Below, piece after piece: positions 1 through 47,741 of a stretch of 47,741 nt of DNA; position 1 is the stretch's first letter; every line of letters starts with the position of its first letter. The notes under the pieces were generated by a model, which worked only from the letters and a program-made list of their open reading frames with translations, was not told where the DNA came from and did no database searches. Where the stretch lies: positions 1 through 47,741 of the IMG/VR virus record IMGVR_UViG_3300042876_000426; one strand, 5' to 3'. Position numbers and translations under genes: made by a program. This DNA comes from a virus.

Positions 1-1
1 T

Positions 2-403
2 GTTGCGTTCGGACTGGTGGTGGTCATTTTGACTGCCGCATTTTGGGACACGATCAAGAATGAAATCCTGATCGGGATGACTCCCGCTGAGTCGATCTCG
101 TTTCTGTGGAATTCGTTCCTGCACATCGTTGTGGTTTCCGTGCTTGCCTATTTCCTCTACAACGCGCCCGAAATGATCAAGCCCTGGCTGGGAGCATGGA
201 AGCGCGGACAAAGGAAAGCCTGGAAGAGCGGACCGAATGCCCGCTGGCAGAAATCCGTCAAAGAACCGCGTTGGACGGACGAAGAGCGCGCCCTGATGCT
301 GATGGCGAAGTTACAGCAAATGCAAGGACGCAATAGTGGAAGCAATCGCCCTCGGCCGAATCGTAATTCTGAGAACGTTCGTAACAACAAGGTAAGGTGG
401 TAG
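2..403 (+). CDS. Hypothetical membrane protein, 5' partial
   Basis: The frame is open to the left edge, so the true start lies outside the window; a GTG at 17 is the first start codon inside it. What is visible begins with a hydrophobic stretch (VAFGLVVVILTAAFW), then a second hydrophobic segment around FLHIVVVSVLAYFLY, then a long, strongly basic tail rich in Lys, Arg, Trp and Asn. This suggests a small membrane protein with a cytoplasmic, possibly nucleic-acid-facing tail. It stops at a TAG immediately before the start of the next membrane protein and two genes before an FtsK-like ATPase, so it may belong to a membrane-anchored complex with that ATPase. I do not recognise the family. Confidence 0.7.
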   Translation, partial: VAFGLVVVILTAAFWDTIKNEILIGMTPAESISFLWNSFLHIVVVSVLAYFLYNAPEMIKPWLGAWKRGQRKAWKSGPNARWQKSVKEPRWTDEERALMLMAKLQQMQGRNSGSNRPRPNRNSENVRNNKVRW

Positions 404-405
404 TG

Positions 406-1407
406 ATGAAACGAAATGCGACTTTCCTTTTATTTGTCCCTGTCGCTGTTTTCGTGCTGACAATCGGGAACGCCTGCGCTGCGACCTACACGCCATCAGA
501 CTTGACGCCGACGCCTGAACCGCAGAATCCTGGCGAAATTGCCATGACGATGGTGGCCCAGAAGGTAGAGGCCGAGGCGACTCAGATGTCGATCAACGTG
601 CAATTCACGGCGACCGCTCAAGTGGTGTGGTTGACGCAAAATGCGCAGGGCACGCAGAACGCCATCAGCATCACCGAACAGGCCCGCCGAGACGCCATTG
701 CCACCGACAACCGAATGAGACAAGACGCCGCTGCGACGCAGGCCCGCATTGATGCAGTCTCCACGGCAGAGCAGTATCAGCGCAACGTGATCGGGACCGC
801 CACAGCGGAGATGCAATCAATTTACAACAGCCAGACCGCTCAGGTGATGCCCGCTCATGCCACATGGACGGCGCAGGCTATTGTGGTGGAACAGGCGCTT
901 GCTACTAACCAGGTCGAAAAATCGAATCTCGAGATCGAACAGCAGCGCCAAAAGAACACGCCCGAATGGTTCATCCCATATTCAGGCGTGGTGTTGGCTG
1001 CAGTTGTCCTTTCGATCTGGATGTTGCGCCGCTCGCGCATCTTCGAGGTAAAGAACCAGCAGACGGGCGCGCTGGAAAGCATCATTATCGACGGAGTCAA
1101 ATCCCTGCGTCCTTCCTTGCAGGCGGGCCCGCTGATGATCATTGAAGGAAAGACCGGGCCGACGGTCCCGCAGGTCTCGCAACCCGAGGAACAGCGCGAG
1201 GTAACGCGCCGTGCCCAGGGCATCGAGTTTATGAAGGCAATGGCCGATGCGTCCGCGGCAACTCCTGCCGGCATGGGCATGTACAACGACATGTTCGGCG
1301 GGGATGGCCCGACCCGTTTCGATATTTTGGATGCCGGAGAAATGCCGCCGTCGAAAGTGATCGACGCGGAAACCGTAAGCGCGCTCGACCAGGACTGGAA
1401 GGAATAA
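406..1407 (+). CDS. Exported or anchored Ala/Thr/Gln-rich coiled-coil protein
   Basis: The ATG at 406 is preferred over the GTG at 397 because an AAGGTGG ribosome site lies five bases before it. The N-terminus is a signal peptide or signal anchor (positively charged MKRN, then a hydrophobic run ending near NACAAT; the Cys is not in a canonical lipobox). Residues from about 30 to 190 are low in complexity, rich in Thr, Ala, Gln and Met, with many TATA/ATAQ-like steps and helix-forming, probably coiled-coil sequence. A clear transmembrane helix follows (about residues 198-216, FIPYSGVVLAAVVLSIWML) and then RRSR, the positive-inside signal for a cytoplasmic C-terminal domain of about 115 residues. 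The function is unknown. Five bases separate it from the FtsK-like gene, so the two are probably cotranscribed. Confidence 0.75.
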   Translation: MKRNATFLLFVPVAVFVLTIGNACAATYTPSDLTPTPEPQNPGEIAMTMVAQKVEAEATQMSINVQFTATAQVVWLTQNAQGTQNAISITEQARRDAIATDNRMRQDAAATQARIDAVSTAEQYQRNVIGTATAEMQSIYNSQTAQVMPAHATWTAQAIVVEQALATNQVEKSNLEIEQQRQKNTPEWFIPYSGVVLAAVVLSIWMLRRSRIFEVKNQQTGALESIIIDGVKSLRPSLQAGPLMIIEGKTGPTVPQVSQPEEQREVTRRAQGIEFMKAMADASAATPAGMGMYNDMFGGDGPTRFDILDAGEMPPSKVIDAETVSALDQDWKE

Positions 1408-1411
1408 CGCC

Positions 1412-2596
1412 ATGTCATTTAATGATACCGTGCTGGCTTACAAGGTGATGAACCTGCTGCATGAACGCAAGGCGCTTGTCTACGATGACAATAGCATCGC
1501 GTTTTATCTCTGGCCGCGGGATGGACGCACCGTGGTGGTATTCGACCCTGACGAGATCGACCTGCGCCGCGTGGATGATGTGTTCGCCCATGATCTTTCG
1601 TCCCGTTTGAACGGTCGGCGCGTGGTGCGCACGAATAGCCGCGGCGTCTATTTGCAAGTCGGTCATACGGTCCCGCCCGCTCCAAAGGATTTGGTATCCC
1701 TCCCGCTCGATCTGAAGGACCAGCCGACGCCGACCAGTTTGCCGATTGGCATTACTGGTAAAGGTCCGCTATGGATCGACCTGGTAAAGGCAGATTCGAT
1801 CCTGCTCGGCGGAAGCCGCGACATGGGCAAGAGCACGATGATTCACGGATGGGTACAGGCTCTGTTGCACGGCGGCCAGGTGGACGTTTACGCCTGGGAT
1901 GGGAAGGGCGGTTCCGAGTTTGGCCGCTACGCCGATCGCCCGAATTTCCGCATGATCAACTTGCAGGCATCCCTGCGGGAGTTGCTGCAGGAAGCGAACC
2001 GCCGGCGCGAGTTGTTGCGAAAGAGTGGATGGGCGAACGCTCGCGAGTACAGCGAACACGCTGAGCCGATGCGACCGATTGCACTCGTCATCGACGAGGC
2101 CGCCCTGGTTCCAGAGAACGCACGGCCGATCTTGAAGGAGATCGTGGAGCGTTGCCGAGACACTGGTATCCATCCTATCTACGGGACGAACAATCCGCAG
2201 CAAAGCTCGCTGGTGGTCAAATCCAATTTGCTGACGCGCCTCTCGCTGGCCGTGCCGCATCTCTCGGCGTCCACGATGGTGCTGAATTGCAGCGGCGCGC
2301 AGAATCTGCTGCGCACGCCTGGACGTGGGCTGATCGATTGGGATGCGCAGTTGGTGGAGTTTCAGGCTTTCCGAATTGAACGTCCGATGCCGACCGAGGC
2401 GGCTTTCCAGTCGCTGGAGGCTATGAACGTGGTTGCGGACGATACGGATGTAGACGGCGACGTGGATGCCGACCGTATTGTGGAACTGAGCGGTGAGGGT
2501 TTGAGCATGAGCGCCATCGTGCGGAAGCTTTGGGGCGTGACGGGCGGCTCGGCCTTCCTGAAGCGAGTTGAGCAGGTGAAGGCCGTTTTGGCTTGA
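1412..2596 (+). CDS. FtsK/SpoIIIE/HerA-type DNA translocase ATPase
   Basis: This is a 394-residue P-loop ATPase of the FtsK/TraB kind, which pumps double-stranded DNA. Walker A is GGSRDMGKST at residues 133-142 and Walker B is IALVIDEA at 222-229. The later stretch with VPHLSASTMVLNCSGAQNLL followed by PGRG resembles the FtsK segment 'S.IDSRTILDQ.GAE.LLG.GDML'. Residues about 350-394 are a small helical region (AIVRKLWGVTGG) compatible with a winged helix or a gamma-like DNA-reading domain. There are no transmembrane helices of its own, whereas the two genes before it and the one at 2890 encode membrane proteins, so anchoring in trans is plausible. In phages and plasmids such proteins act in DNA transfer or segregation; the role here is unproven. 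A GGAAGGAAT ribosome site supports the start. Confidence 0.88.
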   Translation: MSFNDTVLAYKVMNLLHERKALVYDDNSIAFYLWPRDGRTVVVFDPDEIDLRRVDDVFAHDLSSRLNGRRVVRTNSRGVYLQVGHTVPPAPKDLVSLPLDLKDQPTPTSLPIGITGKGPLWIDLVKADSILLGGSRDMGKSTMIHGWVQALLHGGQVDVYAWDGKGGSEFGRYADRPNFRMINLQASLRELLQEANRRRELLRKSGWANAREYSEHAEPMRPIALVIDEAALVPENARPILKEIVERCRDTGIHPIYGTNNPQQSSLVVKSNLLTRLSLAVPHLSASTMVLNCSGAQNLLRTPGRGLIDWDAQLVEFQAFRIERPMPTEAAFQSLEAMNVVADDTDVDGDVDADRIVELSGEGLSMSAIVRKLWGVTGGSAFLKRVEQVKAVLA

Positions 2597-2601
2597 AAAT
2601 G

Positions 2602-2677
2602 TCACTACTACTACTTCTATGCCTGTATTTTGGCAAAAAAACAGGCTGGAAGTAGTAGTAGTGAAGTAGTAGTAGTA
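2602..2677. repeat. AGT-triplet inverted repeat with nested inner stem
   Basis: Positions 2602-2617 and 2649-2664 form a perfect 16-bp inverted repeat made of four ACT/AGT triplets plus flanks. Inside it 2621-2626 (gcctgt) pairs with 2641-2646 (acaggc). A second direct copy of the right arm follows at 2664-2677, and a short T-run lies at 2680-2685. It begins five bases after the stop of the FtsK-like gene. It could be a terminator, but the extra AGT copy and its position suggest instead a cis-acting site read by the neighbouring translocase. Confidence 0.75.
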
Positions 2678-2698
2678 ACTTTTTTGGAGAAAACTATT

Positions 2699-2878
2699 AT
2701 GTACCGAGTTGCCAATCTTCTGAGACCTTACGCCGACGCTGAGATGTTCGATGATTACGAAAGCGCCGAAGCGCACGCTGTGGAGGAAAGCAAGGATGAC
2801 AGTCCCTACGGCGTGTGGGACAACGATAGCGGAATTCTGGTGACGATTGTTTACCAGCAACAAGTTTTCGAGAGTTGA
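2699..2878 (+). CDS. Small acidic hypothetical protein
   Basis: This is a 59-residue protein starting at the ATG after a TTGGAGAAA ribosome site. An in-frame upstream TTG at 2630 would run through the AGT repeat hairpin and add an unlikely Ser/Val-repeat leader, so I reject it. The protein is acidic (many Asp and Glu), has an N-terminal helix (MYRVANLLRPYADAEMFDDY) and ends in a short beta-rich segment (SGILVTIVYQQQVF). No known family is recognised. Its stop lies eleven bases before the next gene, so the two are probably translated from one message. The strong ribosome site and the tight fit between neighbours support it as a real gene. Confidence 0.65.
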   Translation: MYRVANLLRPYADAEMFDDYESAEAHAVEESKDDSPYGVWDNDSGILVTIVYQQQVFES

Positions 2879-2889
2879 AAGGTGATGAG

Positions 2890-3609
2890 ATGAAAAAAAT
2901 CAAACTTCCCAGCTTTGGTACTTGGTTGATTATTTTTGCCGCCCTTAGCAATATTGGCCGATGGGTCGGGATGTACCTCGTCAGCGACAATGCGCCCGCG
3001 TGGGTCTGGTTGGTGACACCGTACCTGAACATTCTGAGCGCCCTGTCGACGGCTCTGGTTATTGCTGGTGGACTGTCATTTATCGCTCATCGTCTCGGGA
3101 ATTTACAGCCGTTCCTCGAGCGCAAAGTGCGTGGAAAGGATGAAACCAAAATAATACCGAATATCCGTTTTTGGACGGCAGCCTTTGCCGCGCTTGGCAT
3201 TCTTTCGATGTCGGCCTTTTTGCTTCCGCCCTACATCCGCATGATGCTTCCGAAAGAGTTGATCGCAGAGATTGGAAACCAGAAAGTATGGTCAGTCATG
3301 TCTGTGCTGGTTGGAGATCTTGTGATCGTAGCGATTGCGATGGTGGATGGAAAGTCCGCTGGTTTTACCGAGCGACCGCAGAGCGAAGCGCAGAGCAAAC
3401 CAGCGACCGCTGGTAAGCCCGCAAGCGGACGTTCAACGACTGGTAAGACTCGCTCAGCGAAGGGGAGCGGCCGCTCAGCGAATTATCCGTGCTCTCACGC
3501 GGGCGCTGGATGTGCGCGCACGTTTGCCAGCCAGAATGCAGCGAACGCTCACGGTCGCACGTGCGATTTCAAGCCGACGATCTCGATGCCGGCGGATGCT
3601 GTGAAATAG
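2890..3609 (+). CDS. Four-helix membrane protein with C-terminal C2HC-like zinc finger
   Basis: The ATG at 2890 follows an AAAGGTGATGAG ribosome site; an upstream TTG at 2875 is less likely. The 239-residue product has four predicted transmembrane helices (about residues 10-30, 38-68, 95-118 and 136-158). A basic, Ser/Lys/Gly/Arg-rich linker of about 45 residues follows. The C-terminal unit reads C-S-H-A-G-A-G-C, then twelve residues to a His, then GRTC, a spacing compatible with a C2HC zinc finger. A membrane domain with a flexible cytoplasmic zinc finger could tether DNA, RNA or a protein at the membrane. It closes the block that contains the FtsK-like ATPase. I know no named family with this architecture. 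Confidence 0.75.
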   Translation: MKKIKLPSFGTWLIIFAALSNIGRWVGMYLVSDNAPAWVWLVTPYLNILSALSTALVIAGGLSFIAHRLGNLQPFLERKVRGKDETKIIPNIRFWTAAFAALGILSMSAFLLPPYIRMMLPKELIAEIGNQKVWSVMSVLVGDLVIVAIAMVDGKSAGFTERPQSEAQSKPATAGKPASGRSTTGKTRSAKGSGRSANYPCSHAGAGCARTFASQNAANAHGRTCDFKPTISMPADAVK

Positions 3610-3629
3610 GTTGAACAAACAGGAAAAGC

Positions 3630-4436
3630 ATGATGAAACGTCCAGTATTGCGATATCCGGGTGGTAAGTACGCCCTTGCAAAATGGGTGATATCTCATTT
3701 CCCCAGGCACGAAACCTATGTAGAGTTGTTTGGTGGAGCTGCCAGCATTCTTATGAGAAAACCGCGTTCCGTTGGTGAAGTTTACAACGATCTGAACAGC
3801 GATGTTGTAAATGTATTTCGAGTTCTACGCAACCGTGAACAAGCTGCTGAGTTGGCTCGCCTTTTGACGCTTACGCCGTTCTCTTACGAAGAATATCAAG
3901 CAGCTTATGAGCCGTGCGAATGTCAAATTGAGCGTGCCAGGAGAATGATATTTCGTTCGTTCGCTGGTCATGGATCTGATAGCGTCAGCAGAGCGCGCGC
4001 TGGTTTTCGCGGTCATAAAAATAAAGAGAGTGGAACTACTGCAGCGTCAGAATGGGCAAATTATCCGAAAGAAATTACCTCCTTCACAGAGAGGTTGCAG
4101 GGCGTCACCATCGAAAACAGGAATGCTGTAAGTCTCATTCCATTTTACGACAGGTGTGACACTCTATTTTATGCAGACCCTCCCTATCTAATGTCCACCA
4201 GGTCTACGTCAAGCGTCCTGTATGCCAACGAAATGACAGATGAAGACCACGTCAAACTTGCAGAGGCTTTGCACCAGGTAAAAGGTATGGTCATTGTGAG
4301 TGGATATCCATCTCCACTTTATGATGAACTGTATGCTGGTTGGCGTTGCATTCCGAAGGCTCACAGGGCGCAAAATGCAAAATCGTCTACTGAATGTCTT
4401 TGGTTATCCGGCAACATTCAAACAACCTTATTTTGA
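3630..4436 (+). CDS. D12-class (Dam-type) DNA adenine N6-methyltransferase
   Basis: The product is 268 residues, the normal size for Dam-type enzymes, which transfer a methyl group from S-adenosylmethionine to adenine N6. The N-terminal PVLRYPGGK (residues 5-13) is the characteristic D12 start, VELFGGAASI (31-40) is the FxGG SAM-binding motif, and YADPPYL (181-187) holds the catalytic DPPY. No restriction nuclease is adjacent, so it is an orphan methyltransferase, most likely protecting phage DNA from host restriction or marking it. An AGGAAAAGC ribosome site precedes the ATG. The specificity cannot be read from the sequence. It heads a run of small accessory genes. Confidence 0.93.
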   Translation: MMKRPVLRYPGGKYALAKWVISHFPRHETYVELFGGAASILMRKPRSVGEVYNDLNSDVVNVFRVLRNREQAAELARLLTLTPFSYEEYQAAYEPCECQIERARRMIFRSFAGHGSDSVSRARAGFRGHKNKESGTTAASEWANYPKEITSFTERLQGVTIENRNAVSLIPFYDRCDTLFYADPPYLMSTRSTSSVLYANEMTDEDHVKLAEALHQVKGMVIVSGYPSPLYDELYAGWRCIPKAHRAQNAKSSTECLWLSGNIQTTLF

Positions 4437-4448
4437 AAGAGAAACTCT

Positions 4449-4661
4449 ATGTTGAAAATTAGATACCAACTCATGAATAAGTACCGGGCCAAAAAGCGCC
4501 GCAGGCCAGTCCGTGAGGGTTATTGCCAAATTTGTGGCTCAAAGCTTTCGGACAAGCGCAGTATTGAACGAGGTATCGGAAAGATTTGTTTGACTCACAA
4601 TGTTGCAATCGTTCTTGAAATCATTCCAGATGATAACGAAACAGGAAAGGAAACTGCATGA
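4449..4661 (+). CDS. Small DUF6011-like zinc-finger protein
   Basis: This is a 70-residue basic protein with YCQICGSKLSDKRSIERGIG followed by KIC. That is the CxxCG.kL.d..S..rGiG..C signature of the DUF6011 family of small phage and plasmid zinc-binding proteins, whose function is unknown. The first 22 residues are strongly basic (KYRAKKRRRPVR), which favours nucleic-acid contact. The stop overlaps the ATG of the J-domain gene by four bases (ATGA), so translation is probably coupled. The family assignment rests on the motif only. Confidence 0.75.
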   Translation: MLKIRYQLMNKYRAKKRRRPVREGYCQICGSKLSDKRSIERGIGKICLTHNVAIVLEIIPDDNETGKETA

Positions 4662-5182
4662 AAAACACACGTAGATTTACCGCTTCGCAACAAACTACCG
4701 TTCGTGATTTACAACGGATTATGACTAAAGTCGGCGCCACGTCCCTACGGATCGACCAGGATGTGATGGGCGGCGGTGTGAAGGTTGTCTTCGACCGCGG
4801 CGGGAAACGCTACGTACGCGAATGTTCCCACTGGGGCGACAGCGTGGACAACTTACGGGCGATTGGGTTGCAGATCGAGTATCTATATCGCGCCCTGGAG
4901 GTTTATGGCGTGGAGATGAGCGAGACCTCGTTCGACCATGAATTCGATACTATCTTTGGCGGGTTCATCGCTGCGCCAGACGATAGCGCTCTTCTGCTGG
5001 GAAGCGGACATCAGGATTGGTGGGTCGTCCTGGGAATCCAGCCGACGGCTAGCAAGGATGATGTACGAAATGCGTTTCGCTCCCTGTCGCGTGTCCATCA
5101 CCCCGACGTGGGCGGGAACGAAGACGACTTTAAGCGTCTACGCCAGGCGTATGACGACGCAATGAAAAAGGTGAAAAAATGA
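4658..5182 (+). CDS. J-domain protein (DnaJ-type cochaperone, C-terminal J-domain)
   Basis: The product is 174 residues. Residues 120-172 are a J-domain: it opens with DWWVVLGIQPTASKDDVRNA, has the invariant HPD at 148-150, and then a helix (EDDFKRLRQAYDDAM). J-domains stimulate the ATPase of Hsp70/DnaK. The N-terminal 110 residues are not a known chaperone domain; they include a small beta-rich region (VKVVFDRGGKRYVREC). The J-domain is at the C-terminus, unlike canonical DnaJ. The next gene, which overlaps by ATGA, carries a DnaJ-type zinc finger. The phage may thus redirect host DnaK for replication or capsid assembly, as lambda does through host DnaJ. Confidence 0.88.
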   Translation: MKNTRRFTASQQTTVRDLQRIMTKVGATSLRIDQDVMGGGVKVVFDRGGKRYVRECSHWGDSVDNLRAIGLQIEYLYRALEVYGVEMSETSFDHEFDTIFGGFIAAPDDSALLLGSGHQDWWVVLGIQPTASKDDVRNAFRSLSRVHHPDVGGNEDDFKRLRQAYDDAMKKVKK

Positions 5183-5709
5183 ACAACATGATCAACCCGC
5201 GCATTTTGCGCACTGCCCATCAACGTGTCGGTGATATGAGCCGGCCAGGCGTAAAGATCTATCTGCCGTCGTTTCGGTCGGCTGGGTTCTCGCGCTTTGG
5301 CCGTGGAGAATTCAAGACGGCCACGCAGGCCCGTCAACGGGCGGAGAAAGTGAAGACCCGTTGGGTGCGGTTGTATGACGCTGCGATCCTTTTCCGCTCA
5401 CGGGAAGTAGAAAACAAAGCTGATCATCCAATCCATGAAGATCTGGAACATATCGGGATGGGATTGGATTGTGCGGAATGCGGAAACCCTACCAGTTGGC
5501 TGCCCTGTTGGAATTGTTACGGCGAGGGTGGCCAGGACGATGAAGAATTGATGGAGGAAGATCCGCTCTGGTATGGTCCTGGCGATTATCGCCGATGTGA
5601 TGAGTGCCACGGACAGGGCGGGCATCCGTACTGCCTGGAATGTCGGAAGATCGTGAAAGTGGTCGAAGATAACGGAGTAACGAAATGCAAAAATCAAGCG
5701 GAATCTTGA
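5179..5709 (+). CDS. DnaJ-type CxxCxGxG zinc-finger protein
   Basis: The product is 176 residues with four CxxC pairs at residues 98-101, 110-113 (CWNCYGEG), 140-143 (CDECHGQG) and 152-155. This is the four-repeat layout of the DnaJ cysteine-rich domain, which binds two zinc ions and helps bind unfolded substrates. The N-terminal 75 residues are basic and helical (ARQRAEKVKTRWVRLYDAA), perhaps a nucleic-acid or protein contact. There is no J-domain here; it sits in the preceding overlapping gene, so the pair looks like a split DnaJ. The gene overlaps the start of the next one by 25 bases. Confidence 0.82.
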   Translation: MNNMINPRILRTAHQRVGDMSRPGVKIYLPSFRSAGFSRFGRGEFKTATQARQRAEKVKTRWVRLYDAAILFRSREVENKADHPIHEDLEHIGMGLDCAECGNPTSWLPCWNCYGEGGQDDEELMEEDPLWYGPGDYRRCDECHGQGGHPYCLECRKIVKVVEDNGVTKCKNQAES

Positions 5710-6383
5710 TGAGCGGCGCGATGGTAGTGGCCTGGCTGGCCGGCTTGAAGAACCAGACACGGCGCACGCGTGGATTGAACAAGATCAATGCGTCTCCCGA
5801 TGAATGGAGATTCAATGGATTGATGAACGGCGTCGCGGCGTTTACCCGCGACGGCAGTTCGTCTATTGGAATTCGAGCGCCATACGGATCTGTTGGAGAT
5901 ACGCTTTACTTCAAGGAAACCTGGAAGATGTGGGAGCGGGAAGAGGATGGAAGAGACTTTTTGCACTACCGCGCCGACGACGCGAAGATCGATCCCACCT
6001 GGTGGACAGAGGATGATTGGCGTGCTCCTGCTCCGTTCTGGTGGAAGAAGGATGTTTTTACGAAGTGGCAGCCGTCCATGTTTATGTCGTTTGGATGTGC
6101 CAGAATCCGTAACGTTCCGATCTTGAAGGTGCGAGTAGAACGATTGTGGAATATTACTGAAGACGACGCCATAGCTGAAGGAATCAATTTGATTGACCAT
6201 AACTGCTATGAGAATTATTTGGTCGGATCAGATTGGATGTATCACGGCAGAAACCAATTAGGCCAACACATGCTTGAAGATCCAATTGGAAGTTATGCAA
6301 GTCTATGGGACAAGATCAACGGCAAGACCCTTCCCTTTGATAAAAATCCCTGGGTATGGGTTTATGAGTTCCAGAAATACTAG
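5685..6383 (+). CDS. ASCH/PUA-like phage protein
   Basis: The product is 232 residues and resembles a widespread phage family with an ASCH-like (PUA-related) fold. Near the start is a 'modify, then TRR' motif (SGAMVVAWLAGLKNQTRR, residues 10-27), then GSVGDTLYFKETW (a match to the family's 'yG..GD.LwvrEtw'), then MFMSFGCARI and VRVERLWNITEDDAIAEGI. The last part matches the family's 'rasRi.L.i..vRveRlqdI.eeDa..EGi'. ASCH domains are thought to bind RNA or modified nucleic acid. The exact function in phages is not known. A GGAGTAACGA ribosome site supports the ATG at 5685. Confidence 0.8.
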   Translation: MQKSSGILMSGAMVVAWLAGLKNQTRRTRGLNKINASPDEWRFNGLMNGVAAFTRDGSSSIGIRAPYGSVGDTLYFKETWKMWEREEDGRDFLHYRADDAKIDPTWWTEDDWRAPAPFWWKKDVFTKWQPSMFMSFGCARIRNVPILKVRVERLWNITEDDAIAEGINLIDHNCYENYLVGSDWMYHGRNQLGQHMLEDPIGSYASLWDKINGKTLPFDKNPWVWVYEFQKY

Positions 6384-6391
6384 GTGAAACA

Positions 6392-6844
6392 ATGTGCCAG
6401 AAAAAAGAACAGCAATTGAAAATGGAAGCTTTTATCCGCGACCTGTTTGATGAGTTCTATCCAGATTGCGGAGATATTGACGGCGGTACATTGCAAAACC
6501 TCGCCGAGAAACACGGAATCCTTGTGCCAGAAATTTGCCACGAGCCTTGCGGTGAGTCCTGCAATTGTGCTGAGATGTGCGACGATGAAGAATGGAAGGC
6601 CGGCGTGCAATGTTATCGCCTGGCTAATTGGCTATCTGAAGCAAAGCCTATGGAAGGCAATGTGATTGCCCCGGAGCGCGTTGCGGTTACCAATCTCGTT
6701 CGCGCTGCCAATGGTTTGCTTTATTTTCGCCAGGGCATAATTGCGAAAGAGTTCGATAAATTCTCGCCGACGCTTTGTGGAGCATTGCATGATTTATCTA
6801 TGGCAGTAAAAGCCGTCGAGCAACGCATTCAAACGGAGGCGTAG
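6392..6844 (+). CDS. Hypothetical phage protein with cysteine cluster
   Basis: This is a 150-residue protein starting at the ATG after AGGTGAAAC. It begins with a charged helix (EAFIRDLFDEFYPDCG), then GGTLQNLAEKHGILVPEICHEPC and a dense cysteine group (CGESCNCAEMC). The 'DGGTLQ.LAEK.GLL' pattern recurs in small early proteins of many phages, with no assigned function. The second half is helical. The cysteine group could bind metal. It lies eight bases after the ASCH-like gene and two bases before the next gene, so it belongs to the accessory operon. Confidence 0.65.
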   Translation: MCQKKEQQLKMEAFIRDLFDEFYPDCGDIDGGTLQNLAEKHGILVPEICHEPCGESCNCAEMCDDEEWKAGVQCYRLANWLSEAKPMEGNVIAPERVAVTNLVRAANGLLYFRQGIIAKEFDKFSPTLCGALHDLSMAVKAVEQRIQTEA

Positions 6845-6845
6845 C

Positions 6846-7190
6846 ATGTCTTTTTCAGCCAGTCTTTACAACCTGAGAGCTGAAGTCATCAAGCACAATG
6901 ATGGTGATATCCATATTCTTCTGGGGAGCTTCTCTGGCGAACATTGCATGTCTCTCGACAAGGCTCTTGCACTACAAACCATTTTGCGGCTTGCCATCAA
7001 GAAAGCGGAATATGAGATCAAGAAATCCGTTGAATTGACGGGTATGCCCGAAGGAGCGAGGTGCTCCACGTGCGGGCATCTGGTTACGCCCGATAATAAA
7101 TGCCCTGTAGAAACACATCAATTTTTACATGAGCAGGCCGGTCATCCATTTTGCTACAAATGCGTCCAACCGCTTTGCAATAAGGAATAG
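6846..7190 (+). CDS. Hypothetical protein with zinc-ribbon-like C-terminus
   Basis: The product is 114 residues. The first 70 look like an alpha/beta unit (IHILLGSFSGEHCMSLDKAL, then an amphipathic helix). The end holds CSTCGHLVTPDNKC and, after a gap, CYKC and C, consistent with a zinc-binding ribbon or treble clef. The GGAGGCGTAGC ribosome site directly before the ATG is strong. I do not recognise the family. It is another small zinc-binding gene in this run. Confidence 0.6.
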   Translation: MSFSASLYNLRAEVIKHNDGDIHILLGSFSGEHCMSLDKALALQTILRLAIKKAEYEIKKSVELTGMPEGARCSTCGHLVTPDNKCPVETHQFLHEQAGHPFCYKCVQPLCNKE

Positions 7191-7194
7191 AAAT

Positions 7195-7680
7195 ATGGCA
7201 CTTGAAAGATGGTACGGCGAAGTGAAAACAATACCGGAAATGAACGTGCATCTCGACGGGACTCCTGATGTTCCTGATATTGTTCACCCTGGCGACTGGA
7301 TTGTTGAAACAGACGAACTGGGCGATGTGTATTCGCTGGTTACAAAAGTTTCAAAGCACAAGGACGGAGAATTTGATTATTGCCCAGGTGCTGAAAGTTG
7401 GACTATTCATCACCTGGGCATTGGATACATGACCGGAGAACGGCTATCGAAACATGATTGTTGCTTCATCAATGACATCGTTGCGGTAAACGGCGAGTTG
7501 TTGCCGCTTTACAAATTGGAGTGGAACGAAGAAACAACGATTCGGGTTTGCCAAAAACCTGATGATATTGAAGTACCGAAAGAAGTATGGTCCTTGATCA
7601 GGAGCATGAATAACTACGCTTCTTCCTGGACGCCAGGTGATCCATTGCAATTGAAACTTTTTTCCAACTGTGAAGAATAA
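7195..7680 (+). CDS. Hypothetical protein
   Basis: The ATG at 7195 follows AAGGAATAGAA; a longer frame from 7129 would overlap the preceding gene by 60 bases and start without a ribosome site. The 161-residue product is acidic, beta-rich and soluble (VHPGDWIVETDELGDVYSLV near the middle), with few cysteines. No motif is recognised. It lies in the accessory run between the zinc-ribbon gene and the Gp37/Gp68-type gene, and its end is 13 bases before the latter. Confidence 0.6.
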   Translation: MALERWYGEVKTIPEMNVHLDGTPDVPDIVHPGDWIVETDELGDVYSLVTKVSKHKDGEFDYCPGAESWTIHHLGIGYMTGERLSKHDCCFINDIVAVNGELLPLYKLEWNEETTIRVCQKPDDIEVPKEVWSLIRSMNNYASSWTPGDPLQLKLFSNCEE

Positions 7681-7693
7681 AAGGAACACGATC

Positions 7694-8539
7694 ATGGGAA
7701 TTGAAACTGACATTGAATGGTGCGACTCATCCGTCAACCCGACGGAGAACTGCGACGGGTGCGAGCTGTGGAACCCCAAAGCGGATGTCCGCAAGTGCTA
7801 CGCGGGAAAGCTGGTCGAGCGGTGGAAGGGTAGGGGCGCATTCGATAAACCGATCGTACTGAAGCCGGGCCGCATGGCGCAGACGTTGAAATGGTCGGAC
7901 CTTACCGGCCAGGATCGACCCGAAAAGCCCTGGCTGAATGGGATGCCGCGTGTCGTCTTCGTCGGCGATATGGCCGACCTGCTCTCGAAGGCGGTCCCGT
8001 TTGAGTACATCGAGCAGGAGGTGATCAACACTGCCTACAATTCGCCGCACCTATATTTGATGCTGACCAAACAGGCCAGGCGCATGGAAGAATTTGTCGC
8101 TTGGTATTTGTCCGAACCGCTATTGCATGGCTGGCCGCACAATTTGTGGATGGGCGTCTCTGTGACATCACAGGCAACCGCACCTCGCATGGATGCGCTG
8201 TTTAACATTCGGGAAATGCTGAAGCTGCAGGTGAACAGAATGCCGAAGTTCTTTGTCAGCTATGGGCCGGCTTTGGCGCCCGTCTGGTTCGAAAAGCGTT
8301 TTGATTGGATGGTTATCGAAGGGGAGTCCGGGCGAGGTGACGTGGCCATGCTGGAAACGAGTACCGTGCGGGAAACTGTTGCTTGGTGCCGAGCGAATGG
8401 CGTCAAACCATTTGTGAAGCAAATGGGAACGGCCTGGGCGCAGAAGAACGGTTCCTTTAGCTTCGAAGGTGGTTTCAAGGGTGGAGATGTGAGCCAATGG
8501 CCTGATGAGATTCGAGTGCGGGAGATGCCCAATGCCTAA
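7694..8539 (+). CDS. Phage Gp37/Gp68 family (DUF5131) protein
   Basis: The product is 281 residues from the ATG preceded by AAAGGAACACG. It shows the family pattern: TDIEWCDSSVNPTENCDGC at the N-terminus with further Cys at residue 35 (KCYAGK), then FVGDMADLL, LMLTKQARRM, LWMGVSVTSQ, VIEGESGRG and PFVKQMGTAW. The clustered cysteines (10, 20, 23 and 35) and the overall layout have led others to compare DUF5131 proteins with radical-SAM enzymes, but the activity is not established. They are common in phages and genomic islands. The first cysteines here (C-x9-C-x2-C-x11-C) are spaced differently from a classic CxxxCxxC cluster, so cofactor binding is uncertain. Confidence 0.85.
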   Translation: MGIETDIEWCDSSVNPTENCDGCELWNPKADVRKCYAGKLVERWKGRGAFDKPIVLKPGRMAQTLKWSDLTGQDRPEKPWLNGMPRVVFVGDMADLLSKAVPFEYIEQEVINTAYNSPHLYLMLTKQARRMEEFVAWYLSEPLLHGWPHNLWMGVSVTSQATAPRMDALFNIREMLKLQVNRMPKFFVSYGPALAPVWFEKRFDWMVIEGESGRGDVAMLETSTVRETVAWCRANGVKPFVKQMGTAWAQKNGSFSFEGGFKGGDVSQWPDEIRVREMPNA

Positions 8540-9062
8540 GATCGCGAGATTATCAACAGGTTTACTGTTACAGTCGCCAGATGGATATACATGCGCCTTT
8601 GACTGGCCGGCTGAATGTTTCGTCCAGGCTGGCGAGAGAGGGATCGTTTATTCTTCAGACGGAAAATATGAAACAGCCTTCTTCGAGGCCTTTCCACGTA
8701 ATCCAAATACGTTTGTCCGTGGCGAAGGAGAGACCGTCGCAGATGCGGAGCGGTCGGCGTGGGATAGGTATCAACGACATATCGCGTGTCCAGGTCACGA
8801 ATTTGAACGGTGCGGATATACAAATGGCGGTGGCTTCTGCAAGCACTGCAATATGTGGTCATCCACGGCCTTTGAACCATTAACGCACTGCTGTGTGTGC
8901 GATAAACCAACCGACTACACCGTAGACTCTGACGGGAAATATTACTGCGAAGAACATCAGCGAGAAATGCCGCTTGAAAAGTGGACGGATATTCACTGGT
9001 ACATCGTTTATTCCGAAAATTCGTTACGAGAGTATGAATCACAATGGCAAAACGAAAACTGA
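8532..9062 (+). CDS. Hypothetical protein with cysteine/histidine cluster
   Basis: The ATG at 8532 lies after GGAGATGCCCA and overlaps the end of the Gp37/Gp68-type gene by eight bases. The 176-residue product has an N-terminal beta-rich half (LLLQSPDGYTCAFDW and similar) and a C-terminal part with many metal-type ligands: CPGHEFERCGY, FCKHCN, CCVC and YYCEEH. This suggests two small zinc sites. The role is unknown. It overlaps the next gene by 19 bases, which suggests translational coupling. Confidence 0.6.
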   Translation: MPKIARLSTGLLLQSPDGYTCAFDWPAECFVQAGERGIVYSSDGKYETAFFEAFPRNPNTFVRGEGETVADAERSAWDRYQRHIACPGHEFERCGYTNGGGFCKHCNMWSSTAFEPLTHCCVCDKPTDYTVDSDGKYYCEEHQREMPLEKWTDIHWYIVYSENSLREYESQWQNEN

Positions 9063-9370
9063 TCACCAAGGCCATTCAAACGGCCATCGACAATCACGAT
9101 GATTTCTTCTGGATACAAGATCACCTGCGTAATATTTATTTGTGCCGCGTTACCAATCACGAAAACGGACGCGAGATAATAAAGAGGTTCGCGAGCTTCT
9201 ACATTCCTGAAGATTTGGAACGCGCGCTCGAACTGCACCATGCTGTTTTCGATGCGATCAAGGACGCTGGCAAAAGGCCGCAGATCTCAGCAGTGCTTGG
9301 AAATCTCGTCTGGAATGGCCATGTTGATCCAACTGTGCTGGCGAAAGAGACAGAACGGGAACGAAGGTAA
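9044..9370 (+). CDS. Hypothetical protein
   Basis: The product is 108 residues, basic at the N-terminus (MAKRKLITKAIQTAI) and mostly helical, with a run LERALELHHAVFDAIKDA. No motif is recognised. The ATG is inside the end of the preceding gene, the stop is three bases before the next gene, and the codon usage resembles the neighbours, so I accept it as a real gene in the same operon. Confidence 0.55.
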   Translation: MAKRKLITKAIQTAIDNHDDFFWIQDHLRNIYLCRVTNHENGREIIKRFASFYIPEDLERALELHHAVFDAIKDAGKRPQISAVLGNLVWNGHVDPTVLAKETERERR

Positions 9371-9372
9371 CC

Positions 9373-9612
9373 ATGTCCGCCAACGGATTGACCTACTATC
9401 TGTTCGACCGTCTCCCAGGCTGTTGGCCTGGCTGGACATTGGCGGTGCTGGCAATCTCAGAGCGAGATGCCCGCAACTATGTCAAAGCCTGGCATAAGGG
9501 CGGGACGCTGGCCGGCACGGCTACCTCGGGATCGGTCAAGGCCCACTGTGGCGCCGTCACCGAAGACGCGCAAGCAAAACTAAAACTCTCGTTGAATGGA
9601 GAACCATCATGA
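9373..9612 (+). CDS. Hypothetical small protein
   Basis: The product is 79 residues, starting at the ATG after AAGGTAACC. It has a Trp/Gly/Pro-rich N-terminal part (LFDRLPGCWPGWTLAVLAIS) and a helical middle with a Lys-rich end. The stop overlaps the next start by ATGA. Nothing identifies its function; the support is its position, ribosome site and coupling. Confidence 0.5.
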   Translation: MSANGLTYYLFDRLPGCWPGWTLAVLAISERDARNYVKAWHKGGTLAGTATSGSVKAHCGAVTEDAQAKLKLSLNGEPS

Positions 9613-10040
9613 CTTATATAGGCGTTTATATCGACGGTATGATGAACTGCACAAACCCGAAGCTCGGGCTGCTGAAAACCATGCCAGACACCACGCTGAT
9701 ACTGGCGTATGTTGTTGCTGGCAGCCAGAGACATCCTGTTTGGGCATTGGACCGTCTGGCGGTGGAGATCCATGCTTATACCCAGTCTGCGATCAAACAC
9801 GGATGCGACGCGCTTCAGGTCAATGTGCATGGCACGCTGGCAAGTGATTCCGTCTCTTCACGCGTCATCCTGAACTCGGTCACCTGGCACACATCCAAAT
9901 CTATCCATGAAGAAGCCAGGCGGATGATCGGCGAGATAAGCAAAGCGCCCTGGCCACGCGACACAGAAGTGGGCCGTCCGCTCGAACCATCCCTGACTGG
10001 CTCCATATACGCCCTATGGAGCCGTTACGTAGGCGCCTAA
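9609..10040 (+). CDS. Hypothetical protein, last gene of the accessory run
   Basis: The product is 143 residues. The ATG overlaps the previous stop (ATGA) and follows TGGAGAACC. The sequence alternates beta strands and helices (MTYIGVYIDGMMNC, DTTLILAYVVAGSQ, LAVEIHAYTQSAIKHG, ALQVNVHGTLA), which suggests a compact alpha/beta domain. I do not recognise a family. The stop is followed at once by a structured non-coding region, so transcription of this operon may end or be regulated there. Confidence 0.6.
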   Translation: MTYIGVYIDGMMNCTNPKLGLLKTMPDTTLILAYVVAGSQRHPVWALDRLAVEIHAYTQSAIKHGCDALQVNVHGTLASDSVSSRVILNSVTWHTSKSIHEEARRMIGEISKAPWPRDTEVGRPLEPSLTGSIYALWSRYVGA

Positions 10041-10094
10041 CCGCCTCACGCCCCTGACCTCGGCGTTTCCGCCGTCGTTCAAGAGCGTGGGCGG
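10041..10094 (+). other. Nested hairpin after the accessory operon
   Basis: Positions 10041-10051 pair with 10085-10094 (ten pairs, with T10046 bulged). Inside the loop 10061-10065 pairs with 10070-10074 around a TTTC tetraloop. It starts on the first base after the stop of the gene ending at 10040. There is no good U-run after it (CTTATT), so it is either a weak terminator, an mRNA 3' protection element, or part of a regulatory or origin region that continues to about 10265. Confidence 0.6.
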
Positions 10095-10108
10095 CTTATT
10101 ACCTAGAC

Positions 10109-10135
10109 CAACCATTCGAAAATTTCGAATGGTTG
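10109..10135. promoter_or_regulatory. 13-bp-arm palindrome, operator candidate
   Basis: A perfect inverted repeat: arms 10109-10121 and 10123-10135 around a single A at 10122, built on CCATTCGAAA / TTTCGAATGG. The half site CATTCGAA recurs at 10377-10384, inside the promoter before the HTH gene at 10406. This pairing suggests an operator bound by a dimeric regulator, plausibly that HTH protein. There is no U-run, which argues against a terminator. Confidence 0.6.
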
Positions 10136-10195
10136 CCAGCGACAGAAAAGAATATCTACGCTTCATTTTTGGGCCTCCGCCTCGCGTAACGGCTC

Positions 10196-10265
10196 ATCCG
10201 CCATGCGCCGGGGTATAGGGGTCCTTGGCGGATCCGCCATGCGCCGTTACTCTGCGCCGTTACTC
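10196..10265. repeat. Short direct repeats in the 10041-10405 non-coding region
   Basis: A 15-bp sequence (atccgccatgcgccg) occurs at 10196-10210 and 10232-10246. Overlapping its second copy, a 13-bp unit (tgcgccgttactc) is repeated exactly in tandem at 10240-10252 and 10253-10265. An inverted piece (gtaacggc) is at 10186-10193. The repeats could be protein-binding iterons, an origin or a packaging region, or a simple duplication. No gene is visible in the 365 bases between 10040 and 10406. Confidence 0.6.
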
Positions 10266-10368
10266 AATGAAAAATCTGTATCTCTTGCATCCTAAATGAT
10301 GATGTGATAACATCCCCTTGCCCGTTGATGTGCGTGCCCCCCTCACGCCCATCTCGGGCATTTATTTT

Positions 10369-10396
10369 TTTACGAACATTCGAACCGTTGTACAAT
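10369..10396 (+). promoter_or_regulatory. Promoter for the LuxR-type HTH gene
   Basis: The sequence has TTTACG at 10369-10374, a 16-base spacer and TACAAT at 10391-10396, resembling a sigma-70 promoter. The expected transcription start falls only a few bases before the ATG at 10406, so the message would be leaderless or nearly so. The CATTCGAA half site lies in the spacer, in line with autoregulation. Confidence 0.5.
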
Positions 10397-10405
10397 GGGG
10401 CATTC

Positions 10406-10624
10406 ATGAAATCACTATCTCCGCGTGAATTACAGATCGTAGCACTTTTGGCGAATGGAATTTCAACCAAGCAGGTCGTTTTCCAGTTAAAAATATCACG
10501 CCGAACGGTGATGAATTACCTATCCTCGGCGCGAAAAAAACTTCTTGCTGAGACACGCGAACACATGATCGCAATTGCAGTATCGCGTGGAATGATCGTT
10601 GTAGACAAGATCGAAAGTGAATAA
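10406..10624 (+). CDS. LuxR-type helix-turn-helix regulator
   Basis: The product is 72 residues: essentially a lone GerE/LuxR C-terminal DNA-binding domain. SLSPRELQIVALLANGISTK followed by a recognition-helix region (QLKISRRTVMNYLSSARKKL) matches the family's 'LT.RE.evl.l.a.G.s.keIA..L.iS..TVk.h...i..KL'. There is no receiver or ligand domain, so it would act as a small constitutive or autoregulated DNA-binding protein. A frame from 10304 adds 34 residues across the promoter and is rejected. It stands alone between a structured regulatory region and the phosphoesterase gene and is probably a transcriptional switch of the phage. Confidence 0.85.
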   Translation: MKSLSPRELQIVALLANGISTKQVVFQLKISRRTVMNYLSSARKKLLAETREHMIAIAVSRGMIVVDKIESE

Positions 10625-10687
10625 TTACCAGATATGGGGGTACTTTGCACAGATTACCCATTGGTAGCCATTTGAGACGCGTTTATT

Positions 10688-12145
10688 ATGGGAGGCATGG
10701 TCGCAAAAAACAAGTACAACTACGAAGAGATTCGCCATCAGATCATCGATGCGCTAAAAAACGGAGCGCCGGCGAGCTGGCCCGCACTGGCACGGATCGT
10801 GAAATTGGATATTGGCACCCTGCGCACAGCTGCGAAGCGTGAATGGGACGTGAATGATCCAAAGGATTTATTGGGGGAAGCGCTGTTACCCGAACCACCT
10901 AAAAAACTTGGAACCACTGTAACCGAAGAAGGAAATACACTTGAGATCGACCACGTGGTCGGCATGGTAACCAGCCTGGACGATGCGCTTCGAGCCAGCA
11001 ACACGGATTTGAACGCCTGGATTGTGCGCGACCATCAAATCAACTTTTGGCCGATGGGAATGAAAATAAAGGACAGTGACGGCAACGAGCAGCCTTACGC
11101 CATGCAGTTGTGCCAGGTAAAGGTCTGGCTGATACGAAAAGACCTGAGGCCGCTCATGCCTGTGATCGCTCCCGTGGAAATTATATTTCGCACAGACGTT
11201 CGAAAAGCTGCCCGGGTAGGGAAACTGCCGCGGTTGAAACAGGGTCCCGAACACGGTCGGGAGAGAAGCGAAGGTCTGAAGCGGGCGTTGATATTGGCCG
11301 ACCCACAGGTGGGATTCCGTCGTAGGCTGCACACCTCGGATCTGATCCCGTTCCACGATCGGCGCGTTCTTGACCTGGCGTTACAGATTTCCCATGATGT
11401 GCCATTTGACTCCCTGGAGATCATTGGCGATACGCTGGATTTGAGCGAGTGGTCGAGCAAGTTCAACCCCGAACCCGAATTTTATTGGACTACCCAGCCG
11501 GCGCTGGTAGAATGGGCCTGGTGGCTGGCACAATTCCCGCAACCTATGAAGCGCCTGAGCGAGGGAAACCACGAGAAGCGGATGCGTGACCTGGTAGCAG
11601 TATACGCCAAGGCAGCTTATGGATTGCGAGCTGTGGACGAGCTACATCTTCCTCCTGCGCTGAGCGTAGACCGCCTGATGGCGTTTCACAAATTGGGCGT
11701 TCAGTATATGACTGGGTATCCTGACAATAAATACTGGTTGAATAAAAATGTATTGATATTACACGGGGACGTGGTTCGTTCTGGCCCAGGGGATACGGCG
11801 AAAGCGATGGTGAACAAGACAACCTATACCAGCGTGTTCGGGCATATCCACCGGCGGGAATTGGTGTCACGTCGCATCAAAAGCAGAGATGGAGACGTGT
11901 TCCAGACGGCGTTTTGCCCGGGGTGTGCATGCCACATTGATGGACGTGTACCTGGTTCGAAGAGCGATGATCAGTGGCAGCAGGGATTGGCGGAGATCGA
12001 GTACACGGATGATTTCGAAATTATCACGCCAATCCCGGTTGAGAACGGGCGGGCAATCTATCGCGGTAAAATATTTACAGCTCGAGCGGATATTGATCGG
12101 GAAGTGGATGCGATGATCCGCTCGAAACTATTTCCAGATGCGTAA
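10688..12145 (+). CDS. Calcineurin-like metallophosphoesterase
   Basis: The product is 485 residues. The first 60 look like a small helix-turn-helix unit (PALARIVKLDIGTLRTAAKR). The catalytic domain starts near residue 200: ADPQVG (204-209), GDTLDLSEW (247-255), GNHEKR (293-298), LHGDVV and GHIHR follow in the order expected for two-metal phosphoesterases. The first motif has Gln where the family often has His, which is seen in some phage members. Such enzymes act on nucleic acids or phosphoester metabolites; the substrate here is unknown. Fusion with a DNA-binding N-terminus favours a DNA-directed role. The ribosome site of the ATG at 10688 is weak, and an ATG at 10697 is a possible alternative. 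Confidence 0.85.
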   Translation: MGGMVAKNKYNYEEIRHQIIDALKNGAPASWPALARIVKLDIGTLRTAAKREWDVNDPKDLLGEALLPEPPKKLGTTVTEEGNTLEIDHVVGMVTSLDDALRASNTDLNAWIVRDHQINFWPMGMKIKDSDGNEQPYAMQLCQVKVWLIRKDLRPLMPVIAPVEIIFRTDVRKAARVGKLPRLKQGPEHGRERSEGLKRALILADPQVGFRRRLHTSDLIPFHDRRVLDLALQISHDVPFDSLEIIGDTLDLSEWSSKFNPEPEFYWTTQPALVEWAWWLAQFPQPMKRLSEGNHEKRMRDLVAVYAKAAYGLRAVDELHLPPALSVDRLMAFHKLGVQYMTGYPDNKYWLNKNVLILHGDVVRSGPGDTAKAMVNKTTYTSVFGHIHRRELVSRRIKSRDGDVFQTAFCPGCACHIDGRVPGSKSDDQWQQGLAEIEYTDDFEIITPIPVENGRAIYRGKIFTARADIDREVDAMIRSKLFPDA

Positions 12146-12147
12146 CT

Positions 12148-12169
12148 ATATTCCCGATATCGGGAATAT
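12148..12169. promoter_or_regulatory. Perfect 22-bp palindrome, operator candidate
   Basis: The sequence atattcccgat / atcgggaatat is a perfect dyad without a loop, in the 48-base gap between the phosphoesterase stop and the deoxyribonucleotidase start. The absence of a loop and of a following U-run makes a terminator unlikely and a dimeric regulator site likely. The binding protein is not known. Confidence 0.6.
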
Positions 12170-12193
12170 CATGCCGTAGTAAAAAGGTGATCC

Positions 12194-12727
12194 ATGAGAA
12201 TTCTTGTCGACGTGGACGGCGTACTGGCCGACATCCACACGCCCTGGCTGGAAATGTATAACGCTGAATGGAATGATCACTTGCGCATGTGTGACATTAC
12301 GCGCTGGGAAATGCACGAGCTGGTAAAGCCTGAATGCGGAAAGAAGATATACGATTACCTGGCGCGCCCTGATTTTTATCAGCGGACCTCCGTCATCCCT
12401 TGTGCGCTCGAGGGAGTGAAGGAGTTGCGGAGATTTGGAGAGGTGGTCTTTGTAACTTCGGGATTCTTTGAAACAAAACTTGAGTGGCTATTTCGGAATG
12501 GTTTTATCGGCTCCGACTGGAGATTTTCAAAAGACGTTGTGATGTGCCAGGATAAAAGCATGGTGATCGGCGACGTTCTGGTGGATGATAGGCCGTTGAA
12601 CCTGAACGGGTTTACGGGAATTTTGTTCGATCAACCGTGGAATAGATCGGATCTGGTTTACCTGCGCGCTTATTCGTGGGGTAATGTGTTGGAGATTGTT
12701 CAGGATTTGCTATTCGATAAAAATTAG
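12194..12727 (+). CDS. 5'(3')-deoxyribonucleotidase-like HAD hydrolase
   Basis: The product is 177 residues, the size of the NT5C family. DVDGVLADIHTPWLEMYN (residues 6-23) is HAD motif I, with the nucleophile and acid/base aspartates at 6 and 8. FVTSG supplies motif II (Ser/Thr), K119 or a nearby Lys motif III, and DVLVDDRPLN motif IV with paired aspartates. The family removes phosphate from deoxynucleoside monophosphates; in phages it probably tunes the nucleotide pool. An AAAAGGTGATCC ribosome site precedes the ATG. A strong terminator follows at 12773, so this ends a transcription unit. Confidence 0.85.
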   Translation: MRILVDVDGVLADIHTPWLEMYNAEWNDHLRMCDITRWEMHELVKPECGKKIYDYLARPDFYQRTSVIPCALEGVKELRRFGEVVFVTSGFFETKLEWLFRNGFIGSDWRFSKDVVMCQDKSMVIGDVLVDDRPLNLNGFTGILFDQPWNRSDLVYLRAYSWGNVLEIVQDLLFDKN

Positions 12728-12772
12728 CGTTTTAACCGTAGGTATTCCACATGTCTTGACTGCCCGGTGCCC

Positions 12773-12805
12773 AATCAAGATGGATATTATCCATCTTGAT
12801 TTTTT
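12773..12805 (+). terminator. Rho-independent terminator after the deoxyribonucleotidase gene
   Basis: A perfect 12-bp stem (12773-12784 with 12790-12801), loop TATTA, and a run of T to 12805. It separates the early-type genes from the holin-packaging block. The following 140 bases hold no large gene; weak promoter-like boxes (TTGACA near 12868, TACTAT/TATATT near 12897) are present but poorly spaced. Confidence 0.9.
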
Positions 12806-12948
12806 GCTATATATATCTGACATCCGTGGGTTCACACTGGTCGGCAGGTTATCTTATTGCACAATTTGACAACTGTCGAAAATATGTTCCATCTACTATA
12901 TTGACGGGGAATGATGGGCTGGGCATGGCTGGCGGAGGCGTCGCGCTC

Positions 12949-13014
12949 ATGGAGTTGTACTCGCCTGACCAGCCGCCCAACCGACCGATAATTCTCACGG
13001 AGATGAAACAATGA
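12949..13014 (+). CDS. Possible 21-residue leader peptide coupled to the holin-like gene
   Basis: A short frame starts at ATG 12949 after a GGAGG ten bases upstream (or at ATG 12925, 29 residues) and reads MELYSPDQPPNRPIILTEMK then Gln and stop. Its TGA overlaps the ATG of the holin-like gene (ATGA), and the AGGAGAT-like ribosome site of the next gene (CGGAGATGAA) lies within it. The Pro-rich sequence is not random-looking. It could be a real micro-protein or a translational-coupling leader that times holin synthesis. The evidence is only position and overlap. Confidence 0.4.
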   Translation: MELYSPDQPPNRPIILTEMKQ

Positions 13015-13424
13015 AACTTGACCTCGACTTTCTGCTTGCGATCTTGATCTGGTTCGGCGCGAACGGAACCATTGCCATGTTGGTGGCGTTGATCGTGGAT
13101 ATTTTCAAGCGCTTCGGCTTGGTGAAAGATGGCACTTCGGGCACTTGGAGCGCTGCGCTCAATTTGTTCGGCATGATCGCATTTGCAGTCTTCTACTTCT
13201 TGAACCCTGCGATCTCGTTCGGAGCAGTGGACGCCCAGCTGCAGCTTATTTTGAATATTGCCCAGATCTTCCTTGGCTTTTTCTGGCAGTTGAAACTATC
13301 CAGCGACTTTCATTTTGAAGGGCAGTACGCTCGCTTGCCAATTTTGGGATATTCGCTGAGCGAAACAGCATACCAAAACCAAAGGCAGATCACGAAAGAA
13401 CCAGCGGAATCATCTGTTGTTTAA
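13011..13424 (+). CDS. Holin-like membrane protein
   Basis: The product is 137 residues with three or four predicted membrane helices: about residues 6-30 (FLLAILIWFGANGTIAMLVA), 48-66 (LNLFGMIAFAVFYFL) and 80-97 (LILNIAQIFLGFFWQL). The C-terminal tail of about 35 residues is soluble. Size, topology and position fit a phage holin, which permeabilises the inner membrane, although the GH25 lysozyme lies at the far end of the window. It is followed at once by a terminator. Other small membrane roles cannot be excluded. Confidence 0.6.
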   Translation: MKLDLDFLLAILIWFGANGTIAMLVALIVDIFKRFGLVKDGTSGTWSAALNLFGMIAFAVFYFLNPAISFGAVDAQLQLILNIAQIFLGFFWQLKLSSDFHFEGQYARLPILGYSLSETAYQNQRQITKEPAESSVV

Positions 13425-13431
13425 TCAGAAT

Positions 13432-13460
13432 GCCCCGTCATTTACTGGCGGGGCGGTTTT
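13432..13460 (+). terminator. Rho-independent terminator after the holin-like gene
   Basis: A nine-pair stem (13432-13440 with 13446-13454, one G-U pair), five-base loop, then GGTTTT. It begins seven bases after the stop of the holin-like gene. The U-run is short, so termination may be partial. Confidence 0.75.
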
Positions 13461-13477
13461 GATTCTGCGAGGGCATC

Positions 13478-13930
13478 GTGACATCCATTGACTATATCGA
13501 GATGATTATCCCGTTATTGGTGGCGCTGATCGCCGCCGTTCCTGGCCTGTTGGCGTATCGGTCTATGAAAAGAAAAACGGAAGCCGAGACAAAGAAAACA
13601 GATGCCGAGACCAAAAAAGCCGCCGCTGAGGCGGACAGCATCCACGCTCAGGTAGCCGACCGTTGGGCGGAACACGTCGAAGAATTGATGGGGAAAGTCG
13701 AAAATTTGGAACGGGTGCGAGACGAACAAGGCGAAGAGATCAAGGGCCTGCGCATCGACATTGCCCAGGTGCGACGCGAGAATGAACGCTACCGCGGCGA
13801 ACTGGAAGAACGGGACGATGTGATTGATGACCTGAAGGACTGGGCGTCTCGCCTGGTCTGCCAGGTGGAAACATACGCCCCGAAGGATGTAAAGCCTGAA
13901 AAGTTTGTCCGACGAAAGAAGAAGCAGTAA
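13478..13930 (+). CDS. Membrane-anchored coiled-coil protein (spanin-like or Rz-like)
   Basis: The product is 150 residues from a GTG start after GCGAGGG. The N-terminus is a single transmembrane helix (IEMIIPLLVALIAAVPGLLA, residues 7-26). A long charged coiled-coil follows (residues 30-125, rich in Lys, Glu, Asp, Ala and Arg) and then a basic tail ending in RRKKKQ. This resembles i-spanin or Rz-type proteins, or small membrane coiled-coil proteins that lie before terminase genes in many phages. The nearby holin-like gene supports a lysis link, but the orientation and partner are not shown. Confidence 0.55.
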   Translation: MTSIDYIEMIIPLLVALIAAVPGLLAYRSMKRKTEAETKKTDAETKKAAAEADSIHAQVADRWAEHVEELMGKVENLERVRDEQGEEIKGLRIDIAQVRRENERYRGELEERDDVIDDLKDWASRLVCQVETYAPKDVKPEKFVRRKKKQ

Positions 13931-13949
13931 TTTTGGACGCGATTAGACG

Positions 13950-14528
13950 ATGAAGCTGAAAAAGTCCCAACGGGAAGCTCTGCTTGCATGGATCGCCGAG
14001 GGGCTGGAAACGGACGAGATCAACGAGCGCGCCTCCAAGCATAAGCCAAAGTTCAAGGTCACACGCCAGCAGGTCGATTTTTATCGTAAGAGCAGAAAAC
14101 ACAACATCCACGCCATCAAGAAGAGCGGGGAGTTTTCTGCATTAATCAGCGGACTTTCGGTGCGGGAGAACCGTGTGCAATTATTGCACGAACTGGCGGA
14201 ATTACTTCGAGCCGATCTTTTCGAGAACTCAAAGTTATGGCTTCTAAACAAGAAAGCCATCGGCATGACTGAAGTATTTTGTTACGAGGATTTCAACGCC
14301 GCGGAAGTTGCCCAACTGCGCGGCGTACTCGATGACATCGCCCAGGAGATGAGCGAGCGCGGCAAAATGCCGAACGTGGGCCTGAACGTTGACTTCAGCA
14401 AACTGAACCCCAAGCAAATGCGAGCCATTCAAAATGCAACGTCAATTGAAGAAGTCGCCGCAATTATCGCTAATCCAGATCCAGGTGCGGGCGGAGATGG
14501 AGCTGCGTCGGCTGGCGAAAGCGGTTGA
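13950..14528 (+). CDS. Putative terminase small subunit
   Basis: The product is 192 residues. The first 60 are basic with a helix-turn-helix-like pattern (SQREALLAWIAEGLETDEIN followed by FKVTRQQVDFYRKSRK), which would recognise the packaging site. A helical middle follows for oligomerisation, and an acidic Gly/Ala-rich end. No decisive signature is visible; the call rests on this layout and on its immediate overlap with the large terminase gene, where the small subunit normally lies. The function is DNA recognition and loading of the motor. Confidence 0.65.
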   Translation: MKLKKSQREALLAWIAEGLETDEINERASKHKPKFKVTRQQVDFYRKSRKHNIHAIKKSGEFSALISGLSVRENRVQLLHELAELLRADLFENSKLWLLNKKAIGMTEVFCYEDFNAAEVAQLRGVLDDIAQEMSERGKMPNVGLNVDFSKLNPKQMRAIQNATSIEEVAAIIANPDPGAGGDGAASAGESG

Positions 14529-16038
14529 TGTGGTTGCCCCCGAGCATTGGCGCGACTGGTTGATCACCATGTTTCCTCGATATGTCTCCGCACCGTTTGC
14601 ACCCAGGCATGTTGAGTTTTGGGAGTGGACGGATGCTGTTACGCCTGCCTCCGCTCCCGATCCATTCGTGGCTATCTGGCCGCGTGGCGGTGCGAAGTCC
14701 ACCAGCGCAGAGCTGGGTGTCACATATCTGGGAGCGACAGGAAAACGGCGCTATTGCTGGTACATCTCATCCACCCAGGACAAAGCCGACGGCCACGTGG
14801 ATACCATTGCGGCACTGATGGAGTCAGACGAGATCGACCGCTACTACCCGAAAATGGCTGAGCGCAAATTAGGGAAATATGGAAATTCGAAGGGTTGGCG
14901 ACGGTCCCGACTGCGGACGGCCAGTGGGTTCACGGTGGACTCGTTGGGACTGGACACAGGCGCACGCGGCGTGAAGGTCGAAGATCAACGCCCTGATTTG
15001 ATTGTGCTGGATGACGTGGACGAACTCCATGACTCTTTTTCAACCACGCAAAAGAAAATGGAGACGATCACGAAAAGCGTTCTCCCTGCCGGCGCAAATG
15101 GCAATACGGCAGTTCTGTTCATTCAAAACTTAATCACTCCCGAATCCATCGCCTCGAGGCTGGCAGATGGTCGGGCGGAATTCCTTGCCAGTCGGCGGGT
15201 TTCTGGCCCGTTCCCGGCCATAGACGGCCTGGCGTTCGAACAGCGTGACGGGCGTTTTTTCATTACAGCCGGCCGGCCGACGTGGGAAGGGCAGAATTTG
15301 GCGATTTGCCAGGAACAGATCAACCTGTGGGGCATCTCGGCATTTTTGCAGGAAGCCCAGCATGACGTAGAGCGGACAGGTGGAATTTGGGATCACATCG
15401 AATTCCAGCACATCGAATGGGACGCTCTCCCAGATATGGTGCGAACCGTGGTCTGGATCGACCCAGCCGTCACATCGAATGATGGCAGCGATTGTCAGGG
15501 TGTCTCTGCGGGCGGGATCGACCCACGCGGCACAGTCTACAACCTGTATGCGTGGGAAGGCATTGAATCCCCCGAGAGCGCAATGGAGCGTGCCATCCGC
15601 AAGGGCATTGAATTGGAAGCTCAGCACGTCGGCGTGGAGACCGACCAGGGAGGCGACACTTGGGAGAGCGTGTACAAGGTAGCTTCTGAGAAGGTTCAGA
15701 ACGACATGCGGAGCGAGTGGTTGACGGCCCATCCTGACAAACGCATCGAGGACATGCCACCGTTCCGAATCCCGCCGTTTACAAGCGACAAGGTCTCACG
15801 GCTGCGCAATGACGCCGGCCAGGGCAGTGACAGCAGAAGCAAAATGGCACGCAACCAATTGATGCTTTCGGAAGGATACGAACACGGCAAAGTTGTACAC
15901 GTGGTCGGCACACATAATGTGCTCGAAAAATCCCTGCGCCGCTTCCCGAACAAGCCGCTCGATCTGGCGGACTCATGGTGGTGGTGTTGGGCTGATTTGA
16001 CCGAACGCCGCACGGTAGGTGCGTGGGGCCGCAGGTAA
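14434..16038 (+). CDS. Terminase large subunit
   Basis: This is the packaging ATPase and nuclease. Counting from the ATG at 14434 the product is 534 residues. Walker A is WPRGGAKST near residue 83-91, Walker B DLIVLDDVDE near 189-198, and the RNase-H-like nuclease begins with VVWIDPAVTSNDGSD near 346, holding the first catalytic Asp; later GVETDQGGDTW and DLADSWWW supply the remaining acid positions. The frame overlaps the small subunit gene by 95 bases; an internal ATG at 14497 (MELRRLAKAV) gives a shorter overlap and may be the real start. Confidence 0.93.
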   Translation: MQRQLKKSPQLSLIQIQVRAEMELRRLAKAVDVVAPEHWRDWLITMFPRYVSAPFAPRHVEFWEWTDAVTPASAPDPFVAIWPRGGAKSTSAELGVTYLGATGKRRYCWYISSTQDKADGHVDTIAALMESDEIDRYYPKMAERKLGKYGNSKGWRRSRLRTASGFTVDSLGLDTGARGVKVEDQRPDLIVLDDVDELHDSFSTTQKKMETITKSVLPAGANGNTAVLFIQNLITPESIASRLADGRAEFLASRRVSGPFPAIDGLAFEQRDGRFFITAGRPTWEGQNLAICQEQINLWGISAFLQEAQHDVERTGGIWDHIEFQHIEWDALPDMVRTVVWIDPAVTSNDGSDCQGVSAGGIDPRGTVYNLYAWEGIESPESAMERAIRKGIELEAQHVGVETDQGGDTWESVYKVASEKVQNDMRSEWLTAHPDKRIEDMPPFRIPPFTSDKVSRLRNDAGQGSDSRSKMARNQLMLSEGYEHGKVVHVVGTHNVLEKSLRRFPNKPLDLADSWWWCWADLTERRTVGAWGRR

Positions 16039-16060
16039 GGCGAAGTTGAAAGGATAAAGG

Positions 16061-16369
16061 ATGAAAAATTTTTACAATCGTTCTGTTCGCAAGTTTCTTT
16101 ATCGAAACGTCTACCTGAAAACACCTTACTGGAAATGGATGCGCCGGCGCGTGGCAAAGCGAGCGGAATACCGATGCCAGGTGAAAGGGTGTACCAGAAT
16201 TGGGGCGAACCTGGACGCGCATCACACCACTTACCGCGTGCTTGGCATGGAATGGCTGTTTCCACGAGCGATGGTTTATCTATGTCGAAACCACCACAAT
16301 GATACGCACCGCGGTTTCGCATTGTGGCTGAAGAATGGTCACCGACTGATCCCGTTTGCGATGAAGTAA
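16061..16369 (+). CDS. HNH endonuclease, packaging-associated
   Basis: The product is 102 residues and very basic. CQVKGC (C39, C44) and later LCRNHHND (C75, H78, H79) with H83 form a zinc-binding HNH frame, and LDAHHTTY (H54, H55) gives the catalytic His. Small HNH proteins next to terminase are widespread in phages and assist the terminase in cutting DNA during packaging. The position between large terminase and portal fits that role. The ribosome site is GAAAGGATAAAGG. Confidence 0.83.
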   Translation: MKNFYNRSVRKFLYRNVYLKTPYWKWMRRRVAKRAEYRCQVKGCTRIGANLDAHHTTYRVLGMEWLFPRAMVYLCRNHHNDTHRGFALWLKNGHRLIPFAMK

Positions 16370-16393
16370 AGAACGAATTCGGAAGGATAAATT

Positions 16394-17827
16394 ATGAATT
16401 CCAAAGCGAAAAAGAAAACATCCAACAAGACGCGTGAGGTGAAGCGCAATTCTTCCTCACTGACGCACTCGCCGACACAGGTTATGGTAAACGCGGAGTT
16501 GCTGAGCCGTGCCATGTTGGCGGCCCGCCTCGGCAAGCAGTTCGATGGCGACCGCGATCTCTACTCGGCGTTTGGCTATGATCAGACACCCGACATCGAG
16601 GAGTACCGCGCTCACTATGAGCGCCAGGGCATTGCCACGCGCGTTGTGGAGATCTTCGCCGACGATACCTGGTCAACCCCGCCCATCATCATTGATGGGG
16701 ATGTCCGTTCGGATAGCCTGGACGATGCCAAGATGACACCGTTCCTGAAAGAGTTCAACGCATTATCAAAACGCCTCGGGGTGTGGCAAATGTTCCGCCA
16801 GGTGGATATCATGTGCGGCATCGGGAGATACTCAGTGCTGTTCATGGGAGCACCTGGAAATTACGATCAGGACGCACCCAAGGGCGGACTGTATTTTCTG
16901 GCAGCCTACGATGAGAGCCAGTCCACCATTGCTGACTGGATTCGGGACCCAAAGACGGAACGCTTCGGAATGCCAGCCTCGTACACGATCAACTTCAATT
17001 CGTTCACCAATGAGCCTGTCCCGCCTGGCGGGAATGTGGTGCATTTCTCGCGGGTAATCCACGTGAGCGAGAACAGGCTGGGAAGCCGCGTCTATGGCCG
17101 GCCTCGCTTGCAGACGGTCCTGAACCGTCTCTACGATCTGGAAAAGGTGACTGGCGGCAGTGCTGAGGCAGTCTGGCTATCGATGTACAAGGGGCTGGCC
17201 GTCACGGGACGTGAGGGTACATCCCTCCCCTCTCCCGATTCGGAAGAGGGGAAGTTCCTCGAGGAACAACTGCAAAACTATACGCACAGGATGCAGCGCT
17301 ACATGGTCCTTGAGAACGCCGAACTGAAGGACATGGGCGTGGACACCGTGAGTGTACGAGATACGTTTGACCTGCTCATGGACGACCTGGCCGGCTCGCT
17401 GGGCATCCCGAAGCGGATCCTGATGGGTTCGGAGCGAGGCGAACTGGCAAGTAGCCAGGACGCGCGTGCCTGGGATGGCGTGATCAAGAATCGCCGTACG
17501 AACTTTGCCGAGCCTGAGTTGGTCAACCCGTTCATAGATTGGTGCATCGCTCACAAGGTCGTGCCGCCTCCTGCGTCTGGAAAATATCGCCTGGAATGGA
17601 AGCCAGTATTCCCGCTTACCGAGGTCGAGAAGGCAGACCTGGCCGGCAAGATAGCCCAGGGCGCCAGCACCCTTACGGGCGGGATGCCGACCGAGGCGCT
17701 GGAAGTAAACGAGTGGCGCAGCATGGTTTCCCTGCCGGCCATCAATACAGATTACAGAGCGCTGGAAGATGCCTACAACGCTGATCCGAATGCGGACCCG
17801 AACGGCGGAACAAATGCAGCCAACTAA
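16394..17827 (+). CDS. Portal protein (DUF1073-type)
   Basis: The product is 477 residues. It opens with a basic tail, then the DUF1073 pattern: EEYRAHYERQGIATRVVEIF, DDTWSTPP, RQVDIMCGIGRYSVLFMG, VIHVSENRLGSRVYGRPRLQ (wedge and crown region) and SLGIPKRILMGSERGELASS near residue 335-355. Portals form the dodecameric DNA channel at one capsid vertex and bind the terminase. It lies directly after the packaging genes as expected. Databases name DUF1073 proteins after the anti-CBASS enzyme Acb1, but no C-terminal HxT phosphodiesterase motifs are present here. Confidence 0.88.
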   Translation: MNSKAKKKTSNKTREVKRNSSSLTHSPTQVMVNAELLSRAMLAARLGKQFDGDRDLYSAFGYDQTPDIEEYRAHYERQGIATRVVEIFADDTWSTPPIIIDGDVRSDSLDDAKMTPFLKEFNALSKRLGVWQMFRQVDIMCGIGRYSVLFMGAPGNYDQDAPKGGLYFLAAYDESQSTIADWIRDPKTERFGMPASYTINFNSFTNEPVPPGGNVVHFSRVIHVSENRLGSRVYGRPRLQTVLNRLYDLEKVTGGSAEAVWLSMYKGLAVTGREGTSLPSPDSEEGKFLEEQLQNYTHRMQRYMVLENAELKDMGVDTVSVRDTFDLLMDDLAGSLGIPKRILMGSERGELASSQDARAWDGVIKNRRTNFAEPELVNPFIDWCIAHKVVPPPASGKYRLEWKPVFPLTEVEKADLAGKIAQGASTLTGGMPTEALEVNEWRSMVSLPAINTDYRALEDAYNADPNADPNGGTNAAN

Positions 17828-18026
17828 CCCAATAATCTCCGCGGAGTCTAAACGCGCCAAGCCGACCCGCCCGCGCAAGATCTACACGCGCGGCGGGACC
17901 TTGCGCCTGCTCGAAGGCACTACGCTGGAAACGTTCCTACGAGAACTGCATCCCGAGGAAGCGCGCCAGGCGAATGAGTTATGGAAGAAATGCACGAGTA
18001 ATATCAACGTGCCGTCCACTGGCTAA
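17814..18026 (+). CDS. Hypothetical small basic protein
   Basis: The product is 70 residues starting at the ATG at 17814 after GGCGGAACAA, overlapping the portal end by 14 bases. A longer frame from 17769 is less likely. The N-terminal third is rich in Lys, Arg, Pro and Thr (SKRAKPTRPRKIYTRGG). The rest is helical (TLETFLRELHPEEARQANEL). The function is unknown; small genes between portal and minor head protein are often non-structural cargo. Confidence 0.55.
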   Translation: MQPTNPIISAESKRAKPTRPRKIYTRGGTLRLLEGTTLETFLRELHPEEARQANELWKKCTSNINVPSTG

Positions 18027-18046
18027 ACGTGGAAGAAAAGGAAAAC

Positions 18047-18256
18047 ATGATCGCAGACTTGAAGAATCGTTTTACTTATCACGCTCCGAAAGGAGACCAG
18101 CCCAAAAAGTACGAGGAGATTCGGGCGAAGGCTTTGGAGTTGGCTGAACTGCTCGATGCGCAGTGCCCCGACTCGCGTGAGAAATCGCTCGCTGTCACTG
18201 CGCTCGAAGAAGCCGTGATGTGGGCGAATGCTTCCATTGCCCGTAATGGGGGATGA
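18047..18256 (+). CDS. Acb2/Tad1-like cyclic-nucleotide sponge (anti-CBASS/anti-Thoeris candidate)
   Basis: The product is 69 residues from the ATG at 18047 after AAAAGGAAAAC; a GTG at 18029 has no ribosome site. It closely follows the small phage family now called the Acb2/Tad1 hairpin domain (formerly DUF7681): NRFTYHAPKGDQPKKYEEIR, then CPDSREKSLA and LEEAVMWANASIARNGG. Acb2 and Tad1 bind the cyclic nucleotides made by CBASS or Thoeris sensors and so block abortive defence. From memory, Acb2 uses Tyr11 and Lys26 in its cyclic dinucleotide pocket; here residue 11 is Tyr and residue 26 is Arg. The family match is by motif recall; binding is inferred. A hairpin terminator follows. Confidence 0.78.
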   Translation: MIADLKNRFTYHAPKGDQPKKYEEIRAKALELAELLDAQCPDSREKSLAVTALEEAVMWANASIARNGG

Positions 18257-18298
18257 AGGAATCGGTTTTAGCCTTACGTACCATGTGTACGAAAAGAT

Positions 18299-18332
18299 CG
18301 GGAGACGCTGTTTATAGCAGCGTCTCCCGTTT
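18299..18332 (+). terminator. Hairpin terminator after the sponge gene
   Basis: A perfect 12-bp stem (18299-18310 with 18318-18329), seven-base loop, then TTT. The U-run is short, so it may be partial, or may act as a stability element. It lies 42 bases after the Acb2/Tad1-like stop and 44 bases before the minor head gene. Confidence 0.7.
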
Positions 18333-18376
18333 GAAAAGTCGCAATTCAACTGTAAAAGAATCTTTGACACTTCAAA

Positions 18377-19219
18377 ATGCCTGACTTCACCCTAGACCCA
18401 ACGACCCTCGATTACCGTCAAGTGACAGGGAAACGCCGTCGGCGCGTCTCTGCGGCGAGTATGGCCGCGCTGGTGGTGCGCTTTAGCATGGGCGTGCGTG
18501 ATGAGATGCGAGCCAACGCCAAGGCCCTGGTGGATGGCAAGATCGACGCCCAGGAATGGTACAACGAACAAGCGCGCTTGATGAAGCTCTCGTATCATGC
18601 GACGATCTCCTCGGCGCGTGGCAAGCAGGCCGACGATGGCATGAGCGATGAAGAGAAGGCGCTCTTGCTGTTCCTGCTTTGGCTGCTATTCCAACGGCTG
18701 AATCAGACCGCCGAAGGGATTATCAGCGGGCGGATCGTGTTGGATGGGCGTTTCGTCAACCGCATGGGGATGTATGGCATGGCATCCAAGGGCGTGTGGG
18801 AGAACTGGCGCTTGTGGATGGCAAAGAAAATGGGATACACCGAAGCGCGGCGCGTGTTGGGTGTAGCAGAACACTGCCGTGATGAGCATGACCCACTGGG
18901 CGAGCATATCTCGCACGGCTGTGTAGAGCTGGCCGACCTGGGATGGATACCCATTGGGGATGTGGTTCCGATCGGACAGGCTACATGCCTTTCCAATTGT
19001 AAATGCCGAATCATTTACCGCGGTCTGAAACCGTCGGTGGGATTGTTATTCATGCCGCCGACAATCCAGAACGCAACGCATAAAACCAACCTCTTTCGAG
19101 ACGTGCGTGATCGGCGCGGCCGGCTGCTATTTCGGTACGACCCCGTTGCCCACCGCGTAGAGATAAAGCACAAGGGCATGGAGTCAGCGCAGATTGTCGA
19201 ACTCAGTGAGTATCGATGA
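18377..19219 (+). CDS. MuF-like minor head (head morphogenesis) protein
   Basis: The product is 280 residues. The first 110 are helical with a Met/Ala-rich core (AASMAALVVRFSMGVRDEMR). The C-terminal part has the cysteine-containing signature of the SPP1 gp7/MuF family: EHCRDEHDPLGEHISHGCVE, then WIPIGDVVPIGQATC followed by LSNCKCRI. These proteins bind the portal inside the procapsid and may be ejected with the DNA. Its position after the portal fits. No clear ribosome site precedes the ATG. A C-terminal toxin domain, as in some MuF proteins, is not seen. Confidence 0.75.
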   Translation: MPDFTLDPTTLDYRQVTGKRRRRVSAASMAALVVRFSMGVRDEMRANAKALVDGKIDAQEWYNEQARLMKLSYHATISSARGKQADDGMSDEEKALLLFLLWLLFQRLNQTAEGIISGRIVLDGRFVNRMGMYGMASKGVWENWRLWMAKKMGYTEARRVLGVAEHCRDEHDPLGEHISHGCVELADLGWIPIGDVVPIGQATCLSNCKCRIIYRGLKPSVGLLFMPPTIQNATHKTNLFRDVRDRRGRLLFRYDPVAHRVEIKHKGMESAQIVELSEYR

Positions 19220-19428
19220 AATCAAAACCATCCCGCATCAAACCAAAGCCGTCAGGTGCGTCTGACGGTTTTGTATGGATATGGGTCTGCCGACTGTGTG
19301 AGAGTCCCATTCTGGAAGTGGGTGGCCGTCGCTTCTTCTCGTGTCATTGCTGGCACGTCCACCAGTTCGAGCCGCGTCTGCCGTTCGGAATCGGGTTTTG
19401 TACGATCTGCGGATTCCCGAACTGGTAA
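19216..19428 (+). CDS. Small zinc-ribbon protein
   Basis: The product is 70 residues, and its ATG overlaps the preceding stop (ATGA), so translation is coupled. After a basic Lys/Pro/Ser start it has CRLCES, then CHCWHVH and CTICGF, enough ligands for one or two zinc sites. The same stretch is partly open in the frame of the next gene, but the coupling and cysteine pattern favour this one. The function is unknown; it may bind DNA or a head protein. Confidence 0.55.
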   Translation: MKSKPSRIKPKPSGASDGFVWIWVCRLCESPILEVGGRRFFSCHCWHVHQFEPRLPFGIGFCTICGFPNW

Positions 19429-19450
19429 CCATATTGTTAGTGTCAACAAA

Positions 19451-20605
19451 ATGATCAACTTCCTAATTTGGCGAAACCGTGACAAAGCCGACGCACTGGT
19501 GAGTGCGCTCACTGCGCACGGCTACCAGGAGACAACCAATCCACGCCTGGCTGACATGGCGCTGATCGACTATGAGCGGCAAGGCAGCCTATGTCAACTC
19601 GAAGAGATGCGCCGGCATGGCAAACCCGTTTTCGTTTATCCTCACGCGGCGCGCACGGCCATGATTTGGGACGGTCTGGTGGAACCGTGGAAACATACAG
19701 CCTGCAATTTCGTGTTTGCGGAAGGGCATCGAGAGATCATGCAGGCATACGGATATCCATTTCCCGTGGAAGTGATCGGATGGACCTACTCGCCTGTGTT
19801 GCCGTTTCAACCATCCGCTTCCAGCCTGGACGGGAAGCGGTTGCTGTTCGCCCCGATCCATCCCAACGCCCAGAAAGGCAGTTTCGCTGAAACGGATAGA
19901 GACGCCAACGCCACGGTGTTTCGAAAGCTGCTGGATCTGCTCGAGGTGGCACCCAGCCTGACGGTCCGTGTGCGCTATGGTCGGGACATCGATGAGAACG
20001 GCCTGTGGCAACCCAGCGGACTGGATAACCGTTTGACGTGGGAAATAGCGCGATACGACCTGGCCGACTCGATTACGTCCATGCAAAAAGCGGATGTGGT
20101 AATCGGTCACAACACGTTTGCATGGATGGCGGTCGCAATGGGAAAGCCGACGGTAATGTTTTCCGAAGCGACTACGCCGCACAATGTGAATGTGTATGTG
20201 CGCTCGTGGCAAAAGTACTGTCATTTGACTGAATATCCCCTCGACTTGTTGACCAGCGCCGACAATATCAACGCCACGGCCGGCTTGATTGGTCGGGCAT
20301 GCCTTGGCGGGGAAGACGTTGAAACTTGGAAGCGGCGCATGATTGGGGAACCATTCGACGGGGCGCGGTTCGTGGATCTGTTGGAGCACTACGCCAAGGG
20401 ATCACAGCCTGCGCCGGCAGATGAACAACCCGATTGGCGCTGCATAAAATGCGGCTTGCGCGTGGATCCGTTTGTGAAATACTGCCAGCCATGTTTGCAG
20501 TTTTACGGCATCCCTGGTCGACTGAATCGCTTCGAGCGCGGGAAATATCCACTGACGGACGAAGAGCGACACTCCATGTTCCGGGAAGATAGGAGGAAAA
20601 GGTAA
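19451..20605 (+). CDS. Glycosyltransferase-like (GT-B style) protein with C-terminal zinc ribbon
   Basis: The product is 384 residues from the ATG at 19451. The layout suits GT-B nucleotide-sugar or CDP-glycerol-type transferases: an N-terminal Rossmann-like half (RHGKPVFVYPHAARTAMIWD, then FVFAEGHREIMQAYGYPFPV), and a C-terminal half with SITSMQKADVVIGHNTFAWM followed by AVAMGKPTVMF, which matches the 'ad.vig..St...Ea...G.P.v' acceptor motif. It ends with CIKCGLRVDPFVKYCQPC, an unusual fused zinc ribbon. No other sugar gene is nearby. It might modify capsid, DNA or a surface glycan. The identification is moderate, and the activity is inferred. Confidence 0.6.
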   Translation: MINFLIWRNRDKADALVSALTAHGYQETTNPRLADMALIDYERQGSLCQLEEMRRHGKPVFVYPHAARTAMIWDGLVEPWKHTACNFVFAEGHREIMQAYGYPFPVEVIGWTYSPVLPFQPSASSLDGKRLLFAPIHPNAQKGSFAETDRDANATVFRKLLDLLEVAPSLTVRVRYGRDIDENGLWQPSGLDNRLTWEIARYDLADSITSMQKADVVIGHNTFAWMAVAMGKPTVMFSEATTPHNVNVYVRSWQKYCHLTEYPLDLLTSADNINATAGLIGRACLGGEDVETWKRRMIGEPFDGARFVDLLEHYAKGSQPAPADEQPDWRCIKCGLRVDPFVKYCQPCLQFYGIPGRLNRFERGKYPLTDEERHSMFREDRRKR

Positions 20606-20634
20606 CTCGCGCTATAATTTCAGCGGAGGAACCT

Positions 20635-20745
20635 ATGAGAAAACGCGGCTTTCGATTTCCACGCCAGGGGGAGAAGCATTCCATTTTATGGGAAATTGCT
20701 GGAGTGCTTCTCTTGATTGAGATCGTTATTTCCATCTTCAAATAA
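20635..20745 (+). CDS. 36-residue single-pass membrane peptide
   Basis: A short gene with a strong GCGGAGGAACCT ribosome site and a TATAAT six-mer about 20 bases before the start. The product begins with a basic stretch (MRKRGFRFPRQGEKHS) and ends with a hydrophobic helix (ILWEIAGVLLLIEIVISIFK). It is followed at once by a perfect terminator, so it is its own short transcription unit or the tail of the glycosyltransferase message. Phages use such peptides as antiholins, superinfection factors or stress peptides; no function can be assigned. Confidence 0.6.
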   Translation: MRKRGFRFPRQGEKHSILWEIAGVLLLIEIVISIFK

Positions 20746-20754
20746 TAAATCACT

Positions 20755-20780
20755 AAAGCAGGCCTTAGCCTGCTTTTTCT
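20755..20780 (+). terminator. Rho-independent terminator before the 20.8-28.1 kb cassette
   Basis: A nine-pair perfect stem (20755-20763 with 20768-20776), tetraloop CTTA, T-run to 20778. It isolates the upstream head genes from the promoter that starts one base later. Confidence 0.9.
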
Positions 20781-20781
20781 A

Positions 20782-20810
20782 TTGACAATTATTACCCTAT
20801 GAGGTAACAT
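20782..20810 (+). promoter_or_regulatory. Promoter with overlapping operator-like dyad
   Basis: TTGACA at 20782-20787, exactly 17 bases, then TAACAT at 20805-20810: a good sigma-70 promoter. A dyad TTACC(6)GGTAA spans 20792-20796 and 20803-20807, lying in the spacer and the -10 box, where a repressor would block RNA polymerase. The start codon of the first cassette gene is 28 bases after the -10 box with AGGAGA before it. Confidence 0.8.
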
Positions 20811-20838
20811 ATAGGCAAGCAACCACAGGAGACAGACA

Positions 20839-21192
20839 ATGATCGCACAACTCACGCAACAAACGCAGTACGGCAAACAGGGCACCATTGGAATTAACCT
20901 TCTATCTGAACTGAGTGAAGATCCTATCACCTTCGCCGCTCATTCCGTTCAGGATGCGGTAGAGTGGGCTTTGTCCTACCCGCTTTTTCAGGACGCCGAA
21001 GTCGAGAAGTTTGAACGCATTGTTACGATCAACTCCAAGTGGCAGCCCCGCGTCAAAAGCGCGTTCGAGGAAGCTGGACTGATCGAGTGGGAAAATGGCA
21101 TAGAAAAAGCAGAATTCGCTCGTGCGCAGATGATCATCAAAGAGATCAATACAATCTACGAGAACACTGGTTTCCAGGGTTTCAGGAAATAG
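20839..21192 (+). CDS. Hypothetical protein, first gene of the cassette
   Basis: The product is 117 residues, soluble and mostly helical, with one Gln/Thr-rich start (MIAQLTQQTQYGKQG) and charged helices later (AEVEKFERIVTINSKWQPRV). It starts 28 bases after the regulated promoter and has an AGGAGA ribosome site. No motif is recognised. Being the first gene behind an operator-like site it might be a regulator or a protein needed early; there is no clear HTH, so this stays open. Confidence 0.65.
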   Translation: MIAQLTQQTQYGKQGTIGINLLSELSEDPITFAAHSVQDAVEWALSYPLFQDAEVEKFERIVTINSKWQPRVKSAFEEAGLIEWENGIEKAEFARAQMIIKEINTIYENTGFQGFRK

Positions 21193-21202
21193 GAGAACAT
21201 CC

Positions 21203-21934
21203 ATGAAAAAGAACTTTTCCGATATGACAGTTGGTGAGTGCTTTGTGGTCGGTGAGGTAGATGAGTTTTATCAAGATGGATATAAACTGTCTGAAACTGA
21301 AGCGTGGGTTAATGAGTGTGGTGCGCAGCGAGCTGGGCGCAAACAGTTGAGCGGCGAGTTCGAGGTAACTGGTAAAACAGTGGATGTCCACGCCACAGTT
21401 ACAGACATCGAGTGCGTTGCGCTCACTCTGGTGAATGATGGGCAAACCATTCATCCTGTTCTGTCTGAATGGAAACAGGCGGTGTTATCAAATCCCGATG
21501 AAATGCGGACGTTGGACGAATTCGCATGGGATAATCGAGACATGGAGGTGAACAATGAGTTCACGTTGAAGGGAATTTGCGATCACTATGGATATGCCTT
21601 CCCGCGTCGCAAATACGACCGCGATATTCATTTATTTTGCCTGATTTGGGATCATCAGCCAGCTGGAGAATATACATACGATTCGATTGTTTCAAAAGAA
21701 TATCGTAATAACGGTGGAAGTTTTGATGCAGCACTCATGGCGTTGTTGGATGCCGTGGTTGATTATCGTCAACGTGGGCGCGTCAGCGGGGAAAATACAA
21801 CGACGATCAATGGACTGGGCGGTCCCTTACTCAACGTCACCACATCACTTGCGGCGGCTATTGTTGAATATCACCACCGATATATCAACAATGTTCTTCT
21901 TCGAGAAGATCTTATGAAACAGGGTGGAGCATAA
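21203..21934 (+). CDS. Hypothetical protein
   Basis: The product is 243 residues from an ATG after AGGAGAACATCC. The N-terminal third is acidic and beta-rich (GECFVVGEVDEFYQDGYKLS), then a region with alternating strands (FEVTGKTVDVHATVTDIEC) and a helical C-terminus that ends in ITTDISTM-frame-free sequence LLREDLMKQGG. I do not recognise any family. It lies ten bases after the first cassette gene and is probably cotranscribed. Confidence 0.6.
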   Translation: MKKNFSDMTVGECFVVGEVDEFYQDGYKLSETEAWVNECGAQRAGRKQLSGEFEVTGKTVDVHATVTDIECVALTLVNDGQTIHPVLSEWKQAVLSNPDEMRTLDEFAWDNRDMEVNNEFTLKGICDHYGYAFPRRKYDRDIHLFCLIWDHQPAGEYTYDSIVSKEYRNNGGSFDAALMALLDAVVDYRQRGRVSGENTTTINGLGGPLLNVTTSLAAAIVEYHHRYINNVLLREDLMKQGGA

Positions 21935-21936
21935 CT

Positions 21937-22470
21937 ATGTACGCCTATCAGGTAGGCCAACCTTACAACCAAAATCGCCAGCAATGGCCTGAAGTCATCC
22001 AATATAACTACCGCGGCGGGGAACATGAGTTGGTCCTGTTTCTCAACTCCCCCACCGCGGATGAGATTCGGGATGTTGCCAAGGGCGAGGCGCGGTTTGC
22101 GCTGTACGCTAAAGATAGCCAAATCGTTTTGTTGTTCAAGTTTGGCGATTCGATTGCCTGGAGCGATGCGCCGTATACGTATCACCGCATCCCTGCCGAT
22201 CAGCAACAGCGAGCACCAGAGATTACCGCCAAGGATTTTGTGCTGTTGCATGTCATCCTGGTAGATGCTGCCACTGGAATTATTAAGGCACTGCGCGTGA
22301 TTGGGATGCAACCGCCATTTGCGCAGGCGCTGCACCGAGCCATCAACACACAGGCGGATATGGTGTGGGACCCTGCTGAGTATGATCGCCAGTTGCAGGC
22401 GCTTTTCCGCAAATATAACTCGCACCAATTGGCGCAGGTGTCGAAAGTCAAATTTTCAAGCAAACTATGA
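21937..22470 (+). CDS. Hypothetical protein
   Basis: The product is 177 residues. Strands and helices alternate: GEHELVLFLNSPTADEIRDV, GEARFALYAKDSQIVLLFKF, FVLLHVILVDAATGIIKALR, then a helical tail with QALHRAINTQADMVWDPAEY. The compact alpha/beta pattern suggests a folded single domain, but no motif is diagnostic. The start is two bases after the previous stop, and its own stop overlaps the SNF2 start (ATGA), so it is translationally coupled to the helicase and probably works with it. Confidence 0.6.
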   Translation: MYAYQVGQPYNQNRQQWPEVIQYNYRGGEHELVLFLNSPTADEIRDVAKGEARFALYAKDSQIVLLFKFGDSIAWSDAPYTYHRIPADQQQRAPEITAKDFVLLHVILVDAATGIIKALRVIGMQPPFAQALHRAINTQADMVWDPAEYDRQLQALFRKYNSHQLAQVSKVKFSSKL

Positions 22471-24446
22471 TTCTTTCGCCTGTCTCCACGGTCACCGAAA
22501 CCATTGCCAGAGTGTATACCTCTGGTAATGGTCTGTTTTGCTCATTCAAGGAGCACAACGAAATATTTCGCAAGCATGTGAAGGGCGTCTCTATGGAGTG
22601 GTCGGAACAGTATCGCGCCTGGATGCGGTTACTGAACATCGAGACGAACGGCCAGCCACAGGATCGAGCCGCTGAACTGGTAGGTAGGTTGATCGGCGCC
22701 GGCTTTATGTGCGAGGTGAATGAGCAAGTGGCTGAATTGGTGCGTCTTGGAACGTGGAAGCCGGAGCAGAAGCGCTGGGTAAAATTCATCGAAGGCAAAT
22801 ATCATTTGCGTTGGCGCGGCCAGGATGACAATCTATATCATCGCTCGTTGATGCTCCCGGAGGCGTCCTGGGATAGCAGCACAAAATGCGTGTCGGTTCC
22901 ATCCATTTATTTTTCCGAGGTGATAGGCTTTGCTGAAGAACACGAGTTTCAGTTTACGCAGAAGGCGCTGGAAAGCATCGAGGATTCAAAGCGCGAATAT
23001 CAACGGGTAATCATTCCTGAAGTTCCAGCACCGCGAAAAAAGAAGGAAGAAAAGCAAGAACATTCCTATAAACTTGAAAAATTTATGGATGTGCCGGTTC
23101 GCAACATCCAAACGACAACTGCGCTCTTTCCACACCAGATACCGGCAGTTGAGAAGGTCGCTCCAATGCGTGTGGGTGCCCTATTTATGGACATGGGGAC
23201 CGGAAAGACGCGTTGTGCCATTGAGTTGGTGGAGCGCCGACAGCAACGTATTAGCCGTGTAATCTGGTTCTGCCCAGTCAGTCTCAAACTGACCGTGGCG
23301 GCAGAAATCAGGAAGCACACCAATAGCACAGATATTCACGTGTTCGACGAAAAGGACGATGTCCCGCCAGCTTTTTGGTACGTGGTTGGGATTGAATCCA
23401 TGTCGAGCAGTGACCGCGTTGTGGTTGCCATCCACGAATTGATCGACGCTGACACGTTCGTGATCGTGGATGAGTCCAGCTATATCAAAGGTCACGCTTC
23501 GAAGCGATCAATGCGAATTACTGAACTTTCAATGACGGCGCGATATCGCCTATTGCTGACGGGAACGCCCATTACCCAGGGCGTGGAAGATCTTTATGCT
23601 CAGATGCGTTTCCTGTCTCCTGATATTCTCGGCTATGGTTCGTTCTACTCGTTCGCCAAGAACCACCTCGAGTACAGCGACAAATACCCTGGCATGGTCG
23701 TGCGAGCGCTCCACGTCGGCAACATCGCCGACAGAATATCGCCCTTTGTTTATCAGGTGACAAAAGAAGAGTGCATGGACCTGCCCGGGAAGCTCTACGA
23801 TCAATTTTATTTTGGCCTGACAAAGGAACAGCGAGACGCATACGAACAGGCCAAGGAAGAAATCATTGGCGGCATCCTGGACGAGCTTCCCGACTATATT
23901 ATTTTCCAGTTATTCACAGCGCTTCAGCAGATTGTTTCGGGATTCTGGAACCGCAACGGGACGGAATTCATTCGACTGCCACATAAACGCGTTGAGACGT
24001 TAAAAGAAGTGCTTTCTGGCATACCAGAAAGCAAGAAGGTCATTATCTGGTGCAAATACGTGGAGAGCGTGAAGCAGATCGCCGATGTGCTGCCTGGTTG
24101 CGCTCTCTATTATGGAGATCTATCCGAGAAACAGCGAGACGAACAGTTACAGTTGTTTCGCGGGCCGGCGCGTTTTCTGGTTGCGACTCAGGCTACTGGT
24201 GGACACGGTCTGACCTTGAATGAGGCGCATTATCACGTGTTTTACGAGAATGAGTTCAAGTACAGTCACCGTGTCCAGGCGGAGGACCGTAGCCACCGAA
24301 TCGGCCAGACCAAGCACGTCACCTATATTGACATCGTTTCTAATTCTGGCATTGATCGTCGTATCATGGCGGCGATCTCGAAAAAGGAAGATGTTGTGAA
24401 ATCGTTCAAGCACGAGGTCAATAAACGAAAGGTCAGCGAACTATGA
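22467..24446 (+). CDS. SNF2-family (Swi2/Snf2) helicase-like ATPase
   Basis: The product is 659 residues. Residues 1-215 are an extra N-terminal domain. The ATPase core has FPHQIPAVEK (Q-motif region), MGTGKT (243-248, Walker A), VIVDESSYIK (motif II, DESS in place of DEAH), LLLTGTPIT (motif III), ATQATGGHGLTL (motif V) and QAEDRSHRIGQ (motif VI), the last being diagnostic of SNF2 proteins. These translocate on double-stranded DNA and remodel protein-DNA complexes; unwinding is usually absent. It is coupled by ATGA overlaps to unknown genes on both sides. In phages it may assist replication or clear host proteins; the cassette suggests a link with modification. Confidence 0.92.
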   Translation: MILSPVSTVTETIARVYTSGNGLFCSFKEHNEIFRKHVKGVSMEWSEQYRAWMRLLNIETNGQPQDRAAELVGRLIGAGFMCEVNEQVAELVRLGTWKPEQKRWVKFIEGKYHLRWRGQDDNLYHRSLMLPEASWDSSTKCVSVPSIYFSEVIGFAEEHEFQFTQKALESIEDSKREYQRVIIPEVPAPRKKKEEKQEHSYKLEKFMDVPVRNIQTTTALFPHQIPAVEKVAPMRVGALFMDMGTGKTRCAIELVERRQQRISRVIWFCPVSLKLTVAAEIRKHTNSTDIHVFDEKDDVPPAFWYVVGIESMSSSDRVVVAIHELIDADTFVIVDESSYIKGHASKRSMRITELSMTARYRLLLTGTPITQGVEDLYAQMRFLSPDILGYGSFYSFAKNHLEYSDKYPGMVVRALHVGNIADRISPFVYQVTKEECMDLPGKLYDQFYFGLTKEQRDAYEQAKEEIIGGILDELPDYIIFQLFTALQQIVSGFWNRNGTEFIRLPHKRVETLKEVLSGIPESKKVIIWCKYVESVKQIADVLPGCALYYGDLSEKQRDEQLQLFRGPARFLVATQATGGHGLTLNEAHYHVFYENEFKYSHRVQAEDRSHRIGQTKHVTYIDIVSNSGIDRRIMAAISKKEDVVKSFKHEVNKRKVSEL

Positions 24447-25333
24447 TTTTTATTGGCCTATCGGACAACGAGAAACGCGAGCGTATCGAGCAGTTCCGCG
24501 CCGAGAATGACATTCAAAAGACGGTGGTAATTTCGGCGGATGAATTCCCGCTTCTCATTCCAGGGACTGACCAGATTAAATACAGCGACGTGATCATGTA
24601 TGTTACGTACTATCGTCTTCTACAGGAAATTGATAGGCGCACTCTGATCGTGATCAATGAATGTTTACGAACGCAAAACCGCTACGACCTGGCGTACAAC
24701 TGCATCCGCAACTACCTAAACCAAACATCGCATCAGTTAATCTTTCAGTGGATTCCGCAGATCGATACATGTGAAGATTTCATGATTTTGTTTGATTTCG
24801 ATACTCGCAGTCGCTGGAAGCGTCGGCCATTTGACCCGTTCTTAATCCAACAGGAAAGCAAAGTCATGGTCCAACCGCTTTCGATATTGTTCAAGAGCGA
24901 AGACGTTCCGACGTCGGAAAAGACCAGGACGAAATACAACCAGGAACGGGAGAAAATGTTCCGTGAACTGGGCAACAGAGATCCGCACATCATCCCGCGC
25001 AATCTCTATCTACTGAGCGGTCCCGACAAATTGATCCACATCAATTCGATAGACATGCCGTTATTTTCGGAAAGCAACCAGCTCTACGTATCACGCAACA
25101 AACGCTTGAACTCGGATCGGATCGTCACCTACGAAGATGTTCAGGCCGGCGGACGATATGGGATCGTAGAGCTACCACACCGATTTATTGATTACTGTGA
25201 TTTTATTCGCGTAACTGGACAGGTAGAAAGCAATGTTCTAGTGGCAGACCTGAAAGTAGATCACTGGTATTTCAACCGTTACAACGAATGGAGTAGACGC
25301 ATCCATGACACTTACGCAAGTTTATCGGCATGA
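24443..25333 (+). CDS. Unknown protein coupled to SNF2 and IbrA-like genes
   Basis: The product is 296 residues; its ATG overlaps the SNF2 stop and its end overlaps the IbrA-like gene by 29 bases. The N-terminal half alternates strands and helices like a P-loop or Rossmann fold without a Walker A: KTVVISADEFPLLI, SDVIMYVTYYRLL, RRTLIVINECLRT (a Walker-B-like NE) and HQLIFQWIPQID. A charged linker follows, then a beta-rich end with Tyr, Trp and Asp. This has some resemblance to degenerate kinase or NTPase folds, but I cannot assign it. The tight coupling says it is a component of the same machine. Confidence 0.65.
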   Translation: MIFIGLSDNEKRERIEQFRAENDIQKTVVISADEFPLLIPGTDQIKYSDVIMYVTYYRLLQEIDRRTLIVINECLRTQNRYDLAYNCIRNYLNQTSHQLIFQWIPQIDTCEDFMILFDFDTRSRWKRRPFDPFLIQQESKVMVQPLSILFKSEDVPTSEKTRTKYNQEREKMFRELGNRDPHIIPRNLYLLSGPDKLIHINSIDMPLFSESNQLYVSRNKRLNSDRIVTYEDVQAGGRYGIVELPHRFIDYCDFIRVTGQVESNVLVADLKVDHWYFNRYNEWSRRIHDTYASLSA

Positions 25334-26438
25334 TTGGAACGTGCTGAGCGCCGCTCGGGAGCGAATCGAGTTTATTTTCGACCAATTCGAGAATATCCAT
25401 GTTTCGATCAGTGGCGGGAAGGATTCAACTGTCCTGGCACACCTGGCGCTGATGGAAGCCAGGCGCCGCAACCGCAAGATCGGGATATTCTTTCTCGACG
25501 AGGAGGCTGTCTATCAAGCTACCATTGACCAGGTCGAGTACATCATGGAACAGATGGCGCCTGAAAATGTTATTCCGCTCTGGTTACAGATGGAATTCAA
25601 TCTGACCAATGCCACTAGCCTGACCGAGACACAGTTCATCCCCTGGGAGGCCGGCAAGCACAAATTGTGGTTGCGTCCAAAAAAGGACTACGCCATCAAA
25701 TTCCCCCAGTGGGACCGTTCTACACAGATCGTAGCCGACAAAAATAAGGGGTTCGGTTTCTACGATGTGTTCATGAACTTCGAGCGTTGCTACAGCAATA
25801 CGGCTTTTCTGGTCGGCTTGCGTGGCGTGGAGTCTCCGAACCGTTGGCGTACTGTCTCCAAAAACCCGTCAGATATCGGCGGAAATAAGATCTATTGGGC
25901 GACTACCGCCGGCAAGAATTTCAAGATGTATCCGCTCTACGATTGGAACTTCCATGATGTATGGCACTACATTTTCGAGAACAATCTTCGTTACCATAAG
26001 ATCTATGATTACCAGGTAAAGAAAGGTTATTCGATTACAGAGATGCGCATAAGTTCCCTTATCCACGAGAAATCGTTCAAGTCTCTTGTGGATCTGCCAG
26101 AATTCGAACCTGACACGTACAACAAACTTGTTAAGCGTGCTAAGGGAATATCCCTAGCGCAGGAGACAGGTAAGAATGCCAAGTTGTTCCGTGCCCGTAA
26201 GCTACCAAAGAATTACAACTCATGGCGCAAATACCGCGATTTCCTTCTGGAAACCCATCCCGACCCTTCGAAGCGCGATATCCTGGCCCGACGTTTCGCC
26301 GGTCACATGGATAATGAATATGTAGCACGCCAACAGGTGCGCCAGTTGATCCTGAATGACTACGAAAACAACCTGCCCGTTGACAATCAACCCGATCCGC
26401 GCCAGAAATGGATCGAATATTACATGGAGAACCTATGA
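25305..26438 (+). CDS. IbrA-like PAPS-reductase-family protein
   Basis: The product is 377 residues. HVSISGGKDSTVLAHLALM (residues 32-50) holds the SGGKDS PP-loop of the PAPS reductase/N-type ATP pyrophosphatase superfamily, used to adenylate substrates. The later GLRGVESPNRWRTVS and YPLYDWNFHDVWHYIFENNL match PAPS-reductase-like proteins, and the long C-terminal extension resembles DUF3440 of IbrA. The same superfamily includes DndC, which takes part in DNA phosphorothioation. IbrA was described in E. coli with IbrB as a regulator of immunoglobulin-binding proteins; the biochemical role is unknown. The next overlapping gene is a ParB-like IbrB partner, which strengthens the call. Confidence 0.82.
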   Translation: MTLTQVYRHDWNVLSAARERIEFIFDQFENIHVSISGGKDSTVLAHLALMEARRRNRKIGIFFLDEEAVYQATIDQVEYIMEQMAPENVIPLWLQMEFNLTNATSLTETQFIPWEAGKHKLWLRPKKDYAIKFPQWDRSTQIVADKNKGFGFYDVFMNFERCYSNTAFLVGLRGVESPNRWRTVSKNPSDIGGNKIYWATTAGKNFKMYPLYDWNFHDVWHYIFENNLRYHKIYDYQVKKGYSITEMRISSLIHEKSFKSLVDLPEFEPDTYNKLVKRAKGISLAQETGKNAKLFRARKLPKNYNSWRKYRDFLLETHPDPSKRDILARRFAGHMDNEYVARQQVRQLILNDYENNLPVDNQPDPRQKWIEYYMENL

Positions 26439-27037
26439 TCGAAAATATTCAGGACTATCTTACCGTGCGTGAAAGTATCCAGCCTATTTCAGTGGATAGC
26501 CGGCGCAAACAGAAAGTTTTGATCCCGTGCGTCAATACGCTGCTTGTGGCGCGTGATCTGGTGCAGGCGAACACCTATAATCCAAACGCCGTGCCTGACG
26601 AGAAGATGGAATTGCTTCGCCAATCCATTGTGGATAATGGATTCGCATTTCCCATCGTGACCATTTACGACCCAGACCTTCAAAAGTTCATAGTGATCGA
26701 CGGCTTTCACCGTTACGTGATCAGCGGTCCCGACTGGCTTGGAATGCGCTACGTCCCAATTGTCGTGCTCGAACACGACATGAGCAAGCGCATGACGGCT
26801 ACGTGGCAATTTAACAAGGCGCGCGGTGTCCACCAGGTGGACATGGACGCCGACCTGATCCGCGCTTTACTGGAACAGGGCATGAGCGAGGATGATATTG
26901 CCGCGCACTTAGGAATTGACCTGGACACTGTATATCGCTATAAACAGGTTACTGGCATTGCTGAGTTATTTAAAGGCGCACAATATTCGATGGCCTGGGA
27001 AATGAAGGATGTGGACGATGGAATGGAAATACGGTAA
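26435..27037 (+). CDS. IbrB-like ParB/Sulfiredoxin-fold protein
   Basis: The product is 200 residues from ATG 26435 (ATGA overlap with the IbrA-like stop; GGAGAACCT ribosome site). ParB N-terminal features: NPNAVPDEKMELLRQSIVDN, then GFAFPIV, KFIVIDGFHRY (88-94, the conserved 'vidG.hR' box) and NKARG (127-131, the N..R box). A helix-turn-helix follows at about 150-175 (MSEDDIAAHLGIDLDTVYRY). ParB-fold proteins bind CTP or act as nucleases; in IbrA/IbrB pairs the role is unsettled. It probably directs the IbrA-like enzyme or the next methyltransferase to DNA. Confidence 0.85.
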   Translation: MIENIQDYLTVRESIQPISVDSRRKQKVLIPCVNTLLVARDLVQANTYNPNAVPDEKMELLRQSIVDNGFAFPIVTIYDPDLQKFIVIDGFHRYVISGPDWLGMRYVPIVVLEHDMSKRMTATWQFNKARGVHQVDMDADLIRALLEQGMSEDDIAAHLGIDLDTVYRYKQVTGIAELFKGAQYSMAWEMKDVDDGMEIR

Positions 27038-27671
27038 CGCGTGGGATTTATTCCCAATCAAGGAAGGCGAAATATGGGGAATCCCAGGGCGAGCAATGGT
27101 TGCAGTCCATAATCTGTTTGAGCCGTTGCCGGCCTGGGTGAGGCCCGACCTGCTCTTCGTTGATCCACCTTGGAATCTGGGAAACGTAAACTCGTTTTAT
27201 ACCAAGGCCGGACGGGAAGACTACCTCGATACGTTTAGCCAATTCACAGACGCTTTTTTTGGTCGAGTGACAGAGATCAACCCGCAAACAGTCTACATTG
27301 AGATCGGAAAACAGAACGTCGAGAATTACTTCGACCGCCTGGCAGAGCTCTACCCAAAATTGCAGCGATGGTCAGTGCTTTATTATCGTAAACATCCCAC
27401 CTGGATCATCCGCGGGAGTAAGTACGACAACATCGGTTTCGATTTCTCCGGGATGGATGAGGCCGACTGCATCTCGAAGATCGCTCTGATCGAGAATTAC
27501 CGGACAATGGGTGATATTTGCATGGGACGCGGGCTGGTCGGCCTCGCTGCCTACAAAGCTGGGAAGCCGTTCGTCGGTACGGAACTCAATAAACGCAGAT
27601 TAGCATGTCTGCTTCAGGCTCTATCGAAAATCGGAGCACCAATTCGGAAATTGGAGATGTCCAATGAATAA
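27018..27671 (+). CDS. DPPW-type DNA methyltransferase (N4-cytosine or N6-adenine)
   Basis: The product is 217 residues. DLLFVDPPWNLGNVNSFY puts the catalytic DPPW at 49-52. The SAM motif appears late, GDICMGRGLVGLAAYKAGKP, with GTELNKRRLACLL after it. This order, catalytic motif before the SAM motif, is that of the beta group, or of MT-A70-like and phage orphan enzymes. The GRG in place of FxGxG is unusual. No target-recognition domain of size is present, so another protein, perhaps the ParB-like one, may give specificity. It overlaps its neighbours on both sides. The start could also be GTG 27009. Confidence 0.82.
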   Translation: MEWKYGNAWDLFPIKEGEIWGIPGRAMVAVHNLFEPLPAWVRPDLLFVDPPWNLGNVNSFYTKAGREDYLDTFSQFTDAFFGRVTEINPQTVYIEIGKQNVENYFDRLAELYPKLQRWSVLYYRKHPTWIIRGSKYDNIGFDFSGMDEADCISKIALIENYRTMGDICMGRGLVGLAAYKAGKPFVGTELNKRRLACLLQALSKIGAPIRKLEMSNE

Positions 27672-28098
27672 AAAACAGCCTTTCGCCATTCACACGATCC
27701 GCCCAGATGAACCAGGCATGGAACCATTGAAGGTCGTCCTCCCCAAGGATGGAACGCGCGGCCTGGTCATTGGCGAGGATTGGGAAGTGCGCGCCTTGTA
27801 CGATCTGATAGAAAAATATCTGGAGAATGGCAAGCACTCCGGCCAGATCGAGGATTACCACGAGCAGTTAGGGACCGCATGGATCACCACCGTTGACGCC
27901 GCTTCACTTGCAGAGCACAGCGGGCATCCTGGCATACCAGAGCGGACCATCCGTTGGGCCGCTTCACATGGATATATTCGCGGTGCTCAAAAGCATGGCC
28001 GTGACTGGCGCTTTCCACGTGCGACGTTTTTGTATTGGCTGAAAAATCGTCCCAAGCCTGGAAGGAAAGCTGAAGCACTTGCACACATTGACATATAA
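27664..28098 (+). CDS. HTH DNA-binding protein, last gene of the cassette
   Basis: The product is 144 residues. The C-terminal 60 resemble an excisionase/MerR-like winged helix: TTVDAASLAEHSGHPGIPER, then TIRWAASHGYIRGAQKHGRD and WRFPRATFLYWLKNR. The N-terminal part is a short beta-rich extension. Such proteins bind DNA as regulators or as excisionase-like adaptors. As the last gene it could bind the dyad at 20792-20807 and control the cassette. The ATG overlaps the methyltransferase end by eight bases, with TTGGAGATGT before it. Confidence 0.75.
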   Translation: MNKKQPFAIHTIRPDEPGMEPLKVVLPKDGTRGLVIGEDWEVRALYDLIEKYLENGKHSGQIEDYHEQLGTAWITTVDAASLAEHSGHPGIPERTIRWAASHGYIRGAQKHGRDWRFPRATFLYWLKNRPKPGRKAEALAHIDI

Positions 28099-28141
28099 CG
28101 CCTCGATTGCCTTTCGCGTAGAATAGGCATAACAAAATCAC

Positions 28142-28198
28142 TGTAAGCGCCGAGAGCGCAGGAGACCCTTTGCGGGTTTTCTGCGCTCTTTTTATTTT
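28142..28198 (+). terminator. Two-tier hairpin with U-run, copy 1 of a duplicated element
   Basis: Outer stem 28153-28161 with 28181-28189 (agagcgcag), inner stem 28165-28168 with 28174-28177 (accc/gggt), T-run from 28187. It ends the cassette but stops only about ten bases before the ATG at 28208, leaving no room for a promoter. A near copy, including the flank tgtaagcgcc, is at 35068-35123, also just before a structural gene. It may be a terminator that late-gene antitermination overrides, or an mRNA processing site. Confidence 0.8.
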
Positions 28199-28207
28199 CC
28201 TACTGCC

Positions 28208-30340
28208 ATGCTGAAAACACAATCATCCACAATCCAAACCAAGTTCACAATCTCCGAGCGGGACGGGAAAGAATTTCTCGTTGTGCCTGGTGTGCCGGCC
28301 AAAGAGCAGGTAATGAACACCGCGTTCGTCCCTGGCGATGAGATCTCGCATTTCGTCGGCTCGTGGAATGGTATCCCTATTACCATCCATCATCCCAAGC
28401 AGAACAGCGGGTCGGCCAATGCACCTGATCCTGATGTAGCCGTGGTGGGTCGTTTCTATAACGCCGGATGGGACGGAGACGGCAAGCGGCTGACGGGCGA
28501 ATACTGGCTCGACGTGGCAGAGCTGCGCCGCTGGGGCGATGGAAAGGCCATCGAGGAAGCGGTCCGCAATGGGAAGATGCTGGAAACATCCACAGGCTAC
28601 TGGGCCGACGATGAGGCCGCGCCCGGTCAGTTTTTGGGGACTCCCTATAACGTAGTCCATCGCAATTTGCGTCCCGACCACATTGCCATTTTGCCCGACG
28701 AGATCGGCGCGTGTTCGCTGGCCGATGGGTGCGGTGTGAATCGGAACGCGAGTGATTCGTGTGCTTTAAAACTAAATTGTGCGAAGGACTGTCCGTGCAA
28801 AGACAAGGATGGGAATAAAACCATGACCGATGAATTACGTCAAAACGAGATGTCACTGGAACAGGAAGCCCAGGCAGTCCGTGAAGCCTTTTATACGTCC
28901 ACTCGTCCCGCATCGGAGAAAACTGCCAACGTGGCCGAAACACCCGCCGGCAGGGGGTTTGTGCGTGATGTCTTCGAAGATTACGTGATCATTGATCGTG
29001 GCGGCCAGTGCTTTCAGGTCCCTTACGCCAAGGGCGTGGACGGGAAGATCGAATTCGCTCAGCAAGACCAGTGGAAGAAAGCATCCCAGGAATGGGTTTT
29101 GCAGAATGCCACTGGCGACCTGCCTGCAGCTGGAAAGAAGATCTGGGAGAGCGTGTACCAGGAAGCGCAGAAGGCCGGTGACGACAAGGAAACTGCCGCC
29201 AAGAAGGCATGGGGCGCTGTAAAGAAAGCCGGCTGGAGTCAGGATGAAAAGGGCAAGTGGGTCAAGGCCAACGCGGTAGCGCGCTGGCTGGCTCGCGTGA
29301 CGAGCAACCACTATGGGCCGGGAAAGCATAAGAACGGAACGTCGCAAGATGCACATGGCGGCAGCGGAACTGGAAGTGTAGCCGACCCGATCGATCGGTT
29401 TGTGGAAGTTTCGCCAAAGAACGAACAAGTTTCGCCTGAAGGTCAAAAGAAGATCGACGAGACAAAGAAAAAATTTGATGAATCCAAGGCTCGCTGGGAT
29501 AAAAATAACCTCGTGTCTGAAACGCCTGGATTGCAAAATGCTTCTGAAAGTTTGCGAAAGATTTTCTCTGATCCGAAATCGCAAAAAGAAGAGATGACGC
29601 GCCTGAAGAAGAAAGGCGAAAACTGGCTTGGTTTGACATTGGATACCACTCGTAAGCTGGGCGCTGATTATTCCAACGAACTGATTGCCAAGTTTGGGAA
29701 AGAAAACGTCTACAAGGGAATTTACCCAGACAAATACAAGGTCTTTGAGAAAGACCTTAGCGCGTACGAGGACATGCTCATTCAGGCGCGCATGAGCAAG
29801 GTACGCTCACATACCGCAAACACCGCGGCGAACGCAGACCGCGTTGTCAAAACCAACTCGAAGGAGAACAGCATGAAATGGAATGACTTACTGGCCTATC
29901 TGTCGGGCAAGGGCATCCAGGTCAAGGCGAATTCCGAGAGCGAAGAGGAAGAACCCACCTTCGATGTCTCGGAAGTTGCCCCGGCCAAGGACAAGGAAGA
30001 TGATGAACCCGAACCCAAGCAGAACAGCGCCATCCTGACCGATGGCGAGCTTTCCGCCTTGAAGGCCCTGGCGCAAGCTGCGCCCGCGTTGCTGGCCGTT
30101 CAACAGAACGCCGCACGCCAGGCGCAGGACGAGAAGGCGGCAGTCGTGGCCGAGATCAAGGCGAACCGCTCCAACGTGTACAGCGACGATGAGCTGGCCG
30201 GCATGAGCCTGCCCGTGCTCACCAAGCTGAACGCGCAGATGAACGTCAACTACGCTGGCTTGGGCGGGGCGCGCTACCAGGAACCTGATTTCCTGGCGGT
30301 TCCTGCCGTCCTGCTCGCCAAACCTGAGAAGGAGGCGTAA
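28208..30340 (+). CDS. Prohead protease (DUF2213-type) fused to ChaB-like segment and scaffold
   Basis: The product is 710 residues. Residues 1-180 match DUF2213: NTAFVPGDEISHF, GIPITIHHPK (putative catalytic His), KMLETSTGYWADDEAAPGQF and RPDHIAILPDEIGACS. At about 303-342 lies a ChaB-like unit (LPAAGKKIWESVYQEAQKAG and AAKKAWGAVKKAG), then SNHYGPGKHKNGTSQDAHGG, a motif of phage head proteins. A long charged helical region leads to an acidic scaffold from residue 556. It processes and shapes the procapsid. The start has no ribosome site and follows the hairpin at 28142-28198 at once. An internal start at 29873 probably gives the scaffold alone. Confidence 0.83.
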   Translation: MLKTQSSTIQTKFTISERDGKEFLVVPGVPAKEQVMNTAFVPGDEISHFVGSWNGIPITIHHPKQNSGSANAPDPDVAVVGRFYNAGWDGDGKRLTGEYWLDVAELRRWGDGKAIEEAVRNGKMLETSTGYWADDEAAPGQFLGTPYNVVHRNLRPDHIAILPDEIGACSLADGCGVNRNASDSCALKLNCAKDCPCKDKDGNKTMTDELRQNEMSLEQEAQAVREAFYTSTRPASEKTANVAETPAGRGFVRDVFEDYVIIDRGGQCFQVPYAKGVDGKIEFAQQDQWKKASQEWVLQNATGDLPAAGKKIWESVYQEAQKAGDDKETAAKKAWGAVKKAGWSQDEKGKWVKANAVARWLARVTSNHYGPGKHKNGTSQDAHGGSGTGSVADPIDRFVEVSPKNEQVSPEGQKKIDETKKKFDESKARWDKNNLVSETPGLQNASESLRKIFSDPKSQKEEMTRLKKKGENWLGLTLDTTRKLGADYSNELIAKFGKENVYKGIYPDKYKVFEKDLSAYEDMLIQARMSKVRSHTANTAANADRVVKTNSKENSMKWNDLLAYLSGKGIQVKANSESEEEEPTFDVSEVAPAKDKEDDEPEPKQNSAILTDGELSALKALAQAAPALLAVQQNAARQAQDEKAAVVAEIKANRSNVYSDDELAGMSLPVLTKLNAQMNVNYAGLGGARYQEPDFLAVPAVLLAKPEKEA
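29873..30340 (+). CDS. Capsid scaffold from an internal in-frame start
   Basis: An ATG within the protease frame is preceded by AAGGAGAACAGC, the best ribosome site in the area. It would give a 155-residue acidic protein (SESEEEEPTFDVSEVAPAKD near the start) with a helical middle (AALLAV..ARQAQDEKAAVVA) and a capsid-binding-type end. Nested scaffold genes inside protease genes are well known, for example Nu3 in lambda C. The function is assembly of the procapsid shell. The evidence is the ribosome site, the frame and the acidic scaffold-like sequence. Confidence 0.7.
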   Translation: MKWNDLLAYLSGKGIQVKANSESEEEEPTFDVSEVAPAKDKEDDEPEPKQNSAILTDGELSALKALAQAAPALLAVQQNAARQAQDEKAAVVAEIKANRSNVYSDDELAGMSLPVLTKLNAQMNVNYAGLGGARYQEPDFLAVPAVLLAKPEKEA

Positions 30341-30342
30341 CC

Positions 30343-30789
30343 ATGAGCACCGCTCACATCATCGCTCTGAAGACCCGCGGGACCTTCGTGAAGGAGTCCG
30401 CGCTCGGCTCGCAGGATCCGTATCTTGCGCCCGTCACCCCTGGCATGATGCTCGAATATGCCACCGCAACCACCGTTCTGCCGCATTCCACCGCCGGCGC
30501 GCTTCCCGCTCCGCTGATGTTTGCGGTCGAAATGTCCGTGGACGGACGCGGCATTGACGACAAGTATGACGAGGCTGGCGAGGCTGTGCCGCACCAAACC
30601 GGGTTGCCCGGCGAGGAGTTCTACGCCCTGCTCGCCACCGGCCAGAACATCGCCGCGGGCGCACTGCTCACCAGCGACGGCGCCGGCTGCTTCAAAGCCA
30701 ACAACGGAACCGCCGTGGCCCGTGCTCTCGAATCCGTCAACAACTCGGCGGGGACCGCTCCCGCCCGCATCCGTGTGGAGGTGCTGTAA
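30343..30789 (+). CDS. Head decoration (capsid cement) protein
   Basis: The product is 148 residues with GGAGGCGTAACC before the ATG. It is Ala/Gly/Thr-rich and beta-type, with AVEMSVDGRGIDDKYDEAGE in the middle and IAAGALLTSDGAG near the end, which is the 'l.aG..L..d..G' pattern common in DUF2190-like and lambda-D-like decoration proteins. It lies between protease/scaffold and the major capsid gene, the usual place. The stop overlaps the next start (TAATG), so translation of the two is coupled. The identification is by layout and pattern. Confidence 0.7.
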   Translation: MSTAHIIALKTRGTFVKESALGSQDPYLAPVTPGMMLEYATATTVLPHSTAGALPAPLMFAVEMSVDGRGIDDKYDEAGEAVPHQTGLPGEEFYALLATGQNIAAGALLTSDGAGCFKANNGTAVARALESVNNSAGTAPARIRVEVL

Positions 30790-31787
30790 TGAACGAAACC
30801 ATCCTTCAGAACGGCTTCATGAAAGAGGGTGACCGCCTCGACGTGCGCTCCATGCGCCCGTACCTCGGCATGAAGCAGAACGCTTCCGTTCGCCAGAACG
30901 CCCTGCTCCGCAAGGCCGAATGGGAAGAGATCGACCGCACCGTGGTGGACGTGATGCGTCAACCCATCGTGGGCGTCTCAGATCTGATCGCCGCTGGCCT
31001 GACCAAACCCTTGGGCGGCCTCGGCACCAGCATCTCCACCTACGAACAGCTCACCGATATGAGCGACGCGGATGTCTCGATGACGATCACTCCCCGCAAG
31101 GGCGAGTCGGATCGCCCGGCCTTCGAACCGCAGAGCATCCCCGTGCCGATCATCTCCAAGCCGTTCTACCTGGACGCCCGCTCCCTGGACGCCTCCCGCC
31201 GCGGCGGTGAAGGCCTGGACGTGACCAGCACCCGCGTCGCCACCATCAAGGTGCGCGAATCCCTGGAAGCAATGATCTTTGCTGGCCACGCCAAGCAGTT
31301 GGCCGGTTTCAAGATCTACGGCTACACCAACCATCCCAACCGCAAGACCGACACCGCCGGCAACTTTGGTGGCGGCGATTGGGGCACGGACGGAAACGCC
31401 CACAAGACCATCGTCGGCATGATCAATGCGATGGCGGCTTGGGGCTTCTACGGCCCGTGGGGTCTGTACGTTGCCGACACCCAGTATGGTCAGACCCTGC
31501 AGCTGACCGGTGCGAACAAGAGCGAGACGCAGCTCTCCGTCATCCAGCGCACCATCCCCGACCTGCGCTACGTGCGCCGCTCGAGCCGCCTGACTGACGG
31601 TCACGCCACGCTCGTGCAGTTGACCTCGGACGTGGTTGATCTGGCGATCGGCCAGGATGTGATCCCCGTCCAGTGGGCTGAGGAAGGCGGACTGGTTGCC
31701 CAGTTCCGTATTCTGACCGCCGCCGTGCCGCGCGTGAAGTTCAACGCCGACGGCCACGCCGGTGTGTGCCACGTCACTGGCTGCTAG
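30789..31787 (+). CDS. Major capsid protein, encapsulin-like HK97 fold
   Basis: The product is 332 residues. The sequence RPYLGMKQ, then LRKAEWEEIDRTVVDVMRQP and VGVSDLIAAGLTKPLGGLGT follows the encapsulin-like branch of the HK97 family ('bacteriocin family' or DUF6260 capsids), in which the N-terminal arm has an invariant W..ID. Later parts (LDARSLDASRRGG, IPDLRYVRRSSRL) fit the P- and A-domains. It builds the capsid shell. G+C-rich, strongly biased codons (many CTG, GCC, CGC) compared with the accessory genes fit a highly expressed gene. Confidence 0.87.
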   Translation: MNETILQNGFMKEGDRLDVRSMRPYLGMKQNASVRQNALLRKAEWEEIDRTVVDVMRQPIVGVSDLIAAGLTKPLGGLGTSISTYEQLTDMSDADVSMTITPRKGESDRPAFEPQSIPVPIISKPFYLDARSLDASRRGGEGLDVTSTRVATIKVRESLEAMIFAGHAKQLAGFKIYGYTNHPNRKTDTAGNFGGGDWGTDGNAHKTIVGMINAMAAWGFYGPWGLYVADTQYGQTLQLTGANKSETQLSVIQRTIPDLRYVRRSSRLTDGHATLVQLTSDVVDLAIGQDVIPVQWAEEGGLVAQFRILTAAVPRVKFNADGHAGVCHVTGC

Positions 31788-31794
31788 GTGAACC

Positions 31795-32058
31795 ATGCCT
31801 ACCTATGTCGTCAAACCTGGAATGATCTTTGGCGCTCACGACCAGTTCACGGCTGGCGATAAGGTGGAACTCACTGTCGAGGAGGCTTCTGGCTTCCTCG
31901 ACAAACTCCGCCTGATGGACGCGCCGGCCAGTCCTGCCAAAGTGGCCCCCCCCAACACAGAGGAACCGCCCGTTACGGTGGTAACGCCTGATGGGGCGGC
32001 AGAGGCCGACCCGCTGAAGAAGTCGAGGCGCAAGAGCAAGGAAGCTGAACTCGGATGA
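31795..32058 (+). CDS. Small head-associated protein
   Basis: The product is 87 residues: an N-terminal beta-rich part (MPTYVVKPGMIFGAHDQFTA, 'v..g..f...d...aGd.vel'), then a Pro/Ala-rich linker and a basic tail (KKSRRKSKEAELG). Proteins like this lie between major capsid and connector genes in many phages; the role may be head completion or DNA binding. The stop overlaps the next start by ATGA. Confidence 0.55.
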   Translation: MPTYVVKPGMIFGAHDQFTAGDKVELTVEEASGFLDKLRLMDAPASPAKVAPPNTEEPPVTVVTPDGAAEADPLKKSRRKSKEAELG

Positions 32059-32522
32059 TTACTCCCGTCATTTATGGAACAGTAAGCGATGTGGCTGCCC
32101 TGGCGCGTGTATGGACGGACAACGGCTCGTTTGTTGACCCGACTGTATACGTGAATGACACCAATCCCACGTTATCTCAAGTGGAGACGTGGCTGGAACA
32201 GGTAAGCGCACAGGTTGACCTGGCGCTTGCCAATCACCAGTTTATTGTTCCCATTGACGGGACCTTGACCGAGGTGGTGAATGCCATCTCATCGGTGGTC
32301 ATTCCGCTGGTTGCTGATCTTTGCCATGCCGCCAACTCGAGCGGGCGTTTCTTTACCGAACGCGCCATCGAGCGCGGCACGGCACCTTTCAAGGTCATCA
32401 CCAACGAGATCAACTCGTGGGTAAAAGCAAACCAGGACGGCCTGGCCGCGATGGGACTGAAACAGCGGGAATCGTCGTCCATCAAAAAACAGGTCTATAT
32501 GCGCGTGATCGGGAAGCATTAG
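32055..32522 (+). CDS. Head-tail connector (adaptor) protein
   Basis: The product is 155 residues, and its layout fits the helical adaptor proteins of siphoviruses (HK97 gp6/SPP1 gp15-like): TVSDVAALARVW at the start, LSQVETWLEQVSAQVDLALA next, a helical middle with VIPLVADLCHAANSSGRF, and a basic end. Such proteins form a ring below the portal. Position after the capsid gene supports this. Sequence similarity in this family is weak, so the call is by context. Confidence 0.65.
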   Translation: MITPVIYGTVSDVAALARVWTDNGSFVDPTVYVNDTNPTLSQVETWLEQVSAQVDLALANHQFIVPIDGTLTEVVNAISSVVIPLVADLCHAANSSGRFFTERAIERGTAPFKVITNEINSWVKANQDGLAAMGLKQRESSSIKKQVYMRVIGKH

Positions 32523-32523
32523 C

Positions 32524-33003
32524 ATGTTTCGAATTCAATCGAACATCCAGTCGGTGGTCAACCGCTTAAAGCGACTTGGAACGAACCTGTTCGGGTCCGC
32601 TGAAGATGTGCTGTGGATGGCCGCCCAGGATGTCCGAGACGCGATGGGTGAGAGCGGCGAAGCTGTGACGTACCCGGTCCAATGGGACAGTGAGAAACAG
32701 CGCCGCGCTTTTTTTGCCACGAATGGTTTTGGAAACGGTATTCCATATCAGCGCAAGGGCATCTATGAAAGCTCATGGGTTGCCAGCAAGGCTTCCCTGG
32801 GCGCTGAGATTGGAAGCACCTCCCCAGCAGCGCGTTATGTAGGCGGGTCTGCCAACCCTGGCGGGCCCGGGCAAAGCCGCATTCACCGCGGACGCTGGAA
32901 ACTGTTCCGTGAAACCGTTGACGCCCGTCTACGTGATCTCCCCAAGCGCGTGATCGAGCGGTTGCGCGTCGTTGTTGTCAAGTCTGGTTTCAAAGGCGAG
33001 TAA
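32524..33003 (+). CDS. HK97-gp10-like neck or tail-completion protein
   Basis: The product is 159 residues. It starts with an amphipathic helix (NIQSVVNRLKRLGTNLF, then AAQDVRDAMGESGEAVTYPV), followed by a core with GIYESSWVASKA, RYVGGSANPGGPG and HRGRWKLF, the 'Y...v..G....' layout of HK97 gp10-like and minor tail proteins. It links head and tail. The start has GGAAGCATTAGC before it. Confidence 0.65.
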   Translation: MFRIQSNIQSVVNRLKRLGTNLFGSAEDVLWMAAQDVRDAMGESGEAVTYPVQWDSEKQRRAFFATNGFGNGIPYQRKGIYESSWVASKASLGAEIGSTSPAARYVGGSANPGGPGQSRIHRGRWKLFRETVDARLRDLPKRVIERLRVVVVKSGFKGE

Positions 33004-33007
33004 CCCC

Positions 33008-33478
33008 ATGCCCGTTGACTATTACTCGATTTGCGAAGACGCAATCATTACGCTGCTGAAAGACGAACTGCCTGATTTCATCAAGCCGGCCACGAAGGAC
33101 GTCCAGGTGACGAAAAGTGACCTGACCGTTTTGGGACGCGGACACGATTACTTTGCAGTCCTTTTCCCTGGGACATTCCAAAGCGCCAGGCTCGCCGCAA
33201 GAATCCAGGTAACAACGTGGACAGTTTTCGTGGATCTGTTCGCCCGCTACAAAACAGAAGCCACTTCCTGGGCGAACTTTAAGGCGTATCGAGCAGCGAC
33301 CTACGACCTGTTCCGTTTGTATGCCAATCTGAATGGCGCACAAGGCGTGCGAGACAGCTTCTTAAGCGCCGTTGGCGAACCGCTCTATTACAACTCGCGC
33401 GGCAATCCCGACGCGGGACCTGTTTTTGTGTCGCAACGTCTGTCGGTAACGATCGAACAGATCGTGAACCGCACGTAG
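33008..33478 (+). CDS. Tail terminator (completion) protein
   Basis: The product is 156 residues from the ATG at 33008 after AAAGGCGAG; an upstream frame at 32972 is rejected. The layout (N-terminal helix ICEDAIITLLKDELPDF, strands with RIQVTTWTVFVDLFARYKTE, helix FKAYRAATYDLFRLYANL, and a strand VSQRLSVTIEQIV) is that of tail terminator proteins that cap the tail tube. Context before the major tail gene fits. Confidence 0.65.
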   Translation: MPVDYYSICEDAIITLLKDELPDFIKPATKDVQVTKSDLTVLGRGHDYFAVLFPGTFQSARLAARIQVTTWTVFVDLFARYKTEATSWANFKAYRAATYDLFRLYANLNGAQGVRDSFLSAVGEPLYYNSRGNPDAGPVFVSQRLSVTIEQIVNRT

Positions 33479-33493
33479 CAAGAGGAGTATCCT

Positions 33494-34315
33494 ATGACCG
33501 TCGCAAGTGAACCCTTTGTCTATGCCGGCCTTCAGTCGGCATTTGTGTACGAACTGAATGCCAACGGACGCCCCAAAGGCGCTGGCCTGACTGCCTACAA
33601 CGGGTATGAAGTTTACGGTCCGCAGGTGTTCACCCTGAACATCCCAGAACCGCGCCGCGTGCCCCATGCTGGGAATGATCGTTTGCTCTTGACGCAGATC
33701 TTCCCCAGCAAAGAAGCGATCACCGGCGAGTTGCAGGTGGCCGCCGAAGACCTCGACCTGTTGGCCGCGGTGACCAGTCTCACCGTCCAGACGCTGGCCG
33801 GCGCGCGCTTCCTGCCCCACGCCACGGACCTGCAAGGGAAAGAGCCGAACGTTGGCATGATCCTGCAACAGGCCGCTCTTTCCGAGTCTGGCATGAGCCG
33901 CTACCACTGGCACGTGATCCCCAACACGCGCGCCGTGCCGCGTTTGCCTGGCATGGGCGAGAATCCCGAGCCGATGCGCTTCACGCTGGCCCCGAACCCG
34001 ATCACGCGGTACCTGTGGGGTCCCAACATCGTGGACGATACCAGCGGCGCCGCACAGTCGGCGGTTCAGTCTGGTTTCTCGGCAGACCGTTTGCGCATCG
34101 CCGCATTCGTGGCCGACGGCATCGAGGATACCTTTGCGTTCGACGCGGCTCTGCAGGCGGTGGATGAAAATGATATTGAGGTCTACACCGCGAGCGGTAC
34201 GACCGTCACGAAGGTGACCAGCAACATCACCAAGGCGAAAACGGGCGTGACCTTCAGTTACCCGGCCATCCCCACGGATGAAACCGAGGTGATCCTGCTG
34301 TACCAGCACGCGTAA
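33494..34315 (+). CDS. Major tail (tube) protein
   Basis: The product is 273 residues, beta-rich, with a strong AAGAGGAGTATCCT ribosome site. Core segments such as YEVYGPQVFTLNIPEPRRVP, QVAAEDLDLLAAVTSLTVQT and IPTDETEVILLYQHA suit the tail-tube fold, with an internal insertion rich in Pro and Asn. G+C-rich codon use and an own terminator fit high expression. The order capsid, connectors, terminator protein, tube is canonical. The family is not recognised directly. Confidence 0.72.
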   Translation: MTVASEPFVYAGLQSAFVYELNANGRPKGAGLTAYNGYEVYGPQVFTLNIPEPRRVPHAGNDRLLLTQIFPSKEAITGELQVAAEDLDLLAAVTSLTVQTLAGARFLPHATDLQGKEPNVGMILQQAALSESGMSRYHWHVIPNTRAVPRLPGMGENPEPMRFTLAPNPITRYLWGPNIVDDTSGAAQSAVQSGFSADRLRIAAFVADGIEDTFAFDAALQAVDENDIEVYTASGTTVTKVTSNITKAKTGVTFSYPAIPTDETEVILLYQHA

Positions 34316-34334
34316 TATGTGGATGTGAAATACG

Positions 34335-34366
34335 AAACCCCGCCTGGTTTATCTGGCGGGGTTTTT
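34335..34366 (+). terminator. Rho-independent terminator after the tail tube gene
   Basis: A perfect ten-pair stem (34335-34344 with 34355-34364), ten-base loop and T-run to 34366. It ends the head-to-tube message and, by symmetry, could also stop the reverse-strand moron that ends at 34392. Confidence 0.92.
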
Positions 34367-34391
34367 GATTCGTTTGCTTTAAAACTAAAAT

Positions 34392-34991
34392 TTAATTCAC
34401 AATACCGTAGAGTGTTGGACAAACTAGAATCACGTAAATCACGAGCAATGCGCCTGCAACAATTTTGACGCTTAACGTTGAGTCGGGATCGTCGAGCACG
34501 ATCACGGTCCACAGCGGGGTAAGGAAAAGGAAAGTGAAAATCTTGACGGCGGGATTGTGATACCATTTTTTGGGTTTCTGTGGTTGCGGTTGATTTGCAT
34601 TCATCACGCCCGTTCGCAAATCTCTACCGCAGAAGCGGCAAACAATGGCGGAAGCCTGAATCATCTCGGCGCAATAGGGACAACTTTTCAACGACGGAGT
34701 TGGAGTTTTAGAAGGCGGTGGATCTATTGTCACGCTGGTCGGCGGTTGCACTACCGCCGACCCGGTAAGATTTTGCAATAACTCATTGGCTTTTTCGTTT
34801 TTGGGGTTGATGCGAAGCAGTTGCTTTACACAATGAAGACGTTCCTTATCATTATCGCATAAACCATACATCCAACCCCACGCTTTTTCATTGTCAGGTT
34901 CCTGTTTTACTAATGAAAGAAATATCTTTCGCGCTTCATCGCGTTTTCCTGCGCGATAGGCTTGCACGCCCTGCTGAAGTAAAGTTTCCAT
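34392..34991 (-). CDS. Reverse-strand moron: TPR, zinc ribbon and two membrane helices
   Basis: This is the only gene on the minus strand. The 199-residue product starts at the ATG ending at 34991 after AAAGGGAAAAATC. Residues 1-75 hold about two TPR-like repeats (AYRAGKRDEARKIFLSLVKQ, NEKANELLQNL). A Pro-rich linker follows, then a zinc ribbon CPYCAEMIQASAIVCRFCGR (Cys 104, 107, 118, 121), a type frequent in bacterial genomes, and two transmembrane helices (148-166, 174-194). It has its own promoter and terminator and sits between tail tube and tail chaperone, so it looks like a lysogenic-conversion or cargo gene taken from a bacterium. Its function is unknown; it may alter membrane traffic or host surface. 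Confidence 0.8.
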   Translation of the reverse strand: METLLQQGVQAYRAGKRDEARKIFLSLVKQEPDNEKAWGWMYGLCDNDKERLHCVKQLLRINPKNEKANELLQNLTGSAVVQPPTSVTIDPPPSKTPTPSLKSCPYCAEMIQASAIVCRFCGRDLRTGVMNANQPQPQKPKKWYHNPAVKIFTFLFLTPLWTVIVLDDPDSTLSVKIVAGALLVIYVILVCPTLYGIVN

Positions 34992-35030
34992 GATTTTTCC
35001 CTTTTGATTGCACAAAATGACACTGTAAAA

Positions 35031-35060
35031 ATTATATCTTGAAACGTAAAATACAAACAA
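35031..35060 (-). promoter_or_regulatory. Promoter of the moron
   Basis: On the minus strand a TTGTTT (plus-strand 35055-35060) is followed after 18 bases by a perfect TATAAT (plus-strand 35031-35036), 40 bases before the ATG. The -35 box lies next to the hairpin at 35068, so the moron is expressed independently of the late genes. Confidence 0.7.
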
Positions 35061-35067
35061 TCGAATT

Positions 35068-35123
35068 TGTAAGCGCCCAGAGCGCAGGAAGCCCCTCGCG
35101 GGTTTTCTGCGCTCTTTTTATTT
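35068..35123 (+). terminator. Two-tier hairpin, copy 2 of the duplicated element
   Basis: The sequence tgtaagcgccc followed by stem 35079-35087 with 35107-35115 (agagcgcag), an inner ccc/ggg pair and T-run to 35119. It differs from the copy at 28142 by a few bases only. The downstream gene starts at 35132 with TTGGAGAAAC between, so it lies upstream of a structural gene as in copy 1, rather than after one. Confidence 0.75.
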
Positions 35124-35131
35124 GGAGAAAC

Positions 35132-35506
35132 ATGCCCACCCAATCCCAAAATTTTATCGCATCCAATGGAAGAAAAATCGAAATCCACCAGGCCACTTAC
35201 CTGATGGGTTTGGAACGCGGACACATCATCAACGATCTGATCGCCAAACCGCACACCAACCCACGCGTTCAGGCAGCGTTGATCAATATCTATTCGGCGC
35301 TGGCGGCCTGCTCAACAGGCGATGTGCCGACAGCGCAGGAATTCGAATCCATGCTCGACCAGGATGTGGAGCAGTGGTTGAGGACGGCGAGTGCGCTGAA
35401 CCCGCATTGGTTCGCATGGATGGAGCCGGCTATCAAGGCCATCGAGGCCGCGCTCACACCGGATGAGCAGAAAAAAAAAGACGGACGGAAGCGGCACAAG
35501 TCTTAA
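35132..35506 (+). CDS. Tail assembly chaperone (G-like)
   Basis: The product is 124 residues from the ATG at 35132 (TTGGAGAAAC ribosome site). It is a small alpha/beta-helical protein (RKIEIHQATYLMGLERGHII, RVQAALINIYSALAAC, DVEQWLRTASALNPHWF) with a Lys-rich end (EQKKKDGRKRHK). A run of nine A at 35471-35479 near the end lets ribosomes slip back one base, which joins this frame to the next (G-GT). Lambda G and GT act as chaperones for the tape measure protein. The next gene is the tape measure. Confidence 0.8.
   Translation: MPTQSQNFIASNGRKIEIHQATYLMGLERGHIINDLIAKPHTNPRVQAALINIYSALAACSTGDVPTAQEFESMLDQDVEQWLRTASALNPHWFAWMEPAIKAIEAALTPDEQKKKDGRKRHKS
35473..35479 (+). other. Programmed -1 ribosomal frameshift site (A AAA AAA)
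   Basis: Zero-frame codons here are cag-aaa-aaa-aaa-gac. After a -1 slip on A AAA AAA the reading frame runs aga-cgg-acg and on without a stop into the frame of the gene at 35515-35751. This is the standard arrangement for tail chaperones. No downstream stimulatory hairpin was identified with confidence. Confidence 0.82.
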
Positions 35507-35514
35507 AGCGGCTG

Positions 35515-35751
35515 ATGCGTTCGCTCCCCAGGGATGAACCTGATACGTTCATCCCTGAAGTACTGGACATCACCATTGAAGACTTCGAAGAAGTCTACCC
35601 GTTGTGGGTGCTATGGCAAGCCACTGGAAAACGGTTTTTACCGAATCAATTACTTGAACAACCGCAAGTTCTCACCGATCAACTGCTCTATGTGGATAGC
35701 ATCTTCCAAAAAATGGTAGCCCAGCACGATAAACGCTCCAAGAAGAAATAA
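35515..35751 (+). CDS. T part of the tail chaperone (GT fusion by frameshift)
   Basis: The frame reads 78 residues from ATG 35515 (RSLPRDEPDTFIPEVLDITI, EDFEEVYPLWVLWQATGKRF). It is open in this phase from the slippery site at 35473, so the protein is most likely made only as the G-GT fusion from 35132 to 35751 (about 206 residues). There is no convincing ribosome site for the ATG at 35515. Its stop overlaps the start of the tape measure gene by one base. Confidence 0.8.
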   Translation: MRSLPRDEPDTFIPEVLDITIEDFEEVYPLWVLWQATGKRFLPNQLLEQPQVLTDQLLYVDSIFQKMVAQHDKRSKKK

Positions 35752-38027
35752 TGCCCGACAATCTCACCATCCTCCTTCAACTTCTGCTCGATAAGTCTGC
35801 TAAACAGCAGACCGAACAGGGTATTACAGACATCACCAAAGCCCTCGTGGATATGGACATAGAGGGCATTGAGCGCGCAACTGAAGGATTGGCAAAGTTA
35901 TCGCAAGCGCAAGAAAAGGTAACGCAGGCCTTCGAGCGTTCCAAGAAGGAAGCTGAAGCGCTACGGAAACTCTCAGACGACATCGGAAAAGGTTCAACAA
36001 AACTTATTGCGGCCGGCTCAGCAGTAATCGGTGGGATGTACCTGGCGGCGAACTCGGAAGCCAAGCGCATCAAGGAAGCCGGCGGCGTTGTAGACGCAAC
36101 TACTCAGCGCTGGCTGGCATCACAGGATAAGCTACAGAAAAGTTATCAATCTATTGGACGCTCAGCCATGACCGCGCTGGTGCCTGCGCTCGAGCAGGCC
36201 GCAAGCCTGGCAGAAAAAGCCGCTAAATTTGCTGAGTCAAATCCCGACCTGGTGAAAGGTCTTGCGACCGCGGCAGGGATTGCCATCTCTATTGGGGCAT
36301 TAGGGAAGTTGATCTCCGGCGGCTTGAGGGTTTTCGCCGATGCAAAATATATCTTCGCACACACCGAATACGCAACTGCCACGCTCATGTTTCAGAAGAG
36401 CGTTAAAGAATATCTAGCTGGTGTTGTGGCCCAAGCGGCAGCCAGTAAAGCCGGCGGAGGCATGTTGTTTGCACCGGCGCAAAAAGTGGCATCAAGCGCC
36501 GCAACCACTGGGATGATCGCTGGAATATCCACAGCCACGATTACCGTCATTGTCGGATCGGTGCTTTCGGTTTTAGGCGGCGTACTGGCCGGCGTTGGGA
36601 TTTATGATCTGATCGCAGGATATGTTCGTTCGCAGGGCGGGAAGATGGATTCGGCCGGTGTAGAGTGGAACAAGTTTACGACACTAATTGAGTACAAATC
36701 CAAAATTTTGGTAGAGTCGATAAAAAACGGCGGACAGGTTTCAGACGAAACGGCGAAGAAGATTTGGGAGGAATCGAAGGCGAACAAGAAGCTGGCGGAC
36801 ACGGCTGGCGAGGTGACTGACGCCTTGGAAAACATGATTCCTGAAGATGCGTTGCGTGGAGCGACGCAAGCGTCGATTGATTATCAGAAAGCCGAAACCG
36901 AAACCGATAAACGCTATGGCGAAGAAAAGCTATCCATCGAGACGAGCTATGCCCAACGCGAACAGGAACTCTACCAATCGCACGCGCAAGCCATGCAAGG
37001 CATTTCGATGCAGCTTTCGGCTACGCTGAGCGAAATCGAGCAGGAATATCAAAATCAGCTCGCAACCATTGAAGCCAATTACCAGGAGGAGCGGGCCTCC
37101 ATTGTTAAACAGGGAAACGACCAGGTGGCGCAGATCCAAAAGGACGCGCAGGAACGATTACAGGAACTGGCCACCCAGCACGCCGAGCGCGTGGAAAACC
37201 TGACCAACAGCCGCGATGCGCTTGCCCTGGCGCAAGAAAATCGTGATTACGCCAAACAGCGCGCCGAGGAAGAACAAAACGCCAAAGAGCAAATTGCCCA
37301 GGCCAAACAGCAAACAAAAGAACAACTGGCCGAATTAGATCGCCGCCATCAGATGGAATTGCAGGCGGCACAGCAACAATACGAACAGCAAAAAGCCGCG
37401 GCCGAAAAAGCGGCGCAAGACCAGATGATTGCCGAGAATCAGTCTTACCAGGAACAGTTGGCTGAACTGGAAAAGACAAAGGCTGACGAGTTGAAACAGC
37501 TCGAAGCCGCTCACGCCGAGGAACACGCTAAAAATTTACAAGCATTCAATGAACAATTGAACCAATTGGGAATTTATCTCGGAGACGAATATCAACTTCG
37601 GCAGGATTATTTTTCTGCCATGCTGGAACAAACACGTCAATGGCTTGAATCGCAAAAAGCCCTGTTTTCAGAGCAAACGCCCGAAGAGACAGCGGATGGT
37701 ACGACACCTCCGCCCGCGCCGGGACCGAACAGCCCAACCCACGATTCGGGCGGATATGCCAACGCCGGCTTGATCCGCATTGGCAAAGGTCAGCGCGAAT
37801 TCGTTCTTTCGGATCGGACACGCCGCGCGGCGGAAGCATCCATTGGTGGCAGGTTGACGCAGGAGAATATCATGGCGTCCTTGTTGCGCGGCTCGGGCGG
37901 AGCGGCACAGAACATCTCGGTTAACGTGGGAGACGGCATGACATTGATGCAGGTGAAGCGCACGTTGCAGGAAAATAATCGCTCTTTGGTACGTGATCTA
38001 TCTGATGCAATAAAGGCAATCGGATAA
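35751..38027 (+). CDS. Tail tape measure protein
   Basis: The product is 758 residues. It starts with helical and coiled-coil sequence (FERSKKEAEALRKLSDDIGK), has hydrophobic segments (about 255-295, with GMIAGISTATITVIVGSVLS) and then a long Gln/Glu/Ala-rich coiled coil (about 370-640, for example EEEQNAKEQIAQAKQQTKEQ). The C-terminus is typical: THDSGGYANAGLIRIGKGQR followed by EFVLSDRTRRAAEASIGGRL. It sets tail length; 758 residues correspond to roughly 110 nm by the usual 0.15 nm per residue rule. It is the longest gene of its neighbourhood and follows the chaperone pair. Confidence 0.9.
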   Translation: MPDNLTILLQLLLDKSAKQQTEQGITDITKALVDMDIEGIERATEGLAKLSQAQEKVTQAFERSKKEAEALRKLSDDIGKGSTKLIAAGSAVIGGMYLAANSEAKRIKEAGGVVDATTQRWLASQDKLQKSYQSIGRSAMTALVPALEQAASLAEKAAKFAESNPDLVKGLATAAGIAISIGALGKLISGGLRVFADAKYIFAHTEYATATLMFQKSVKEYLAGVVAQAAASKAGGGMLFAPAQKVASSAATTGMIAGISTATITVIVGSVLSVLGGVLAGVGIYDLIAGYVRSQGGKMDSAGVEWNKFTTLIEYKSKILVESIKNGGQVSDETAKKIWEESKANKKLADTAGEVTDALENMIPEDALRGATQASIDYQKAETETDKRYGEEKLSIETSYAQREQELYQSHAQAMQGISMQLSATLSEIEQEYQNQLATIEANYQEERASIVKQGNDQVAQIQKDAQERLQELATQHAERVENLTNSRDALALAQENRDYAKQRAEEEQNAKEQIAQAKQQTKEQLAELDRRHQMELQAAQQQYEQQKAAAEKAAQDQMIAENQSYQEQLAELEKTKADELKQLEAAHAEEHAKNLQAFNEQLNQLGIYLGDEYQLRQDYFSAMLEQTRQWLESQKALFSEQTPEETADGTTPPPAPGPNSPTHDSGGYANAGLIRIGKGQREFVLSDRTRRAAEASIGGRLTQENIMASLLRGSGGAAQNISVNVGDGMTLMQVKRTLQENNRSLVRDLSDAIKAIG

Positions 38028-38422
38028 TGCCTACTCCTACCTACCTTTACGATTACAAGATCGGTAGTACGCTGGTCGGCCTGACCAACCTGGAAGGTCT
38101 CACCGTCCCCTTGCCGCCACCTCATGCGATCTACAAATCCTATCAGAACATTGTCCCGCTTGGGGACATGACGACGCGCGGCATTGGCTTTCCATCGGCT
38201 GTCTGGCGCTGGGCGTCTCTGACGGATGCTCAACGCGACCAATTACGTTCCTTCTGCGCGGGATCGAGCGCGGAGATATATATCCGCACGCGCACGAATG
38301 AAAACACAAACGAATACAAGAGCTTCAAGGGCGTCATGATCTGGCCGACCGAGGAGGATCCCGACTCGTACTCCAAGGTTGATTTCATTATCACATTTGT
38401 GGGATTGGTAGTGCAAACGTGA
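38027..38422 (+). CDS. Distal tail-type protein
   Basis: The product is 131 residues; its ATG overlaps the stop of the tape measure gene by one base (TAATG). Beta-rich segments (YLYDYKIGSTLVGLTNLEGL, YIRTRTNENTNEYKSFKGVM, VDFIITFVGLVVQ) fit a small tail protein that caps the tube. The gene order tape measure, small beta protein, large hub is standard. I cannot place it in a family. Confidence 0.6.
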   Translation: MPTPTYLYDYKIGSTLVGLTNLEGLTVPLPPPHAIYKSYQNIVPLGDMTTRGIGFPSAVWRWASLTDAQRDQLRSFCAGSSAEIYIRTRTNENTNEYKSFKGVMIWPTEEDPDSYSKVDFIITFVGLVVQT

Positions 38423-41397
38423 ACACGATTGCTGCCTGGAAATTGACCAACTTGCGTAAGGATGGCCAGTGGAGCCAGCTATACCTGGCCGGCCTGGAAG
38501 CGCCGCGCGTGGTCATGGCGGCACGCGTCGCACAGGCGTTCCCATCACACGCCAGTTGGGACAACAAGGCGCGGGATGAGATCATGCAAGTGACCTTCGA
38601 AACGGTGACAAGCGGTTCTTACAGCGCGGTCATCGCGGGGATGACGGTCTGGGTCGGCTCGTCGGCGGGCGCTTGCGATGTTGGTCAGGCGCGCGTTCGC
38701 AAGGTGTCGGAGTCGGAGCCGACCATTTTATACATTGGAGAGGAAAGCGATATCGACTGGGACAGGGGTCTATACCTGACCGTAATTGATGAGTTCGGGT
38801 TGTGGGCCAAACATGCCAAGATCATCAGCGAAATTCCATACATGGACGGCGACATCGCATATAGTGACCAGCACCTGTATATCAATCCTGTTCCTGTAAT
38901 GGGCAGTGACGCGGTGCTGGACGTGACTGCCTATCCTGCCACGCTTGCCCTGGATGGGTCCAATTCGTGGCTGTTCGATTCGGCTGTCGAGAGTTATTTG
39001 TGGACAGCCTCGGCTGGCACACTTTCAAACAGCGCCTCGGCCACGCCGACACTCACAGTGGCGTCCTATCCTTCGGGCGGAGTGATCCGATTATCGCTCA
39101 CCGTTACAGCAGTCATCACAGGCAAAACAAAAACGGGCTACCGCTACGTATACGTCTACGACACCACCCATCGGCCAGAGACAGTTTTTCAGGTCGGCTC
39201 CCTTGCGTGCGATATGGAATCGGGTGGATGGGAATTCGATGTGACGATGGCAGGAGACGCCGCTTATGTGCGCGACCGCGCTAAGGTGATCCTATTTTCC
39301 CGTGATTATTATGGATCATCCCGCGTCGAGATGGGACAGCAGATCGGCCGTGAAAACATCGTCTGCATTGGATGGATCGACGGCGAAACCATTCAATATA
39401 ACCCGAATGAAAATTCCGTTTCGTTCAGCGTGAAGGGTCCGCAGTTCTGGCTGAACCGTATGCCTGGCTTCCCACCTGGTGTGGAAATGAATCCGACGCC
39501 AGCATGGACATCCTTCCCCACCCTAACGGTAGATAAGGCGCTTTGGCACCTGCTCGAATGGCGCAGCACGGCTACCGCGGTAATGGACATTACACTGACG
39601 GGAAATTCGCTCTACGCATCTGCTTTTGAAGTGCCCGCCGAATCGCTCTGGCAGCAGATCATTGAAATAGCGCAGACATCCATTCTAGCGGTTCCATGTT
39701 GTGACCTTTTCGGTCGGTTCTTTATTGGAATTGATCCGCAATATACACCTGTTGCAGATAGAAATATCCCCGAGGTAATGCGGATTGAAAAGAGCGACTG
39801 GTCGGACGCGCTCCAGATCGAGAGCGCCATTGTAGACACAACGGCAATGCTCGATCTATCGGGCGTGGCAGTGCGGCCCTACTCCACGGCGTTGCCGTTC
39901 TTTTCGCTTGCGCCTGGTCATGTGTTTCGGCGATATGGCGAGGTCGAGACGCTGGATAGGTTATTGCTGGAATCGCAGGCGCAAGCCAATGAATTGGCCG
40001 GCCTGGTGATGGGGCGCAAGAATAACCCGATCCCATCAATGGATATTACGCTGGCGGCCAACAACCGCCTGATCGACATCGCACCGTTCAATTATCTTTT
40101 ACTCACGATTGAAGCGGCGGACAATAACCGCGGCATGGAGTTCGATGGCAGGGTGATTCCGCGCTCGATTTCCGTGGAATGGGATAGTGAATCTGGCTTC
40201 TTAAAACATACGCTTACCGTGGAGCCTGAATCCTTCCCTACGCTGGCCATCACGGGCGACCCGCCCTCGGTCGCGCCAAATCCGCCAACCCCACCCACAC
40301 CTAGCACTCCCCCACCTCCACCCATTGGCGGCGGCATTCCCATTGACGGCGTAAAGGAAGTAATCATTGCAACCACCGATTACGGAATTCTGTACACCGT
40401 GAACTTTGATGATGACGAGCCGCAATGGTTTTATATGAACGCGGGCATGACTGAAAACGAAACAAAAAACGTGGTCAAGTTTTGGATAACCGCCGATGGA
40501 GCAATCTTCGCCCTGGTGACAACTGATGTTGGAAAAGGAACAACATCAGGGAAGGACCGGGTGTATGTAGCGTATGGTCTTGGCTCCACTTGGTATTCAC
40601 TAATTGACGGTCCATCGTCCAATATCGAAAAACCGATGGAGCATCCCATCATCGGCTTCGGCGTGGATGACGTTGGAAATTGCATCGCCATCCTGCTCGA
40701 TGACCAGTTAGACAATCACCTGTTCGGGACAGCGCATGTGTTCGCTGGCAATTCAGGAGGCGTCGGAAAAACCGACAGCTGGGACGAGGTGCAGCGGCAT
40801 TTTAGCGAGTTGACCAGCAACGGCACCTGGCTTTTTGTGAACAGCCACCGTGTTGGTTTGTCGGCGGAGGCGGCGGTAACGACACTGGATGGCGGCGGTG
40901 AAGTTGCCCTGGCGAATCAGAAAATCTTAATTGATGGAGATGGAGTGATCCTATCTGGACTGACCCTGCAATATCGAGCAGGCGGGATCGTTGCCTGCTC
41001 CCTGAGTGGCGGAGGATACCTGTACATTACAGGAGACAACGGTACCAATTGGGAAAAGGTTGACACAGCGGCCAGCGACGTGGTTGGAGTGCAGACACCC
41101 TGCGCGTTATGTCAATCTCCATCTGGAATAATTTCTGGAAATGGCAACGTGGCAGAAGTGGGAAAACAGACTTCCGACTTGGGTTATACGTGGGCCGCGC
41201 TGGGAACAGTTACAACTGGATTCAGACGCTGGGCAAACGGCGGTGATGATGTGAAATGGTTGGCGGCTAAAGATGCCGAAGTATGGTTTACGGAAAACAA
41301 CGGCCTGATCTGGCATGATAAAACTGGAAACCTGCAGGATGTTGCGCCCGCTTGCAACATTGACTTGATCAACGTGGTGGGGTTTGCAGCAGAATGA
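38419..41397 (+). CDS. Tail hub/spike protein with PKD-like domain and beta-propeller-like C-terminus
   Basis: The product is 992 residues from a GTG start (overlap with the previous stop). Residues 1-155 are a small beta domain. About 160-255 resembles a PKD/Ig domain (YPATLALDGSNSW, SYLWTASAGTLS, SLTVTA). The middle, 260-610, looks like a tail hub (GWEFDVTMAGDAAYVRDRAK, WQQIIEIAQTSILAVPCCDL, MDITLAANNRLIDIAPFNYL). A Pro/Thr-rich linker at about 614-640 leads to a repeat-rich part (VKEVIIATTDYGILYTVNFD, GWTNWEKVD-like GTNWEKVDTAASDV) that resembles a BNR-type beta-propeller. It probably mediates attachment or glycan contact. Confidence 0.7.
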   Translation: MNTIAAWKLTNLRKDGQWSQLYLAGLEAPRVVMAARVAQAFPSHASWDNKARDEIMQVTFETVTSGSYSAVIAGMTVWVGSSAGACDVGQARVRKVSESEPTILYIGEESDIDWDRGLYLTVIDEFGLWAKHAKIISEIPYMDGDIAYSDQHLYINPVPVMGSDAVLDVTAYPATLALDGSNSWLFDSAVESYLWTASAGTLSNSASATPTLTVASYPSGGVIRLSLTVTAVITGKTKTGYRYVYVYDTTHRPETVFQVGSLACDMESGGWEFDVTMAGDAAYVRDRAKVILFSRDYYGSSRVEMGQQIGRENIVCIGWIDGETIQYNPNENSVSFSVKGPQFWLNRMPGFPPGVEMNPTPAWTSFPTLTVDKALWHLLEWRSTATAVMDITLTGNSLYASAFEVPAESLWQQIIEIAQTSILAVPCCDLFGRFFIGIDPQYTPVADRNIPEVMRIEKSDWSDALQIESAIVDTTAMLDLSGVAVRPYSTALPFFSLAPGHVFRRYGEVETLDRLLLESQAQANELAGLVMGRKNNPIPSMDITLAANNRLIDIAPFNYLLLTIEAADNNRGMEFDGRVIPRSISVEWDSESGFLKHTLTVEPESFPTLAITGDPPSVAPNPPTPPTPSTPPPPPIGGGIPIDGVKEVIIATTDYGILYTVNFDDDEPQWFYMNAGMTENETKNVVKFWITADGAIFALVTTDVGKGTTSGKDRVYVAYGLGSTWYSLIDGPSSNIEKPMEHPIIGFGVDDVGNCIAILLDDQLDNHLFGTAHVFAGNSGGVGKTDSWDEVQRHFSELTSNGTWLFVNSHRVGLSAEAAVTTLDGGGEVALANQKILIDGDGVILSGLTLQYRAGGIVACSLSGGGYLYITGDNGTNWEKVDTAASDVVGVQTPCALCQSPSGIISGNGNVAEVGKQTSDLGYTWAALGTVTTGFRRWANGGDDVKWLAAKDAEVWFTENNGLIWHDKTGNLQDVAPACNIDLINVVGFAAE

Positions 41398-43397
41398 AAA
41401 ATAAAAAATTCTCGCAGTCCTTGAAGCGTTCGATTCGAAAACAGGTGGACGTAAAATCCTGGCCGGCCACCATCGTTTCGGCTGGGAAAAAGGCTCCATT
41501 CACCAAGGTGAAATTTACCAACGGTGCCACAATGGATGTTCTCAACCTGAAGGTTGCCAACATCACAGGCGTAAAGGTGCGCGTGGGATACGACCCCCTT
41601 CTGCCAGGGCAGTTACAAGTGCTTGGTGTTCGGGAGATCATCTCTCCGAATGGATCCGCAAACGCATGGCAATATTTCCTGCCGAACCATCATAGAACGC
41701 ACGAATATCCCAACCATGACGTGGTTTGGGTGGACGGTGCGCAGATCATGCCGCTGAATGTGCTGCCGTTGGAAGATGGTTTGAGTGTACGCGTGTACGG
41801 TTCAGTGGTGTGGAACGGCACGAACTGGTATTTTTACCAGGGAGAAGATGTCGATCTATCCAGTTACAAACCGGCTAATGGTGCGCTGTGGCTGTTGCTT
41901 TCGATCGATCCAGACGGCGAAACGCAACTGGTCATTACCACAGGGACAACGCAAGGGTCGCGCGGCGTGTTGAAGGATACAGACATCCCAACAACGCCCG
42001 TGGGAAATATTCCCGTGGCGGCGGTTATGCTTTACGCAGGCCAGGTGATCATCTCGCGTGATACGCGCGCAGGCAAACGCAACGATATTGTGGACATGCG
42101 CTGGGGAAACTGTCCCACCGTGAGCGCTACCCCATTTCCGACGGGCGGCACTGAAGGGCAGGTGCTTGCAAAGGCCAGCAACAATGACTATGACGTGGAA
42201 TGGGCGGACGTTTCTGGCGGGGGTGGAGGCACGGTCCAGTTTGCAGTGGATGGCGCTCTCGCAGCTCTACCCAATGTTCCCAATGCCTTTGTCGTGGTCG
42301 CGGATACGGTCATTCCATCGTGGCGCATCTACCTGAAGAATACAGGGACGGCAGGCTCGACCATCGTTGATATCAACAAGAACGGGACGACCATTTTTAC
42401 TACGCAGGCAAACAGGCCGACGGTGGCATATAACGATGCCGACCAACAAGCGATTAATGCGCCAGATGTGACCGACTTCGTGGCGGGGGACGTCATCACC
42501 CTCGACATTGATCAGTCTGCCACGGGCGCAGCGGACCTGGTTTGCGTGGGAGGCGCGTTTGGTGGGACCACACCGGCGGCGACGATTGTCAACGATGCCG
42601 CATACGGATCAGATTGGGATGGAGATAACACCCATGCCCCCAGCCGAAACGCAGTTTTTGACAAAATCAATAGCATGACAGATCCGTCAGCGTTGGTGGA
42701 TGATGCCGCGTATGGAGCGGGTTGGGACGGCGACACGAGTCGTGCCCCCAGTAAGAACGCGGTGTATGACAAAATTCAAGCCATCACATCTGCCGTGAAC
42801 GACGATGCCTATGGCGTCGGCTGGGATAGCGATACCACGCACGCCCCCAGCAAGAACGCAATCTACGACAAGATCGAATCCATGCCGGCGCCATCGTCGG
42901 CGGTGAGCGACGCGGCGTATGGTGCAGGCTGGAATGGGGTAACTTCGCAGGCTCCCAGCAAGAACGCGGTTTACGACAAACTCGAAGCGATGATCAACGA
43001 CACCGCTTATGCAGACACATGGGATGCCGACACGACGCACGCTCCCAGCAAAAACACCATTTACGACATCATCGAAACGGTGAGATCGTTGATCTTCCAT
43101 CTGCAACAATCGCTTTCTTCTCTGCGCGCCGTTGCGTATAGCATCGTCTCGAGCGCGGCCTATGGTACAGGGTGGGGAAGCGACAGCCAACACGCACCCA
43201 GCATGAAGGCAGTGTACGACAAGATCGAGACGATGGCGTCCACATCCTCGGTGGATGACAGCGCATATAGTTCTGATTGGAACGGCGACGCGACGCACTC
43301 GCCCAGCCGCAACGCGCTATACGACAAGATCGAAACGCTTGGCAGCAGCGTTCCCACTGTCTCAAATAACATCATTGAAATACAGGTTTTTGGTTAG
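41394..43397 (+). CDS. Tail fibre protein with seven 'AYGxxWDGDxxxAPSKNAVYDKIE' repeats
   Basis: The product is 667 residues, coupled by ATGA overlap. The first 390 hold a baseplate-type anchor (KVRVGYDPLLPGQLQVLGVR, WQYFLPNHHRTHEYP) and a small beta domain. From about residue 397 seven tandem repeats follow, of about 30-38 residues each, the fifth being followed by a 25-residue insert. The pattern is found in tail fibres of many phages and forms a trimeric helix or beta shaft. It places the receptor-binding tip away from the tail. The next three genes probably make up the tip. Confidence 0.82.
   Translation: MKNKKFSQSLKRSIRKQVDVKSWPATIVSAGKKAPFTKVKFTNGATMDVLNLKVANITGVKVRVGYDPLLPGQLQVLGVREIISPNGSANAWQYFLPNHHRTHEYPNHDVVWVDGAQIMPLNVLPLEDGLSVRVYGSVVWNGTNWYFYQGEDVDLSSYKPANGALWLLLSIDPDGETQLVITTGTTQGSRGVLKDTDIPTTPVGNIPVAAVMLYAGQVIISRDTRAGKRNDIVDMRWGNCPTVSATPFPTGGTEGQVLAKASNNDYDVEWADVSGGGGGTVQFAVDGALAALPNVPNAFVVVADTVIPSWRIYLKNTGTAGSTIVDINKNGTTIFTTQANRPTVAYNDADQQAINAPDVTDFVAGDVITLDIDQSATGAADLVCVGGAFGGTTPAATIVNDAAYGSDWDGDNTHAPSRNAVFDKINSMTDPSALVDDAAYGAGWDGDTSRAPSKNAVYDKIQAITSAVNDDAYGVGWDSDTTHAPSKNAIYDKIESMPAPSSAVSDAAYGAGWNGVTSQAPSKNAVYDKLEAMINDTAYADTWDADTTHAPSKNTIYDIIETVRSLIFHLQQSLSSLRAVAYSIVSSAAYGTGWGSDSQHAPSMKAVYDKIETMASTSSVDDSAYSSDWNGDATHSPSRNALYDKIETLGSSVPTVSNNIIEIQVFG
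42584..43345 (+). repeat. Seven degenerate tandem repeats in the fibre gene
   Basis: Units encode V-N/D-D-A-A-Y-G-x-x-W-D-G-D-T-x-x-A-P-S-K-N-A-V-Y-D-K-I-E. DNA copies differ by many synonymous changes, so the repeats are old, not a recent tandem duplication. Repeat five is extended (VRSLIFHLQQSLSSLRAVAY), perhaps a hinge. Confidence 0.85.
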
Positions 43398-43406
43398 GAG
43401 ATTCGC

Positions 43407-43760
43407 ATGGCTTCTTTTTCAAAACATTTGCTATCTGGCAGCACAAACGGAAAGGCCATCAAGGTGGCCGCAAACGCATCCGCGGGCACAACCATTCACA
43501 CGGCCGTCAGTGGAACATCTGATTTTGACGAAATATGGTTATGGTGCGTGAACACCAGTGCTGCAGCGGTTAAGTTGTCAATTGAATGGGGGGAAACAAC
43601 AGCGCCAGATGGAAACATCGAACAAACCATTCCGGGTGAAAGCGGCCTTTTTCTCGTTGTCCCTGGACTGTTACTGCAAAATGGCCTTGTTGTGACTGCG
43701 TTCGCCGGATCTGCAAACGTTCTTACGATACACGGATATGTGAACAGAATAACTGCATGA
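43407..43760 (+). CDS. Small tail fibre-associated structural protein
   Basis: The product is 117 residues with GGAGATTCGC before its ATG. SFSKHLLSGSTNGKAIKVAA, then GTTIHTAVSGTSDFDEIWLW, VKLSIEWGE and IPGESGLFLVVPGLLLQNGL follow a pattern I recognise from small proteins next to phage tail fibres. It is beta-rich and probably caps or joins fibre subunits. The stop overlaps the next start (ATGA). Confidence 0.7.
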   Translation: MASFSKHLLSGSTNGKAIKVAANASAGTTIHTAVSGTSDFDEIWLWCVNTSAAAVKLSIEWGETTAPDGNIEQTIPGESGLFLVVPGLLLQNGLVVTAFAGSANVLTIHGYVNRITA

Positions 43761-44320
43761 CAACACGCGCTGGAAGTATGATGCTTCGTTCTGCCCCGAC
43801 GGTGTTTTCGAGAACATCCATTTCGGCGTGCATTAATCCGACTCTGGTTACCGCTGGACAGGATGCTACAAACTCAAATTCTGCATTGCGGTATCGAGCT
43901 ACTGGAATAGTGTATGTGACGCGACCATTTGTGATTTCATCCTTGAAGTGGGATTTTTACGCAAACGGGACGTATGATTTTCAATTCGTGGATGGAACAG
44001 GAGCAACTCCGAATATTTTGTATACATTGGCGTCTGGCGTTTCCTGCTTGGGTACTGCGTCTGGAACTGGAACAGAGAACTCAATAACTGTAGCGCCAGA
44101 GATTTTGATGTTGCCGGGGAAACATTATTTGTCCGCCTACACATCCACTGCTGTTGGATGGGTAAGAAAAGGCACGGTCGGGAATGAATACGAGAACGGC
44201 GCTTTTTATTTTGAGCTTCTTTACGTTGATGGTTCAGCGGCAGGCTCCCTACCAACAAAGTTTGTAGGACGTTACGTTGATCTAGTTGGATTGTTCAACT
44301 ATCAACCGAACAAGGTGTAG
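43757..44320 (+). CDS. Hypothetical tail-fibre region protein
   Basis: The product is 187 residues, Ser/Thr/Gly-rich and beta-type (SLKWDFYANGTYDFQFVDGT, ASGTGTENSITVAPEILMLP, KHYLSAYTSTAVGWVRKGTV), with the sequence character of a jelly-roll or lectin-like fold. The likely role is part of the fibre tip or receptor contact. I do not recognise a family. It is coupled to the preceding gene and ends five bases before the next start. Confidence 0.6.
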   Translation: MTTRAGSMMLRSAPTVFSRTSISACINPTLVTAGQDATNSNSALRYRATGIVYVTRPFVISSLKWDFYANGTYDFQFVDGTGATPNILYTLASGVSCLGTASGTGTENSITVAPEILMLPGKHYLSAYTSTAVGWVRKGTVGNEYENGAFYFELLYVDGSAAGSLPTKFVGRYVDLVGLFNYQPNKV

Positions 44321-44324
44321 CAGT

Positions 44325-46667
44325 ATGCAAAATAATGATACTCAACTTGGCAGGCCGCAGGTATTGTTCAAAGATACCAAGGCGAATATTGAAGCCATAA
44401 CAGGATTGTCTGAAGCGGCAATAGCCTATGCGTTTGATGCGAATGAAGTCGGCACGTATGATGGTTCGTCTTGGACGTGGGTACAGAGCGGAAACGATGT
44501 CAGGTTTTATACGAACTGGCTTGGCATCGTGCGGGACGTTTACCAATCTCCTCCTCCGGTTTATGTGATTGGAGTAGGAGAACGTGTTTGGATACATGAT
44601 GCCGGCGGTGGGCTAAGCGGAGACTTTGTCGGCCATAACGATGAGATTGCATATCGTACCGGCACAAGCACGTGGATTTATCACGCCCCTGTAAGTGGAG
44701 ATGCGTTTTTCTTAGATTCCAACAACGTACCTTATATTTATTTGTCAGGTATTTGGGGAACGCTAAAAGCAGACCCTTACGCGCACGCCACTCGACATGT
44801 AACAGGAGGAACGGATGTCATTGCAAATGCCGTTCCAGGTGGAAACGCTGGGCTTATGTCCGGTGCCGACAAGACAAAGTTGGATGGCATCGCTAATGGC
44901 GCTCTTTCAACACACGACCACTCAGGAGCGGGAGCAGGCGGAACAACGCTGCAGGTTGACAAGGATATTTATCGTTTTGGTTTTATAGCATCTTACGATG
45001 GGACGCAGGAAACTACGATCTCGTACGACGGAGCCAATATATTCACTCTGGCGCCCACCGGATCCTCGTGGAGCTATTATCGCGACGGTATAAAGCACAC
45101 TATTTCGGGAAGTAAAACTGTGACCTTGAGTGGCAGTCCGCCCGCCACAAAAGGACTGTATTTTATTTATATCGACTCGACCAGCGGAACGTTAGTTGCA
45201 GATACGTCTGGATGGAACCTGGAAGATACAAAGGTTCCCGTTGCGACAATAGAATGGGACAACGCCATGACGCCAAAATATTGGCTGTCTGATGAGCGCC
45301 ATACAGTGGCAATTGATAGACGTTTCCATTTTGAACACCACTTTTCAGACGGCACAGAAGTCGCCACATTCCCCGTGTTGTCTGGGTATTCGGTTGCACC
45401 GGCTGTTCCTACCGATGCAAACAATACATTTGCGGTAGCTCAATCAGTTGTCATTGATGAGGATTTGAAGCACGTTATCTCTGCGTTGCCCGATGGCGAC
45501 GGAACAAGCCCCAATTACATCACTGACTACCGAACTGCTGCTGATGCGTGGGTATGGGTAAAGTCCATCATGCCGTATCGGTACACAGTTGGTGGATATA
45601 TCCAATGGGATAACGCCGGCACCATGACAGAGGGGAGCGGAAATAAGTTCTATGTGACCTACCTGCTTTTGGCGAACCGCCAAGGAGATGGGGCAATTAC
45701 TCAAATTCATGGGCAGGCTGAATATGCCACCCTTGCGGCGGCGCAGGCGTCCACATTTGCCAGCCTGGCAAAAACAAAAATAAACATTGCCGAATTCGTG
45801 GCTTGCTGGCAGATCGTTTGGGAAACATCTGCCGCATATACCACGAAAGGTAAATGCCGCATGGCTGCTGAGCCTCGTTCCATTTCGGTTTCCGCAAGCG
45901 GAGCCGGCGGAGCAGGAGCGGTTGACCATGAATCGTTGACCGGGCTGCAAGGCGGGGGAGTGGGCGACCATTCACACTTAACTGCCGTGCAAGCCACCGG
46001 CCTGACAGGCGGAGGAGCGACAACCCTTCATTCCCATGCCGCTTCGAAGCTGGACGACCTGGCCGCGCCGGATGACAACACGGACCTAAACGCGTCAACA
46101 GCAACACACGGGTTGATGCTGAAAGCCGTTGCCCCGGCAGCTGGATCTCGTAACATCCCCGCAATCGACAATGCCGAAACGGTCTTCAAAATGGCCGCTC
46201 TTTTCGACGCCACCAACCCGGCCAACCTCGGGGTTGCTTCTCCAGGAACGCAATTGGCTGCGGCGAGACGCGATCATGTTCATGCCATGCCGACCGCCGC
46301 GGATGTAGGTGCAATACCTACCACAGGCGGTACGGTCAATGGAGGCCTGGCTCTGGATGGCTTTTTCACCTTTAACCGAGGATCGGCGACCATTTCCGGC
46401 GATGCCATTACTGCCACGGCGTCGTTTATGGCAATTGATACAGAAGGTGGAGCGGCAGCAGATAACCTGGCGACGATCAACGGACAGTCGGCAGGTCGGT
46501 TACTTATTCTTCAATCCACAAGCAATAGTCGTGACATTACTGTTAAGACAACAGGAAATATAAAACTCCCTGTCGACCGAGTACTGAACAATATTTACGA
46601 TAAGTTGTTTCTGATTGCCGACAACACAAACTGGTATGAGCTTGTGTTCTCGGACAACGGAACGTAA
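44325..46667 (+). CDS. Large tail fibre protein with His-rich (HxH) segments
   Basis: The product is 780 residues from the ATG at 44325 after AAGGTGTAGCAGT. N-terminal: fibre-type repeats with 'YDGSSWTWV' and 'STWIYH'. Segments such as LSTHDHSGAGAGGTTLQVDK, DHESLTGLQGGGVGDHSHLT and TTLHSHAASKLDDLAAPDD are typical fibre motifs, where HxH triads can bind iron along the shaft in long tail fibres. A middle of about 350 residues is beta-rich. The end (GSTNSRDITVKTTGNIKLPV-like ...SNSRDITVKTTGNIKLPVDR) resembles a C-terminal fibre tip. It probably holds the receptor-binding domain. Confidence 0.78.
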   Translation: MQNNDTQLGRPQVLFKDTKANIEAITGLSEAAIAYAFDANEVGTYDGSSWTWVQSGNDVRFYTNWLGIVRDVYQSPPPVYVIGVGERVWIHDAGGGLSGDFVGHNDEIAYRTGTSTWIYHAPVSGDAFFLDSNNVPYIYLSGIWGTLKADPYAHATRHVTGGTDVIANAVPGGNAGLMSGADKTKLDGIANGALSTHDHSGAGAGGTTLQVDKDIYRFGFIASYDGTQETTISYDGANIFTLAPTGSSWSYYRDGIKHTISGSKTVTLSGSPPATKGLYFIYIDSTSGTLVADTSGWNLEDTKVPVATIEWDNAMTPKYWLSDERHTVAIDRRFHFEHHFSDGTEVATFPVLSGYSVAPAVPTDANNTFAVAQSVVIDEDLKHVISALPDGDGTSPNYITDYRTAADAWVWVKSIMPYRYTVGGYIQWDNAGTMTEGSGNKFYVTYLLLANRQGDGAITQIHGQAEYATLAAAQASTFASLAKTKINIAEFVACWQIVWETSAAYTTKGKCRMAAEPRSISVSASGAGGAGAVDHESLTGLQGGGVGDHSHLTAVQATGLTGGGATTLHSHAASKLDDLAAPDDNTDLNASTATHGLMLKAVAPAAGSRNIPAIDNAETVFKMAALFDATNPANLGVASPGTQLAAARRDHVHAMPTAADVGAIPTTGGTVNGGLALDGFFTFNRGSATISGDAITATASFMAIDTEGGAAADNLATINGQSAGRLLILQSTSNSRDITVKTTGNIKLPVDRVLNNIYDKLFLIADNTNWYELVFSDNGT

Positions 46668-46689
46668 ATCTTTGAACTGGAGACAAAAA

Positions 46690-47328
46690 ATGCAAAAAGT
46701 CTTAAACACTACGTTTGAAGCAGATGTTTTATCAGACCCGAATGTTTCGCTGGTTGGGTCGTATCTCTATGACGCCCTAAATCCTCTATCCGGCGACCGA
46801 TCCCTTCGCATGTCAACTGACCCATCCGAGGAGCCATTCTACTTCTGGTTTTGGCGCTACAACCTTCCGCTCATGGCGGGTATCGTACGACTGGAAGCCA
46901 CCGCCGCAATGAACAATAACATGCGCTCCTTTGGAGTTGGGTGGCGCATCATCAAAAACAACATGCTCGCCATCATGTTTGTTCGGATCAATTACGCCAC
47001 TAACTGCATCGAGTTAGTTCAGAACACCGAGCCGCACATCTGGCAGACGATATCATCGCCCGTCCCGATGTCTCTTCGTAGCAATAACCCACTTCGCCCG
47101 TTCCGTTTCTCTTTGGATGTAGACGTGGATACCTTACGCTACAAGCGGGTGGAAGTGCATGATTTTCTTTGTCGTACCCTTCCGAATTCGTTCGCTTACG
47201 ATTTGGATATTCCCAACACCCCCACCGCCTTCCCATCCATTGATAGCATGACGGTGAAGATAAATCCCCAGGGAGAAAACGGCCTGATCGGTACCACATG
47301 GATGGATGAAGTAACCGTCTGGAATTGA
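46690..47328 (+). CDS. Hypothetical tail-associated protein
   Basis: The product is 212 residues from the ATG at 46690 (ACTGGAGACAAAA ribosome site). A longer frame from 46615 is rejected because it overlaps the preceding gene. The sequence is beta-rich with several aromatic residues (FYFWFWRYNLPLMAGIVRLE, GVGWRIIKNNMLAIMFVRIN, FRFSLDVDVDTLRYKRVEVH), reminiscent of carbohydrate-binding jelly rolls (LamG/concanavalin-like). The position between fibre and lysozyme suggests a receptor-binding or tip protein. Confidence 0.6.
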   Translation: MQKVLNTTFEADVLSDPNVSLVGSYLYDALNPLSGDRSLRMSTDPSEEPFYFWFWRYNLPLMAGIVRLEATAAMNNNMRSFGVGWRIIKNNMLAIMFVRINYATNCIELVQNTEPHIWQTISSPVPMSLRSNNPLRPFRFSLDVDVDTLRYKRVEVHDFLCRTLPNSFAYDLDIPNTPTAFPSIDSMTVKINPQGENGLIGTTWMDEVTVWN

Positions 47329-47356
47329 GTCAAAACTTTAATGTGGAGATAAAACC

Positions 47357-47741
47357 ATGATTCTAGGGACAGACCACTACTGGCGCGACTGGACCGTCAC
47401 GGACGGGATGCGCTTCTCGCCTCCCGACTGGAAAACATCCATCGAAAACGGAAGCCGTTTCGCATTCCTGAAGGCTGCGGACGGCGTGAAAGCATCCACT
47501 TATTTTCCTGAAGCGTTCGAGAGCGCACGGTCGGCGGGTCTGTTGGTCGGCGCGTATGTCTGGCTGGATGCGCGCAGAATTGCCGACCCAAAACGCCAGG
47601 CAGAGTTTTGGTACGAGACGCTTAAAGAAATAGATTGCCCGCTCAGTATCGACTTCGAAGCCTACAAAGACAACATCCCTGAATGGGGCGATCTGTATGA
47701 TGCGGTTTATTACTATCGCAAACTGGACCCGACGCGGCGAT
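47357..47741 (+). CDS. GH25-type lysozyme (endolysin), 3' partial
   Basis: The frame starts at ATG 47357 (GGAGATAAAACC ribosome site) and is still open at the window edge. The visible 128 residues fit family GH25 muramidases: ILGTDHYWRDW at the start (Asp6), FAFLKAADGVKASTYFPEAF, GLLVGAYVWLDARRIADPKR and SIDFEAY with the catalytic Asp99-Glu101 pair. GH25 enzymes cut N-acetylmuramic acid links in peptidoglycan. It follows the fibre genes, so it is either the lysis endolysin or a tail-associated wall hydrolase; cell-wall-binding repeats, if any, are outside the window. Confidence 0.88.
   Translation, partial: MILGTDHYWRDWTVTDGMRFSPPDWKTSIENGSRFAFLKAADGVKASTYFPEAFESARSAGLLVGAYVWLDARRIADPKRQAEFWYETLKEIDCPLSIDFEAYKDNIPEWGDLYDAVYYYRKLDPTRR

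Follow-up and report, generated by a model that had tools for sequence, protein, structure and literature searches.

Gene block inside the head region

The nine ORFs at 20839-28098 of the window (the whole 47,741-nt stretch of viral DNA analyzed here) are all encoded on the plus strand and lie inside the head-building genes of the virus: the upstream flank comprises terminase and portal genes, and the downstream flank encodes a structural protein as well as the head maturation protease. The ORF coordinates agree with the first-pass annotation, including its overlapping or abutting starts from 21937 on, where neighbouring genes overlap by 4-31 bp and gene 3 abuts gene 2. Of the neighbours named there, the downstream head protease was recovered, but the label "glycosyltransferase-like" has no Pfam or PHROG match behind it. 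The block consists of (i) local cargo without family match in the profile libraries (gene 1, 20839..21192; gene 2, 21203..21934), (ii) an optional member (gene 3, 21937..22470; PHROG 12389, E 2.8e-50), (iii) genes 4-8, and (iv) a local gene for an HTH_17-type protein (gene 9, 27664..28098; HTH_17, 3e-5). The only other occurrence of genes 1, 2 and 9 was in a contig of 100% identity.

Putative transcription signals

A promoter-like sequence, TTGACA-17-TAACAT (20782..20810, plus strand, 10/12 consensus matches), lies upstream of gene 1. Its spacer and -10 element are overlaid by an operator-like dyad, TTACC-N6-GGTAA (20792..20807, perfect 5+5), the single perfect copy in the whole window. Both elements are present as first read, but promoter-like sites are no more common in the region than in shuffled sequence (9 seen versus 10.2 expected), and the assignment of a candidate promoter and operator is therefore positional only. 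The strong terminator-like hairpin described as closing the block was found at 28152..28190 (plus strand; 17 pairs, 9 of them G-C, T tail). A second terminator-like hairpin, assigned by consensus match only, is located 5' of the block (20755..20776, plus strand; 9-pair stem followed by a T-rich tail).

Protein families and conserved motifs

Gene 4 (22467..24446) encodes an SNF2 ATPase (Pfam SNF2, 5e-17; Helicase_C, 3e-13) with intact helicase motifs I, II, III and VI (GTGKT, DES, GTP and RxxRIGQ) that are conserved in 33 aligned copies; its N-terminal domain is fused here and encoded by a separate gene in most relatives. The product of gene 6 (25305..26438) is an IbrA-like PP-loop ATPase matching Pfam PAPS_reduct (1.3e-15) and DUF3440 (3.9e-9), both over cut-off. 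Overlapping it by 31 bp, gene 7 (26408..27037) codes for an IbrB-like protein of ParB/Srx fold with a C-terminal HTH (PHROG 2159, E 3e-45) and a conserved DGxHR motif. Gene 8 (27009..27671) encodes a permuted DPPW N6/N4-type DNA methyltransferase-like protein, recognised by its motifs: DPPW and the C-terminal SAM motif I are conserved in 53 copies. The window copy stays below the Pfam threshold (16.0 bits versus a cut-off of 26.7), and a relative in locus L042 passes the N6_N4_Mtase cut-off. The Pfam and PHROG matches, together with the motifs, bear out the labels SNF2 ATPase, IbrA-like, IbrB-like ParB, DPPW methyltransferase and HTH that these proteins and gene 9 had received from the sequence. 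The profile libraries revealed no recognised nuclease among the nine window proteins.

Gene 5 (24443..25333) had been listed as unknown and indeed matches none of the profile libraries searched, but its fold had been missed. In its AlphaFold2 model (pLDDT 92.3), 288 of the 296 residues can be superposed on SNF2 ATPases (Z 18.5, rmsd 3.5). The Walker A motif GxxxxGK[ST] is degenerate, with G kept in 56/56 and K in 52/56 copies and the second Gly and Thr/Ser lost, and motif II reads NE in most copies. Since the model comprises the whole two-lobe SNF2 fold but no working Walker A, the gene 5 product represents a new family, a free-standing two-lobe pseudo-SNF2 protein. This kinship is visible from the fold only, as there is no sequence relative in the PDB and an hhalign comparison of its profile with that of SNF2 proteins fell short of significance (probability 1.8). 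The model of the gene 3 product is likewise confident (pLDDT 95), but a search of the PDB for its fold gave no hit at E 0.001.

Recurrence of a four-protein core

Across 56 non-redundant loci from IMG/VR and bacterial contigs, gene 5 is directly followed by the IbrA-like gene (55/55 loci) and the latter by the IbrB/ParB gene (50/51); the DPPW methyltransferase gene is present in 52 of the 56. The core of pseudo-SNF2 protein, PP-loop enzyme, ParB-like protein and methyltransferase is thus widespread in viruses, and the module occurs, with identities of 33-80%, in viral contigs and in bacteria belonging to several phyla. Cultured bacteria carrying it include Clostridium luticellarii DSM 29923 and Anaerobacterium chartisolvens DSM 27016. 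The region 21937-27671 accordingly recurs as a unit in unrelated viruses, and its genes do not recur only separately. Of the nine-gene unit originally proposed, genes 4-8 recur and gene 3 adjoins the module in about a quarter of loci (13/56), while genes 1, 2 and 9 are not conserved. A megablast search of the phage collection returned no close DNA relatives; none of 50,697 phage records matched gene 5, although 215 of them contain IbrA relatives. A search of the accessible published papers yielded no description of the core unit, and the four-protein viral machine is apparently undescribed as a whole.

IbrA/IbrB pairs also exist without gene 5, as would be expected if the block were independent cargo whose genes are neighbours by chance. 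For the block as a whole this is improbable in the extreme: order and adjacency are kept in more than 50 divergent loci, and the driver position described below has been swapped repeatedly. Independent cargo is refuted for genes 4-8 and stands for genes 1, 2 and 9.

Exchange of SNF2 and Csf genes

The position of the putative targeting component ("driver") beside the conserved core is occupied by SNF2 only in 34 of the 56 loci (the type of the window), by Csf only in 17, by both in none and by neither in 5 (Fisher p 2.7e-10). A second, CysH-like PP-loop gene is present in 16/17 Csf loci versus 1/39 other loci. Exclusivity extends to whole virus records: Csf2 is found in 0/25 SNF2-type records, the window included, and module-type SNF2 in 0/14 Csf-type records, two of which gave weak generic matches only. 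The Csf2 profile had no match in the window record and matched four Csf-type records in the same search. Identity of the Csf genes in the sister loci was established with PADLOC type IV profiles (Cas7, to 7e-81; Cas5, 1e-53; Cas8, 5e-57; Cas11, 2e-36), and these loci combine type IV-B-like Csf1, Csf2 and Csf3 genes, in nearly all cases, with the CysH-like gene. In the tree of gene 5 and IbrA, about 9 swaps between SNF2 and Csf are seen, at least 6 of them forced by strong branches. SNF2 and Csf have thus been repeatedly exchanged and are mutually exclusive beside the core. The SNF2 ATPase assignment of gene 4 was confirmed, but its interchangeability with type IV-B-like CRISPR genes had gone unrecognised. 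A candidate third driver, the IscB/IsrB-like ORF that adjoins the module in locus L038, was rejected as an insertion, the near-identical sister locus L082 lacking that part.

Relation to known systems

With the IbrA/IbrB pair (YbdN/YbdM of E. coli K-12; PAPS-reductase and ParB genes of phages), the module shares a PAPS_reduct plus DUF3440 protein directly followed by a ParB/Srx protein, but the known pairs lack the pseudo-SNF2 protein, the fixed methyltransferase and the driver. The Csf and CysH-like genes of the sister loci match those of plasmid type IV-B CRISPR-Cas systems (Csf1, Csf2, Csf3, Cas11, CysH-like); in contrast, the window is devoid of Csf2 and type IV-B loci of actinobacterial plasmids are devoid of genes 5-8. 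DISARM, Zorya, Dpd and type 4 BREX have single parts in common, either an SNF2 helicase (DrmD, ZorD, DpdE) or a PAPS reductase (BrxP), but none is known with the gene set of the module and the matches are generic or weak; among the nine proteins, generic DrmD-type SNF2 matches were obtained, and DrmA/DrmB were not found with them.

The Dnd system (DndABCDE) likewise pairs a PP-loop enzyme with a ParB-superfamily partner, DndC being accompanied by the ParB-like DndB, and DndH contains an inactive SNF2 lobe (PMC10853773). IbrA and DndC belong to the same PP-loop superfamily and weak DndC matches were obtained, so that DNA phosphorothioation or another sulfur modification by a DndC-like IbrA, as initially suggested, may be considered. 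Such chemistry is nevertheless very unlikely, because the window IbrA has a single cysteine; over 55 relatives, no cysteine is strictly conserved, whereas SxSGGKDS is invariant in 55 loci. In the proposed comparison with DndC, the PP-loop held up and the conserved DndC cysteines are missing. The DndC profile TIGR03183 scored 16.9 bits against a cut-off of 290.4, profile libraries revealed no DndA, DndD or DndE among the nine proteins, and a published analysis argued against such sulfur modification for the related CasCysH (PMC8175902). The module further differs from Dnd by its methyltransferase and free-standing two-lobe pseudo-SNF2 protein.

Proposed function

With moderate confidence, we regard the core as a phage-borne DNA-modification machine with interchangeable targeting drivers. 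The chemistry would be provided by the methyltransferase-like gene 8 product and by gene 6, whose PP-loop enzyme belongs to the ATP-pyrophosphatase type and may adenylylate a carbonyl or carboxyl group. The pseudo-SNF2 protein of gene 5 and the gene 7 product, which joins a ParB/Srx fold to an HTH, would keep these enzymes on duplex DNA, and a separate driver would carry the complex to its target. In the window this driver would be the active SNF2 ATPase of gene 4; in sister viruses it would be a complex of type IV-B-like Csf proteins, accompanied by a CysH-like PP-loop protein of its own. The mark would likely serve to protect viral DNA, or to mark or silence competing DNA. The earlier proposal of a modification or counter-defence machine fits the recurring unit and the conserved motifs. 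The unit with its gene order, folds and motifs is established, as are the exclusivity and repeated exchange of drivers; the physical complex, DNA as its substrate, the nature of the mark and the purpose are inferred. A precedent exists in the phage methyltransferase homologue CmoX and the AMP-forming ligase CmoY, which are often encoded near ParB genes and hypermodify cytosine (PMC12783734). CmoA-CmoX-CmoY likewise combines a methyltransferase-type with an ATP-dependent AMP-forming enzyme, but from other families and with no SNF2 component described; a CmoA-like protein was not recognised among the nine window proteins. The sub-threshold score of the window methyltransferase counts against modification, and the IbrA-like enzyme could also act on protein, RNA or a nucleotide.

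For IbrA/B, a co-activator role in the expression of prophage genes has been described (PMC4490671), which requires no base chemistry and likewise counts against modification. The module could then be a transcription regulator, in which IbrA/IbrB co-activate viral or host genes and the SNF2 and pseudo-SNF2 proteins remodel DNA-protein complexes without any new base modification. The ParB plus HTH protein and the operator-like dyad would suit this role, which is still unlikely: the SGGKDS PP motif and the methyltransferase motifs are kept over more than 50 diverse loci, implying catalysis by genes 6 and 8.

Occupation of the driver position by Csf in 17 loci could also point to interference between elements. 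The module would then keep competing DNA from being transcribed or replicated while leaving it uncut, in the manner of type IV-A acting with DinG, and the PP-loop enzyme and methyltransferase would mark or poison the target instead of protecting the phage. Competition between elements has been proposed for type IV systems in reviews (PMC11656645), and SNF2 proteins are found in the defence systems DISARM and Zorya. We consider this fairly unlikely, given a window unit without recognised nuclease, Csf loci without nearby CRISPR arrays in a simple exact-repeat scan (which could miss degenerate arrays), and a conserved methyltransferase that would be unusual for interference alone.

As an extension of the modification reading, the core, steered in some viruses by an SNF2 motor and in others by a Csf ribonucleoprotein of type IV-B, may form a targeted, possibly RNA-guided DNA-modification system. 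This is tentative and rather doubtful; since the repeat scan gave no CRISPR array, RNA guidance is put forward as a hypothesis only. The actinobacterial plasmid loci, where Csf does not need the module, count against the modification reading as a whole.

Implications for type IV-B systems

What type IV-B CRISPR-Cas does, and what its CysH-like protein contributes, are open questions (PMC8175902, PMC11656645). In our analysis, Csf complexes alternate with an SNF2 DNA motor in one position next to the conserved four-protein core, which gives type IV-B a testable partner. Because Csf and SNF2 share this position, Csf is predicted to act on duplex DNA and to recruit an adenylylating and methylating complex. 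In addition, the free-standing pseudo-SNF2 proteins define a family without library match, and the DNA of the cultured carriers C. luticellarii DSM 29923 and A. chartisolvens DSM 27016 is open to direct analysis. If true, a modification core directed by SNF2 or Csf would supply a function for type IV-B CRISPR systems.

Gene organization of the block

The nine ORFs of the first-pass annotation (genes 1–9; 20839–21192, 21203–21934, 21937–22470, 22467–24446, 24443–25333, 25305–26438, 26408–27037, 27009–27671 and 27664–28098) are all present exactly as described in the virus record of 47,741 bases, with seven genes tightly packed from 21937 onward and a hairpin of 17 pairs plus T tail closing the block. 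As also proposed, the block interrupts head genes, i.e., portal-side head genes on one flank and the head maturation protease on the other. The promoter-like site and its dyad are likewise present, but can be credited for position only, since promoter-like sites are as frequent in this region as in shuffled sequence. The supposed glycosyltransferase-like gene (19256–20605) has no Pfam or PHROG match. A terminator-like hairpin (13 pairs; 22500–22532) within the start of the SNF2 gene could serve as operon attenuator. Elsewhere in the window, PHROG matches indicate an FtsK/SpoIIIE-like protein (1412–2596) and a metallo-phosphoesterase (10688–12145).

Conserved module

Scanning viral contigs with the IbrA-like protein (gene 6) yielded 30 loci and the gene 5 profile 56 viral and 14 bacterial loci; 56 loci were kept after removal of near-copies. 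IbrA directly follows gene 5 in all 55 loci showing both, IbrB (gene 7) directly follows IbrA in 50 of 51, and a gene 8 homologue is present in 52 of 56. Identity to the window proteins is as low as ~33 %, implying long-term conservation. Gene 3 accompanies the module in 13/56 loci; outside the window, genes 1, 2 and 9 were found in just one contig, identical to it. Since recurrence thus differs by gene, the cassette annotated as one unit of nine genes comprises a conserved module (genes 4–8, optionally gene 3) and local cargo (genes 1, 2 and 9).

GNAT acetyltransferase genes adjoin gene 5, IbrA or IbrB in four compared loci (L042:7675–8004, L083:7534–8004, L044:7585–8004 and L102:14953–15414), and this repeated adjacency suggests GNAT to be an optional acylating partner. 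In contig L038, an IscB/IsrB-like ORF (5486–7363) with a PLMP-like motif, GIDPG and homing-endonuclease-like repeats (all by eye) lies directly upstream of genes 8 and 5; the IscB/IsrB-like part is missing from the near-identical contig L082, where the ORF is shorter.

Exchange of SNF2 and Csf drivers

The module is accompanied by either of two drivers, SNF2 without Csf genes (34 of the 56 loci) or type IV-B-like Csf genes without module-type SNF2 (17), never both (Fisher p 2.7e-10); the five loci with neither are mostly short contigs or have gene 5 close to the contig end. Csf genes were assigned with curated profiles, Cas11 being recognised in some loci, and share the module's strand in 16/17 cases; two loci (L077, L078) carry a Csf3-like gene as two tandem copies next to the module. 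Whole virus records confirm the exclusion: Csf2 is absent from all 25 of SNF2 type (window included), and the 14 of Csf type show nothing but weak generic SNF2 matches (about 1e-12) in two, compared with 1e-172 or better for SNF2-type records (some of them belonging to the query alignment). On a quick gene 5 plus IbrA tree without bootstrap, the driver changes nine times, at least six changes being forced by strongly supported branches, and a Csf-type locus (L087) joins the six-member SNF2 clade of the window with 99 % support.

A second PP-loop gene is present in 16/17 Csf loci versus 1/39 others; plasmid CysH-like proteins match the profile of these second genes at 1e-39 to 1e-49 and that of IbrA at 1e-3 to 1e-10. 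Five actinobacterial plasmid loci (L103–L107) and Skermania phage SPI1 (L101) possess Csf and CysH-like genes, genes 5–8 being otherwise absent, and a Rhodovastum atsumiense plasmid (L102) has Csf, CysH-like, IbrA, GNAT and IbrB genes without genes 5 and 8, possibly an intermediate arrangement. The Csf–module association is therefore modular, not obligatory.

Predicted properties of the module proteins

Gene 5 is matched by no profile of Pfam, PHROGs, PADLOC or NCBIfam, by none of 50,697 phage records (two different queries) and credibly by no PDB sequence. Its AlphaFold2 model (19 relatives; mean pLDDT 92.3) resembles the SNF2 ATPases SRCAP, CSB, INO80 and ISW1 (Z 16–18.5, up to 288/296 residues; Foldseek E 7e-8); the closest predicted viral structure is an uncharacterised phage protein of 297 residues. 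Across 56 sequences, G and in most cases K persist at the Walker A position, whereas the second G and T/S are not retained, and motif II mostly reads NE instead of DE. By predicted fold and motifs, gene 5 is a miniature pseudo-SNF2. Inactive SNF2 lobes, with proposed nucleic-acid or nucleotide binding, are described for DndH and PglZ; the available parts of these accounts contain no free-standing two-lobe inactive SNF2 (PMC10853773, PMC12839542).

Gene 4 retains all SNF2 motifs; its N-terminal region (22467–23099) lacks a Pfam match and, in most relatives, has its counterpart in an upstream gene of its own. Gene 7 encodes a ParB/Srx-fold protein with DGxHR and HTH. Gene 8 retains DPPW and the C-terminal motif I; the Pfam N6_N4_Mtase cut-off is passed by its L042 relative and failed by the window copy.

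SxSGGKDS, the ATP pyrophosphatase signature, is kept in 55/55 gene 6 relatives. The DndC-like sulfur role initially suggested for IbrA, and likewise true PAPS reduction, are argued against by its cysteines, of which the window copy has one and the relatives none strictly conserved; the sequence instead points to adenylylation. The CysH-like protein of type IV-B has been discussed in equivalent terms (PMC8175902).

Possible function

The most economical reading is a DNA-modification complex, since the PP-loop enzyme and the methyltransferase, both with their catalytic motifs conserved, would be combined with two proteins expected to hold DNA (ParB/HTH protein and pseudo-SNF2) and a swappable driver predicted to act on DNA. 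It ranks ahead of interference without any modification, of transcription control and of sulfur chemistry. The analysis establishes the unit with its folds and motifs, and the driver swaps; we infer this complex together with its substrate, mark and benefit. Chemical precedent is provided by phage CmoX/CmoY, where a methyltransferase homologue adds a carboxyl handle which an AMP-forming ligase extends, and whose genes often lie near ParB genes (PMC12783734).

The published papers searched (mostly open-access) do not contain the present gene combination, but do describe phage IbrA/B as well as type IV-B with CysH, of unknown function. The module is akin to multi-gene DNA-modification machines composed of PP-loop, ParB and SNF2 parts; as a stronger reading, we put forward a guided modification system common to SNF2 and Csf drivers.
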